From contig JAFTWQ010000036.1 in NCBI GenBank assembly GCA_017465225.1, forward strand, positions 1 through 41,648: a stretch of DNA of 41,648 bases, read 5' to 3'. A program made the position numbers and the translations under genes. The notes under the pieces were generated by a model. It did no database searches, had not been told where the DNA came from, and was given only the letters and a program-made list of their open reading frames with translations. Of this stretch, positions 1 through 41,648 are shown in pieces (position 1 is the stretch's first letter; each line of letters starts with the position of its first letter). Source of the stretch: Bacteroidales bacterium (GTDB lineage: Bacteria > Bacteroidota > Bacteroidia > Bacteroidales > UBA932).

Positions 1-1
1 A

Positions 2-1534
2 AAAGATGCTCTCGAGTCTGTGGAAAGTGGAAAGGTCAAGCTCATACCTGACAAATACCGTAATACATATCGCCATTGGATGGAGAATGTACGTGACTGG
101 TGCATCTCCCGTCAGCTCTGGTGGGGACAGCGCATACCTGCATATTATCTTCCTGATGGTCAGGTGGTAGTGGCTTCTACTGAAAGTGAAGCTTTAGCCC
201 TTGCGCAGAAGATTGATGCGAATATCAAGGCTGAAGACCTTCGTCAGGACGAGGATGTACTCGATACATGGTTCTCTTCATGGCTTTGGCCGATTTCCGT
301 CTTTGATACCAATAAGGCAGGTCATCCTGAGGCAGAGCCTAATAAGGATCTTGCATATTATTATCCTACAAATGACCTCGTGACAGGACCGGATATCCTG
401 TTCTTCTGGGTGGCTCGTATGATCATGGCAGGAAACGAGTTCATGAATGACGTACCGTTCCGCAATGTATATCTTACAGGTATCGTACGCGACAAGCTTG
501 GACGCAAGATGTCGAAGACCCTCGGAAACTCACCTGACCCTCTTGATCTTATAGATAAGTACGGTGCAGATGCCGTGCGTCTCGGTATGCTTCTCTGCAG
601 CTCTGCAGGAAACGATATCCTCTATGATGAGTCGCAGATCGAGCAGGGAAGAAACTTCAACAACAAGGTATGGAATGCTTTCAGGCTTGTAACAGGCTGG
701 ACAGTAGATGCTTCCGCTCAGCAGCCTGAGGCTTCTGCAGTAGCAGTGAAGTGGTTTGAAAACAAGCTCAGCCAGGTTGTTGAGACTGTAGAGGATCATT
801 TCTCGAAGTTCCGTATCTCTGATGCCCTTATGGCGATCTACAAGTTCTTCTGGGATGACTTCTGCGCTTGGTATCTCGAGGCTGTAAAGCCTGCTTATGG
901 TGCTGGTATTGATAAGACTACATATGATGCTACGATCGGTTTCTTTGATGCTTTGCTGAAGATGATCCACCCGATCATGCCTTTCATTACAGAGGAGCTC
1001 TGGCAGAATATGGCCGAGCGCCAGCCTGGTGAGACCATCATGAACCAGAGATATCCACAGGCAAAGACATATGATGCAGAATTCATCACTGCTTTTGAGA
1101 TGGCCTGTGAGGCTGTGGCAGGCGTGAGAAATATCCGTCAGAGCAAGAATCTTTCTCCAAGAGAGGCTCTCGAACTCAAGATCAAGGGAGCTTTCCCTGC
1201 GGAGGTCCTTCCTGTCGTAATGAAGCTTGCTAATGTGACTGTGTCGGAGGCTGAAGGAGATATGTCTGCTGCCCAGAGATTCATGGTAAGGACAGTCGAG
1301 ATGTTCGTTCCTCTCACCGGTCTCATCAATGTTGAAGAGGAGGTTGCCAAGCTTGAAGCAGAGCTTGCTTACCAGCAGAAATTCCTCGACAGCGTGCGCA
1401 AGAAGCTCTCCAACGTGCGTTTTGTGGCTAATGCACCGGAGGCTGTAGTCGCTGTAGAGCGTAAAAAGGAGGCAGATTCGCTCTCGAAGATCGAAAGTAT
1501 CACTGCATCTCTCAACGCATTGAAGAATAACTGA
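2..1534 (+). CDS. valS: Valine--tRNA ligase, 3' part (5' end outside window)
   Basis: Class I aminoacyl-tRNA synthetase that charges tRNA-Val. The reading frame is open from base 2, so the gene starts before the window; about 510 C-terminal residues are visible, out of roughly 870 usual for the family. Visible are the WWGQRIPAYY motif, DEDVLDTWFSSWLWP, the KMSKS-loop region (GRKMSKTLGNSPDPLDLI), the anticodon-binding domain, and a C-terminal coiled-coil arm (VEEEVAKLEAEL and on), which is typical of ValRS and absent from IleRS. The final residue of the KMSKS signature is Thr rather than Ser. It heads the plus-strand run; a thioesterase gene follows after 36 bases. The identification is firm. 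Confidence 0.97.
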   Translation, partial: KDALESVESGKVKLIPDKYRNTYRHWMENVRDWCISRQLWWGQRIPAYYLPDGQVVVASTESEALALAQKIDANIKAEDLRQDEDVLDTWFSSWLWPISVFDTNKAGHPEAEPNKDLAYYYPTNDLVTGPDILFFWVARMIMAGNEFMNDVPFRNVYLTGIVRDKLGRKMSKTLGNSPDPLDLIDKYGADAVRLGMLLCSSAGNDILYDESQIEQGRNFNNKVWNAFRLVTGWTVDASAQQPEASAVAVKWFENKLSQVVETVEDHFSKFRISDALMAIYKFFWDDFCAWYLEAVKPAYGAGIDKTTYDATIGFFDALLKMIHPIMPFITEELWQNMAERQPGETIMNQRYPQAKTYDAEFITAFEMACEAVAGVRNIRQSKNLSPREALELKIKGAFPAEVLPVVMKLANVTVSEAEGDMSAAQRFMVRTVEMFVPLTGLINVEEEVAKLEAELAYQQKFLDSVRKKLSNVRFVANAPEAVVAVERKKEADSLSKIESITASLNALKNN

Positions 1535-1570
1535 TAAAACAGACTTGTTCATACCGCTAACATTTTTGTT

Positions 1571-1975
1571 ATGATGCAATCGGAGCTTTTTCTGGACGTC
1601 AGATACTATGAAACTGACCAGATGGGGATAGTCCATCACTCGAATTATGTAAGATATTTCGAGTGTGGACGTACCGATATGCTTAAGAAGGCTGGACTTC
1701 CTATTGAAAAGATTGAGGAAGCAGGTGTCATGCTTCCCGTTGTGTCTGTCGAATGCAGGTATAAGGTGCCGGCAAGATTAGGTGATATCCTTAAGATTGT
1801 CTCGATTATTGATTCATTGCCTTTGGCTAAACTGACCATAAGAAATGAAATCTTCAATCAGGATAATCAGCTAGTGGCAGAAGGAAAGGTTGTGCTTGGG
1901 TTCATTGACGCTGATAGCAGAAGACCGGTAAGATGCCCGAAAATGCTGACGGAATTTTTTGAGAAACATATTTAG
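1571..1975 (+). CDS. YbgC/4-hydroxybenzoyl-CoA thioesterase family acyl-CoA thioesterase
   Basis: Small single hotdog-fold protein of 134 residues. The N-terminal motif YYETDQMGIVHHSNYVRYFE carries the Asp and the HHxNY signature of the 4HBT/YbgC group, in which the Asp is catalytic for hydrolysing short acyl-CoA thioesters. In proteobacteria ybgC sits with tol-pal; here it lies between valS and tatA, so the physiological substrate cannot be inferred from context. The ATG follows valS by 36 bases and the stop is 11 bases before tatA, so co-transcription is likely. It should be cytosolic, as no signal peptide is present. Confidence 0.9.
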   Translation: MMQSELFLDVRYYETDQMGIVHHSNYVRYFECGRTDMLKKAGLPIEKIEEAGVMLPVVSVECRYKVPARLGDILKIVSIIDSLPLAKLTIRNEIFNQDNQLVAEGKVVLGFIDADSRRPVRCPKMLTEFFEKHI

Positions 1976-1986
1976 TTTGAAATATT

Positions 1987-2196
1987 ATGAATGTTATGTA
2001 TTTCCTCCCTTTGACCATCGGAGTATGGGAATGGGTAATTATCGCTCTAGTTGTTCTTCTTTTGTTCGGAGGAAAGAAGATTCCTGAACTTATGCGCGGT
2101 TTGGGAAAAGGCGTGAAGAGCTTCAAGCAGGGAATGAAGGAAGTGGAAGATGATGTAAAAGAAATCAAGAAAGATCTTGAGTCTGAAGATAAATAA
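1987..2196 (+). CDS. tatA: Twin-arginine translocase subunit TatA
   Basis: A 69-residue protein with one N-terminal transmembrane helix ([22 protein letters not shown]), the FGGKKIPEL hinge of TatA/TatE proteins, then an amphipathic helix ([17 protein letters not shown]) and a highly charged acidic/basic tail. TatA oligomers form the size-flexible pathway for folded proteins across the inner membrane. The product starts MNVMYFLPL; the second Met is an alternative start. tatC follows after 10 bases, as expected for a tatAC operon. No tatB is present, which fits the minimal TatAC systems of many Bacteroidota. Confidence 0.95.
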
Positions 2197-2206
2197 CATC
2201 AGATAA

Positions 2207-2974
2207 ATGGTTGATACTGAGACAATGACGTTTTGGGACCATCTGGAGGACCTTCGTAAGAGCATTTTCCGTGTAATAGCTGCTTTGGCAGCCACTTCGG
2301 TGATTCTATTCTTCTTCAAGGACTTCCTGTTTGAAGGTCTCATACTGGCTCCTGCCAATCCGGATTTCTTCCTGTACCGGCTGATAGGAGCAGACTTTTC
2401 GTTGTCTCTGGTCAATATCGAAGTAGCCGCACAATTCATGATACATATGAAGGTGACTTTTGTCAGTGCCATCATTCTTTGTTTTCCGTATCTGATATAT
2501 GAATTGTGGCGGTTTGTAGCACCGGCATTATATGAAAATGAAAAGAAGGCCGTGAGAAAAGCCCTGCTCTTTTCTTCTGGTTTGTTTTATATCGGTATTG
2601 TTGTCGCATATTGTGTGATCTTTCCTCTTATGCTCAACTTCTTTGCCGGTTATCAGGTAAGCCCTGATGTTCCGAACACCTTTTCTCTCTCTTCATATAT
2701 ATCGTTGTTCATGTCGATGATGCTGACATTCGGTATTGTATTCGAGTTCCCTACAATAATAGCAGTACTTTCTGCTCTTGGAATTGTCACACGTGAGTCA
2801 TTACGGGGCTTCAGACGTCATGCTATCTGTGTTGTGGTTGTTCTCGCTGCTGTAATAACTCCGTCTGGAGATCCGTTTTCCCTCCTTGTTGTATCGGTTC
2901 CTCTGTATCTGCTGTATGAATTCAGTGTGATCATATGCAGAAAAGAGGAAGTAACAGAAATATCCGAAGAATAG
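2207..2974 (+). CDS. tatC: Sec-independent protein translocase TatC
   Basis: A 255-residue polytopic membrane protein that recognises twin-arginine signal peptides. The N-terminus has the diagnostic TFWDHLEDLRKSIFRV (family HLxELRxR/K), followed by six hydrophobic segments, with YELWRFVAPALYENEKK in the loop after TM2 and a conserved late segment containing ITPSGDPFS. The length matches the family. It lies 10 bases after tatA, and the ABC-F gene begins one base after its stop, so translation of the two is probably coupled. Confidence 0.96.
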   Translation: MVDTETMTFWDHLEDLRKSIFRVIAALAATSVILFFFKDFLFEGLILAPANPDFFLYRLIGADFSLSLVNIEVAAQFMIHMKVTFVSAIILCFPYLIYELWRFVAPALYENEKKAVRKALLFSSGLFYIGIVVAYCVIFPLMLNFFAGYQVSPDVPNTFSLSSYISLFMSMMLTFGIVFEFPTIIAVLSALGIVTRESLRGFRRHAICVVVVLAAVITPSGDPFSLLVVSVPLYLLYEFSVIICRKEEVTEISEE

Positions 2975-2975
2975 C

Positions 2976-4913
2976 ATGATATCAATAAACAGTCTTACGG
3001 TTGCCTATGGTGGCTTTGTCTTGCTGAATGACATCAATTTTCATATCAGCGAGAATGATAAGATCGGCCTTGTGGGAAAGAACGGCGCCGGAAAGTCCAC
3101 GATATTGAAACTGATATGTGGTCTGCAAAGTCCTACAAACGGAAAAGTTGCTGTTCCGAGTGATGTGAAGATCGGCTATCTGCCTCAGATCATGGAGCAT
3201 CATCGGGGACGTAGTGTCATAGACGAGGCCATGACAGCATTTTCCGATATGTTCGAGATGGAGGCCGAGCTGGAGCGTATCACTCAGGAACTTGCTGAAA
3301 GACAGGACTATGAGTCTCAGGCATATCAGGACCTCATCATAAGAATGAATGAGGTAAATGATACATTGGCATATACCCGTTCGGATAATCCTCAGGTTCA
3401 GGCAGAAAGGACATTGCTCGGTCTCGGATTCAGATATGATGAGCTTTCGCGCCCGACTGAAACATTCAGCCAAGGCTGGAACATGCGCATCGAACTCGCA
3501 AAGATTCTTCTTTCCAAGCCTGATGTGCTGCTTCTTGACGAGCCTACGAACCATCTTGACATTGAGTCTATCGAGTGGCTTGAAGGATATCTTAAGGAAT
3601 ATAAGGGATCGCTTGTACTGATTTCCCATGACCGAAAGTTCCTGGATAATGTGACGAACAGGACTGTCGAGATCATGGTCGGCAGGATTCACGATTATAA
3701 GGTTCCATACAGCAAGTACCTGGAACTCAGGAGGGAACGTCTTGAACAGCAGAGGGCGGCATTCGAGAATCAGCAGAGGATGATCGAGAAGACCGAGGAG
3801 TTTATCGAGAAATTCAGGTACAAACCGACCAAGTCCAACCAGGTCCAGTCACGTGTGAAGCAGCTGGAAAAGCTTGAAAGGATCGAGGTCGATATAGAAG
3901 ACAGGTCTGCATTGACCGTCAAGTTCCCGCCGGCTCCTCGCTCTGGCGACATTGCATATAAAGGAGTGGACCTTAAGGTCGGTTATGGTACCAAGGTCGT
4001 ATTCGACGATGCGCAGATTGAAGTCCGAAGGGGAGAGAAGGTCGCTTTCGTCGGAAGAAACGGTGAGGGAAAGACCACCCTTATGCGCGTGATCATGAAC
4101 GAACTTGATCCTATGTCCGGAGACTCGAAGGTAGGATATAATGTGAATATCGGATATTACGCTCAGAATCAGGAAGATATACTTGATAAGGAGGATACCG
4201 TATTCGGTACATTGGATCGTATTGCTGTAGGAGATATCCGTCTGAAACTTAGAGATATTCTAGGTGCATTCCTGTTCAAGGGAGAGGATATTGACAAGAA
4301 GGTGGCTGTTTTGAGTGGTGGAGAGAGGGCTAGACTTGCCATGGCAAAACTGATGCTCAAGCCATATAATCTTCTTGCACTTGACGAGCCGACCAACCAT
4401 ATGGATATCCGTTCGAAGGATATTCTCAAGCAGGCTCTCAAGGCTTATGACGGAACATTAATCATCGTGTCGCATGACCGTGACTTCCTCGACGGACTTG
4501 TTGACAAGCTTTATGAGTTCAGGGATGGAAAAGTGAAGGAGCATCTTGGCGGTGTACAGGAATTCCTTGAGCGCAGGAAGCTGGAGAATCTCAATGAGCT
4601 GGAAAGACATTACAAGCCAGTCGCTGAAGAGAAGCCGGCAGAGGTTGTACAGAAGAAGGAGGAAGCCAAGCAGGAGTATCAGGCGAAGAAGTTTGTATCT
4701 AAAGAAGAGAAGAAGATAAGAAACCGTATCTCATTCTTGGAGAAGAAGATAGAGGAGTATGAAACCAAGATGGCTGAGATTGAATCTGTATTGAGCAATC
4801 CAGGACCTGGCGATGATGTCATCGAGCTTACAAGGGCATATCTCGAGAACAAGAGGGAGCTGGACTATAAGATGGAAGAGTGGAGCGAGCTGAATGAAAA
4901 ATTAGAATCTTGA
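2976..4913 (+). CDS. ABC-F family ATP-binding protein (Uup/EttA-like)
   Basis: A soluble tandem ATPase of 645 residues without membrane segments. The first nucleotide-binding domain has Walker A GKNGAGKST (about residues 35-43), signature FSQGWNMR and Walker B LLLDEPTNHLD. The linker (about 240-310) is charged and coiled, with the KPTKSNQVQSRVKQLEKL segment of ABC-F proteins. The second domain has GRNGEGKTT, LSGGERARLAMAK and LALDEPTNHMD. The C-terminus (about 540-645) is a coiled coil like the Uup tail. ABC-F proteins act on the ribosome (translation rescue or factor function) rather than in transport. The first signature has Gln where LSGGx is common. rlmB follows after 13 bases. Confidence 0.93.
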   Translation: MISINSLTVAYGGFVLLNDINFHISENDKIGLVGKNGAGKSTILKLICGLQSPTNGKVAVPSDVKIGYLPQIMEHHRGRSVIDEAMTAFSDMFEMEAELERITQELAERQDYESQAYQDLIIRMNEVNDTLAYTRSDNPQVQAERTLLGLGFRYDELSRPTETFSQGWNMRIELAKILLSKPDVLLLDEPTNHLDIESIEWLEGYLKEYKGSLVLISHDRKFLDNVTNRTVEIMVGRIHDYKVPYSKYLELRRERLEQQRAAFENQQRMIEKTEEFIEKFRYKPTKSNQVQSRVKQLEKLERIEVDIEDRSALTVKFPPAPRSGDIAYKGVDLKVGYGTKVVFDDAQIEVRRGEKVAFVGRNGEGKTTLMRVIMNELDPMSGDSKVGYNVNIGYYAQNQEDILDKEDTVFGTLDRIAVGDIRLKLRDILGAFLFKGEDIDKKVAVLSGGERARLAMAKLMLKPYNLLALDEPTNHMDIRSKDILKQALKAYDGTLIIVSHDRDFLDGLVDKLYEFRDGKVKEHLGGVQEFLERRKLENLNELERHYKPVAEEKPAEVVQKKEEAKQEYQAKKFVSKEEKKIRNRISFLEKKIEEYETKMAEIESVLSNPGPGDDVIELTRAYLENKRELDYKMEEWSELNEKLES

Positions 4914-4926
4914 TATTTATTGCAAT

Positions 4927-5673
4927 ATGGAAGAAAAGAAAATGCAGTACCTGTTCGGAATGCATCCGGTATTGGAGGCGGTAAAGGCAGGAAAGAAGTT
5001 TGACAAGGTAATGCTTAAGCAAGGTCTTGAAGGTCCCCAGTTCAGGGAGCTTCTCGATCTTCTGAAAGATAATGAGATTCCGTTCCAGTTTGTGCCCGGA
5101 GAGAGGCTCAACAGGGCGGTAAGAGGTGCGCATCAGGGTGTCCTTGCTTATATATCTCAGATAGATTATGTTGATATCGAGCAGCTTGTGAACAATGCTC
5201 TCGGTCGCAGCGAGAATCCATTGCTTGTAATTTTGGATGGTGTCAGTGATGTGCGTAATCTCGGAGCCATCGCCCGTAGCCTGGAATGTGCCGGTGGTCA
5301 TGGTATCATCGTACCGGCAAAGGGTGGAGCTGCTATCAATGCAGATGCTGTCAAGGCATCGGCAGGAGCACTCATGAGAATCGATACCTGCAAGGTGCCG
5401 AATCTTCGTGTAGCGGCATATTATCTGCAGCAGAGCGGCTTCAAGCTCATTGCAGCTACAGAAAAGACAGACAATCTCATATATGATGTGGACATGACCG
5501 GTCCTTGTGCGATAATCATGGGCTCTGAAGGCAAGGGTATTTCCCAGATCATGCTTGATCTTGCTGATGAAAAGGCTGCCATTCCGATGGCAGGAGAAAT
5601 CACATCCCTCAATGTCTCGGTCGCTTCGTCAATCCTTATGTATGAGGCAGTAAGACAAAGAATCACTAAATAA
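4927..5673 (+). CDS. rlmB: 23S rRNA (guanosine-2'-O-)-methyltransferase, TrmH/SpoU family
   Basis: A 248-residue protein with an N-terminal L30e-like SpoU substrate-binding domain (LFGMHPVLEAVKAGK, about residues 8-22) and a C-terminal trefoil-knot SPOUT methyltransferase domain. The SAM-knot motifs are visible: ILDGVSDVRNLGAIARSLEC, IIMGSEGKGIS and LNVSVASSILMYEAVRQ. RlmB methylates G2251 in the peptidyl-transferase centre of 23S rRNA in E. coli; TrmH-family paralogues that modify other sites cannot be excluded. It is co-oriented and closely spaced between the ABC-F ATPase gene and a DUF2807 gene. Confidence 0.9.
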   Translation: MEEKKMQYLFGMHPVLEAVKAGKKFDKVMLKQGLEGPQFRELLDLLKDNEIPFQFVPGERLNRAVRGAHQGVLAYISQIDYVDIEQLVNNALGRSENPLLVILDGVSDVRNLGAIARSLECAGGHGIIVPAKGGAAINADAVKASAGALMRIDTCKVPNLRVAAYYLQQSGFKLIAATEKTDNLIYDVDMTGPCAIIMGSEGKGISQIMLDLADEKAAIPMAGEITSLNVSVASSILMYEAVRQRITK

Positions 5674-5682
5674 CCATAAGAT

Positions 5683-6600
5683 ATGAAAAAGTTGATTTTC
5701 ACTATTGCTTTAGCTGTAATGACGGCTTTTGCAGCCAGTGCACAGGCTAACCTGGTGCAGGTGAATGATTATGAGAGCTTCAATGCTGTGAATATCTCCG
5801 ATAATTTCATAGTGAAGCTGAATGTGGCTCCGAAGTATTCGGTCAAGACCATTGCTGATGAGAGGATTTCCCCATATGTCGTGTGCTATGTCAAGAACGG
5901 CACCTTGTATGTTTCAGTAGACAGAAAGAGCTTCACTCCAGAGATAAAGAAGCAGCTGAAAGTCAAGGGTGCGCCGACTCCTTTACTTGAAGTGGAGGTT
6001 TATTTCCCTTCAATCAAGTCATTGGAACTGAGCGACAATGCTAATCTTCAGATTTGTGATATCATCCGTTCAGAATCTTTCACCTTGGTAGTAAAGGATA
6101 AGGCTAAGGTCAATAAGATCCATCTTGAAGGTGATACTGCAGAAATCAATCTTTCAAAGAATGCCTATGCAAGTGTCGATGCTTCTACATCCAAGACTTT
6201 GTATGTCAAGACAGAAAATTCCTCTCAGGCTATCGTGAACCATTTCGGTAATGCCATCAGCATGGTTTCATCAGGTTCTTCACTGCAGAACGTGACGTCT
6301 GAAGTGGTTACTATGAATGCTGATGTTTCCGGAGGTTCTACAGTTGAAGCCAAAGGTTCTGCATCAAAGCTTCAGGTCAAGGGTTCCGGCACAGCACGTC
6401 TTACAGCGGAAGAGGTTACGGCTGACAATGCGACAATCGAGCAGACCGGTTCTTCAAAGTGCCATGTCAATGTGACCGGCAACATCCTCGTCAACCTTTC
6501 TGGCGGATGTATGCTTACTTTCATGGGCAAACCTACGATCGAGGTTGACAGGATTGTCAATTCGACACTTATCAAGCACGACGATCCGAGAAGAAAGTAA
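5683..6600 (+). CDS. DUF2807 (GIN domain) exported protein
   Basis: A 305-residue exported protein. A clear Sec signal peptide is present (KKLIFTIALAVMTAFAASAQ, cleavage expected after AQA near residue 22). The rest is rich in short beta strands with regular hydrophobic alternation, as in the putative auto-transporter adhesin head GIN/DUF2807 family, which forms right-handed beta-helix-like repeats. It is common in Bacteroidota, and its function is not established. It starts nine bases after rlmB and ends six bases before the dipeptidase start. The final residues are basic (KHDDPRRK) and no membrane anchor is visible, so it should be periplasmic or loosely surface-associated. Confidence 0.85.
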   Translation: MKKLIFTIALAVMTAFAASAQANLVQVNDYESFNAVNISDNFIVKLNVAPKYSVKTIADERISPYVVCYVKNGTLYVSVDRKSFTPEIKKQLKVKGAPTPLLEVEVYFPSIKSLELSDNANLQICDIIRSESFTLVVKDKAKVNKIHLEGDTAEINLSKNAYASVDASTSKTLYVKTENSSQAIVNHFGNAISMVSSGSSLQNVTSEVVTMNADVSGGSTVEAKGSASKLQVKGSGTARLTAEEVTADNATIEQTGSSKCHVNVTGNILVNLSGGCMLTFMGKPTIEVDRIVNSTLIKHDDPRRK

Positions 6601-6606
6601 TTCTTG

Positions 6607-7695
6607 ATGTTTGTCCTTGATTCTCACTGCGATACGCCGTCGCAGATATACAGATTAAGGGATCTTTCCCAGGATAATGGCCATGCGCATGTCGACTTCC
6701 CCAAGTTGAGACGAGGGGGAGTCGATGGCGCATTCTTCGCTCTTTATGTCCCTGCCTCCATGAATGAGGCGGAGGCATTTGCATATGCCGGATCCCTGCT
6801 GGACTGTATCAGATCTACGGTTTCTGCAGATCCGGACATGGCTGTCGTGACTGTGAGTCCCGAACAGGCTCTCATGAATAAGGAAAACGGATTGTTCTCC
6901 ATATTTATTGGTCTCGAAAACGGTTCGGCAATCGGACATTCCATCGGGCTTCTGCAATATTTCCATGACAATGGTGTCAGATACGTCACCTTGTGTCATT
7001 CCGCTGATAATCAGATATGTGATTCCTGCGCCTCCAAAGTGAAGACCTGGGGGGGCTTGAGCCCATTCGGCAGGAAAGTCATTGCAGAAATGAACCGGCT
7101 TGGGATGCTCATAGATGTTTCTCATATTTCGGATGATTCATTCTGGGATGTTCTCAAGCATTCCAAAGCTCCAGTAGCTGCGACCCATTCATGCTGCAGG
7201 GCTCTGGCAGATCATCCGCGCAACATGTCCGATGAGATGATCAAGGCTCTTGCTGATGCTGGCGGTGTAATCCAGATCAATTTCTATCCATTGTTCATAG
7301 ATGAGGATTTTGCCGATGTTCTGCATGCTTCAGGTATTATGGAGAAGGGGGAAGCCATTGAAAGCCAGTTCATCAAGGATCCTTCCGATCCGAAAAAGAG
7401 GGCGGCATGGAATGCCGTGCAGGATGAACTCATGGCCTTGCCTCGTCCATCTTACAGGAGGATCGTTGACCATATAGATCATGCAGTAGCGGTTGCCGGT
7501 ATCGATCATGTCGGCATCGGTTCCGATTTCGATGGCATTGAAGTCACTCCTGATGGACTTGAGGACATTTCCGGTATGCATCTCATCTTTGATGAAATGC
7601 GTCATAGAGGGTACTCAGAGGAGGATATTGAAAAAGTTGCCGGAGGCAATTTCCTGAGACTGCTCAATGATGTTTCTTCATGTTCTGGTGAGTGA
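6607..7695 (+). CDS. M19 family membrane-type dipeptidase
   Basis: Zinc dipeptidase of 362 residues. The N-terminal metal motif is DSHCDTP (HxD), the bridging Glu is expected in IGLENGSAIG, and further signatures are LIDVSHIS, AATHSCCRAL, HVGIGSDFDGI and EKVAGGNFLRLL, all standing in the order of renal dipeptidase homologues. The frame can be extended to a TTG at 6604, but the ATG at 6607 is the sensible start, six bases after the DUF2807 stop. No signal peptide is visible, so a cytosolic or non-classical location is likely. Its 3' end overlaps the convergent EamA gene by 32 bases. Confidence 0.93.
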   Translation: MFVLDSHCDTPSQIYRLRDLSQDNGHAHVDFPKLRRGGVDGAFFALYVPASMNEAEAFAYAGSLLDCIRSTVSADPDMAVVTVSPEQALMNKENGLFSIFIGLENGSAIGHSIGLLQYFHDNGVRYVTLCHSADNQICDSCASKVKTWGGLSPFGRKVIAEMNRLGMLIDVSHISDDSFWDVLKHSKAPVAATHSCCRALADHPRNMSDEMIKALADAGGVIQINFYPLFIDEDFADVLHASGIMEKGEAIESQFIKDPSDPKKRAAWNAVQDELMALPRPSYRRIVDHIDHAVAVAGIDHVGIGSDFDGIEVTPDGLEDISGMHLIFDEMRHRGYSEEDIEKVAGGNFLRLLNDVSSCSGE

Positions 7696-8599
7696 CCACC
7701 ATCAGAACTGCGGCAAGAATCAGTACAATGCCGGCTATACTCTTGAATCCAAGATGCTCATCTAGGAACAGAACACCTAAAATGACGGCTGTCAGAGGCT
7801 GAAGCGCTCCGAGGATCGACGTAAGTGTCGGGCCTATTCTTCTGACGGCCTTTACTCCAGTGAAATTTGATATCATTGTTGACCAGAGGGCCAGCCCGAG
7901 TATGTAGAGCCATAGCTTGCCGTCGTGTACGAGGGTTATGCCTCCGTCGACGATCAGGCCGCCAATGATGAAGTAGACGGCACACATGATCATTATCCAT
8001 GTCGTGAACTTCACAACCTCGATCTTATCGGCTCTTGTCCTCTTCATCAATATGTAATATGCTGCAAATGAGACAGCAGAAATGATGGAGCAGGCGAGTC
8101 CGAGTGCCGTATTTCCTCCTTCTATCTTCAGACCGTCTCCCGAAGCCATAAGATATACGCCGAGTATTGACAATGCTATCGCTGCAAGATTGATCCATGA
8201 CTTCTGTTCTCCATGAACCAGCATCATCCAGAAGACGACTATCACAGGATACATGAAGTTGATTGTGGATGCAATGCCGCTGGCGATGTTTGCATATCCT
8301 ATAAGCAGGGTCACAGAGGTCAGGGCCCTCAATCCGCTGAGCAGAGCAATCTTCCAGGCCTCGTCAAGAGAATTGATGCGGAGTGTCTTTCTCTTGACGG
8401 CGGCGTAGACCATAAGGACTATTGCGGCCAAGGCCCAGCGGTATGAAAGTACATCCGAATTTGATAGTCCGGCAGCAAGAAGACCAATGCTGAAGAGGGG
8501 AGAAAAACCAAATGAAGCCGACGAAATACAAGCGTAGAATATGCCGTTCAAGGTGATTCTCCGCTTCTTTTTTTCGTATTTCTTCAATATATGGCTCAT
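7664..8599 (-). CDS. EamA/DMT family transporter
   Basis: A 311-residue integral membrane protein with about ten hydrophobic helices in two EamA repeats; the second repeat contains the typical LGALQPLTAVILGVLFLDE helix pair. The basic N-terminus (ILKKYEKKKRR) should be cytoplasmic. Drug/metabolite transporters of this type export or exchange amino acids, nucleosides or other small metabolites, and the substrate cannot be read from the sequence. The gene is convergent with the dipeptidase and separated from cinA by 120 bases, so it may be co-transcribed with cinA or have its own promoter. I found no clean TAnnTTTG box in that gap. Confidence 0.92.
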   Translation of the reverse strand: MSHILKKYEKKKRRITLNGIFYACISSASFGFSPLFSIGLLAAGLSNSDVLSYRWALAAIVLMVYAAVKRKTLRINSLDEAWKIALLSGLRALTSVTLLIGYANIASGIASTINFMYPVIVVFWMMLVHGEQKSWINLAAIALSILGVYLMASGDGLKIEGGNTALGLACSIISAVSFAAYYILMKRTRADKIEVVKFTTWIMIMCAVYFIIGGLIVDGGITLVHDGKLWLYILGLALWSTMISNFTGVKAVRRIGPTLTSILGALQPLTAVILGVLFLDEHLGFKSIAGIVLILAAVLMVVTHQNMKKHH

Positions 8600-8719
8600 T
8601 TGCTTTAATGTGTTGTGAATTAATATGTTAGATGCGATTATAAGCCTCCGTTATAATTTACATCATTGAAGTAACAAAAATGTTATAACCCTAAACAAAA
8701 ATGTTTTATTCGTTTACTT

Positions 8720-9994
8720 TTAATATTTTAACTCGTTTACAAGTTTTTCCCTCAAAATGTTGAGCGCGGACGATGCAAAGCGCTCGATATTGCGTTTTCT
8801 GTCGTTTCTGAAGACCATGCTGAAGGTCTCCGTACCCTTGTCGGAGCTGACTCCGATCCATACAAGACCGACCGGTTTTTCTGCACTGCCTCCTCCTGGT
8901 CCTGCAATTCCGGATGTCGCAACTGAATAGTCGCTTCCTGTCAGTTTTCTCACCCCTTCAGCCATTGCCGCAACACATTCCGAGCTTACAGCCCCATTTT
9001 CAGCTATGATTTCTGCCGGAACTCCAAGGACGTTTATCTTGATTTCATTAGCATAGGAGGTCACAGAGCCCAGATAATACTCTGATGCGCCGGGAACAGA
9101 GGTGAATAGTGCCGAGATTGTACCTCCAGTACATGATTCCGCTACGGAAACAGTCTTTCCGGCTCCGGAAAGCATCCTTCCTATGCAGCCCTCAAGCGTA
9201 TCTTCATGGTCGGAATAGAGAGAAGAACCGAGAATAGGGCGTAATTTGGCCAATTCCGCCTCGATACGTGCCTCTTCGTCCTCTTTGTTGCCTCCGTATA
9301 TTGAAAGCCTCAGACGGACTCCTGTGAGGGGATTAGGCAGGTATGCGAGATGCATGTCAGCCGGCAGATTGTCCTCCCACTCCTCAATCATCTTGGCCAA
9401 TGCTGATTCCGCGATGCCGTAAGTCATTACGGTACGATGGTAAATGTCTGATAATGAGTGATGTGCCTTAATGTCTTCCATTATGTCAGGCAATGCGGCC
9501 AAAGCTTCGTAAGGCACTCCGGGAAGGGAATATAACGTAGCTTCATGGCCGAACCTGTCAGCAGGGAACCGGAAGACCATTATAGGGGCTGTACCGCATC
9601 TGTTAGGGATCACTTCACAGGTTTCGGGGACAGAAGCCTGCGCCAGATTGATGTCCAGAATGTCCAGTCCTCTGGAACTCAATATCTTATGGATGATTTC
9701 GAGCTGTCTCTCATCGGTCCTGTAGGCATCTGTTCCGGAGAGGTGGGCGAGTGCAGCCTTGGTTATGTCGTCCTTGGTCGGTCCAAGACCTCCTGTCACG
9801 ATTACGATGTCGTTTTTCGAGACTTCCTGGCCCAGAGAGTTGACTATGACGTCATGATCATCTCCTATGGACAGCATTCGGGTTACCTTGATGCCTAAAG
9901 AGTTGAGAGCCTGCGATATATGTGATGAATTTGTGTCAACGATCTGTCCTATAAGGATTTCGTCGCCTATTGTACAGATTGATGCTTGGGTCAT
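8720..9994 (-). CDS. cinA: CinA family protein: nicotinamide-nucleotide amidohydrolase (competence/damage-inducible)
   Basis: A two-domain protein of 424 residues. The N-terminal half is a MoCF/COG1058 domain (ASICTIGDEILIGQIVDTNS; VTGGLGPTKDDITKAAL), linked to ADP-ribose pyrophosphatase activity in some homologues. The C-terminal half is the PncC/CinA domain (SVAESCTGGTISALFTSVPG; GIAGPGGGSAEKPVGLVWIG), which deamidates nicotinamide mononucleotide in pyridine-nucleotide recycling. Both domains look intact. The start codon overlaps the pyrD stop by four bases (ATGA type), so it is translationally coupled to pyrD. Confidence 0.94.
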   Translation of the reverse strand: MTQASICTIGDEILIGQIVDTNSSHISQALNSLGIKVTRMLSIGDDHDVIVNSLGQEVSKNDIVIVTGGLGPTKDDITKAALAHLSGTDAYRTDERQLEIIHKILSSRGLDILDINLAQASVPETCEVIPNRCGTAPIMVFRFPADRFGHEATLYSLPGVPYEALAALPDIMEDIKAHHSLSDIYHRTVMTYGIAESALAKMIEEWEDNLPADMHLAYLPNPLTGVRLRLSIYGGNKEDEEARIEAELAKLRPILGSSLYSDHEDTLEGCIGRMLSGAGKTVSVAESCTGGTISALFTSVPGASEYYLGSVTSYANEIKINVLGVPAEIIAENGAVSSECVAAMAEGVRKLTGSDYSVATSGIAGPGGGSAEKPVGLVWIGVSSDKGTETFSMVFRNDRKRNIERFASSALNILREKLVNELKY

Positions 9995-11031
9995 TTAGCC
10001 GTATTTTCCAGATATTTGTTGATATTCCTGATGAGAGCAGGGCCTTCATAGATGAAGCCTGAATAGATTTCTACAAGTGATGCACCGGCATCGAGCACTT
10101 CCTTTGCCTGTTCTGGTGTCATGATGCCGCCTACGCCGATTATAGGAAGCTTGCCTTCAGACTTGGCATGTACATATTTGACCAATTCGAGGTTTTTACT
10201 GTATAATGGCGCTCCTGACAGGCCTCCGTTGCCGATTTCCTCTATCTTTTCCTTCGAAATGCTTGTGATTCCGTCACGGCTTCTGGTTGTGTTTCCAGCC
10301 ACTATTCCGTCAATTCCGGAACGGAGACAGTAATCGATGATCTCGTCCAGCTGCTGATGTGACAGATCCGGAGACACTTTAAGGAGTATAGGACGGTAAT
10401 TGTCATAATACATCCTGAGGTCAAGCAGCTTGTCAACAATCTCAGAAAGGAATGTTATGTCCTGTAACGCGGTGAGTCCCACGACGTTAGGGCATGAGAT
10501 GTTGACAACAAACATATCGACGAAATCATAAAGAAGACCGAAAGACTTCTCATAATCCTTTGCGGCATCCTCGTTTATGCTTGTCGTATTCTTTGATATG
10601 TTGGCTGCGACAACTACTTCAGGGCGGACCTTCTTAAGATGCTCTACAGCATTTCTGACTCCTTTGTTATTGATTCCGAAGCGGTTGATGATAGCCTTGT
10701 CACCGGGGATCCTGAAACATCTAGGCTTTGCATTTCCGTCTTGCGGAAGCGGAGTAAGTGAACCTATTTCAACGAATCCGAAGCCGAAATTTGCCATATC
10801 ATTGTAAAATTCACCGTTCTTGTCCAGTCCGCCTGCAAGGCCGACAGGATTCGGGAATCTTATACCGAAAACCTCTCTCTCTAGAGATGGTGTATCTTTT
10901 TTATATACGGCTCTGATGATTGATTGGGCAAATGGAACGTGCCTCAGGAAGGATAGTCCTTTGAAGAGGAGGTTATGTGCCGTCTCCGGGTTGAATTTGA
11001 AAAGGATCGGCTTAAGAAAATGCTTATACAT
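9991..11031 (-). CDS. pyrD: Dihydroorotate dehydrogenase, class 2 (quinone-dependent)
   Basis: FMN enzyme of pyrimidine synthesis that oxidises dihydroorotate to orotate with a quinone acceptor at the inner membrane. The N-terminal amphipathic region (YKHFLKPILFKFNPETAHNL) marks class 2. Then follow NRFGINNKGVRNAVEHL, NISKN, VVNISCPNV (Ser as base), LLKVSPDLSHQQLDEI, GIVAGNTT and PIIGVGGI. I chose the ATG at 11031 (346 residues). An upstream in-frame ATG at 11052 would lie at or before the transcription start predicted from the TATATTTG box at 11054-11061. cinA overlaps its 3' end by four bases. Confidence 0.95.
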   Translation of the reverse strand: MYKHFLKPILFKFNPETAHNLLFKGLSFLRHVPFAQSIIRAVYKKDTPSLEREVFGIRFPNPVGLAGGLDKNGEFYNDMANFGFGFVEIGSLTPLPQDGNAKPRCFRIPGDKAIINRFGINNKGVRNAVEHLKKVRPEVVVAANISKNTTSINEDAAKDYEKSFGLLYDFVDMFVVNISCPNVVGLTALQDITFLSEIVDKLLDLRMYYDNYRPILLKVSPDLSHQQLDEIIDYCLRSGIDGIVAGNTTRSRDGITSISKEKIEEIGNGGLSGAPLYSKNLELVKYVHAKSEGKLPIIGVGGIMTPEQAKEVLDAGASLVEIYSGFIYEGPALIRNINKYLENTAK

Positions 11032-11053
11032 GATCTGATGTTTTATATTCATG

Positions 11054-11061
11054 CAAATATA
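11054..11061 (-). promoter_or_regulatory. Bacteroidota -7 box TATATTTG for pyrD
   Basis: On the minus strand this reads TATATTTG, an exact TAnnTTTG. It lies directly after the U-tract of the xre terminator. Twenty bases upstream is ACTG rather than TTTG, within the terminator stem. The predicted transcript start (about 11047) supports the pyrD ATG at 11031. Confidence 0.55.
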
Positions 11062-11063
11062 CT

Positions 11064-11091
11064 AAAAAAGTACCGCTTAAGCAGTACTTTT
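11064..11091 (-). terminator. Rho-independent terminator after the XRE gene
   Basis: Eleven-base-pair stem (11066-11076 with 11081-11091; one G-U pair in the minus-strand RNA) and TTAA loop, followed on the minus strand by six U residues. It begins one base after the XRE stop codon and separates that gene from pyrD. Confidence 0.8.
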
Positions 11092-11535
11092 CTACATTTC
11101 CTGAAATGTCCCATCATCAAAAAGTATGATGATTTTTGAAACTTTCCTTTGATTTGCAATAGTTTGAACCACTTCATTTAAAGGCTTTATGTCATTTGAG
11201 GATACGACAGTCTCCGTCTTTTCCTCAAACTGTACAGGGAATTGCATTCTCGGAGTGTCTTCTTCATCGATTTCGGGGAAGAGAAGATCCTCAGGAATAT
11301 CCGGTTCTGTTGCGGCTGCAGAGGAATCCTTGTACATTCTGCCTTTACCGAACATCAGCCAATCTATGTTTAGATTGGGGTAGCGCTGCATCATAGCCTT
11401 GATGAAATCGAAGCTTGGATTGTTACGGCCCGACAGGACATGGGAGACGCTTGCGCGTACAACATTGATGCTGTCTGCAAATTGTGCCTGAGTGATGTTT
11501 TCTGCGGCAAGGAATTGTTTTAAACGTGTATTCAT
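11092..11535 (-). CDS. XRE family helix-turn-helix transcriptional regulator
   Basis: A 147-residue DNA-binding protein. Residues about 5-60 form a Cro/C1-type HTH (ITQAQFADSINVVRASVSHV as helices 2-3, then LSGRNNPSFDFIKAMM), followed by NIDWLMFGKGRMY, a frequent end of this domain in Bacteroidota. The middle (about 70-105) is acidic and proline-containing, probably a linker. The C-terminus (about 115-147) is a short hydrophobic segment that may dimerise. It is not a phage-type repressor with a LexA-like protease domain. It faces away from queA across a 0.5 kb AT-rich region, and the -7 box of its own promoter lies inside a TTACA-N2-TGTAA palindrome, which suggests autoregulation. Targets are unknown. 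Confidence 0.88.
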   Translation of the reverse strand: MNTRLKQFLAAENITQAQFADSINVVRASVSHVLSGRNNPSFDFIKAMMQRYPNLNIDWLMFGKGRMYKDSSAAATEPDIPEDLLFPEIDEEDTPRMQFPVQFEEKTETVVSSNDIKPLNEVVQTIANQRKVSKIIILFDDGTFQEM

Positions 11536-11552
11536 GATTGTTTACAATGACG

Positions 11553-11587
11553 TTACAAATGTAATATATAAAAATGAGAAATGCAAC
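11553..11587 (-). promoter_or_regulatory. Promoter of the XRE gene with overlapping palindrome
   Basis: The minus strand has GTTG at 11587-11584, a 20-base spacer and a -7 box TACATTTG (11563-11556). The box sits inside the near-palindrome TTACAAATGTAA (11553-11564), a plausible operator for the regulator itself. The same 12 bases occur in inverse orientation at 11963-11974. Confidence 0.5.
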
Positions 11588-11962
11588 ACTTGTTTTGATT
11601 CAAAGATGTAACCGGAAGGGGAGTGCGAGGTGATTCTACTACTGAAAAATACTTTATATAGCATAGTATAAATATTTGATTATTAGTATTAAAATGGTAT
11701 GTAAAATGTCTAGAATTATCATTTTTGCCCTATAAACCACCCTAAAACCATAAAGTTACTGATCGTAGTTATATAGAATGTTTATGTAGTAATATATAAT
11801 ATGCTGATTATTAAACAATAAGCAAGAATAAATAATAGTTATAAGAAAATATTATATCACATAAATTCATGTTGCGTAAATTATGACAAATAAGTGAATT
11901 CATTAGTAATCAAGTTACAAACATTTACATAGATAAACACAAATGTGATTCAATTATGTAAA

Positions 11963-11974
11963 TTACATTTGTAA
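11963..11974. promoter_or_regulatory. Palindromic site TTACATTTGTAA upstream of queA
   Basis: Exact inverse of the site overlapping the XRE promoter; the shared word extends to 13 bases (ATTACATTTGTAA). It contains TACATTTG on the plus strand, so it may also be a -7 box, but no TTTG lies at the right distance upstream. Operator or alternative promoter; undecided. Confidence 0.4.
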
Positions 11975-11984
11975 ACAGGGACAA

Positions 11985-12017
11985 TTTAGGAAATAAGAGT
12001 TGAATTGATTATTTTTG
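11985..12017 (+). promoter_or_regulatory. Promoter of queA (TTTA-N21-TATTTTTG)
   Basis: A -7 box TATTTTTG (12010-12017) with TTTA 21 bases upstream (11985-11988). Transcription would start near 12024, downstream of a possible TTG start at 12005, so queA should start at the ATG at 12038. Confidence 0.55.
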
Positions 12018-12037
12018 CAGATCAAAAGAAGAAACAG

Positions 12038-13246
12038 ATGTTACCTGATATACGAATAGAAGATTTCACCTATGAACTGCCTGACGATCGTATTGCCAAA
12101 TATCCGTTGAAATATCGCGATTCGTCACAGTTGCTTTCCTATAAGGACGGAAATATTGATAAGAGATCGTTTTCCGGAATCTCTGAATTGATCCCGGATG
12201 ATTCCCTTATGATATTCAATGATACCAAAGTAGTTCCGGCGAGGCTTCATTTCCAGCGCCCTACCGGTGCTCATATCGAGATTTTCTGTCTTGAACCGGT
12301 GCAGCCTGAGGAATATGTAAGCATGTTCGCCGTTACCGGTTCATGCAGGTGGAAATGTATAGTCGGGAATATAAAGAGATGGAAGAATGACACTCTGACC
12401 TTATATAATCCGATGGCTGACAGGAGGATAGAGGAGATGGGGCTTAAGGCTGACCTTATTGAAAGAGTCGGTGAAACATCCGTTATCGAATTTTCGTGGG
12501 ATATTGATGCTCCATTTTCGCAGGTACTTGAGGTCTGCGGCACAGTCCCAATTCCGCCGTATCTCAACAGAAATACTGAGGATGTGGATCTGGAACGTTA
12601 TCAGACCCTCTATGCGCGTTACAGGGGCTCTGTTGCGGCTCCTACTGCCGGACTTCATTTTACTGAGAATGTGCTTGAGTCGATCAGAAAGAAAGGCGTC
12701 GTGACGGATACCGTATGCCTTCATGTGGGAGCCGGCACTTTCCTTCCTGTGAAGAGTTCGCTTGTTGCAGAGCATACGATGCACAGGGAGCCTTTTGTAG
12801 TCACTCTTGAATTGCTGGAAAGGCTGATCGAGCGTAAAGGAAAGGTTGTAGCTGTAGGAACAACGTCAGTCAGGACTCTTGAATCACTTTATTATGCAGG
12901 CGTCAGCTGTATAGAAAATGGCAGACCGGAAGATGTGGGTCAATGGGATCCGTATTCAAGAGAGTATGATTATCCTATAGATGAGGCTCTTAAGGCTATT
13001 GTCGATTATCTGAAGGCTAACGGCTTGAAGGAACTCAAGATCGGGACACGTATCATAATAGTCCCTGGTTTCCGTTTCCGCCTCGTGGATATCCTCGTCA
13101 CTAATTTCCATCAGCCACAGAGTACGCTTCTGCTCCTTATCTCGGCATTCGTTGACGGAAATTGGAGGAGAATCTACGATTATGCCCTTGCAAATGATTT
13201 CCGTTTCCTGAGTTATGGAGACAGCTCTATTCTTTTCAGAAGGTAG
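12038..13246 (+). CDS. queA: S-adenosylmethionine:tRNA ribosyltransferase-isomerase
   Basis: Enzyme of queuosine synthesis that transfers the ribosyl part of SAM to preQ1 in tRNA, giving epoxyqueuosine. Motifs in order: DFTYELPDDRIAKYPL, IFNDTKVVPARL, RYQTLYARYRGSVAAPTAGL, FTENVLESI, CLHVGAGTFLPVK, VGTTSVRTLESL and TNFHQPQSTLLLLISAF. At 402 residues it is longer than E. coli QueA (about 356); the extra length falls in the middle, as is usual for Bacteroidota versions. The start is set by the promoter at 11985-12017. It stands alone, with an independent promoter for the next gene. Confidence 0.96.
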   Translation: MLPDIRIEDFTYELPDDRIAKYPLKYRDSSQLLSYKDGNIDKRSFSGISELIPDDSLMIFNDTKVVPARLHFQRPTGAHIEIFCLEPVQPEEYVSMFAVTGSCRWKCIVGNIKRWKNDTLTLYNPMADRRIEEMGLKADLIERVGETSVIEFSWDIDAPFSQVLEVCGTVPIPPYLNRNTEDVDLERYQTLYARYRGSVAAPTAGLHFTENVLESIRKKGVVTDTVCLHVGAGTFLPVKSSLVAEHTMHREPFVVTLELLERLIERKGKVVAVGTTSVRTLESLYYAGVSCIENGRPEDVGQWDPYSREYDYPIDEALKAIVDYLKANGLKELKIGTRIIIVPGFRFRLVDILVTNFHQPQSTLLLLISAFVDGNWRRIYDYALANDFRFLSYGDSSILFRR

Positions 13247-13277
13247 AAATTTGTGTCCTACATGGGATAGTCTGATA

Positions 13278-13308
13278 TTTGCTATTTTCAGAAAAGATTA
13301 TAAATTTG
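13278..13308 (+). promoter_or_regulatory. Consensus Bacteroidota promoter (TTTG-N19-TAAATTTG)
   Basis: TTTG at 13278-13281, a 19-base spacer and TAAATTTG at 13301-13308. The start site should be near 13315, 25 bases before the ATG of the acyltransferase-like gene. One of the two best promoter matches in the window. Confidence 0.8.
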
Positions 13309-13339
13309 CAGATTGTACTAATGTTTATACCTTATAATC

Positions 13340-14512
13340 ATGGTTGATTTATCTGAATTCGAGAGCATCAGCCCCTATACTGATGCCGAAGCTGCCGAGG
13401 CGTTGAGCAAGCTGGCGGAATATCCGCTTCTTGCAGGTGTGTCTCAGCAGTTCTTTCCGGAAGAATCTCCGGATTTCCTGAAGAATCTGCTCAAAAATAT
13501 AAAGACGATTGATGAATTCCAGGTACTTGTAATGCAGAAGTTCGTGCGCTGGGTGATTGAACATACGGCTCACAATTTCTCTTATGACGGAATTTCCAAC
13601 ATTGATCCTGACAAGAAATTCCTTGCCTTGTCAAACCACAGGGATATCATCCTTGATCCGGCGATCACACAGCTCGTTCTTTATAATAATGGTATACCGA
13701 TGACTGAAATCGCTGTTGGTGATAATCTTATCACCAACAAGACGATCGAGTATCTCATCAGGTCGAACCGTATGATAAAGGTCGTACGTGGAATTACCGC
13801 GAGAGAGCTTTATCTTTCATCCCAGCTCCTTTCGAAGTATATCCGTCTGAATGTGACCGAGCAGAGAAGTTCCATCTGGCTTGCCCAGAGACAGGGCCGT
13901 ACAAAGAACGGTTACGATGTTACGGAGCAGGGCCTGCTCAAGATGCTCGACATGAGCGGTACTGGTGATTTCCAGAAGAATTTCGAGGAGCTGAACATCA
14001 TTCCGATGAGCATCTCATACGAAATCGAACCATGCGACATCCTCAAGGCGCGCGAGCTCGTGATTTCACGCAAGCATAAATATGTGAAGGCCGAAGGCGA
14101 GGACCTCAACAGCATCATGGTCGGTATCATGAGCCAGAAGGGCAATATCCATCTTAACATCGGCAAGCCTCTTACAAGCGAGGAGATTGCAGAAGCTGCT
14201 CTCTGCGACAAGAATGACCGTTACCAGAAGATCAGACATGCTGTCGACATCCGCGTGATCGAGGGATATAAGCTCTGGAAGAACAATTATATCGCTTACG
14301 ATATCGCCAATCATTCTTTCAAGTATTCTGACAAGTACGACGCTGCTGATGTGGAAAAGTTCGTGGCATATATGGAGCATCAGCTTGATACCGTCGAGCC
14401 AGAGGTCAACAGGGATGATCTCAGAAGAGTATTCCTTGATATATACGCCAATTCTGTCGTTACCAAGGAACTCCTTGAAAAAGAAAGGATTACGGGGGGG
14501 ATTCTTCTCTAA
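13340..14512 (+). CDS. 1-acyl-glycerol-3-phosphate acyltransferase-like (PlsC/PlsB superfamily) protein
   Basis: A 390-residue protein without a transmembrane helix. The core motif is LALSNHRDIILDPA (His100, Asp102, Asp106), resembling the acyltransferase NHxxxxD signature but with spacing HX5D instead of the usual HX4D. Further family-like elements are VGDNLITNKTIEYLIRSNRM, KVVRGITAREL and IWLAQRQGRTKNGYD, which match the substrate-binding blocks FxxRxG and EGTRS-like positions. Bacteroidota commonly carry such a protein annotated as acyltransferase; substrate and acyl donor are unproven. It has its own consensus promoter and a strong terminator, so it is a single-gene unit. Confidence 0.72.
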   Translation: MVDLSEFESISPYTDAEAAEALSKLAEYPLLAGVSQQFFPEESPDFLKNLLKNIKTIDEFQVLVMQKFVRWVIEHTAHNFSYDGISNIDPDKKFLALSNHRDIILDPAITQLVLYNNGIPMTEIAVGDNLITNKTIEYLIRSNRMIKVVRGITARELYLSSQLLSKYIRLNVTEQRSSIWLAQRQGRTKNGYDVTEQGLLKMLDMSGTGDFQKNFEELNIIPMSISYEIEPCDILKARELVISRKHKYVKAEGEDLNSIMVGIMSQKGNIHLNIGKPLTSEEIAEAALCDKNDRYQKIRHAVDIRVIEGYKLWKNNYIAYDIANHSFKYSDKYDAADVEKFVAYMEHQLDTVEPEVNRDDLRRVFLDIYANSVVTKELLEKERITGGILL

Positions 14513-14533
14513 GGAAACCTTCAAGCAAAACAA

Positions 14534-14565
14534 AAGGCCAGCTTCGTGATGATGAAGCTGGCCTT
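14534..14565. terminator. Bidirectional terminator between acyltransferase-like gene and mscS
   Basis: Perfect 12-bp stem AAGGCCAGCTTC / GAAGCTGGCCTT (14534-14545, 14554-14565) with an 8-base loop. It is followed by ATCTTTATT on the plus strand and by TTTGTTTTGC on the minus strand, so it can stop transcription of both convergent units. Confidence 0.9.
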
Positions 14566-14584
14566 ATCTTTATTCCGGAAAGAA

Positions 14585-15502
14585 TCAGTCCTGATGGACA
14601 TGCACATCCATCTGAGGGAACGGGAACTTGATGCCGTTCTTCGGCAGTTCCTCATAAATCTTCTCGTTCATCTGGAAATTCACGTCCCAGTAGTCTGACG
14701 AGTGAACCCATCCTCTCATTACGAAGTTGATGCTGCTGTCAGAAAGGGCGCTGAGGGCTACAAACGGATCGGCAGGAGCTCCTTTGGCTATATTGAGTAT
14801 TCTTATGTCGCTTTTAAGAAGTCCCATGAGCACTGTCTTGGTCTCCTCGACCGATGCTCCATATTCAACCGAAACTGTCCAGTCAACGCGTCGCATCTGA
14901 TTCTGCGAGTAGTTGTTTACGGTGCCGTTAGACAAGGCTCCGTTAGGGATGATGATGCATCTGTTGTCAACTGTAGTAAGCTTGGTGCTGACGATGTTGA
15001 CTTCAGTGACTGTTCCTTCATAGCCCTGGGCCTGGATGTAGTCTCCAGCCTTGAATGGCTTGAATGCAATGATCATCATGCCGCCAGCAAAATTCTGGAC
15101 AGTACCGTTAAGGGCCATACCGATGGCCATGCCACCACCTGCAAGCAGTGCTGCAATTGAAGTCGTGTCAATGCCTACAGCTCCGATAGTTATGATTATA
15201 AGTATGACTGTAAGAGCGATGCTGATGATGCTCTGTACAAATGATGCGATGGCTGCATCTGTCTTCTTTCTTGCGAATACTCTGGCAACGATTCCCTTGA
15301 TTTTTCTGATTGCCCAGGCGCCGATAAGGTAGATGGCAAGGGCGGCCAGTACTTTCAGTCCGAAAGAAACGGCCTTGTCCAGAAGTTCAGACAAGAGATC
15401 GGTGACTGTAGTTGTGGAGAGCTTTTCTGCTACTGCAGCAAGCTCCTGCTGAACATCGAGTGAATCGATTGGTTGTGTCTGTAATAAGTTATTGAATCTC
15501 AT
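14585..15502 (-). CDS. mscS: Small-conductance mechanosensitive channel, MscS family
   Basis: A 305-residue inner-membrane channel that releases ions and solutes upon hypo-osmotic shock. About 40 N-terminal residues precede three transmembrane helices; the pore helix TM3 contains the Gly/Ala-rich GGGMAIGMALNGTVQNFAGG. The cytosolic beta domain has FKAGDYIQAQGYEGTVTEVN and IIIPNGALSNGTVNNYS. The size is close to E. coli MscS (286). It is the last gene of the minus-strand operon, 14 bases behind cysteate synthase, and ends just before the bidirectional terminator. Confidence 0.94.
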   Translation of the reverse strand: MRFNNLLQTQPIDSLDVQQELAAVAEKLSTTTVTDLLSELLDKAVSFGLKVLAALAIYLIGAWAIRKIKGIVARVFARKKTDAAIASFVQSIISIALTVILIIITIGAVGIDTTSIAALLAGGGMAIGMALNGTVQNFAGGMMIIAFKPFKAGDYIQAQGYEGTVTEVNIVSTKLTTVDNRCIIIPNGALSNGTVNNYSQNQMRRVDWTVSVEYGASVEETKTVLMGLLKSDIRILNIAKGAPADPFVALSALSDSSINFVMRGWVHSSDYWDVNFQMNEKIYEELPKNGIKFPFPQMDVHVHQD

Positions 15503-15516
15503 TCTTTTATAGGGTT

Positions 15517-16806
15517 TTAATTAAACAATTGCTCTACCATGTCTATTATTTCCTGTTCAGGAAGTTCCGGGTCGATCACAAGATGAGGCTTAGCGTAGAA
15601 TATCTCACCTTCCGATTTTGCACGTTCCTCTCCTGCTCCTGTGATATTGAGCATGATCACGTCATCTTTTCCGACCACACCTTCCTTTGCAGCCTGTGCC
15701 AATGATGCGACAGCAACGGCAGCGGCGTTATGGATATCGATTCCTTCGAGTTCGAGGAATTTTGCCTGCCATGCATGCAGCTCGTCGTTTGTTACCTTAA
15801 AGATATCTCCGCCTGCGTCCTCAAGTGCATCATAGAGACCTCCGGCGATCGGATAAGGTGGCTTTCTGTTCGAAAGAACCTTTGCGTCGATGATGGCTGC
15901 AGCCTTTCTTGCCTCGTCCGGAGTCATTGGAACGAGGGATCTCGAATGCTTCTTCCATGAATCGTACATGATCGTAAACGGATCATTCTGAGATGGATAC
16001 AGCTTCATCTTGTGGGTTCCATACCTGCCGTCTTCAATGAGCCTGAGGTTGTTCTCCCATGCCGCGATCGTACCGGTACCGCTTCCGATTGCCTGGAAAT
16101 ATGCATCCGGAATCTTTCCTATGACTTCGACTGCCGAGAGAAGGGTTGTGCCCATTCCGTCACGTCTGGCTACATTCTTGGCGCCGCCTTCCGCCATGAA
16201 CATGCTGCTTTTGCATGCGATGTCAGAAAGAGCGATTGCATCGAAATAGTCAGAGCCTTTAGGAGATGCGATGATCTTGACGCAGTCGTTTAATGGCTTC
16301 TTGAACCACAGTGCATTGATGTTGTCTTCCGGGATAGAAAGAAGCAGAGGAATATTGTTGTCGGAACATACTTTTGCAAAAGCACGAGCTGTGTTGCCTG
16401 CAGAGGCAACCACGAGAACCTTTTCATTGTCCTCAGGCAGTCTCGCACATACGGAATAGGCCTCTGTCTCCTTGAACGAGCATGTCTCCATTCGCGCGCC
16501 TTTCTCCGGGCAATAGCCTGATACTGTGATATATAGGTTGTTTAGTCCGAGTTCTGCAGCAAGCTTTTCCGACTTGTATGTGACAGGAGCGCATGATCCA
16601 GCAAGCGTCCTTCTTACAGGAAGCCAGTCGGCATATCTGTAGAATCCGTCAAGATCCGCTCGCGGGTTGTACTCCTTGGTTTCATAGACAGCCCTGACAA
16701 GGCTTGGAGTTGATGATTCCGGGTCGGCAAGTGTCCAGCCCATGTCCTCGAATGTCCTGCCGTCAGCGCAGTTCATTAATGTGTACTTGGTCGGTTTGAA
16801 TGTCAT
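15517..16806 (-). CDS. Cysteate synthase (threonine-synthase-like PLP enzyme)
   Basis: A 429-residue fold-type II PLP enzyme. The PLP lysine is expected at Lys112 (TCSFKETEA), Asn138 in VVASAGNTARAF contacts PLP, and the phosphate loop is GSGTGTIAAWE (241-251). Automated annotation may say threonine synthase. However, the blocks WLPV, VTYKSEKLAAELGL, SGYCPEKGA, GGAKNVARRDGMGT and RKPPYPIAGGLYDAL match what I know of the cysteate synthase family (phosphoserine plus sulfite gives L-cysteate and phosphate) of Methanosarcina and Bacteroidota. In Bacteroidota cysteate feeds the sulfonolipid capnine, and in methanogens coenzyme M. It lies 12 bases behind the HdrD-like gene. The substrate is inferred from family resemblance, not proven. 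Confidence 0.78.
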   Translation of the reverse strand: MTFKPTKYTLMNCADGRTFEDMGWTLADPESSTPSLVRAVYETKEYNPRADLDGFYRYADWLPVRRTLAGSCAPVTYKSEKLAAELGLNNLYITVSGYCPEKGARMETCSFKETEAYSVCARLPEDNEKVLVVASAGNTARAFAKVCSDNNIPLLLSIPEDNINALWFKKPLNDCVKIIASPKGSDYFDAIALSDIACKSSMFMAEGGAKNVARRDGMGTTLLSAVEVIGKIPDAYFQAIGSGTGTIAAWENNLRLIEDGRYGTHKMKLYPSQNDPFTIMYDSWKKHSRSLVPMTPDEARKAAAIIDAKVLSNRKPPYPIAGGLYDALEDAGGDIFKVTNDELHAWQAKFLELEGIDIHNAAAVAVASLAQAAKEGVVGKDDVIMLNITGAGEERAKSEGEIFYAKPHLVIDPELPEQEIIDMVEQLFN

Positions 16807-16818
16807 GGTTTATGTTTT

Positions 16819-18678
16819 TTAACGTTTTTTCTTTCTGGTAGCTTCGTCGACGATTTCCGCAATGTCCTTCACAGGGATATCCGAATATCTGTTGAATGTA
16901 CTTCTGCACAAAGGACATGCTGTTACGATCGTGTCCGGTGAAGCTATGGTAAGATTTGCCAATGCATTTTCTGTCAGTGCCTTGCGCTTGTCAAATCCGA
17001 GTGTGAGGCTGCCGAGGCTTCCTCCGCAGCATATGCTTTCCTTGCCATGCTTTTCCGCCTCTACAAGCTCTCCGGCCTTTCTTACCACGTTTCTAGGCTG
17101 TTCGTAGATGCCGCACCCTCTTCCCAGTTCGCACGGATCGTGATATACATATCGCGTATCGCTGCCGTTCAAAGTGATCTTTCCTGATTCGATAAGCCTG
17201 TCGAAGAACTCTGTATGGTGGATCACTTCTATTCCCTCAAGCTGGTACTGTTCCTTGAAGATCTTATAGCATATCGGGCAGCTGAGCAGGAGAGTGTCAG
17301 CTCCGGATGCCTTGATGATGGCGGTATTCTTTTCAATCATTTCCTTCGCCTGGGCGATTCTTCCGGCCATGAACATAGGTCTTCCGCAGCATATTCCTCC
17401 GTCCTTGTCCATTATTTCAAAGCGGATTCCCGCTTTCTGAAGGATTGCCGCCGTGGATTTGCTGATTGATGGGGTCAAGGAGGTCATACAGCCTGCAAAA
17501 TACATAACACGCTGATTCCTATCAGATGTAACAGTATTGTTTGAAGTGTTAACAAATTTGTTACAGCGTTCCAGGAGGGCATTTTCGTCAATATTTGCAT
17601 AACTCGGAGCCAGTTTATACTTCCTGACTGACCTTTGCGCAATCCTCATCATGTCGCCCTGGACACCTACCGGGCAGACTGCTGTACACTTGCCGCAAAG
17701 GAGACATTTGTCACTGATTTCCTCGATACGTCTTTCGTTGTAACGCTTGATCTGCCTGTTGAGATATACGGTGGTATCCTTGGTGTTAGCCTTGACCGTG
17801 CTCATCGGGCATGCATCGATACATACTCCGCAGCTAGGACATGAATATACCTGGAGCTTGGCGTATCCCTTGCGCGCGTGCGTTACCTTTATGCCGGCAT
17901 TCCTCATAGGAATGAGAAGTATTTCAGCCGGAATATGCATGTAGCGGCTGAAGGGGAGTATGCACATGAATACTCCGAGCGCTATCGAGTATGCCCACCA
18001 TGTAGGAAGCATGTTCATCTGGTCGCTGAGGAATGAATGAAGGACCATGTTCAGCGATTTCGTGAGGAAGGAACCTCCGCTGATGTCGGCCGTAAATCCT
18101 TCAGCCAGAAGTCTTAACGGAAAGATGCACCAGAGTGAGTATAGGCCGATCAGGTCGGTGATGCTCGGGTTTGTCGTCCTGCGCATGCCGAAGAAGCGCG
18201 AGCGGGCTCTCTTTATTATCGCCAGTATGATGCCGCTCAATATGACCAGCAGGAAGAAATCCATCAGGAAGAAGAAGAAGGATCCTTTCATTGTGCTGTC
18301 CGTCACGGCCACGAAATATCGGAAGAATATCGGATACCATATCTGGTGGACCCTCTGTGGAGTGTAGAGGAACACTTCAATATGGCCGATGACGATGAGC
18401 ATGAACCAGCCGAAAGCGATGCTGGAGTGCATGTATCCCAGAAGCATGTTCCTTTTCCACAGCTTTACATGGAAAAGGCAGTCGCAGAACCAGTCCCTGA
18501 CGTTCTTGGCCATTATCTTCGGGTTTATCAGGGAAAGGAAAAACTTCTTCCTGTCTTCTCCCGTCAGCTGGAGGATTATCCTTGCGGCTCCGATCACGCA
18601 CCATGAAAGCACGAAGATCATTCCGATCATGAAAGGGAGGACGAAATTGTTGTATCCGGAAAGGTAGATCTCTCTCAT
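16819..18678 (-). CDS. Membrane-bound HdrD-like fusion: NarI/HdrE-type anchor, two 4Fe-4S clusters, two CCG domains
   Basis: A 619-residue protein. Residues 1-250 hold about five transmembrane helices (14-37, 85-105, 136-157, 175-195, 222-245) with histidines (84, 99, 214, 248) suited to b-haem ligation, as in NarI, HdrE and DsrM. Next is a dicluster ferredoxin domain (Cys280/283/286/290 and 325/328/331/335). The rest holds two CCG domains: Cys397, 430-431, 467, 470, and Cys516, 550-551, 588, 591, all complete, which could carry HdrB-type noncubane clusters. It could pass electrons between menaquinone and a thiol/disulfide centre. The start overlaps the upstream hdrC-like gene by four bases. 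Confidence 0.85.
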   Translation of the reverse strand: MREIYLSGYNNFVLPFMIGMIFVLSWCVIGAARIILQLTGEDRKKFFLSLINPKIMAKNVRDWFCDCLFHVKLWKRNMLLGYMHSSIAFGWFMLIVIGHIEVFLYTPQRVHQIWYPIFFRYFVAVTDSTMKGSFFFFLMDFFLLVILSGIILAIIKRARSRFFGMRRTTNPSITDLIGLYSLWCIFPLRLLAEGFTADISGGSFLTKSLNMVLHSFLSDQMNMLPTWWAYSIALGVFMCILPFSRYMHIPAEILLIPMRNAGIKVTHARKGYAKLQVYSCPSCGVCIDACPMSTVKANTKDTTVYLNRQIKRYNERRIEEISDKCLLCGKCTAVCPVGVQGDMMRIAQRSVRKYKLAPSYANIDENALLERCNKFVNTSNNTVTSDRNQRVMYFAGCMTSLTPSISKSTAAILQKAGIRFEIMDKDGGICCGRPMFMAGRIAQAKEMIEKNTAIIKASGADTLLLSCPICYKIFKEQYQLEGIEVIHHTEFFDRLIESGKITLNGSDTRYVYHDPCELGRGCGIYEQPRNVVRKAGELVEAEKHGKESICCGGSLGSLTLGFDKRKALTENALANLTIASPDTIVTACPLCRSTFNRYSDIPVKDIAEIVDEATRKKKR

Positions 18679-19013
18679 TTCTTCTCCTCCTTATCATATA
18701 TACGGCAGATTGAAAGGATCAGATGCCTGGTGTTGATGCCTCTCGGACATACCATGGTGCATTTTCCGCATAACATGCAGTTGCTCATGAGCTTGAAAGC
18801 CTCTTCCTCCTTGCCTCTCTGCAGATACAAGAGCACTTTTCTCACGCTCATTCCTGAAAATCCGGCAGCAGGACAGGTCGCGCTGCATGAACCGCATGCC
18901 ATGCAGCGTACAGCGTCCGGCTCGATGCGGCAAAGCTCGCGGAAGCGCTCCTTGTCGACATTGTCCAGATTTATCGCTGAACTTGGTGATATCCTGAATC
19001 CGAAAATATTCAT
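18675..19013 (-). CDS. HdrC-like 4Fe-4S dicluster protein (second copy, C2)
   Basis: A 112-residue electron-transfer protein with two classic cubane motifs, CMACGSCSATCP (Cys37/40/43/47) and CMLCGKCTMVCP (Cys79/82/85/89), as in HdrC of heterodisulfide reductases. It has no membrane segment. The order of transcription is HdrA-like, this gene, HdrD-like fusion, with four-base overlaps on both sides, so the three proteins are probably made in equal amounts and form one complex. The likely role is a wire between the flavoprotein and the CCG domains of the fusion protein. Confidence 0.88.
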   Translation of the reverse strand: MNIFGFRISPSSAINLDNVDKERFRELCRIEPDAVRCMACGSCSATCPAAGFSGMSVRKVLLYLQRGKEEEAFKLMSNCMLCGKCTMVCPRGINTRHLILSICRIYDKEEKK

Positions 19014-20032
19014 CTTGCCTCTCCTGTTATGGTTGAATGTATCTCAAGAACGGCCGAACGTGCCTCTGCAAGCGTTTCGGGCACAGTCTTCGGGCCTGTA
19101 CATGCTCCGGCGTAGTATATTCCCTTTCTTGGAGACGATGTGATGTGGAACACATTGTCGCTGCTTTTGAGGAACCCGTCCGAATCGATTGGCAATGAGA
19201 GCATTGACGCAGATTTCGTGCTGTCCGGGTTGCAGACCATTCCGGACATGAGCACAAGGAGGTCAAGTGTTACCTTCAGCGGCTTTCCGGCCAATGTGTC
19301 CTCTGCTTTGACGATCACCTGCCCGTTTATGTTCTCGCTGACCTCGGAAACGCGTCCTCTTATGAAGTGGATGCCATGGTCACGCTGTGCCTTTGTGTAG
19401 AAGTCCTCGAACTTCTTGCCGAAAAGACGCAAATCCATATAGAAGCAGTATATCTCGGCTTCCGGATATTTCTCCTTCAGCTCGATGGCCTGCTTGATGG
19501 CTGTGATGCAGCATACTTTAGAGCATTGGGAGTTCCTTGCCTTCTCGTCTCTGGATCCCACGCAATGTACGAAGCCTATGGACTTTATGTCCTTGCCGCT
19601 GATCCTGTCGTCCTTATTCGTATTGAACCAATGCTCGAGGTCGGCATTGGTAATCACTTGATTATAAATTCCATATCCGTATTCTTCCTTTTTCTGGGCT
19701 TCAAAAAGCCGGAAGCCTGTAGTGTACAGGATATACTTGGATATTATCGAAATTCCGTTAGACAGCATGATGTTGTAGCTGTCCTTGAGACGGTTAATGA
19801 AAGATATCTCCGTATTGAGGAAAATGTTTGCGTCCTTGCTGGATGCAATGAGCTCCGATACGAGGTCCTGTGCAGGAGTCATATCGGGGAAAAGCCTGTT
19901 CCAGCGGGCCACATGGCCTCCAAGACGGTCGCTTTTCTCCACAATGATAGGAGAGTAGCCGAGCTTCAGGAGCTGCGATGCGGCTTCAAGACCGGCGATT
20001 CCTCCGCCGATTATTACTACTATTTCCTTCAT
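19010..20032 (-). CDS. Short HdrA-like FAD/4Fe-4S flavoprotein
   Basis: A 340-residue flavoprotein. It opens directly with the FAD dinucleotide fold (VVIIGGGIAGLEAA, then IIVEKSDRLGGH). The HdrA-specific cluster motif FVHCVGSRDE...CSKVCC lies at Cys157, 170, 174 and 175, and the C-terminal FAD motif is GIYYAGACTGPKTVPET. Methanogen HdrA has about 650 residues with an N-terminal region and C-terminal ferredoxin domains; both are missing here, so the protein resembles the short sHdrA type. A four-base overlap with the next hdrC-like gene and a six-base gap behind hdrB show operon structure. Without ferredoxin domains, classical flavin-based bifurcation with ferredoxin is less likely. Confidence 0.88.
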   Translation of the reverse strand: MKEIVVIIGGGIAGLEAASQLLKLGYSPIIVEKSDRLGGHVARWNRLFPDMTPAQDLVSELIASSKDANIFLNTEISFINRLKDSYNIMLSNGISIISKYILYTTGFRLFEAQKKEEYGYGIYNQVITNADLEHWFNTNKDDRISGKDIKSIGFVHCVGSRDEKARNSQCSKVCCITAIKQAIELKEKYPEAEIYCFYMDLRLFGKKFEDFYTKAQRDHGIHFIRGRVSEVSENINGQVIVKAEDTLAGKPLKVTLDLLVLMSGMVCNPDSTKSASMLSLPIDSDGFLKSSDNVFHITSSPRKGIYYAGACTGPKTVPETLAEARSAVLEIHSTITGEAR

Positions 20033-20038
20033 GTCTCT

Positions 20039-21109
20039 TTAAAAACATTTTAGATTGGTCGGAAGTTCCGGACGCATAAGGTCTTTCTTGTCCAGACCTT
20101 TGTATTTGTCTTCAGGATTGTACTCGATGCCTATCTTGTCCAGAAGCGGCTCTGCGCCGACCTGATGGAGCTGCAGACCGAGATCCCACGGGTCATATCC
20201 AAGGACAAGTCCTGCCACCTCTTCATATGTAAGTACCGGTATCCCGAATCCGTTCTGTCCATAGGTCTTTCCTTCGGTCTCGGCAATCACATACTGCCAT
20301 CTGTCGAGGAAGTAAGGACATCCCGGACAGTTGGTGATGATCATGTCCGGCTTGTACGGCTCCATGGACTCGAACTTCTTGTATGTGTTTGAAAGTGAAT
20401 AGCTTCTGTTTGCCTTTACATGGTACTGGCGGAATCCGTAGCCGCAGCAGTGGCGTCTCTCCGGGTAGTCGATGACATTTCCGCCCCATGATTCTATCAT
20501 TCCGGCAAGAACATATGGATATTCGGCTCCACCGACTCCTTTTGACGGGAACATCTTCGAATAATGACATCCGATATGCTCAACGACGCGGAGCGGTTCT
20601 CCTGTTTCCTTGTTGACAAGACGGAATTTTGCCTTTTCGGCAATCTCGTTGCGGAATTTGTATATGAGGTCGCTGGTATGGGCAAGATACTTCGGCTTCT
20701 TGAACTCCTTTCTGCATGATTTCCATAAAAGCTCGCGGATCTTTGTCTCGAGCTCCGGGAATTCATGCCATGTCTCAAGGATTTCAGTGTAGTTGCCGAA
20801 TGAAGTGATGCATGATGCCGCATAATTCTCATATCCGGCCTCCGTCATGAGCGCAAACTGACGCGCCACGATGGTCATCGCGGTCTCCTGTGGGATGGTG
20901 TCGCAGTGATATGCGATGCCTCCGCATGTCGTATGATGCTCATTTTCATGGACATCCTTGCCGAGAACATCACGACATATCTCCAGAAACATCTTTTCCG
21001 AAGCAGGGAAGAAGTTCTGCCTGATGCAGCTTCTCACATAATACCAGTGGTCATCAGGAATCTCTTTCTGATAATCGCTCCATATCTTCTGTTTGCCTTG
21101 ATAGATCAT
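20039..21109 (-). CDS. HdrB-like CCG-domain protein
   Basis: A 356-residue soluble protein. The second CCG domain is complete: GCHYS at Cys181, RHCCGYG at Cys221-222 and NCPGCPYFLD at Cys261/264, enough for one noncubane [4Fe-4S] cluster of the HdrB type, the site of disulfide chemistry. The first domain is degenerate: Cys28, TCGG with a single Cys62, and SCITS with Cys100 but no partner. So only one canonical active cluster is expected. It lies two bases behind the hdrC-like gene and six before the hdrA-like gene, which is the C-B-A order of sHdr and HdrABC-related operons. Substrate unknown. Confidence 0.86.
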   Translation of the reverse strand: MIYQGKQKIWSDYQKEIPDDHWYYVRSCIRQNFFPASEKMFLEICRDVLGKDVHENEHHTTCGGIAYHCDTIPQETAMTIVARQFALMTEAGYENYAASCITSFGNYTEILETWHEFPELETKIRELLWKSCRKEFKKPKYLAHTSDLIYKFRNEIAEKAKFRLVNKETGEPLRVVEHIGCHYSKMFPSKGVGGAEYPYVLAGMIESWGGNVIDYPERRHCCGYGFRQYHVKANRSYSLSNTYKKFESMEPYKPDMIITNCPGCPYFLDRWQYVIAETEGKTYGQNGFGIPVLTYEEVAGLVLGYDPWDLGLQLHQVGAEPLLDKIGIEYNPEDKYKGLDKKDLMRPELPTNLKCF

Positions 21110-21111
21110 GC

Positions 21112-21810
21112 CTAATCGTTGTTAAAATGCTTGTCCGAGCAATGCTCGAATGTGTGGCGGTAATACTCATCCATCGTCATTCCCATCTCCTCTGCCTTTG
21201 CCTTTGAATATTTTTCGATGGTTTCAATCCTTTCTGTGGCTCCGGTCACATCGAATATGTTCTGAAGCTCGTCCAGATCCTCCTGTGGGATGGCTCTCAA
21301 TGCACCGGGGCCTTTGCCCTTGTAATTTCCTCCCTGTCTGGCAAAGCTGTCTTCAAAATGTTCCGTATGCCATTTCCAGACCGGTCCTGCCTCGACGTGA
21401 TCTTCCCAGCTGAATGTGTCGGGATAGATGCAGTAGCCGTAATTGAGTATGTTGCCGGTCATTATCTTTGTAAGAGGGTAGAGCTGGCGTCCTTTTTCTG
21501 ATTCAGCGAAATAGCCGAGCTTTGCGGAAAGATTCCTCAAGGCCATGATCACCAGACCGGGACCATTCTTGCGGGGACATCTTGTCAGACACGACATGCA
21601 TTCTCCGCAGTACCAGATCACGTCGCTCTTGAGGAGCTTCTCGATCTCCTCGTCATCTCCACGCTGGACGGTATCGACTATCTTACGGGGATCATACCTG
21701 TAGAACTCCGCAGCCGGACATATAGCCGTGCATGTACCGCAGTTTATGCAGGTCTTGAGTCCTTCCTTTACGCGATAGTCCTCGCGGAGCATGTCGTAAA
21801 GCTTTCCCAT
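21112..21810 (-). CDS. HdrC-like 4Fe-4S dicluster protein (first copy, C1)
   Basis: A 232-residue protein with two cubane motifs near the N-terminus, CINCGTCTAICPA (Cys21/24/27/31) and CGECMSCLTRCPR (Cys68/71/74/78), followed by about 150 residues of aromatic-rich sequence without cysteines in CxxC arrangement. This long tail distinguishes it from the 112-residue copy in the same operon. It starts three bases after the cation exchanger stop, and hdrB follows after two bases. It should shuttle electrons between the HdrB-like and HdrA-like subunits. Confidence 0.88.
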   Translation of the reverse strand: MGKLYDMLREDYRVKEGLKTCINCGTCTAICPAAEFYRYDPRKIVDTVQRGDDEEIEKLLKSDVIWYCGECMSCLTRCPRKNGPGLVIMALRNLSAKLGYFAESEKGRQLYPLTKIMTGNILNYGYCIYPDTFSWEDHVEAGPVWKWHTEHFEDSFARQGGNYKGKGPGALRAIPQEDLDELQNIFDVTGATERIETIEKYSKAKAEEMGMTMDEYYRHTFEHCSDKHFNND

Positions 21811-21813
21811 AAA

Positions 21814-22767
21814 TTAAAGATTTGCAATGAGATACCACATGTATCCGGCTTCCATGAGCAGGAGTACGATACCTTCAAACCTGTCGAGCTGCTTTTTCTT
21901 GAACAGATATGCGCTGGCAAGTATGAAGATGGCGCCTGCAAGCACTACGCCCAGGTCTACATATGTCATGCCACCGAAAGAGAGCGGGTTTATAAGCGCC
22001 GAACCTCCGAGGATGAGGAGGATATTCGAGATGTTTGAACCGAGAACGTTTCCAAGGGCAAGCTGGCCTCGTCCCTTGAGTGCCGCTACTGCGCAGGTCG
22101 CAAGTTCCGGCATTGATGTTCCGGCAGCCATCACGGTGATAGCGATGAATTTGTCCGATACTCCGAACATCTTTGCGAGTTCTGTCGCAGAATTCACGAA
22201 AAGTTTTCCACCGGCGATGAGGGCTCCAAGTCCTGCAACGATGAGAAGTACCGAAATGCCGGTCTTGTATTCCTTGATGCCTTCTCCGTCTTCATCAGCA
22301 GTATCGGATTTGAAGGATGTGTAGAGATACCATGCGAAGATGGCGAGGAGGATGGCTCCGTCTATGCGTGAAAGCTGGTCCTGACCAAGTCCGAAGATGG
22401 TGAAATTCATTCCGAGGAGTATCAGAAGGACGGTAACAAAAATGTTTAACGGTATGTCTCTCTTGAGGTTACTCTTTGTGATGGTCAACGGAGCGATCAG
22501 GGCTGTAACACCGAGGATCATGAGGGTGTTGAATATGTTCGAGCCGACAATGTTGCCGATAGCCATGTCTGCTTTTCCCTGGAATGCCGACAGGAAGCTG
22601 ACAACCATTTCCGGAGTCGATGTGCCGATGCCGACAATTGTCAGACCGATCACGAATTCACTAATTCCGAATCTCTTCGCAATGCTGGATGAGCCGTCTA
22701 CGAGCCAGTTGGCTCCGAAAAGTATCAGAGCGAGGCCACCGAGCAGTATTAGAATCTGTAATGTCAT
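21814..22767 (-). CDS. Calcium/sodium antiporter, CaCA family (YrbG-like), copy 1
   Basis: A 317-residue membrane protein with ten to eleven helices in two inverted alpha repeats. Repeat 1 has IVGIGTSTPEMVVSF and GNIVGSNIFNTLMILG; repeat 2 has MAAGTSMPELATCA and GNVLGSNISNILLILG. The Glu residues in both STPE/SMPEL motifs bind the cation. Homologues exchange Ca2+ for Na+ or H+, but the ions here are inferred. It is the first gene of the operon that contains the Hdr-like genes, three bases before hdrC. A paralogue stands at 29470-30441. Confidence 0.93.
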   Translation of the reverse strand: MTLQILILLGGLALILFGANWLVDGSSSIAKRFGISEFVIGLTIVGIGTSTPEMVVSFLSAFQGKADMAIGNIVGSNIFNTLMILGVTALIAPLTITKSNLKRDIPLNIFVTVLLILLGMNFTIFGLGQDQLSRIDGAILLAIFAWYLYTSFKSDTADEDGEGIKEYKTGISVLLIVAGLGALIAGGKLFVNSATELAKMFGVSDKFIAITVMAAGTSMPELATCAVAALKGRGQLALGNVLGSNISNILLILGGSALINPLSFGGMTYVDLGVVLAGAIFILASAYLFKKKQLDRFEGIVLLLMEAGYMWYLIANL

Positions 22768-22791
22768 GTCTTAATAGCTTATTAAAGTCAG

Positions 22792-22799
22792 CAAAGTTA
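22792..22799 (-). promoter_or_regulatory. -7 box TAACTTTG of the exchanger-Hdr operon
   Basis: Minus strand TAACTTTG (TAnnTTTG), 25 bases upstream of the exchanger start at 22767. No clear TTTG element at -33. It is the only evident promoter for the eight-gene minus-strand operon. Confidence 0.5.
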
Positions 22800-22821
22800 T
22801 AAAAAATATCCTAGAAAACGT

Positions 22822-22829
22822 TATATTTG
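22822..22829 (+). promoter_or_regulatory. -7 box TATATTTG of nfeD
   Basis: Exact TAnnTTTG 27 bases before the nfeD ATG at 22857; the -33 element is not recognisable. It lies back to back with the box of the exchanger-Hdr operon. Its position excludes the upstream in-frame start at 22827. Confidence 0.5.
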
Positions 22830-22856
22830 TTCTTTCTACACAAACCCCGACGCATC

Positions 22857-24182
22857 ATGAAGCGATTTCTGACAATCTTTTCTACCTTATTGATATCGGT
22901 TTCAGCTTTCTGCACCGATTCGCTTACCGTTTTTTATCGTATCAGGCTTGATCAGGACATAGATCCATCCTCACAGCGCCTCGTCACTCTCGGACTTGAG
23001 AAGGCGGAACAGGCTGGAGCTGACTATGTGATCCTGGATCTGAATACCTATGGAGGTGCCGTCAATGCGGCAGACAGCATCAGAAGTGCGTTACTCCGCT
23101 ACGAAAAGCCTGTGGTCGCATATGTCAACATGCAGGCGGCATCGGCAGGTGCGCTCATCAGCATCGCATGCGATTCGATCTATATGAAGACCGGAAGCTC
23201 GATAGGAGCTGCTACGGTCGTGAATCAGACAGGAGATGTAATGCCGGACAAGTATCAGTCGTTCATGCGCGGAATGATGAGGTCGACTGCCCAGGCCACG
23301 GGAAGAGACCCTAAGATTGCCGAATCTATGACAGACACAGCGAACGTATTGAGCATGACTCCGACCGAAGCCATCGAGGTGGGGTATTGTGAAGGAATAT
23401 GTGAATCTGAATATGAAGTTGCGGAGAAGGTAGCCGGAGATAAGGAGTTTGTAATCAAGAATATGGAAGATGATATGACATGGCTTGACAAGCTTATTCA
23501 GCTTCTTCTGAATCCGCTTCTTCAGTCGATATTCATGATGATGATAATCGGTGGAATCTTTGTGGAGATAAGGACTCCGGGCATCGGACTTCCTCTGATC
23601 ACGGCATTGGTTGGAGCGCTTCTTTATTTCGCTCCAGGCTATCTTGGCCATCTTGTCGAGTCGTGGGAGATCATCCTTTTCACAGTGGGTCTGGTTCTTA
23701 TAGGAATCGAGATATTCGTGCTGCCGGGATTCGGAGTATGCGGCATTTCCGGAATCATAGCTGTTGTCGTTGCGTTGGCATTCGCAATGGTAGACAACGC
23801 AGAACTTTTCCATTGGGACGGCACTCTCAATCTTCAGCCTATCATTCAGCCTTTGGGAATAGTCATATTGTCAGCGACTGCTGCCATCTTCGGATCCGTA
23901 TGGCTTGTAAAGAAGCTGTATCCTACCCGTTCATTCGACCATATCGCACTCCGACAGGAAATGAAGGCCGAAGAAGGATTTACCGGTGTGGTATCCGGAC
24001 TTGAAGGTCTTGTAGGTGAGACGGTTACCGTATTCACTGATCTCCGTCCCGGCGGCAAGGTCATGACAGCGGACGGCCGCATACTGGAAGCCACCCTCAA
24101 ATTCGGCGGCTTCGCCTCCAAAGGCGACTCCCTGAAGGTTGTCTCTGCCGAACAAGGCCGTCTCTACTGTGAGAAACTATAG
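22857..24182 (+). CDS. NfeD family membrane serine protease-like protein
   Basis: A 441-residue protein: signal peptide (RFLTIFSTLLISVSAFC), a ClpP-like periplasmic domain with catalytic Ser96 (NMQAASAGALIS) and a candidate Lys132 (MPDKYQSFM), then four to five transmembrane helices (about 215-345, including VGLVLIGIEIFVLPGFGVCG), and a C-terminal OB-fold NfeD domain (GLEGLVGETVTVFTDLRPGG). This is the long NfeD1b form, linked to membrane quality control, often next to a flotillin/SPFH gene; none is adjacent here. The ATG at 22857 is chosen because an upstream in-frame start lies within the promoter. The stop codon lies in a shared palindrome with rlmD. Confidence 0.9.
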   Translation: MKRFLTIFSTLLISVSAFCTDSLTVFYRIRLDQDIDPSSQRLVTLGLEKAEQAGADYVILDLNTYGGAVNAADSIRSALLRYEKPVVAYVNMQAASAGALISIACDSIYMKTGSSIGAATVVNQTGDVMPDKYQSFMRGMMRSTAQATGRDPKIAESMTDTANVLSMTPTEAIEVGYCEGICESEYEVAEKVAGDKEFVIKNMEDDMTWLDKLIQLLLNPLLQSIFMMMIIGGIFVEIRTPGIGLPLITALVGALLYFAPGYLGHLVESWEIILFTVGLVLIGIEIFVLPGFGVCGISGIIAVVVALAFAMVDNAELFHWDGTLNLQPIIQPLGIVILSATAAIFGSVWLVKKLYPTRSFDHIALRQEMKAEEGFTGVVSGLEGLVGETVTVFTDLRPGGKVMTADGRILEATLKFGGFASKGDSLKVVSAEQGRLYCEKL

Positions 24183-24293
24183 AAATCCGGCTGACATTTG
24201 TGTGTAATTGGCATTTTCCCACCCCCGGGTAGGGGGAGGGCCCCACGTCAGTGGGAGGGGGCCAATGGAACACTATGTCAGCCGGATTTCTAT
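24179..24293. terminator. Large palindromic element and bidirectional terminator between nfeD and rlmD
   Basis: Perfect 19-bp inverted repeat, ATAGAAATCCGGCTGACAT (24179-24197) and its reverse complement (24275-24293), around a 77-base G/C-rich centre. The centre has inner pairs: ATTGGC/GCCAAT (24207-24212, 24261-24266), CCCCC/GGGGG around 24222-24236 and CCCAC/GTGGG around 24243-24255. Both TAG stop codons (nfeD 24180-24182, rlmD 24290-24292) lie in the arms and pair with each other. The G-rich centre looks unlike its surroundings and may belong to a repeat family. Confidence 0.8.
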
Positions 24294-25696
24294 CTACGTT
24301 TGAGAGCGACTACATTCTCCACATGATGAGTGTGAGGGAACATATCGACCGGACGCACGGCAGTAATCACATAATCCTTGCAGAGAATCTCAAGGTCACG
24401 AGCCTGTGAAGCCGGGTTGCAGCTTACGTAGACCATACGGTCTGGAGCCGCATTGAGGATGACCTGGGCAACATCAGGATGAATTCCTGCTCTAGGCGGA
24501 TCAAGGATGATCACATCAGGACGTCCATGCTCCTCTACGAATGTATCGGTAAGAATGTCCTTCATGTCACCTGCATAGAAATCGCAGTTTGTGATATTGT
24601 TGTTGGCCGCATTTATCCTTGCGTCCTCTATCGCCTCAGGAACATATTCGATACCAATGACTTTTGATGCCTGACGAGACACGAACTGAGCGATTGTACC
24701 CGTACCTGTATAAAGGTCATAGACGACCTCGGAACCGGTCAGAGCGGCATATTCACGGGCTACGCTGTAAAGCTTGTAAGCCTGCTTTGTATTTGTCTGA
24801 TAGAATGACTTCGGTCCGATCTTGAACTTAAGGCCTTCCATGTATTCGTAAATCGCATCCTCACCCTTGTAAAGATGACACTCCTGATCTGAAATCGAGT
24901 CGTTCGCCTTGCCATTGATGACGTAGTACAGAGATGTTATCTGTGGGAATCTCTCTGCAACAGCATCAAGAAGGGCAGTGCGTGCTTCGGCATCCTCATG
25001 ATAGAAGCAGATGATGAGCATCACGTTGCCAGCTTCAGTCGTGCGGATGAACATGTTGCGGAGGAATCCGACGTGTTCACGGATGTTGAAGAACGACAAT
25101 CCATGTTCCAGAGCATAGTTTCTGATGAACAGGCGGATCTCGTTCGATGGCTCCGGCTGGAGATAGCAATGCTCGATGTCAAGCACCTTGTCGAAGAAAC
25201 GGCCGACATGGAATCCGAGTCCGTACTTCTCCTGCTCTGAAAGAGCTTCGGCGTCTTCTGTATCGAAGATCCAGCGACGCTGCGAGAAGGTGAATTCCAG
25301 CTTGTTACGGTAATATGTAGTTTCGTCAGACGGTACGATAGGGGATATCTCCGGTACATCGAGATGGCCGATGCGGACGAGCTGGTCATATACCTGCTGC
25401 TGCTTTGCCTGAAGCTGCATTTCGTATGGAAGCGGCTGCCACTTGCATCCTCCGCAGATGCCGAAATGCTTGCAGAAAGGCTCAAGACGGTGCTCGGAAG
25501 GCTTTACCATACGGAGGATGAAACCTTCCATATAGTTTTTCTTCTTCTTTGTAACCTTTACGTCAACGACGTCTCCCGGAACGGCAAACTGTACGAACAA
25601 TACGGTTCCGTCTATTCTTGCCAAAGCCTTGCCCTCTGCGGCCACGGCCTCGATTACAACATTCTCTAGAATGATATCCTGCTTCTTCCTTGCCAT
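24290..25696 (-). CDS. rlmD: 23S rRNA (uracil-5-)-methyltransferase, RlmD/RumA type
   Basis: A 468-residue enzyme. The N-terminal TRAM domain (about 5-60) is followed by the 4Fe-4S motif CKHFGICGGCKW (Cys75/81/84) and the SAM-dependent class I fold with VVYDLYTGTGTIAQF, NAANNNITNCDFYAGD, IILDPPRAGIHPDV and YVSCNPASQARDL, whose Cys is the catalytic nucleophile. The family methylates U1939 (RlmD) or other uridines; Bacteroidota members are annotated rlmD but site specificity is unproven. The frame extends upstream to 25750, but the ATG at 25696 begins the conserved part and lies behind a hairpin and a -7 box. Confidence 0.9.
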   Translation of the reverse strand: MARKKQDIILENVVIEAVAAEGKALARIDGTVLFVQFAVPGDVVDVKVTKKKKNYMEGFILRMVKPSEHRLEPFCKHFGICGGCKWQPLPYEMQLQAKQQQVYDQLVRIGHLDVPEISPIVPSDETTYYRNKLEFTFSQRRWIFDTEDAEALSEQEKYGLGFHVGRFFDKVLDIEHCYLQPEPSNEIRLFIRNYALEHGLSFFNIREHVGFLRNMFIRTTEAGNVMLIICFYHEDAEARTALLDAVAERFPQITSLYYVINGKANDSISDQECHLYKGEDAIYEYMEGLKFKIGPKSFYQTNTKQAYKLYSVAREYAALTGSEVVYDLYTGTGTIAQFVSRQASKVIGIEYVPEAIEDARINAANNNITNCDFYAGDMKDILTDTFVEEHGRPDVIILDPPRAGIHPDVAQVILNAAPDRMVYVSCNPASQARDLEILCKDYVITAVRPVDMFPHTHHVENVVALKRR

Positions 25697-25710
25697 AATG
25701 ATAAAATTAA

Positions 25711-25740
25711 TGCAGCCCGACTGTTTGAAATCGGGCTGCA
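25711..25740 (-). terminator. Hairpin between the phosphate transporter gene and rlmD
   Basis: Perfect 10-bp stem TGCAGCCCGA / TCGGGCTGCA with a 10-base loop, followed on the minus strand by TTAATTTTAT. It lies 22 bases after the Na/Pi transporter stop (25763) and 14 bases before the rlmD ATG, so it probably ends the transporter transcript. Confidence 0.7.
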
Positions 25741-25746
25741 AAAATA
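25739..25746 (-). promoter_or_regulatory. Possible -7 box TATTTTTG for rlmD
   Basis: Minus strand TATTTTTG overlapping the base of the hairpin at 25711-25740. If used, transcription starts near 25732, inside the hairpin, so the rlmD leader would lack part of one arm. No -33 element seen. Confidence 0.4.
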
Positions 25747-25762
25747 TCAAATAATCGTGAGA

Positions 25763-27502
25763 TTAAGAAATCTTGAGCTTTGTTTTGTAGAGTGTCTGTG
25801 AGATATTGATCATGAAGTCACCCATAGTCTCAAGCTCAGACACGATATCCATATAGTATACGCTTGTCTGGTAGTTCTTGCGGTCGCTCTCGATGCTTTC
25901 GATCTCCTCGTCGCGGAGGTTGTTACGCAGATTGTTGATCCTGTCTTCTGCAGAGTAGGCATTTGAGATTTCCTCAAGCTTTCCGTCGAATGCAAGTGAA
26001 AGATTCAGAATCATCACATCGTAGGCATTGTCGACAAGATCCACCATGGCATTGAGCTTCTTGATTGTATCCGCATCGAATGATTTGTTGTGGATATTTC
26101 TGCGTGAAAGGATACGGCTGATGCTTTCACCGGAGTCACCGAGTGATTCGAGCTCACCGATGATCTTGTACATGGCCTTGATCATATGAGATGTCCTTTC
26201 GCTGATCTCCTCTGCAGAAACGGCATTGAGGAATGTGGCGATCTCATATTCGATCCTGTCGGAAATCTCCTCATACTTGACGAGCTTGCCACGGAGTTCT
26301 TCAAATTTGTCCTGATCTGTCTCATTGATTGCAGCTCGCGCATATCCGAGTCCGTTCTTTGAGATCTGTGCAAAATGGATGATTTCGTTGAATGCCTGTT
26401 CTGTAGCGAGTTCCGGAGTAGCAAGCGGACCTGCCTCGATATATCTGAGACGGAACTTGTTATCCTCCTGATTAACAGGCTCCTTGATGACCTTGCATAC
26501 TACCTTTTCGATAAGACCTGTGAACCAGACGAGAATCAATGTGTTGATCAGGTTGAAGAGGGTATGGAGCATTGAAAGTCCATAAAGTGCTGAAGTGCTT
26601 TCAGGACCTGTCGGATCATTTACAGCAAAGCCGTCTGCTGCAGGGTTCGGAATGCCGAATACCGAACTTGTGATCCAACCGACAAGTGAAAGGAACGGCC
26701 TGAACAGAATCAGAGCCCAGATCACTCCGAATACGTTGAATATGGTATGTGAGAGTGCGGCGCGTTTTGCGGAAGAATTACCTACCGAAGCAGCGATGTT
26801 GGCTGTGATAGTTGTACCGATATTCTCTCCAAGAACCATTGCACAGGCCATCGGGAACGGTATCCATCCCATGCTGAGCATGATCAGGGTGATCGCCATT
26901 GTGGCAGATGATGACTGGAGTACGAGAGTAAGCACGGAACCGAAACCGAGGAAGATCAGGACTGACCAGAATCCGAATCCGGACCATGTCTTTACAAATT
27001 CCAATACTTCAGGTGTCTGCTTGAGATCTGGAACGGAGTCCTTCATGAATGAAAGACCGAGGAAAAGAAGCGAGAAGCCTACAACGAGTTCGCCGATGTT
27101 TCTTCTTTGGTTCTTTTTTGAAATCGACAGGATGAATCCAAGGAGCATCAAAGGAACGGCAAGGATAGAGATATCCGCCTTGAATCCGAGCCATGCCACC
27201 ATCCATGCGGTGACTGTAGTACCGATGTTGGCTCCCATGATGACGCCGATTGCCTGGACGAGTGTAAGGAGTCCCGCATTCACGAAGCTCACGACCATTA
27301 CGGTAGTGGCTGATGAAGATTGTATTACAGCTGTGATGCCAAGACCGGTAAGAACTCTCTTGAATGGATTCGAGGTCATTGAAGAGAGGAAACCTCTGAG
27401 TCTGTCACCTGCGGCTTTCTGAAGTCCGGAGCTCATGAGGTTCATTCCGTAAAGGAACATTCCGAGGGCTCCCAGCAGAGTGAAAATCTGTAAAATACCC
27501 AT
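25763..27502 (-). CDS. Na/Pi cotransporter family protein with PhoU-like domain, copy A
   Basis: A 579-residue protein. The N-terminal about 310 residues form two NaPi repeats with the QSSSAT motifs (VIQSSSATTVMVVSFVNAG and LQSSSATMAITLIML) and GANIGTT/GENIGTT loops, as in NptA/YjbB. The C-terminal about 200 residues are helical and PhoU-like (SLGDSGESISRILSRRN; AEDRINNLRNNLRD). Homologues move phosphate with Na+, often outward. The start is ATG 27502 behind a TACTTTTG box. It is strongly similar to the next gene upstream (about 18 differences in the first 160 residues by my count), showing a tandem duplication. Confidence 0.93.
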   Translation of the reverse strand: MGILQIFTLLGALGMFLYGMNLMSSGLQKAAGDRLRGFLSSMTSNPFKRVLTGLGITAVIQSSSATTVMVVSFVNAGLLTLVQAIGVIMGANIGTTVTAWMVAWLGFKADISILAVPLMLLGFILSISKKNQRRNIGELVVGFSLLFLGLSFMKDSVPDLKQTPEVLEFVKTWSGFGFWSVLIFLGFGSVLTLVLQSSSATMAITLIMLSMGWIPFPMACAMVLGENIGTTITANIAASVGNSSAKRAALSHTIFNVFGVIWALILFRPFLSLVGWITSSVFGIPNPAADGFAVNDPTGPESTSALYGLSMLHTLFNLINTLILVWFTGLIEKVVCKVIKEPVNQEDNKFRLRYIEAGPLATPELATEQAFNEIIHFAQISKNGLGYARAAINETDQDKFEELRGKLVKYEEISDRIEYEIATFLNAVSAEEISERTSHMIKAMYKIIGELESLGDSGESISRILSRRNIHNKSFDADTIKKLNAMVDLVDNAYDVMILNLSLAFDGKLEEISNAYSAEDRINNLRNNLRDEEIESIESDRKNYQTSVYYMDIVSELETMGDFMINISQTLYKTKLKIS

Positions 27503-27532
27503 AATTAAGTCTAGAATAGTTTAATGATGGGG

Positions 27533-27564
27533 CAAAAGTAAGAATGATTGTTAATGATTGTAAA
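27533..27564 (-). promoter_or_regulatory. Promoter of Na/Pi copy A (TTTA-N20-TACTTTTG)
   Basis: Minus strand -7 box TACTTTTG (27540-27533) with TTTA 20 bases upstream (27564-27561). It indicates that copy A is transcribed separately from copy B, which is closed off by its own terminator just upstream. Confidence 0.6.
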
Positions 27565-27597
27565 GGGACAGCTGTTAATTTTTTGTTAAATGAAAGC

Positions 27598-27629
27598 AAA
27601 AATGAAAATAGCCCGACATAATGCCGGGC
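27598..27629 (-). terminator. Terminator after Na/Pi copy B
   Basis: On the minus strand GCCCGGCATTATGTCGGGC folds into an eight-base-pair stem (one G-T wobble) with a three-base loop, followed by TATTTTCATTTTT. About 70 bases separate it from the copy B stop at 27702; this stretch (27630-27701) holds nothing else that I recognise. Confidence 0.75.
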
Positions 27630-27701
27630 AAATCCATCATGATGATTATGAATCTATACTCCGATGAAGGTGAGGAACGGTTAGTTTTACAGTACCCATT
27701 T

Positions 27702-29462
27702 TTATTTTTTGATGAAAGTCTTTTCAAGTGTCTGAGAGATGTTGATCATGAAGTCGCCCATCTTCTCCAGCTCGCTTACAATATCCATATAGTAGACGCT
27801 GGTCTGATAGTTCTTTCTGTTGCTCTCGATGCTCTCGATTTCAGTATCCCTGAGATTGTTCCTGAGGTTGTTGATGCGGTCCTCAGCATTGTATGCATTT
27901 GAAATTTCAACAAGAACCCCGCTATAAGCGGATGTGAGGTTGGCTATCATTGCGTCATATGCATTCTCTACGGCATCAGTCATATTGTTGAGATTCCTCA
28001 ATGTCTCCTCATCGAATGTCTTCTTATGGATATTCCTTCTTGAAAGAATACGGCTGATCGATTCTCCTGAATCTCCAAGCGATTCCATCTCGCCGATGAT
28101 CTTGTACATTGCCTTGAGCTTTGACGAAGTCTCCTCGCTGATGTCTCCGGTAGAGACTGCATTCAGGAATGACGCGATTTCATATTCGATGCGGTCTGAA
28201 ATCTCTTCGTATTTGACAAGCTTCTCACGGAATTCTTCAAATTTATCCTCGTCAGTCGCACGTATCGCAGAACGTACATAACCAAGTCCGTTCTTTGATA
28301 TCTGTGCGAAATGGATGATTTCGTTGAATGCCTGTTCGGTAGCAAGCTCCGGTGTGGCGATCGGACCAGCCTCTATGTACTTTAGTCTGAATGCGTTCTC
28401 CTCCTTGTTCTGCGAACCTTTTATGACCATGCAGACAAGCTTCTCGATGAATGGGATGAACCATATCAGGATACATGTGTTGATGGTGTTGAAGAGGGTA
28501 TGGAGCATTGACAGGCCATAGAGAGCCGAGGTCTGTGAATCGGTCTGGATCGGAGTCCCGTCAGCTGCCTTTTCGACAACAACCGCGAAGTCGGCACCTG
28601 CCGGATTCGGAACACCGAAGATGACCTCTGTGATCAGACCGATCAGCTTGAGGAAATATGGGAATGAAATCAATGCCCAAATGACACCGAATACGTTGAA
28701 GACGGTGTGGGCGAGTGCGGCTCGTTTTGCCGATGTGTTACCTACGGCTGCAGCTATGTTGGCTGTGATTGTGGTTCCGATATTCTCACCGAGCACCATC
28801 GCGCATGCCATATCGAACCTTATCCATCCCATGTTGAGCATGATGAGGGTGAGGGCCATGGTCGCAGATGAAGACTGGAGTACGAGAGTGAGTATCGTAC
28901 CGAACACCAGGAAGATAAGAACAGAACCGAAGCCATGTCCCTGCCATCCCTGAATGAATGAAAGCACTTCCGGATTGCTGCTGAGATCGGGAACAGAGTT
29001 CTTCATCAGAGAAAGACCGAGGAATAGAAGAGAGAATCCTATTATAAGTTCCGATATGTTTCTTCTCTGGTCTTTCTTCGAGATTGACAGGATGAATCCC
29101 AATGCCATCAACGGGACTGCGAGGATAGAGATGTCTGCCTTGAATCCGAGCCATGCCACAAGCCACGCTGTCACGGTTGTGCCGATATTCGCTCCCATGA
29201 TGACGCTGATTGCCTGGGCTAATGTAAGAAGACCCGCATTCACGAAACTTACTACCATTACGGTAGTGGCGGATGATGACTGGATCACCGAGGTGATACC
29301 CAATCCTGTGAGTACTCCTTTGAACGGATTGGAGGTCATGGCAGACAGGAAGTTACGGAGTCGGCTTCCTGCTGCCTTCTGAAGTCCGGAGCTCATCATG
29401 TTCATTCCGTAAAGGAACATACCGAGGGCTCCCAGCAAAGTGAAAATCTGTAACATTGTCAA
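27702..29462 (-). CDS. Na/Pi cotransporter family protein with PhoU-like domain, copy B
   Basis: A 586-residue paralogue of the adjacent copy A with the same layout: two QSSSAT repeats, GANIGTT and GENIGTT loops, and a helical PhoU-like C-terminal region. The main differences are in the loop after the eighth or so hydrophobic segment, where this copy carries a longer insert (VVEKAADGTPIQTDSQTS, about residues 295-312), and at the C-terminal tail (LEKTFIKK). It is preceded by a second CaCA exchanger gene with a gap of only seven bases, so it is in an operon with it, while copy A has its own promoter. Confidence 0.93.
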   Translation of the reverse strand: MTMLQIFTLLGALGMFLYGMNMMSSGLQKAAGSRLRNFLSAMTSNPFKGVLTGLGITSVIQSSSATTVMVVSFVNAGLLTLAQAISVIMGANIGTTVTAWLVAWLGFKADISILAVPLMALGFILSISKKDQRRNISELIIGFSLLFLGLSLMKNSVPDLSSNPEVLSFIQGWQGHGFGSVLIFLVFGTILTLVLQSSSATMALTLIMLNMGWIRFDMACAMVLGENIGTTITANIAAAVGNTSAKRAALAHTVFNVFGVIWALISFPYFLKLIGLITEVIFGVPNPAGADFAVVVEKAADGTPIQTDSQTSALYGLSMLHTLFNTINTCILIWFIPFIEKLVCMVIKGSQNKEENAFRLKYIEAGPIATPELATEQAFNEIIHFAQISKNGLGYVRSAIRATDEDKFEEFREKLVKYEEISDRIEYEIASFLNAVSTGDISEETSSKLKAMYKIIGEMESLGDSGESISRILSRRNIHKKTFDEETLRNLNNMTDAVENAYDAMIANLTSAYSGVLVEISNAYNAEDRINNLRNNLRDTEIESIESNRKNYQTSVYYMDIVSELEKMGDFMINISQTLEKTFIKK

Positions 29463-29469
29463 TAATTGG

Positions 29470-30441
29470 TTAAGCTATTTGTGTGCTGAGCAGATACCAG
29501 TTGTAGCCTGCAAAACAGAGGAACATTGCAGCTCCTGCCAGCCTGTTGATCTTTCCGATGAATCCCAGAAGAAGAGGAACGATTGCTGCGCCGATCATCA
29601 CGACATAGTCTACAGCTGTGATTCCAGCTGATGTGAGAGGCATTACCTGCGAACTCAAGCCGAGGATGAGAGTGATATTGAATATGTTAGATCCTACAAT
29701 ATTTCCCAGAGCCATCTGCGTGTTCTTCTTTACTGCTGCAACGACTGATGCTGCTAGTTCCGGCAGGGAAGTGCCGCATGCGATCAGGGTGAGCGAAATG
29801 AAGGCGTCGTTCACTCCGAATGACTTTGCGATGAGAACAGCATTGTCAACAAAGAAATCGCAGCTTGTGATGAGCACGGCAAGGCCTCCGGCTACCTTAA
29901 CTATGGCAAGCCAAAGGGGAGTCTTGTCCTCTTCTTCAGACTGTGCGGCTTCCTGCTGGACTCCGGAGCCAAGGGCTGCTGTCTTTCTGTCACGGTAGAA
30001 CGAATACCACATGAAGAGGATGAAGCAGGCAAGAAGTACAAGTCCGTCAATCCTGCTGATTGTAGCCGGTGTACCGTTGAAGAAATTCAAAGCGAGTACA
30101 GTGACCAGGAATGACACAAAGATGCAGAGAGGAATCTCGAACTTCATGTTCGCCTTGTCGATGGCGATAGGGAAGAACATGGCTGTAAGTCCCAGGATGC
30201 CAAGGACATTGAATATGTTCGAGCCTACTACATTTCCGATTGCGACGTCTGCATTGCCTCCTACTGCACCCAGAAAGCTTACTACAAATTCAGGCATTGA
30301 TGTGCCGACACCGACAATCGCAGCTCCGATGACAAAGTCTGAAACCTTGAATTTCTTTGCGATGGACACTGTGCCGGCAACGAGGAAATCAGCTCCGAAT
30401 ACGATGCCGGCGAGTGATACGATCAGAATTATATATTCCAT
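29470..30441 (-). CDS. Calcium/sodium antiporter, CaCA family, copy 2
   Basis: A 323-residue paralogue of the exchanger at 21814-22767. Repeat motifs are VGVGTSMPEFVVSF with GNVVGSNIFNVLGILG, and IACGTSLPELAASV with GNIVGSNIFNITLILG. The central cytosolic loop (about 155-172) is charged, with ...QQEAAQSEEEDKTP. It begins six bases after a small membrane-protein gene and ends seven bases before Na/Pi copy B, forming a three-gene operon. The pairing with a Na+-coupled phosphate transporter suggests a shared Na+/Ca2+/phosphate role, which is an inference from position only. Confidence 0.93.
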   Translation of the reverse strand: MEYIILIVSLAGIVFGADFLVAGTVSIAKKFKVSDFVIGAAIVGVGTSMPEFVVSFLGAVGGNADVAIGNVVGSNIFNVLGILGLTAMFFPIAIDKANMKFEIPLCIFVSFLVTVLALNFFNGTPATISRIDGLVLLACFILFMWYSFYRDRKTAALGSGVQQEAAQSEEEDKTPLWLAIVKVAGGLAVLITSCDFFVDNAVLIAKSFGVNDAFISLTLIACGTSLPELAASVVAAVKKNTQMALGNIVGSNIFNITLILGLSSQVMPLTSAGITAVDYVVMIGAAIVPLLLGFIGKINRLAGAAMFLCFAGYNWYLLSTQIA

Positions 30442-30447
30442 GAAACC

Positions 30448-30891
30448 TTAGATCAGATTGGTTACTTCAGAGAGAGCGTATTCGTACTGTTTCGAGCAAG
30501 GCTCATATTTATAAGGAATATATTCGAAAATCTGTATATATGCCTTGCCTGTCTTCCTGCTGTAGTAAATATCGAGTCTTAAAGCATTTCCCTTGTCCTC
30601 TTCAGAAAGATTTACGGTCTGAGGCTTTGATGCGATCTTTTCTGCCAGTTCAGCACGGAGAGTCTGTGAGAAGTATCTCTCTGTCTTGCAGAATTTTTCA
30701 CCTGTTTCAACCTCCTTATAGCCGGATCTGAGCATAAGGAAGAGCAATATGCCTGCAAAGAGCATGAAGAATCCGAGGATGTTTATTGAGGTTGATGTTG
30801 GAAGGGCTACGAGTACGCAGCCAGCGGCTGCAAGGCCGGCTGAAATCACGATATCTTTTGTCGAACGAACTTTATTGAATGTCTTTTCCAT
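30448..30891 (-). CDS. Small membrane protein of unknown function
   Basis: A 147-residue protein I cannot assign to a named family. Two close hydrophobic segments (IVISAGLAAAGCVLVALP, about 14-31, and INILGFFMLFAGILLFLML, about 36-54) form a helical hairpin. The remaining about 90 residues are soluble and mixed alpha/beta, ending in IQIFEYIPYKYEPCSKQYEY. The reading is supported by codon use like its neighbours and by six-base spacing to the exchanger gene. It is the first gene of the exchanger-Na/Pi operon. An accessory subunit role would be guesswork. Confidence 0.75.
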   Translation of the reverse strand: MEKTFNKVRSTKDIVISAGLAAAGCVLVALPTSTSINILGFFMLFAGILLFLMLRSGYKEVETGEKFCKTERYFSQTLRAELAEKIASKPQTVNLSEEDKGNALRLDIYYSRKTGKAYIQIFEYIPYKYEPCSKQYEYALSEVTNLI

Positions 30892-30937
30892 GATGTAATT
30901 AATTGAAAATCAGTGAGATATATGTATAATAGGGTAG

Positions 30938-30973
30938 AGCGGCAACCAGATGGTTGTCGCCTTATATAATAAG
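30938..30973. terminator. Two adjoining hairpins upstream of the small membrane protein gene
   Basis: GCGGCAACC-AGAT-GGTTGTCGC (30938-30959, one G-T wobble on the plus strand) directly abuts CCTTAT-ATA-ATAAGG (30959-30973). They lie just past the stop of the small lipoprotein gene at 30986 on the minus strand. No long U-tract follows, so they may be a terminator or a leader structure of the downstream operon. Confidence 0.45.
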
Positions 30974-30985
30974 GTATGGAAAAGA

Positions 30986-31411
30986 CTAAATGATCAGTTT
31001 CCCTAGATATATCAGATGGTGGCTTGATTCAGCCAGTCCTGACGGGAATCTGTTTATCGATACAGAAAATAAAGAAGTCGTGTACTGATTCATGGATTTA
31101 CCGGACTTTGAAAGCGTAAATCCATGTCTTGAATGATTTACCGGATGATTTCTTTTTCCTTGTGACAGCGTCCTTGTCGGGTTGATCACGTTGGATTGCC
31201 TTGGGACCCTGCATTGGGTTTCAGGCACCGAGAATGAAAAATCTCCGTTCTGGAAATGATGAGCATCTTGTGAGTCGGAATCTATCAGGTTCACGACATT
31301 ATGATCGTCGTTGAAGAATGAAGACGAAAAGGAATCCGCATTGTCATTAAGCATACATGACAAGCAGAATATCAGGCTCGCGAGAATCGAAAATTTTACT
31401 TTAAGTTTCAT
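30986..31411 (-). CDS. Putative small lipoprotein, unknown function
   Basis: A 141-residue product with a lipoprotein-type signal (LKVKFSILASLIFCLSC, lipid-modified Cys19 likely). The mature part is polar, Ser/Asn/His-rich and without recognisable domain; it ends in ESSHHLIYLGKLII. I recognise no family. Support for it being real: a good signal peptide, an ATG 8 bases below a TAAATTTG box, and no better ORF on either strand here. The gene might be lineage-restricted. It stands alone and diverges from the 606-residue lipoprotein gene. Confidence 0.55.
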   Translation of the reverse strand: MKLKVKFSILASLIFCLSCMLNDNADSFSSSFFNDDHNVVNLIDSDSQDAHHFQNGDFSFSVPETQCRVPRQSNVINPTRTLSQGKRNHPVNHSRHGFTLSKSGKSMNQYTTSLFSVSINRFPSGLAESSHHLIYLGKLII

Positions 31412-31418
31412 TCTGTCG

Positions 31419-31451
31419 CAAATTTACAATTTAAATGCTCATTTGTACAAT
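31419..31451 (-). promoter_or_regulatory. Promoter of the small lipoprotein gene (ATTG-N21-TAAATTTG)
   Basis: Minus strand -7 box TAAATTTG (31426-31419) and ATTG (31451-31448) 21 bases upstream. The box is so close to the ATG (31411) that the mRNA would have almost no leader, so either a leaderless message or a later start should be considered. Confidence 0.45.
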
Positions 31452-31552
31452 TAAATCATGATTTTCGTGTTAAATATTTGTTAAGCACTATCGGTAGAAT
31501 TTGTTACACAATGCATATTATGTTAACTTGCGCATATAAAAATAGTGAACAG

Positions 31553-31584
31553 GTTGCTGGAGACGTAAAAACTTTATAATTTTG
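31553..31584 (+). promoter_or_regulatory. Promoter of the lipoprotein-DUF5723 operon (GTTG-N20-TAATTTTG)
   Basis: -7 box TAATTTTG (31577-31584) with GTTG (31553-31556) 20 bases upstream; ATG follows 28 bases later at 31613. The rest of the divergent gap (31427-31552) is AT-rich with no other feature seen. Confidence 0.6.
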
Positions 31585-31612
31585 TGATGGAAAATAATCA
31601 AGGATAAATACG

Positions 31613-33433
31613 ATGAAAAAACATTCTTTTTTTCTCCGGTCTCTTCCTGTTCTAATGATGATGGCGGCTTTCTGCTCCTGTGTGAATGAGGATTATGATC
31701 TGGACAAGGATATTGACATGAACGTTAATGTCCTTAAAAATGTGTCCGTTCCGATCGGAAGCCTGGAAAAGGTCACATTATCCGATATACTCGAGGTTTC
31801 TGACAATATGTCTTTCTTTGACGTGGACAGCGAGGGAAATCTTGCAATCCTCATCAGTGGAGAGAAGAACAAGCTGAGTCAGGAGGTCACAGTCCCCTTC
31901 CTTACCTTTGAAAACAGCTATCGCGGTGAGACCTACGAAGAATATCTCGGAGATTTCTATTTCACCTACGATCCGGTTTTCGGTGACCTCATAAATCTTG
32001 ATGATATAAGGATACCGCGTGCATTCCCGGATATCCCTCTTCTCATTGAATTCGAAAAGGAAGATATTCCTGATCAGATCAAGGATATCAGATATGCTGA
32101 AGTCGATGCGACCGCTACCGTAAGCCTTTCTGTCAGAGTCAATGCCGAGCTTCCGTTTACTGCTTATATTGCTGAAGGAACCGAGTTCATTTTCCCTGAC
32201 TGGGTCGTGCTTGGAGATGTATCCGGCAATATGAAGAAAGAGGGTCACACCGTCATTCTCCTTGAAGACATCGCAATACCTGTAAGTACTCCGGAATCAC
32301 CTGCCGACAGTCTGTTCCTGGCGATTCCTGTCGCAGCTGTAGATGGCAATAAACTCCCTGAAGGACAAGGTATTACAGCAGACAGGAGATTCATCATGAA
32401 AGACTATATGACAATCCGTGGAAAGTCTTTCTTCACATTTGACGGCAATGTAAGTGTCGCCGGCGGAATCATTTCACCTGTTGTCACATCCATCGTGACA
32501 TTCTCAGATCTTGGAATCAACAGTGTGGAAGTCAAGCTCGGTGACGATGTAGAGAAGGACCTTGTTTCCGGCCTGTCCCCTATCACTCTCGAAGATATTC
32601 CTGATATCCTCAAGAATTCAGACATCTCTCTGGACGTCAATGATATAAGGGTTGATGTAGACTTTCTGAATTCCTCTCCTTTCGGAGGATACATTTCTGC
32701 TGTTATCGAGACATCTGCAGATGGAAAGACATTGGATAATGTCAATATCGGTCCCGTTCATTTTGACGCCGGCTCATCATCTTTACCATCACAGATGAGA
32801 TGGTCATTCTCTGAAGGAAAGCTTCAGGCTCCTGACGGATATGTCCTTTATACTGTCAATGACATGACGGATATAATCATGAATATTCCGGAAACCGTTG
32901 AATTCAAGGATGTTGAAGTCGATCTTGATGATGAATTCGTCCTTGTACGTCCTGGCGAGACTTATGTTCTCGAGCAGAATTACTCAATCTATGCCCCATT
33001 GGCTTTCGGTCCGGATTTTCATATTCCGTATACCTATGAAATCACCGACCTCGATCTTTCATTCCCGGCTGCGGATCTTGAATCTGCTGTGCTGGATATG
33101 GATGTTGAAAGCTCAATACCGATGAATTTCAATGCAAGTGCATATGCGACTGATGAGAACGGCGAAGTGATTGACGGATTGAAACTTACATTGAAGGATA
33201 ATTCTGTTCTGAAGGCAGGATCTCTTGATTCCCCTACCCTTTCCCACCTCACATTTGTTCTTGCGAATGAGACTGGCAAGGTGATGGTCGACAATGTGGT
33301 CATCCATTTTGCAGCAACTGCACCGGGAAGTGACCTGATAGGAATTCCGCTTAACCAGAATCAGGGACTGTATTTCAAGAATATTGTCCTTACATTGCCT
33401 GAAGGTATTTCAGCTGATCTTAATGAAATCTAA
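31613..33433 (+). CDS. Large lipoprotein of unknown function, probably outer-membrane attached
   Basis: A 606-residue protein with a signal peptide (SFFLRSLPVLMMMAAFCSC; lipidated Cys23). The residues after the Cys are acidic (VNEDYDLDKDID), resembling the lipoprotein export signal that sends Bacteroidota lipoproteins to the cell surface. The mature part is acidic, beta-rich and seems to contain repeating segments of about 100-150 residues with SFDG/DLGI-like strands; no catalytic motif is visible. It sits directly before a DUF5723 outer-membrane protein gene (ribosome-binding site overlaps the stop region), so the two likely act together. Annotated homologues in Bacteroidales are usually hypothetical. 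Confidence 0.8.
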   Translation: MKKHSFFLRSLPVLMMMAAFCSCVNEDYDLDKDIDMNVNVLKNVSVPIGSLEKVTLSDILEVSDNMSFFDVDSEGNLAILISGEKNKLSQEVTVPFLTFENSYRGETYEEYLGDFYFTYDPVFGDLINLDDIRIPRAFPDIPLLIEFEKEDIPDQIKDIRYAEVDATATVSLSVRVNAELPFTAYIAEGTEFIFPDWVVLGDVSGNMKKEGHTVILLEDIAIPVSTPESPADSLFLAIPVAAVDGNKLPEGQGITADRRFIMKDYMTIRGKSFFTFDGNVSVAGGIISPVVTSIVTFSDLGINSVEVKLGDDVEKDLVSGLSPITLEDIPDILKNSDISLDVNDIRVDVDFLNSSPFGGYISAVIETSADGKTLDNVNIGPVHFDAGSSSLPSQMRWSFSEGKLQAPDGYVLYTVNDMTDIIMNIPETVEFKDVEVDLDDEFVLVRPGETYVLEQNYSIYAPLAFGPDFHIPYTYEITDLDLSFPAADLESAVLDMDVESSIPMNFNASAYATDENGEVIDGLKLTLKDNSVLKAGSLDSPTLSHLTFVLANETGKVMVDNVVIHFAATAPGSDLIGIPLNQNQGLYFKNIVLTLPEGISADLNEI

Positions 33434-33439
33434 AGGAGG
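33434..33439 (+). promoter_or_regulatory. Perfect Shine-Dalgarno AGGAGG deciding the DUF5723 start
   Basis: AGGAGG lies directly after the preceding TAA. It touches the first ATG (33440) but stands six bases before the second ATG (33446), the ideal distance, so the second is preferred. Strong Shine-Dalgarno sequences are rare in Bacteroidota. Confidence 0.6.
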
Positions 33440-33445
33440 ATGAAA

Positions 33446-34864
33446 ATGAAAAAGATATTTATATTGACAGCATGTCTGCTTGCTGCGTCATGTCTGACCC
33501 TTGGTGCACAGCAGAATCTCAGGACTGGGTATTTCATGGATGGATATACCTATGGCTATAAGCTGAATCCTGCTTTTCAGGGAGAACGTGGCTTTGTAGC
33601 GATACCTGTCATTGGCAAGGCTGCTGTAGGAGCGGAATCAAATCTCGGCATTTCTACTTTTCTCTATCCTTCTGACGGAAAGCTGGTTACGTTTCTTCAC
33701 CCGGAGGTGTCGAATGAGGAATTTCTTGGAAAGATGAAGTATGGCAACAAGGCTATGGTGAATGCTGACATGCCGGTAATAGCTTTCGGATTCCGTACCG
33801 GCAAGGCATATCATACAGTGGACCTTTCTGTAAGGGCTGATGTCGGCATGAATCTTACAAAGGATATGTTTGCATTCATGAAGGTAGGTTCTTCAGAAGG
33901 CCAGACCACATGGAATATCGCTGATCTCGGGGCCAGAATTGAAGGCAGGATGGAACTTGCATACGGATACTCACGTACTATAGGTGAAAACATCAGTGTC
34001 GGAGCCAGAGTGAAGATGCTCATGGGACTTGCAAGAGCTGATGTAGCCATGGATAACCTCGACCTCAAGCTTGCAGGCGATGAATGGGCAGTGAATGCAA
34101 AGGGAACAGCCTCTGTATCGGCACCAGTAAGGATCGCCACTGATGCGTCAGGCCAGATAGATCTCAACGGACTTGACGTCTATTCAGGCAGCGAACTCTT
34201 CAGCTACCTTAAGAAGCCTTCAATGGGTGTTGCGGTTGACCTCGGTGTTTCCGCTGACATATTAGAATATCTCACTGTTTCAGCATCCATCCTTGACCTT
34301 GGAGTGATTTCATGGAAAGACGTCCTGAAGGCTTCAACACCACAGACTTCGTGGAGTTTCAACGGCTTTGAGGATCTTGATCTGTCCGGATCGGACCTTG
34401 ATGAAGAATTCGGCTCAATCAAGGATGAGTTCAAGGATCTTGTCAATTTCAAGAAGGATGGACAGTTATCTAAAGCATCCTCCCCTGTTTCCGCTACAGC
34501 ACATCTTGGAATCGAAGGCAGAATGCCGTTCTATGAGAGACTTTCGGTTGGTCTTCTTGGAACTCATCGTTTCGCTGGAGCATATTCATGGACAGAAGGC
34601 CGTCTTTCAGTGAACTGGTCGCCGCTCAGGTTTTTTGCCCTTTCCGGCAGCTATGCTATTTCAAATTTCGGCGGTTCGCTCGGAGCAGCAATGAATATCC
34701 ATCTTCCAGGCCTTACACTGTTTGCCGGAGTGGATTCCTTCAAGCCTCTTCTTAACGTGACTCCGCAGTTCATTCCGATCGATCAGCTGAATACCAATGT
34801 CACATTGGGACTCAACATAGCCTTCGGAAAGTATAACGGACAATATCCAAAAAAAGAAAAGTAA
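33446..34864 (+). CDS. DUF5723 family outer-membrane protein
   Basis: A 472-residue protein with Sec signal peptide (KKIFILTACLLAASCLTLGA, cleavage near AQ-QNL). The mature protein begins with LRTGYFMDGYTYGYKLNPAF, the typical start of the DUF5723/PorV-like barrels of Bacteroidota, followed by alternating strands rich in Gly and aromatic residues and ending in VTLGLNIAFGKYNGQ. An outer-membrane beta-barrel is likely; the function is not known. Start at 33446 chosen by Shine-Dalgarno spacing. It follows the lipoprotein gene by 12 bases, and its stop lies in a hairpin shared with the convergent DUF1963 gene. Confidence 0.82.
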   Translation: MKKIFILTACLLAASCLTLGAQQNLRTGYFMDGYTYGYKLNPAFQGERGFVAIPVIGKAAVGAESNLGISTFLYPSDGKLVTFLHPEVSNEEFLGKMKYGNKAMVNADMPVIAFGFRTGKAYHTVDLSVRADVGMNLTKDMFAFMKVGSSEGQTTWNIADLGARIEGRMELAYGYSRTIGENISVGARVKMLMGLARADVAMDNLDLKLAGDEWAVNAKGTASVSAPVRIATDASGQIDLNGLDVYSGSELFSYLKKPSMGVAVDLGVSADILEYLTVSASILDLGVISWKDVLKASTPQTSWSFNGFEDLDLSGSDLDEEFGSIKDEFKDLVNFKKDGQLSKASSPVSATAHLGIEGRMPFYERLSVGLLGTHRFAGAYSWTEGRLSVNWSPLRFFALSGSYAISNFGGSLGAAMNIHLPGLTLFAGVDSFKPLLNVTPQFIPIDQLNTNVTLGLNIAFGKYNGQYPKKEK

Positions 34865-34885
34865 GGGTTTAGCCCTTACTTTTCT
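34855..34885. terminator. Bidirectional terminator spanning both stop codons (DUF5723/DUF1963)
   Basis: Perfect 13-bp stem AGAAAAGTAAGGG / CCCTTACTTTTCT (34855-34867, 34873-34885) with loop TTTAG. The TAA of the plus gene (34862-34864) pairs exactly with the TAA of the minus gene (34876-34878). On the minus strand a T-tract (TTTTTTT) follows. Confidence 0.9.
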
Positions 34886-35496
34886 GACTGTGTCATAACG
34901 GCTTTTGCCCGTTTCCAGTTACCGAACCCGAGATCTGATTCCTTTATAATCAGGTCGACGGTTTGGTTCTGCATATCTATACCTCCCTGTGCATCAGAGT
35001 TCAGCTGCAGAAGAGAAATGTGGTCCGGCTCTCCAGCCACTTCAGCGAGCATCTTTATGCATGCTTCGTCATTTTCACATTCGCTGAAGGTTATTTCAAG
35101 CTCCGGTTCCGTCAGCTGCTCGTCTTCATCTCCTACAAGCATGCATGTCTGGAATGTCTCGAAATTGATTGTCTTAGCATATTTGACCACGAATCTGCCC
35201 TTCGGCCATTCCCCCATCGGGTTTTCTACCGGAGACTCATATCCGATATAATCATCGACCGCGGCAAAGAAATACAGCATTCCCTCATGAGGAAGCTTTC
35301 CGTCCTTATCATATTTAGCTATATCCTCGCAGTTGATCTGGCATACGAAAGTCAATGGGTAATCGTATGTCTCCCCGTCTTCGGTTACCTGCATGACAGG
35401 ATACTGCATGTTTTCGGGCATGTCCGGATCGCCCCACCATTTGCTGCCGCAGAAAAGTATTCTTTCGGTCTTGTTCAATGTCAGTCTGATTGCCAT
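34876..35496 (-). CDS. DUF1963 (YwqG-like) domain protein
   Basis: A 206-residue cytosolic protein. The blocks SKWWGDPDMPENMQYP, YPLTFVCQINCEDIA, LPHEGMLYFFAAVDDY and HISLLQLNSD follow the order of DUF1963/YwqG proteins, whose biochemical role is not established. The second in-frame Met (35496) is chosen over 35505 because MAIRLTLN... matches the usual beginning. A leading promoter was not identified, and the outer-membrane gene upstream on the same strand ends 21 bases before the start, so they may be co-transcribed. Confidence 0.8.
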   Translation of the reverse strand: MAIRLTLNKTERILFCGSKWWGDPDMPENMQYPVMQVTEDGETYDYPLTFVCQINCEDIAKYDKDGKLPHEGMLYFFAAVDDYIGYESPVENPMGEWPKGRFVVKYAKTINFETFQTCMLVGDEDEQLTEPELEITFSECENDEACIKMLAEVAGEPDHISLLQLNSDAQGGIDMQNQTVDLIIKESDLGFGNWKRAKAVMTQSEK

Positions 35497-35517
35497 ATAT
35501 ATCAATGTTGTTAAATG

Positions 35518-36138
35518 TCAGAATGTCAACGAAATGCCTAAAGACAAGGCACTTGCATACGCATTGTTCCTCCTTACCATATCATGTGATATGACCTCCT
35601 TGTCATATGTCACCTGCGGATGAGTGTATGTCATCCTTGCGGATACTAAGAAATCAAGCTTTGTGGTACGGCTCAAGGATATTCTGTATCCTCCGCCGAT
35701 CTTGCCGGAAAGTATCTCCTGAACGGGTCTTTTGATGCAGATTCCGCTGCCCATATCGGCGAAAGCCAGCCATCTGTCCCTCAAAGGGTACTTTCCGAAA
35801 TATCTTGTGAATCTTAATGAAACCGGTATCGCCTTGTGGATATCCCCTATCCCTTCATAACCCAGATAAAGCGACATGTTCCAATGCCTGTTCATATTCC
35901 ATCCGGCATGGACATACATATCTGCGTTGTGTGCCAGTCCGAGCCTGCTGCCCCTGGTGTCGACGCGGTATCCTTCCGGAGGAAAGAACACATAACGGTA
36001 TGCCGTATGAAAGGTGCCGACATATCCCCATTCCACGCCATAAGTGAAGTCCGCATACTCTTTCTTATCCCTGTCTTTGGCCATAACAGGAATGTTAAAT
36101 ATGCTGAACATCAGCAATATGGCAAATAGTCTGCTCAT
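35518..36138 (-). CDS. Putative outer-membrane beta-barrel protein (first of pair)
   Basis: A 206-residue exported protein with signal peptide (SRLFAILLMFSIFNIPVMA). Mature sequence shows alternating amphipathic strands with many Tyr/Trp/Arg residues (FTYGVEWGYVGTFHTAYRYV, HWNMSLYLGYEGIG, FLVSARMTYTH) and ends in a Phe (LSLGISLTF), the typical C-terminal beta-signal for BAM insertion. No known family recognised. It follows a related-looking barrel gene by one base. Confidence 0.75.
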   Translation of the reverse strand: MSRLFAILLMFSIFNIPVMAKDRDKKEYADFTYGVEWGYVGTFHTAYRYVFFPPEGYRVDTRGSRLGLAHNADMYVHAGWNMNRHWNMSLYLGYEGIGDIHKAIPVSLRFTRYFGKYPLRDRWLAFADMGSGICIKRPVQEILSGKIGGGYRISLSRTTKLDFLVSARMTYTHPQVTYDKEVISHDMVRRNNAYASALSLGISLTF

Positions 36139-36139
36139 G

Positions 36140-36676
36140 CTAAAACAAATACTTGATCCCGACCTCCGGCATCAGTCCATAAATCAGTCCGTTCAGGAAA
36201 AGCTTCATGTGAGGCATGCCTTCACGCATGGTCACATGCGCCCCGAGGATGGGCGAAAGGCTCATTGATATGGCTACGTTCCTGTCAAACCGGCACTCGC
36301 CTCCTACTCTTCCCTTCAGGCCGAATACTCCGCCATATGGCGCACTCATGTCCGGCATATATCCGGCAATGACTCCAGGTCCGGCGAAGAATCTGATGTG
36401 ATTGCCGTTTCCTGACTGAAAACCGGCAAAGTACATGTTCCAGGTCATGGATGCGCTCATGCCCGGGAACGGTGCATTCGAGTGGAAAATCTCAAATGCC
36501 TCCGCCCTCAGCTGCAGATCCATGAATGTTTCGTTGCCGAGAGGCTGCTCATAGGTCAGACCAATACCGGCATAGCTGTACGAAGTGCCGACAGCCCTCT
36601 CCTGCCCTGAAGAATCATGCAGAAACAACAAAGTCAGAATAATGACACATGATATTTTTAAGCCGTACTCCGCCAT
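36140..36676 (-). CDS. Putative outer-membrane beta-barrel protein (second of pair)
   Basis: A 178-residue exported protein with hydrophobic leader (GLKISCVIILTLLFLHDSSG) and beta-barrel-like mature region (YAGIGLTYEQPLG, MTWNMYFAGFQSG, IRFFAGPGVIAGYM), ending in VGIKYLF with terminal Phe. The frame extends to a TTG at 36697, but the promoter box TAATTTTG lies at 36702-36695, so the ATG at 36676 is taken. The gene is first in the minus-strand unit with the 206-residue barrel and DUF1963. The two barrel genes are not clearly homologous beyond general features. Confidence 0.72.
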   Translation of the reverse strand: MAEYGLKISCVIILTLLFLHDSSGQERAVGTSYSYAGIGLTYEQPLGNETFMDLQLRAEAFEIFHSNAPFPGMSASMTWNMYFAGFQSGNGNHIRFFAGPGVIAGYMPDMSAPYGGVFGLKGRVGGECRFDRNVAISMSLSPILGAHVTMREGMPHMKLFLNGLIYGLMPEVGIKYLF

Positions 36677-36694
36677 ATATCCTTGCGAATTTAG

Positions 36695-36702
36695 CAAAAT
36701 TA
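36695..36702 (-). promoter_or_regulatory. -7 box TAATTTTG of the outer-membrane protein pair
   Basis: Minus strand TAATTTTG, 18 bases before the ATG at 36676. It excludes the longer TTG start. It is 22 bases from the divergent -7 box of the acetyltransferase-like gene. Confidence 0.5.
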
Positions 36703-36724
36703 CACAAATTGCGGGAATTTTTCT

Positions 36725-36732
36725 TAACTTTG
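36725..36732 (+). promoter_or_regulatory. -7 box TAACTTTG of the GNAT-like gene
   Basis: Exact TAnnTTTG 29 bases before the ATG at 36762. No TTTG at the usual -33 distance was found. Confidence 0.5.
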
Positions 36733-36761
36733 TCAGGTTGTACTAAACTTAACCATTATTT

Positions 36762-37892
36762 ATGTCTGTTCAGATAAAGACTGTTTCCTCGAAAAAGGAG
36801 ATGAAGATTTTTGCGCGTTTCGCAAACAAACTATATAAGGGAAACAAATATTATGTGCCGTCCATGCCGATGGACGACCTGAATACATTCGATAAGGAAA
36901 AGAACGGGGCCTTCGATTTTTCTGAAGCTGAATTCTATCTTGCATACAAGGACGGCGAGCTTGTCGGACGTGTTGCGGCGATAATCAACCACAAGGCAAA
37001 CGATTCGTGGAATGTGAAGCAGGTCCGTTACGGATGGATTGACTTTATCGATGACCTGGAGGTCTCAGCTGCCCTTCTCGATGCTGTCGTGTCGTTTGGA
37101 AAGGCCCGTGGAATGACCCAGATCGTCGGACCTCTCGGATTTACCGACTTTGACCCTGAAGGTATGCTGGTGGAAGGATTCGACCGCCTCAGCACCATGG
37201 CTCTTATCTACAACCATCCTTACTATCCGGAACATATGAAAAAGCACGGATACTACAAGGAGACTGGATGGGTGGAATACAGGATCACCATACCTGAAGA
37301 GATGCCTGAAAAGCATGCCAAGTACGCAGAACTGATAAAGCAGAGATATAATCTCAAGGTCCGCAAGCTCACCCGCAGACAGATTAAGAAGGAAAGATAC
37401 GGCCACAAGCTGTTCCAGCTTATAAATGAGACATATTGTGTGCTCTACGGATATTCACTTCTATCGGAAAAGCAGATCGACCAGTATGTGGATATGTATC
37501 TGAGCATTGTGGATACCAAGATGCTTACATTCGTGGAAAATGCCGAAGGCGAGCTGATTGCGGCAGGAATTTCCATTCCGTCGCTTTCTGAGGCACTACA
37601 GAAATGCAACGGAGAGATCTTTCCGTTCGGATGGTGGCATCTCCTGAAGACTATGTTCTGGAAGAAGCCTGACACATTGGATCTACTCCTTATCGGCATT
37701 CGTCCTGACTATCAGAACAAGGGATTGAACTCGCTTTTGTTCATGGACCTTTTCACAAATTATAAGAAGCTTGGCTTCAAGTATGCAGAGACAAACGCCA
37801 ACCTGGAGACCAACGCTAAGGTCCAGGCCATGTGGGTGCCGTTCGAGAAGGAGCTTCACAAGCGCCGCTGGGTGTTCGGCAAGGATATTTAA
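36762..37892 (+). CDS. GNAT-type N-acetyltransferase domain protein
   Basis: A 376-residue cytosolic protein. An N-terminal GNAT-like half holds YLAYKDGELVGRVAAIINH and IVGPLGFTDFDPEGMLVEGF; the C-terminal half contains a second GNAT-like end, LLIGIRPDYQNKGLNSLLFM, where the Q/RxxGxG/A acetyl-CoA loop appears as QNKGLN. Such proteins are common and conserved in Bacteroidales, but the substrate is unknown. rarA follows eight bases after the stop, suggesting one transcript. Confidence 0.75.
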   Translation: MSVQIKTVSSKKEMKIFARFANKLYKGNKYYVPSMPMDDLNTFDKEKNGAFDFSEAEFYLAYKDGELVGRVAAIINHKANDSWNVKQVRYGWIDFIDDLEVSAALLDAVVSFGKARGMTQIVGPLGFTDFDPEGMLVEGFDRLSTMALIYNHPYYPEHMKKHGYYKETGWVEYRITIPEEMPEKHAKYAELIKQRYNLKVRKLTRRQIKKERYGHKLFQLINETYCVLYGYSLLSEKQIDQYVDMYLSIVDTKMLTFVENAEGELIAAGISIPSLSEALQKCNGEIFPFGWWHLLKTMFWKKPDTLDLLLIGIRPDYQNKGLNSLLFMDLFTNYKKLGFKYAETNANLETNAKVQAMWVPFEKELHKRRWVFGKDI

Positions 37893-37900
37893 CATCGTGT

Positions 37901-39223
37901 ATGACAATGAATGACGATAATATAGGAAGGAGCAGGATGCTCCCACCTCTCCCGGAAAGGATGAGGCCGCATGATCTGGACGGTTATGTGGGTCAGCGTC
38001 ATCTTATCGGAGAAGGATGCATACTCAGGAATATGATCGAAAGCGGAAATCTTTCATCATTCATTCTCTGGGGGCCTCCGGGTGTGGGCAAGACTACCCT
38101 TTCGCGTATTGTCGCCAAGTCTCTGAACCGCGAATTCTTTACCCTTTCAGCGGTAAGCGCAGGTGTCAAGGACGTCAGGGATGTGATTGAGAAGGCCCGT
38201 TCCAATTCGTTGTTTTCCAACGGATTGTCTCCTATACTTTTCATCGATGAAATCCATCGTTTCAACAAGTCCCAGCAGGATGCCCTGCTTGGAGCAGTAG
38301 AAGACGGAACGATTGTGCTCATAGGTGCTACAACGGAGAATCCTTCGTTTGAAGTCATCACTCCTCTTCTTTCACGCTGTCAGGTCTTCGTGCTTAAATC
38401 GCTTGAAAAGTCCGATCTGCAGCAGCTTCTTGACCGTGCGCTGAAGAAGGACGAGGTCCTTAAATACAGGAATATCACAGTCAATGAGACTGATGCATTG
38501 TTCAGATATGCAGCCGGAGATGCACGCAAGCTGCTGAACATACTTGAGATCGTTGTCGGCTCATTTACCGGAGGCAAGCCTGTAGTCATTGACAATAAGG
38601 TGGTGACTTCATGTCTTCAGGAGAATACGGCCATTTATGACAAGGGCGGCGAGATGCATTATGATGTGATTTCCGCCTTTATTAAGAGCGTGAGAGGCTC
38701 TGATCCTAATGCTGCCGTTTATTATCTTGCAAGAATGCTTGACGGTGGCGAAGACCCTCTTTTCATTGCCCGCAGGCTTTGTATCCTTGCAGCGGAAGAT
38801 GTCGGTCTGGCAAATCCCAATGCCCTTCTTCTCGCTAACTCTACCTTCCAGATAGTCCATACCATCGGTATGCCGGAGGCACGGATTCCACTTGCTGAAT
38901 GTACCATCTATCTTGCTTCTTCAGCAAAGAGCAATTCCGCATATATAGCTATAAATGAAGCTCTTGCAGTAGCGAAGGACACGCAGATGGCCGCAGTCCC
39001 TCTCTATCTGAGAAATGCTCCTACAAAGCTTATGGAAGAGCTCGGATATGCAGACGGATACAAGTATGCTCATGATTATCCTGGACATTTCGCGGATCTT
39101 GAATTCATGCCGAAGGAACTTGCCGGACATAAGTTCTATGAACCGGCCGAGAATAAGCAGGAGGATGGATTAAGGGCGCGTCTTGAGAATCTCTGGCCGA
39201 AATATTACAAGAAACAGGACTAG
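37901..39223 (+). CDS. rarA: Replication-associated recombination protein A, AAA+ ATPase (MgsA)
   Basis: A 440-residue clamp-loader-like AAA+ protein that acts at stalled replication forks. It begins with PLPERMRPHDLDGYVGQRHLIG, followed by Walker A WGPPGVGKTTLSR, Walker B ILFIDEIHRFNKSQQD, sensor 1 IGATTENPSFEV, and sensor 2 AAGDARKLLNILE; the C-terminal oligomerisation domain contains RMLDGGEDPLFIARRL. The frame extends upstream into the previous gene, but ATG 37901 (or 37907) matches the family start. Its TAG overlaps the TAG of the convergent tamL in CTAG. Confidence 0.95.
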   Translation: MTMNDDNIGRSRMLPPLPERMRPHDLDGYVGQRHLIGEGCILRNMIESGNLSSFILWGPPGVGKTTLSRIVAKSLNREFFTLSAVSAGVKDVRDVIEKARSNSLFSNGLSPILFIDEIHRFNKSQQDALLGAVEDGTIVLIGATTENPSFEVITPLLSRCQVFVLKSLEKSDLQQLLDRALKKDEVLKYRNITVNETDALFRYAAGDARKLLNILEIVVGSFTGGKPVVIDNKVVTSCLQENTAIYDKGGEMHYDVISAFIKSVRGSDPNAAVYYLARMLDGGEDPLFIARRLCILAAEDVGLANPNALLLANSTFQIVHTIGMPEARIPLAECTIYLASSAKSNSAYIAINEALAVAKDTQMAAVPLYLRNAPTKLMEELGYADGYKYAHDYPGHFADLEFMPKELAGHKFYEPAENKQEDGLRARLENLWPKYYKKQD

Positions 39224-41394
39224 AAAGGGTAACCCACTCCGAAATGCAAGGCGAAATTGTCTCTCTGGAGCCATTGGCCCGGATTGACCCATTTCTGCTG
39301 CCGTGACGGATCATGGATCTTCATACCCATGTCGACGCGCAGGAGGAGGAAACCGAAATTGAGTCTGACTCCCACTCCCCAGTTTGCCGCGATGCTTTCT
39401 GCAAAATCGTTCCACCTGAATACTGCAGGATCGTTTGCAGGAGTATCCTTATGCTTGAGTGTCCATACGTTACCAGCGTCGACAAACACAGCTCCGTCGA
39501 TTTTCCATGCTATATCGAAGCGATATTCGATGTTCGCCTCGAGTTTCATGTCACCTGTCTGATTCGGAATGACGAATGTCGTGTCTCTTGGAGATGTACC
39601 CGGACCTACCGTCCTGGCCTGCCATCCCCTGAGGCTGTTTGCTCCACCTCCATAGAAATGCTTCTCAAAAGGAAGTGCTGTCGAGTTGCCGTATGCATAA
39701 CCGGCTCCTGCAAGGAACCTTGTCGCGAGAGACTGTCCGTTCTTTCTTCCCCATACCCATGTGCGTCCAAGAGTCAGCTCACCTCTCACATACTGTGAAT
39801 AAGGTGTGTTCCAGATCATTCCGGAGCCGTTCCCGTCTTTCGCCATAAGCGGATTGAATGCGCTCAGGAGGTTACCTGCTATGTCAAACTGCAGCCTGGT
39901 GTAGAAGTATGTCTCATCCGGAATGCTTGCCGGGCTTGTCGTATAATATAAAGTCGCACCCGAACCGAGGTCGAAGTGGTTCTGATATGCATTTCTCAAG
40001 AACGGATCGTTTGCGAGCGTCTTGTAGAAATTCTCATCAAGGTCAAGGAGGCGGACTATGTTGAGCTGTAAAGGATAAACCTGATAGAACAGACTGTTGA
40101 GATAGTTTCCGTTATATCCGTAAGATGTTGAAATTATGTTTCTTGTATACTCCGGACGGTTCTGATAATTGTATGAGACATTCACATCCGTTCTCGGAAT
40201 GGCACCGCTGAAATAGCGGTATGGAAGCGGGAAGAACTTCGGGAAGCTCAATCCGGCCGAGACTCCGAATTCGTTCGATCTGATGTCGTCATTGAACTTG
40301 AACTGGAAGTTGCCCATGAAACTGAGGTTCAGCCATTCTCCGCCTCTGAATATGTTCTTGTGGTAGTATGAAAGCTGAGGTGATACTCCGAGCAGACCGG
40401 AAGAGTTGGTCGATGCTTCAAGATTGACCTTGAATCCCTGTAGCTTCGACTGCGCAAGCGAGATCGAGCAGTCGACCAGATTGGTGTCCGACTGCGTCAT
40501 GCCTACATTCACGCTGCTGAATACCCTGATTGCGGACAGTCTTGAATAGGTATCATTCACTATATCAGCGCTATATGGCGTACCAGGCTTGACGGTGTTC
40601 AGTTCACGAAGGATCTTCTCCTTGATGTTCAGGGATTTAGGATATGAGATGGTCACATCGTCAATATAGAATCTTCTGATAGGCTTGGCATCCTTCGGGC
40701 TGGCATTACGGGTATATTCACGTATGCTCATGTTAAGGATAGCAGAGCCCGGATCGGTCAATGTGTCGGCCTCGAAGAAGAAATGGTTCTTGTTGAAACT
40801 GAAGAAGCCCTGATTGCGCATAGCCGATGCAGATCTCTCGGTCTCCTTTTCCAATGCTTCCTCAGACAGAAAATCCCCTTCCCTGATAGTGACTGCGGAA
40901 CTGTCTGCAAGATATGCCTGCCTGAACTCCCCTCTTTCAGGAAGGGTCAGGTCGATCCTGCTGATCGGATATCTCTTGCCCAAAGTGACCTTGTATGTCA
41001 CGTCTACCCTTCTCTTGTTCAGCTTTATCTGGCTTTCCGCCTTGGAACCATAGTATCCGAGGAACTCGAGATGGTTCACGATGTCCTCAATCGATTCGTC
41101 GACCATTGATGCATCATAAACGACAGGAGCCACACCTATCTTCTGTACGAGCTTGTCCCATGCCTTGCCTTTTCCGTTGGTCCAGTTGTAAACGGCAAGG
41201 AACGGAGTCCATCCGCCGCTTTTCTGCTTCAGATAAGGAGAGAGGACATTGGGATTGAATTCCTTGTCATTTGTCACCTCGATCCTGTTGCGGCGGAGAC
41301 GGTATTCGCCGTCATGAAGGACACGTGTAGTGCTGCATGACGAAATGGCTGCAATCAAGGCAATCAGCAATATGACAGGGAAAAGTCTTTTCAT
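39220..41394 (-). CDS. tamL: BamA/TamA family outer-membrane lipoprotein (TamL-like)
   Basis: A 724-residue protein. Lipoprotein signal KRLFPVILLIALIAAISSC with lipidated Cys20. Residues about 30-330 form POTRA-like domains (PISRIDLTLPERGEFRQAYL; RRFYIDDVTISYPKSLNIKE). The C-terminal half is an Omp85 16-strand barrel with GGANSLRGWQARTVGPG, the conserved (V/I)RG(F/Y/W) loop-6 motif as LRGW, and a terminal Phe (HFGVGYPF). In Bacteroidota the lipid-anchored TamL works with TamB in envelope assembly; no tamB lies in this window downstream. Start ATG 41394 is set by the promoter lying inside the longer frame. Confidence 0.88.
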   Translation of the reverse strand: MKRLFPVILLIALIAAISSCSTTRVLHDGEYRLRRNRIEVTNDKEFNPNVLSPYLKQKSGGWTPFLAVYNWTNGKGKAWDKLVQKIGVAPVVYDASMVDESIEDIVNHLEFLGYYGSKAESQIKLNKRRVDVTYKVTLGKRYPISRIDLTLPERGEFRQAYLADSSAVTIREGDFLSEEALEKETERSASAMRNQGFFSFNKNHFFFEADTLTDPGSAILNMSIREYTRNASPKDAKPIRRFYIDDVTISYPKSLNIKEKILRELNTVKPGTPYSADIVNDTYSRLSAIRVFSSVNVGMTQSDTNLVDCSISLAQSKLQGFKVNLEASTNSSGLLGVSPQLSYYHKNIFRGGEWLNLSFMGNFQFKFNDDIRSNEFGVSAGLSFPKFFPLPYRYFSGAIPRTDVNVSYNYQNRPEYTRNIISTSYGYNGNYLNSLFYQVYPLQLNIVRLLDLDENFYKTLANDPFLRNAYQNHFDLGSGATLYYTTSPASIPDETYFYTRLQFDIAGNLLSAFNPLMAKDGNGSGMIWNTPYSQYVRGELTLGRTWVWGRKNGQSLATRFLAGAGYAYGNSTALPFEKHFYGGGANSLRGWQARTVGPGTSPRDTTFVIPNQTGDMKLEANIEYRFDIAWKIDGAVFVDAGNVWTLKHKDTPANDPAVFRWNDFAESIAANWGVGVRLNFGFLLLRVDMGMKIHDPSRQQKWVNPGQWLQRDNFALHFGVGYPF

Positions 41395-41406
41395 ACCTAT
41401 AAAATG

Positions 41407-41437
41407 CAAATTTATCGCAATATCATCGTTTCTCAAA
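41407..41437 (-). promoter_or_regulatory. Consensus Bacteroidota promoter of tamL (TTTG-N19-TAAATTTG)
   Basis: Minus strand TTTG (41437-41434), 19-base spacer, TAAATTTG (41414-41407). Transcription should start near 41400, placing the tamL start at 41394 and giving a very short leader. It excludes the upstream in-frame ATG at 41448. Confidence 0.75.
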
Positions 41438-41448
41438 ATTTTGGCCAA

Positions 41449-41648
41449 AAATTATTGGATTCCCCCTGTATTATTTACTGGTTTTCGATTTCAGTGATAT
41501 CTGAAAATTTGCTATATTTCCTCTATAAATCCAGATCACATACTATCTATGCACTGTGAGTGGCGTTATGACTTCTCAGAAGTGCGTGAGCTGGCGCCAC
41601 TACCAATGATAGCGGTGAAGATATGATATAATAATTTCCTCTGCGAAC
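41449..41648. other. Intergenic end of the window
   Basis: About 200 bases upstream of tamL without a recognisable gene. On the plus strand a possible -7 like box (TATATTTC, 41513-41520) and a 25-codon ORF (41549-41626) are present; a weak 7-bp inverted repeat (AGTGGCG 41559-41565 / CGCCACT 41595-41601) surrounds its middle. None is strong enough to call. Confidence 0.4.

What the first reader, a model, noticed from the sequence alone, without database searches (positions are those of the whole stretch)
16819..21810. sHdr-like operon (C1-B1-A-C2-B2 order) in a Bacteroidota, with the last CCG module fused to a membrane anchor
Seen: five genes with gaps of 2-6 bases or 4-base overlaps encode HdrC-, HdrB-, short HdrA-, HdrC- and HdrD-like proteins. 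Known: methanogen HdrABC uses a long HdrA; the sulfur-oxidising sHdr systems have the order C1-B1-A-(hyp)-C2-B2 and a short HdrA. Here B2 is replaced by a 619-residue fusion carrying five membrane helices with haem-ligand-like histidines. Inference: a quinone-linked thiol/persulfide redox complex in a non-methanogen. No lipoate-binding protein, TusA or DsrE gene is next to it, so the partner is unknown.
Basis: partly seen in the sequence, partly recalled or inferred. Interest (0 to 1): 0.75.

Follow-up and report, generated by a model that had tools for sequence, protein, structure and literature searches.

The report
Possible sulfite-making complex for sulfonolipids
A conserved set of five iron-sulfur and flavin proteins, one of them with a membrane anchor, found in many Bacteroidales bacteria has its genes in this lineage next to the enzyme that turns sulfite into cysteate, so it may make the sulfite for their unusual sulfonate lipids, an activity so far known from sulfur-oxidising microbes.

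Summary
In detail: five genes (HdrC-HdrB-short HdrA-HdrC-[membrane anchor+HdrD]) form a tight operon with conserved cluster cysteines. It adjoins the operon in 61 of 71 close relatives. In five other families a second PLP enzyme and/or a SulA-type cysteate acyltransferase lies beside or near it. The complex occurs in 118 of 393 sampled genomes of the order. Of those without a recognised cysteate synthase, 39 of 40 sampled have SulA (controls 20 of 40). CysD/CysH-type genes are missing in 32 of 89 genomes with the complex and 5 of 60 without (sulfonolipid-type genomes). LbpA, the defining sHdr partner, was not found near it. Best reading: a menaquinone-linked, lipoate-free sHdr relative that oxidises sulfane sulfur to sulfite for sulfonolipid synthesis. 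Shown: genes, order, co-conservation, neighbours. Inferred: substrate, product, direction, quinone. Against: 54 of 118 genomes with the complex have no recognised cysteate synthase, and co-occurrence with TIGR03844 alone is not significant (p 0.11).

The parts
21112..21810 (-). C1, HdrC-like, two [4Fe-4S] sites
   Evidence: all 8 ligand Cys plus Cys127 conserved in 105 of 105 aligned, window included, after a length filter
20039..21109 (-). B1, HdrB-like: C-terminal CCG site with all 5 Cys (181, 221, 222, 261, 264); N-terminal site reduced to Cys28, Cys62, Cys100 with motif CxTSFxNY
19010..20032 (-). A, short HdrA flavoprotein; Cys157, 170, 174, 175 as likely [4Fe-4S] ligands
   Evidence: the four Cys in 22 of 22 aligned, Picosynechococcus included
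18675..19013 (-). C2, small HdrC-like protein, two [4Fe-4S] sites
   Evidence: 8 ligand Cys conserved in 88 of 88 aligned, window included, after a length filter
16819..18678 (-). ED, five-helix membrane anchor (invariant His70, His84, His248) fused to a HdrD-like part with two [4Fe-4S] sites and two complete CCG sites
15517..16806 (-). cysteate synthase (archaeal type, TIGR03844), 12 bases downstream of ED
   Evidence: 449.6 bits, cut-off 324.9; only match in the genome; adjacent in 61 of 71 relatives
14585..15502 (-). MscS-like channel gene (named by eye, no family scan), 14 bases further on, possibly the last gene of the unit
   Evidence: stem-loop with T-rich tail at 14565-14534 follows

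Best explanation
The operon encodes a membrane-bound relative of the sulfur-oxidising heterodisulfide reductase (sHdr). C1-B1 bind a sulfane-sulfur substrate (persulfide or similar) at the CCG cluster of B1 and oxidise it to sulfite. Electrons pass through the FAD and clusters of A and C2 to the HdrD part of ED, and through its anchor (inferred haem b) to menaquinone, and in the end perhaps to fumarate. The sulfite is used by cysteate synthase from the same operon (O-phosphoserine + sulfite to cysteate), then by the SulA-type acyltransferase elsewhere in the genome to start sulfonolipid (capnine) synthesis. It supplies sulfite where sulfate assimilation does not. Shown by sequence: subunits, cluster ligands, operon, cysteate synthase, SulA-type gene in the genome, co-occurrence. 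Inferred: substrate, product, direction, quinone, complex formation.
For: Cysteate synthase is the next gene and adjoins ED in 61 of 71 relatives. In four other families both a thrC-superfamily PLP enzyme and a SulA-type acyltransferase lie beside or within a few genes of the same operon in different arrangements; in a fifth the acyltransferase alone does. Of the 13 genomes with that PLP enzyme at high score, 11 have the complex (p 5e-5; cut made after seeing the scores; three of the 11, family f57, have only B1 and A recognised; without them 8 of 13, p 0.02). The window's genome has a SulA-type enzyme with the diagnostic Lys. Genomes with the complex but no recognised cysteate synthase: 39 of 40 sampled have SulA, against 20 of 40 controls (p 1e-6). 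CysD/CysH-type PF01507 hits are missing in 32 of 89 genomes with the complex and 5 of 60 without (p 9e-5; by family 16/44 versus 5/38, p 0.02; by family majority 14/44 versus 5/38, p 0.07; with f57 dropped 29/86 versus 5/60, p 3e-4, or counted as without the complex 29/86 versus 8/63, p 0.004). sHdr is reported to release sulfite (PMC12423496, passages). B1 shares its modified N-terminal motif with a cyanobacterial C1-B1-A-C2-B2 cluster next to an SQR-like gene.
Against: No biochemistry. 79 of 118 genomes with the complex lack TIGR03844, and co-occurrence with it is not significant (39/118 versus 69/275, p 0.11). 54 of 118 have no recognised cysteate synthase of any kind searched. 57 of 89 have CysD/CysH-type hits as well, so the complex is not only a stand-in. 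No sulfane-sulfur carrier is identified: no TusA match in the window's genome or in two complete congeners, no LbpA nearby. The genomes are related, so p values are too small; the family-level tests are weak (p 0.02 to 0.07).
Confidence: 0.43

Rival explanations
1. A menaquinone-linked thiol/disulfide oxidoreductase: C1-B1 oxidises a dithiol or reduces a (hetero)disulfide, and ED exchanges electrons with the quinone pool. Sulfite is not formed; the neighbouring cysteate synthase is incidental or shares regulation.
For: HdrB/HdrD chemistry in methanogens is disulfide chemistry (established knowledge); B1 and ED match HdrB/HdrD-type models, below their cut-offs; many genomes with the complex have no recognised cysteate synthase.
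Against: B1 has only one complete CCG site; repeated adjacency to cysteate synthase or SulA-type genes in different arrangements and 39/40 SulA co-occurrence.
Confidence: 0.26
2. A respiratory or detoxifying sulfur oxidation system (persulfide or sulfide to sulfite, exported), with cysteate synthase as a mere sink for excess sulfite.
For: An Hdr system was noted in Black Sea strains, Bacteroidota among them, as possibly alleviating sulfide toxicity (PMC11129491, passages); an SQR-like gene adjoins the cyanobacterial relative.
Against: Same chemistry as the best reading but another purpose; the overlap with SulA and the enrichment where CysD/CysH-type genes are missing point to supply rather than disposal.
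Confidence: 0.17
3. An EMO-like electron-transfer module (flavoprotein or ferredoxin to menaquinone) without any sulfur substrate.
For: ED has an anchor + HdrD layout, which I recall from ETF:menaquinone oxidoreductases; best PDB match 9ojn, 'Iron-sulfur-binding reductase', over the CCG part.
Against: B1 is the most conserved subunit (median 67% identity to the window against 41-54% for the others), as expected of a substrate-binding part. Genes for ETF were not searched for.
Confidence: 0.1
4. Coenzyme M route: cysteate synthase leads to coenzyme M and the complex reduces a CoM heterodisulfide.
For: Archaeal cysteate synthase serves coenzyme M synthesis in Methanosarcina (recalled; the TIGR03844 control rings only in Methanosarcina acetivorans among 14 named genomes).
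Against: The genome has a SulA-type cysteate user, the same pairing as reported for Alistipes (PMC10191378, passage); comDE was not searched.
Confidence: 0.03

Closest known systems
sHdr (sulfur-oxidising heterodisulfide reductase-like) complex, hdrC1B1A-hyp-hdrC2B2 with LbpA
   Same: Order C1-B1-A-C2-X, short HdrA matching 6tjr nearly end to end, sulfur context
   Different: No LbpA found near it; no 'hyp' gene between A and C2; B2 replaced by a membrane-anchored HdrD; found in Bacteroidales with sulfonolipid-type genes
Picosynechococcus sp. PCC 7003 plasmid cluster (NZ_CP016476.1, 185219-190959; L316)
   Same: C1-B1-A-C2 in the same order, B1 40%, A 43%, C1 48% identical, CxTSFxNY-type motif in B1, no 'hyp' gene
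   Different: Separate 290-aa B2 instead of ED, followed by an SQR-like flavoprotein (below cut-off); no cysteate synthase among the annotated genes shown
EMO/EtfD-type iron-sulfur-binding reductases and HdrDE (layout recalled)
   Same: Membrane anchor plus HdrD with CCG sites
   Different: Here it is one gene of a five-gene Hdr operon
QmoABC (layout recalled)
   Same: HdrA-type flavoproteins linked to quinone
   Different: Qmo fuses the anchor to HdrC, not HdrD; a Qmo-like set with a QmoC-like protein (150.6 bits, cut-off 300) lies separately beside the operon in L171
Sulfonolipid pathway of Alistipes (cysteate synthase, SulA, ketocapnine reductase)
   Same: Archaeal-type cysteate synthase plus SulA-type acyltransferase in one genome
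   Different: No paper in the library searched holds both 'heterodisulfide reductase' and 'sulfonolipid'

Membership tests
sHdr (sulfur-oxidising Hdr-like) system | Gene order C1-B1-A-(hyp)-C2-B2 | tested here: inconclusive
   C1-B1-A-C2 order met, but no hyp gene and B2 replaced by ED; a few genomes have other orders, such as C1-C2-ED-B1-A
sHdr (sulfur-oxidising Hdr-like) system | Short HdrA | tested here: met
   340 aa; one alignment over residues 5-330 with 6tjr, 196 bits; long HdrA chains align in two stretches
sHdr (sulfur-oxidising Hdr-like) system | Lipoate-binding protein LbpA with the cluster or in the genome | tested here: not met
   No match in 220 loci and the window with one A. 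ferrooxidans LbpA-like query at E 1e-3; 2 of 46 genomes with the complex (G732, G408, 99-100% complete) have no GcvH-type match at E 1e-6. The other 44 have at least one, so a role for GcvH there is not excluded
sHdr (sulfur-oxidising Hdr-like) system | TusA/DsrE sulfur carriers | tested here: inconclusive
   TusA in 20 of 46 genomes with the complex and 8 of 20 without, p 1; DsrE not searched
sHdr (sulfur-oxidising Hdr-like) system | Sulfite as product | not testable with these tools
   Needs enzyme or mutant assay
HdrABC of methanogens | Long HdrA, and HdrB with two complete CCG sites | tested here: not met
   A is 340 aa (long chains 643-671 aa); B1 N-terminal site has 3 of 5 Cys
QmoABC | QmoC = HdrC fused to membrane anchor | tested here: not met
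   The anchor is fused to the HdrD-like part; C1 (232 aa) and C2 (112 aa) show only Fer4 matches
Archaeal-type cysteate synthase (gene 6) | TIGR03844 above curated cut-off | tested here: met
   449.6 bits, cut-off 324.9
SulA-type cysteate acyltransferase (elsewhere in the genome) | Lys at the SulA Lys281 position | tested here: met
   AKSLPM motif in the window's genome; diagnostic value from PMC9304779, passages; the position was matched by motif, not by aligning SulA itself

The most novel reading that the evidence does not exclude
A lipoate-independent, menaquinone-reducing sHdr-type complex acts as a dedicated biosynthetic sulfite synthase in anaerobic Bacteroidales: the chemistry of lithotrophic sulfur oxidation re-used to build bioactive sulfonolipids in bacteria that cannot reduce sulfate.
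Probability: 0.38. Interest if true: 0.85.

Novelty: new variant of a known kind. Interest (0 to 1): 0.7.

Why it matters
Cysteate synthase needs sulfite. The word sulfite does not occur in the main text of the three sulfonolipid papers I searched (PMC9304779, PMC11211663, PMC10191378), so where anaerobes without sulfate assimilation get it seems open in what I saw. The operon gives a concrete candidate that one gene deletion can test. If true, it extends sHdr-type chemistry from sulfur oxidisers to fermenting Bacteroidales, shows that it can run without the lipoate carrier found essential in Hyphomicrobium, and connects it to lipids that have been linked to inflammation (PMC11211663, first part).

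Tried and rejected
Link to TIGR03844 alone across the order: not significant. The lower-scoring class of the second PLP enzyme (58 genomes, 218-580 bits, fragments included) shows no link (14 of 58 with the complex, OR 0.7). LbpA and TusA as partners: no support. A second set of loci (18 of 140) has C1-B1 alone; in the 14 of them annotated many lie beside NifX-, MinD-, Mrp/NUBPL-, OsmC-, Cys/Met-lyase-, cysteine-desulfurase- or CoA-disulfide-reductase/rhodanese-type genes. 16 of the 18 form one weakly supported group in the B1 tree (0.60). This hints at a sulfur role for C1-B1 but was not followed further. Phylum sample: no ortholog besides the window's own among 394 genomes, only six of which (own included) are shown as being of that order; other hits scored at most 101 bits. 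Trees with named sHdr, HdrABC, Qmo and DsrMK references were not made: few named whole proteins were at hand, so placement rests on pairwise scores and motifs. A fold search of the ED model was never accepted, and no distances between histidines or cysteines were measured in the model.

'With the complex' means a fetched region with B1 plus A and/or ED; three genomes of family f57 (G394, G504, G596) have only B1 and A recognised, and one search gives the tests without them. The set of 108 cysteate-synthase genomes used includes one fragment below the cut-off (G494). The 40 genomes with cysteate synthase but without the complex were 40 of 69, picked by hand from the list, not at random; the 40 and 40 were drawn at random from 53 and 148. 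One of the 89 (G605) has neither SulA nor a recognised cysteate synthase. SulA was looked for in only some of the TIGR03844 and high-scoring PLP-enzyme genomes. PF01507 holds both CysD and CysH, so a hit does not prove sulfite formation. G404, G531, G717 and G777 have a B1 match but were not typed.
Full report
What is there. The five ORFs are real and tightly packed. C1 and C2 each carry two [4Fe-4S] motifs, conserved in 105 of 105 and 88 of 88 aligned sequences. A is a short HdrA with four conserved cysteines (22 of 22) and aligns nearly end to end with the 349-aa chain 6tjr, which I recall as the HdrA-like protein of Hyphomicrobium denitrificans. B1 keeps all five cysteines of the C-terminal CCG site but only three of five at the N-terminal one, where it has CxTSFxNY. 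The same kind of motif occurs in B1 of Picosynechococcus PCC 7003 and in an Acidithiobacillus ferrooxidans plasmid protein whose gene lies near a GcvH-like gene. ED joins five membrane helices to a HdrD-like part with both CCG sites complete; the model has a mean pLDDT of 84.5. Three histidines of the anchor part are invariant in 30 diverse sequences.

The sixth gene. Twelve bases after ED comes cysteate synthase (449.6 bits against a cut-off of 324.9), the only match in the genome. It adjoins ED, within 400 bases and on the same strand, in 61 of 71 close relatives with at least 1.5 kb of flank. An MscS-like gene and a stem-loop with a T-rich tail follow.

Distribution. In a sample of 393 genomes of the order, 127 have a B1 match, a few of them fragments. 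I fetched 140 regions around B1 hits: 118 have B1 with A and/or ED (110 with C1, A, C2 and ED all found), 18 have C1-B1 alone or B1 alone, 4 are cut by contig ends. Three of the 118 (family f57) have only B1 and A recognised; four others of the eight incomplete ones lie near contig ends or in a short contig. In 394 genomes of the phylum no ortholog was seen besides the window's own, though only six of those genomes are shown as being of that order.

Link to sulfonolipids. (a) In other families a different thrC-superfamily PLP enzyme and/or an alpha-oxoamine synthase lie beside the operon: L192 and L305 (both enzymes), L309 (synthase only), L152/L294, where a protein that looks by eye like a short-chain dehydrogenase and another gene lie between the PLP enzyme and C1, and G431, where both enzymes lie directly upstream by position. 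Eight of the 13 genomes with the high-scoring PLP enzyme have it within about 8 kb of B1 or of a B1 fragment, in four families. Cysteate synthase, acyltransferase and ketocapnine reductase are the known first sulfonolipid enzymes (PMC11211663, first of five parts read). (b) These acyltransferases, and the one in the window's genome, carry the Lys that marks SulA against serine palmitoyltransferase (PMC9304779, passages; sequences; I located the position from the mutagenic primer printed there). (c) Of 40 genomes drawn from those with the complex but no recognised cysteate synthase, 39 have a SulA-type enzyme at 690 bits or more, against 20 of 40 genomes without B1 or cysteate synthase. The Lys was present in 20 of 20 and 19 of 20 of those read; the one without is a 496-bit match.

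Sulfite supply. If the complex supplies sulfite, genomes with sulfonolipid-type genes but no sulfate assimilation should have it. I counted a genome as lacking when no PF01507 (CysD/CysH-type) hit reaches 90 bits. With the complex, 16 of 39 TIGR03844 genomes, 10 of 10 genomes with the high-scoring PLP enzyme (three of them f57) and 6 of 40 without recognised cysteate synthase lack it. Without the complex, 4 of 40 TIGR03844 genomes and 1 of 20 SulA-type genomes lack it. In total 32 of 89 against 5 of 60 (p 9e-5); by family 16 of 44 against 5 of 38 (p 0.02), or by family majority 14 of 44 against 5 of 38 (p 0.07). With f57 dropped it is 29 of 86 against 5 of 60 (p 3e-4; by family p 0.04); with f57 counted as lacking the complex, 29 of 86 against 8 of 63 (p 0.004; by family p 0.07). 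Put the other way, 32 of the 37 that lack it have the complex; the exceptions are G396, G448, G579, G674 and G768. In the window's family none of the five genomes tested has a strong hit; the window's own genome is only 78% complete and has two weak hits of 63 bits.

Mechanism. sHdr is reported to release sulfite in H. denitrificans (PMC12423496, passages), and LbpA is encoded in sHdr genomes with very few exceptions (PMC10332631, passages). Here LbpA was not found: no match in 220 loci and the window with one query, and two nearly complete genomes with the complex have no GcvH-type match at all. TusA shows no link (20 of 46 against 8 of 20). So this does not pass as sHdr; it is a relative that probably works like it, with electrons going to menaquinone through ED. 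Which carrier brings the sulfane sulfur is unknown. The C1-B1-only loci, many beside cysteine desulfurase, Cys/Met lyase, CoA-disulfide-reductase-rhodanese, OsmC or Mrp-type genes, suggest persulfide handling by C1-B1.

What speaks against it. Co-occurrence with TIGR03844 alone is weak (39/118 against 69/275, p 0.11). 54 of 118 genomes with the complex have no recognised cysteate synthase, and 57 of 89 also have CysD/CysH-type hits. SulA-type genes are common without the complex (20 of 40 controls). The genomes are related, so the tests overstate significance. No biochemical fact about this complex was found here.

Literature. A search for papers with 'heterodisulfide reductase' and 'sulfonolipid' found none; with 'cysteate' it found 8, by their listing mainly on methanogens and related archaea or on sulfur cycling; 'sHdr' with 'Bacteroidetes' and 'heterodisulfide reductase' found none. 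One paper notes an Hdr system in Black Sea strains, Bacteroidota among them, as possibly alleviating sulfide toxicity (PMC11129491, passages). Most subscription papers were not searchable, so novelty is judged on the open library only.

Noticed in passing
L146, L148, L150, L151, L154, L155, L156, L157, L173, L179, L184, L186, L216, L221; also L273, L283, L298, L314 (neighbours not annotated): C1-B1 (in L298 only B1, at a contig start) without A, C2 or ED; in many of the first 14 beside NifX/MinD/Mrp-NUBPL/OsmC/Cys-Met lyase/CoA-disulfide-reductase-rhodanese/cysteine-desulfurase-type genes: a possible soluble persulfide-handling version. 16 of the 18 group together in the B1 tree with weak support.
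   Followed up: partly
L316:9242-14982 (Picosynechococcus sp. PCC 7003 plasmid): Cyanobacterial C1-B1-A-C2-B2 cluster followed by an SQR-like flavoprotein.
   Followed up: partly
L171:812-6634 and L155:667-6495: HdrA/GltD-like 914-916 aa, HdrA-like 657-662 aa and QmoC-like 355-359 aa proteins in a row beside the operon (L171) or beside C1-B1 (L155): a Qmo-like set with an extra GltD-like part.
   Followed up: no
L158, L159, L180, L195, L218; by size and position also L296, L301, L304: Short sensor histidine kinase (one scanned) plus a LuxR-type response regulator (by eye) directly upstream of C1 in several families.
   Followed up: no
window 25763-27502 and 27702-29462: Two adjacent, very similar ORFs that look by eye like Na/phosphate cotransporters with a PhoU-like end; cation-exchanger-like ORFs lie at 21814-22767 and 29470-30441.
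   Followed up: no
G480, G574, G609, G666, G667, G484, G485: Pairs of larger proteins (about 240-256 and 430-580 aa) that contain GcvH-like domains, present with or without the Hdr complex.
   Followed up: no
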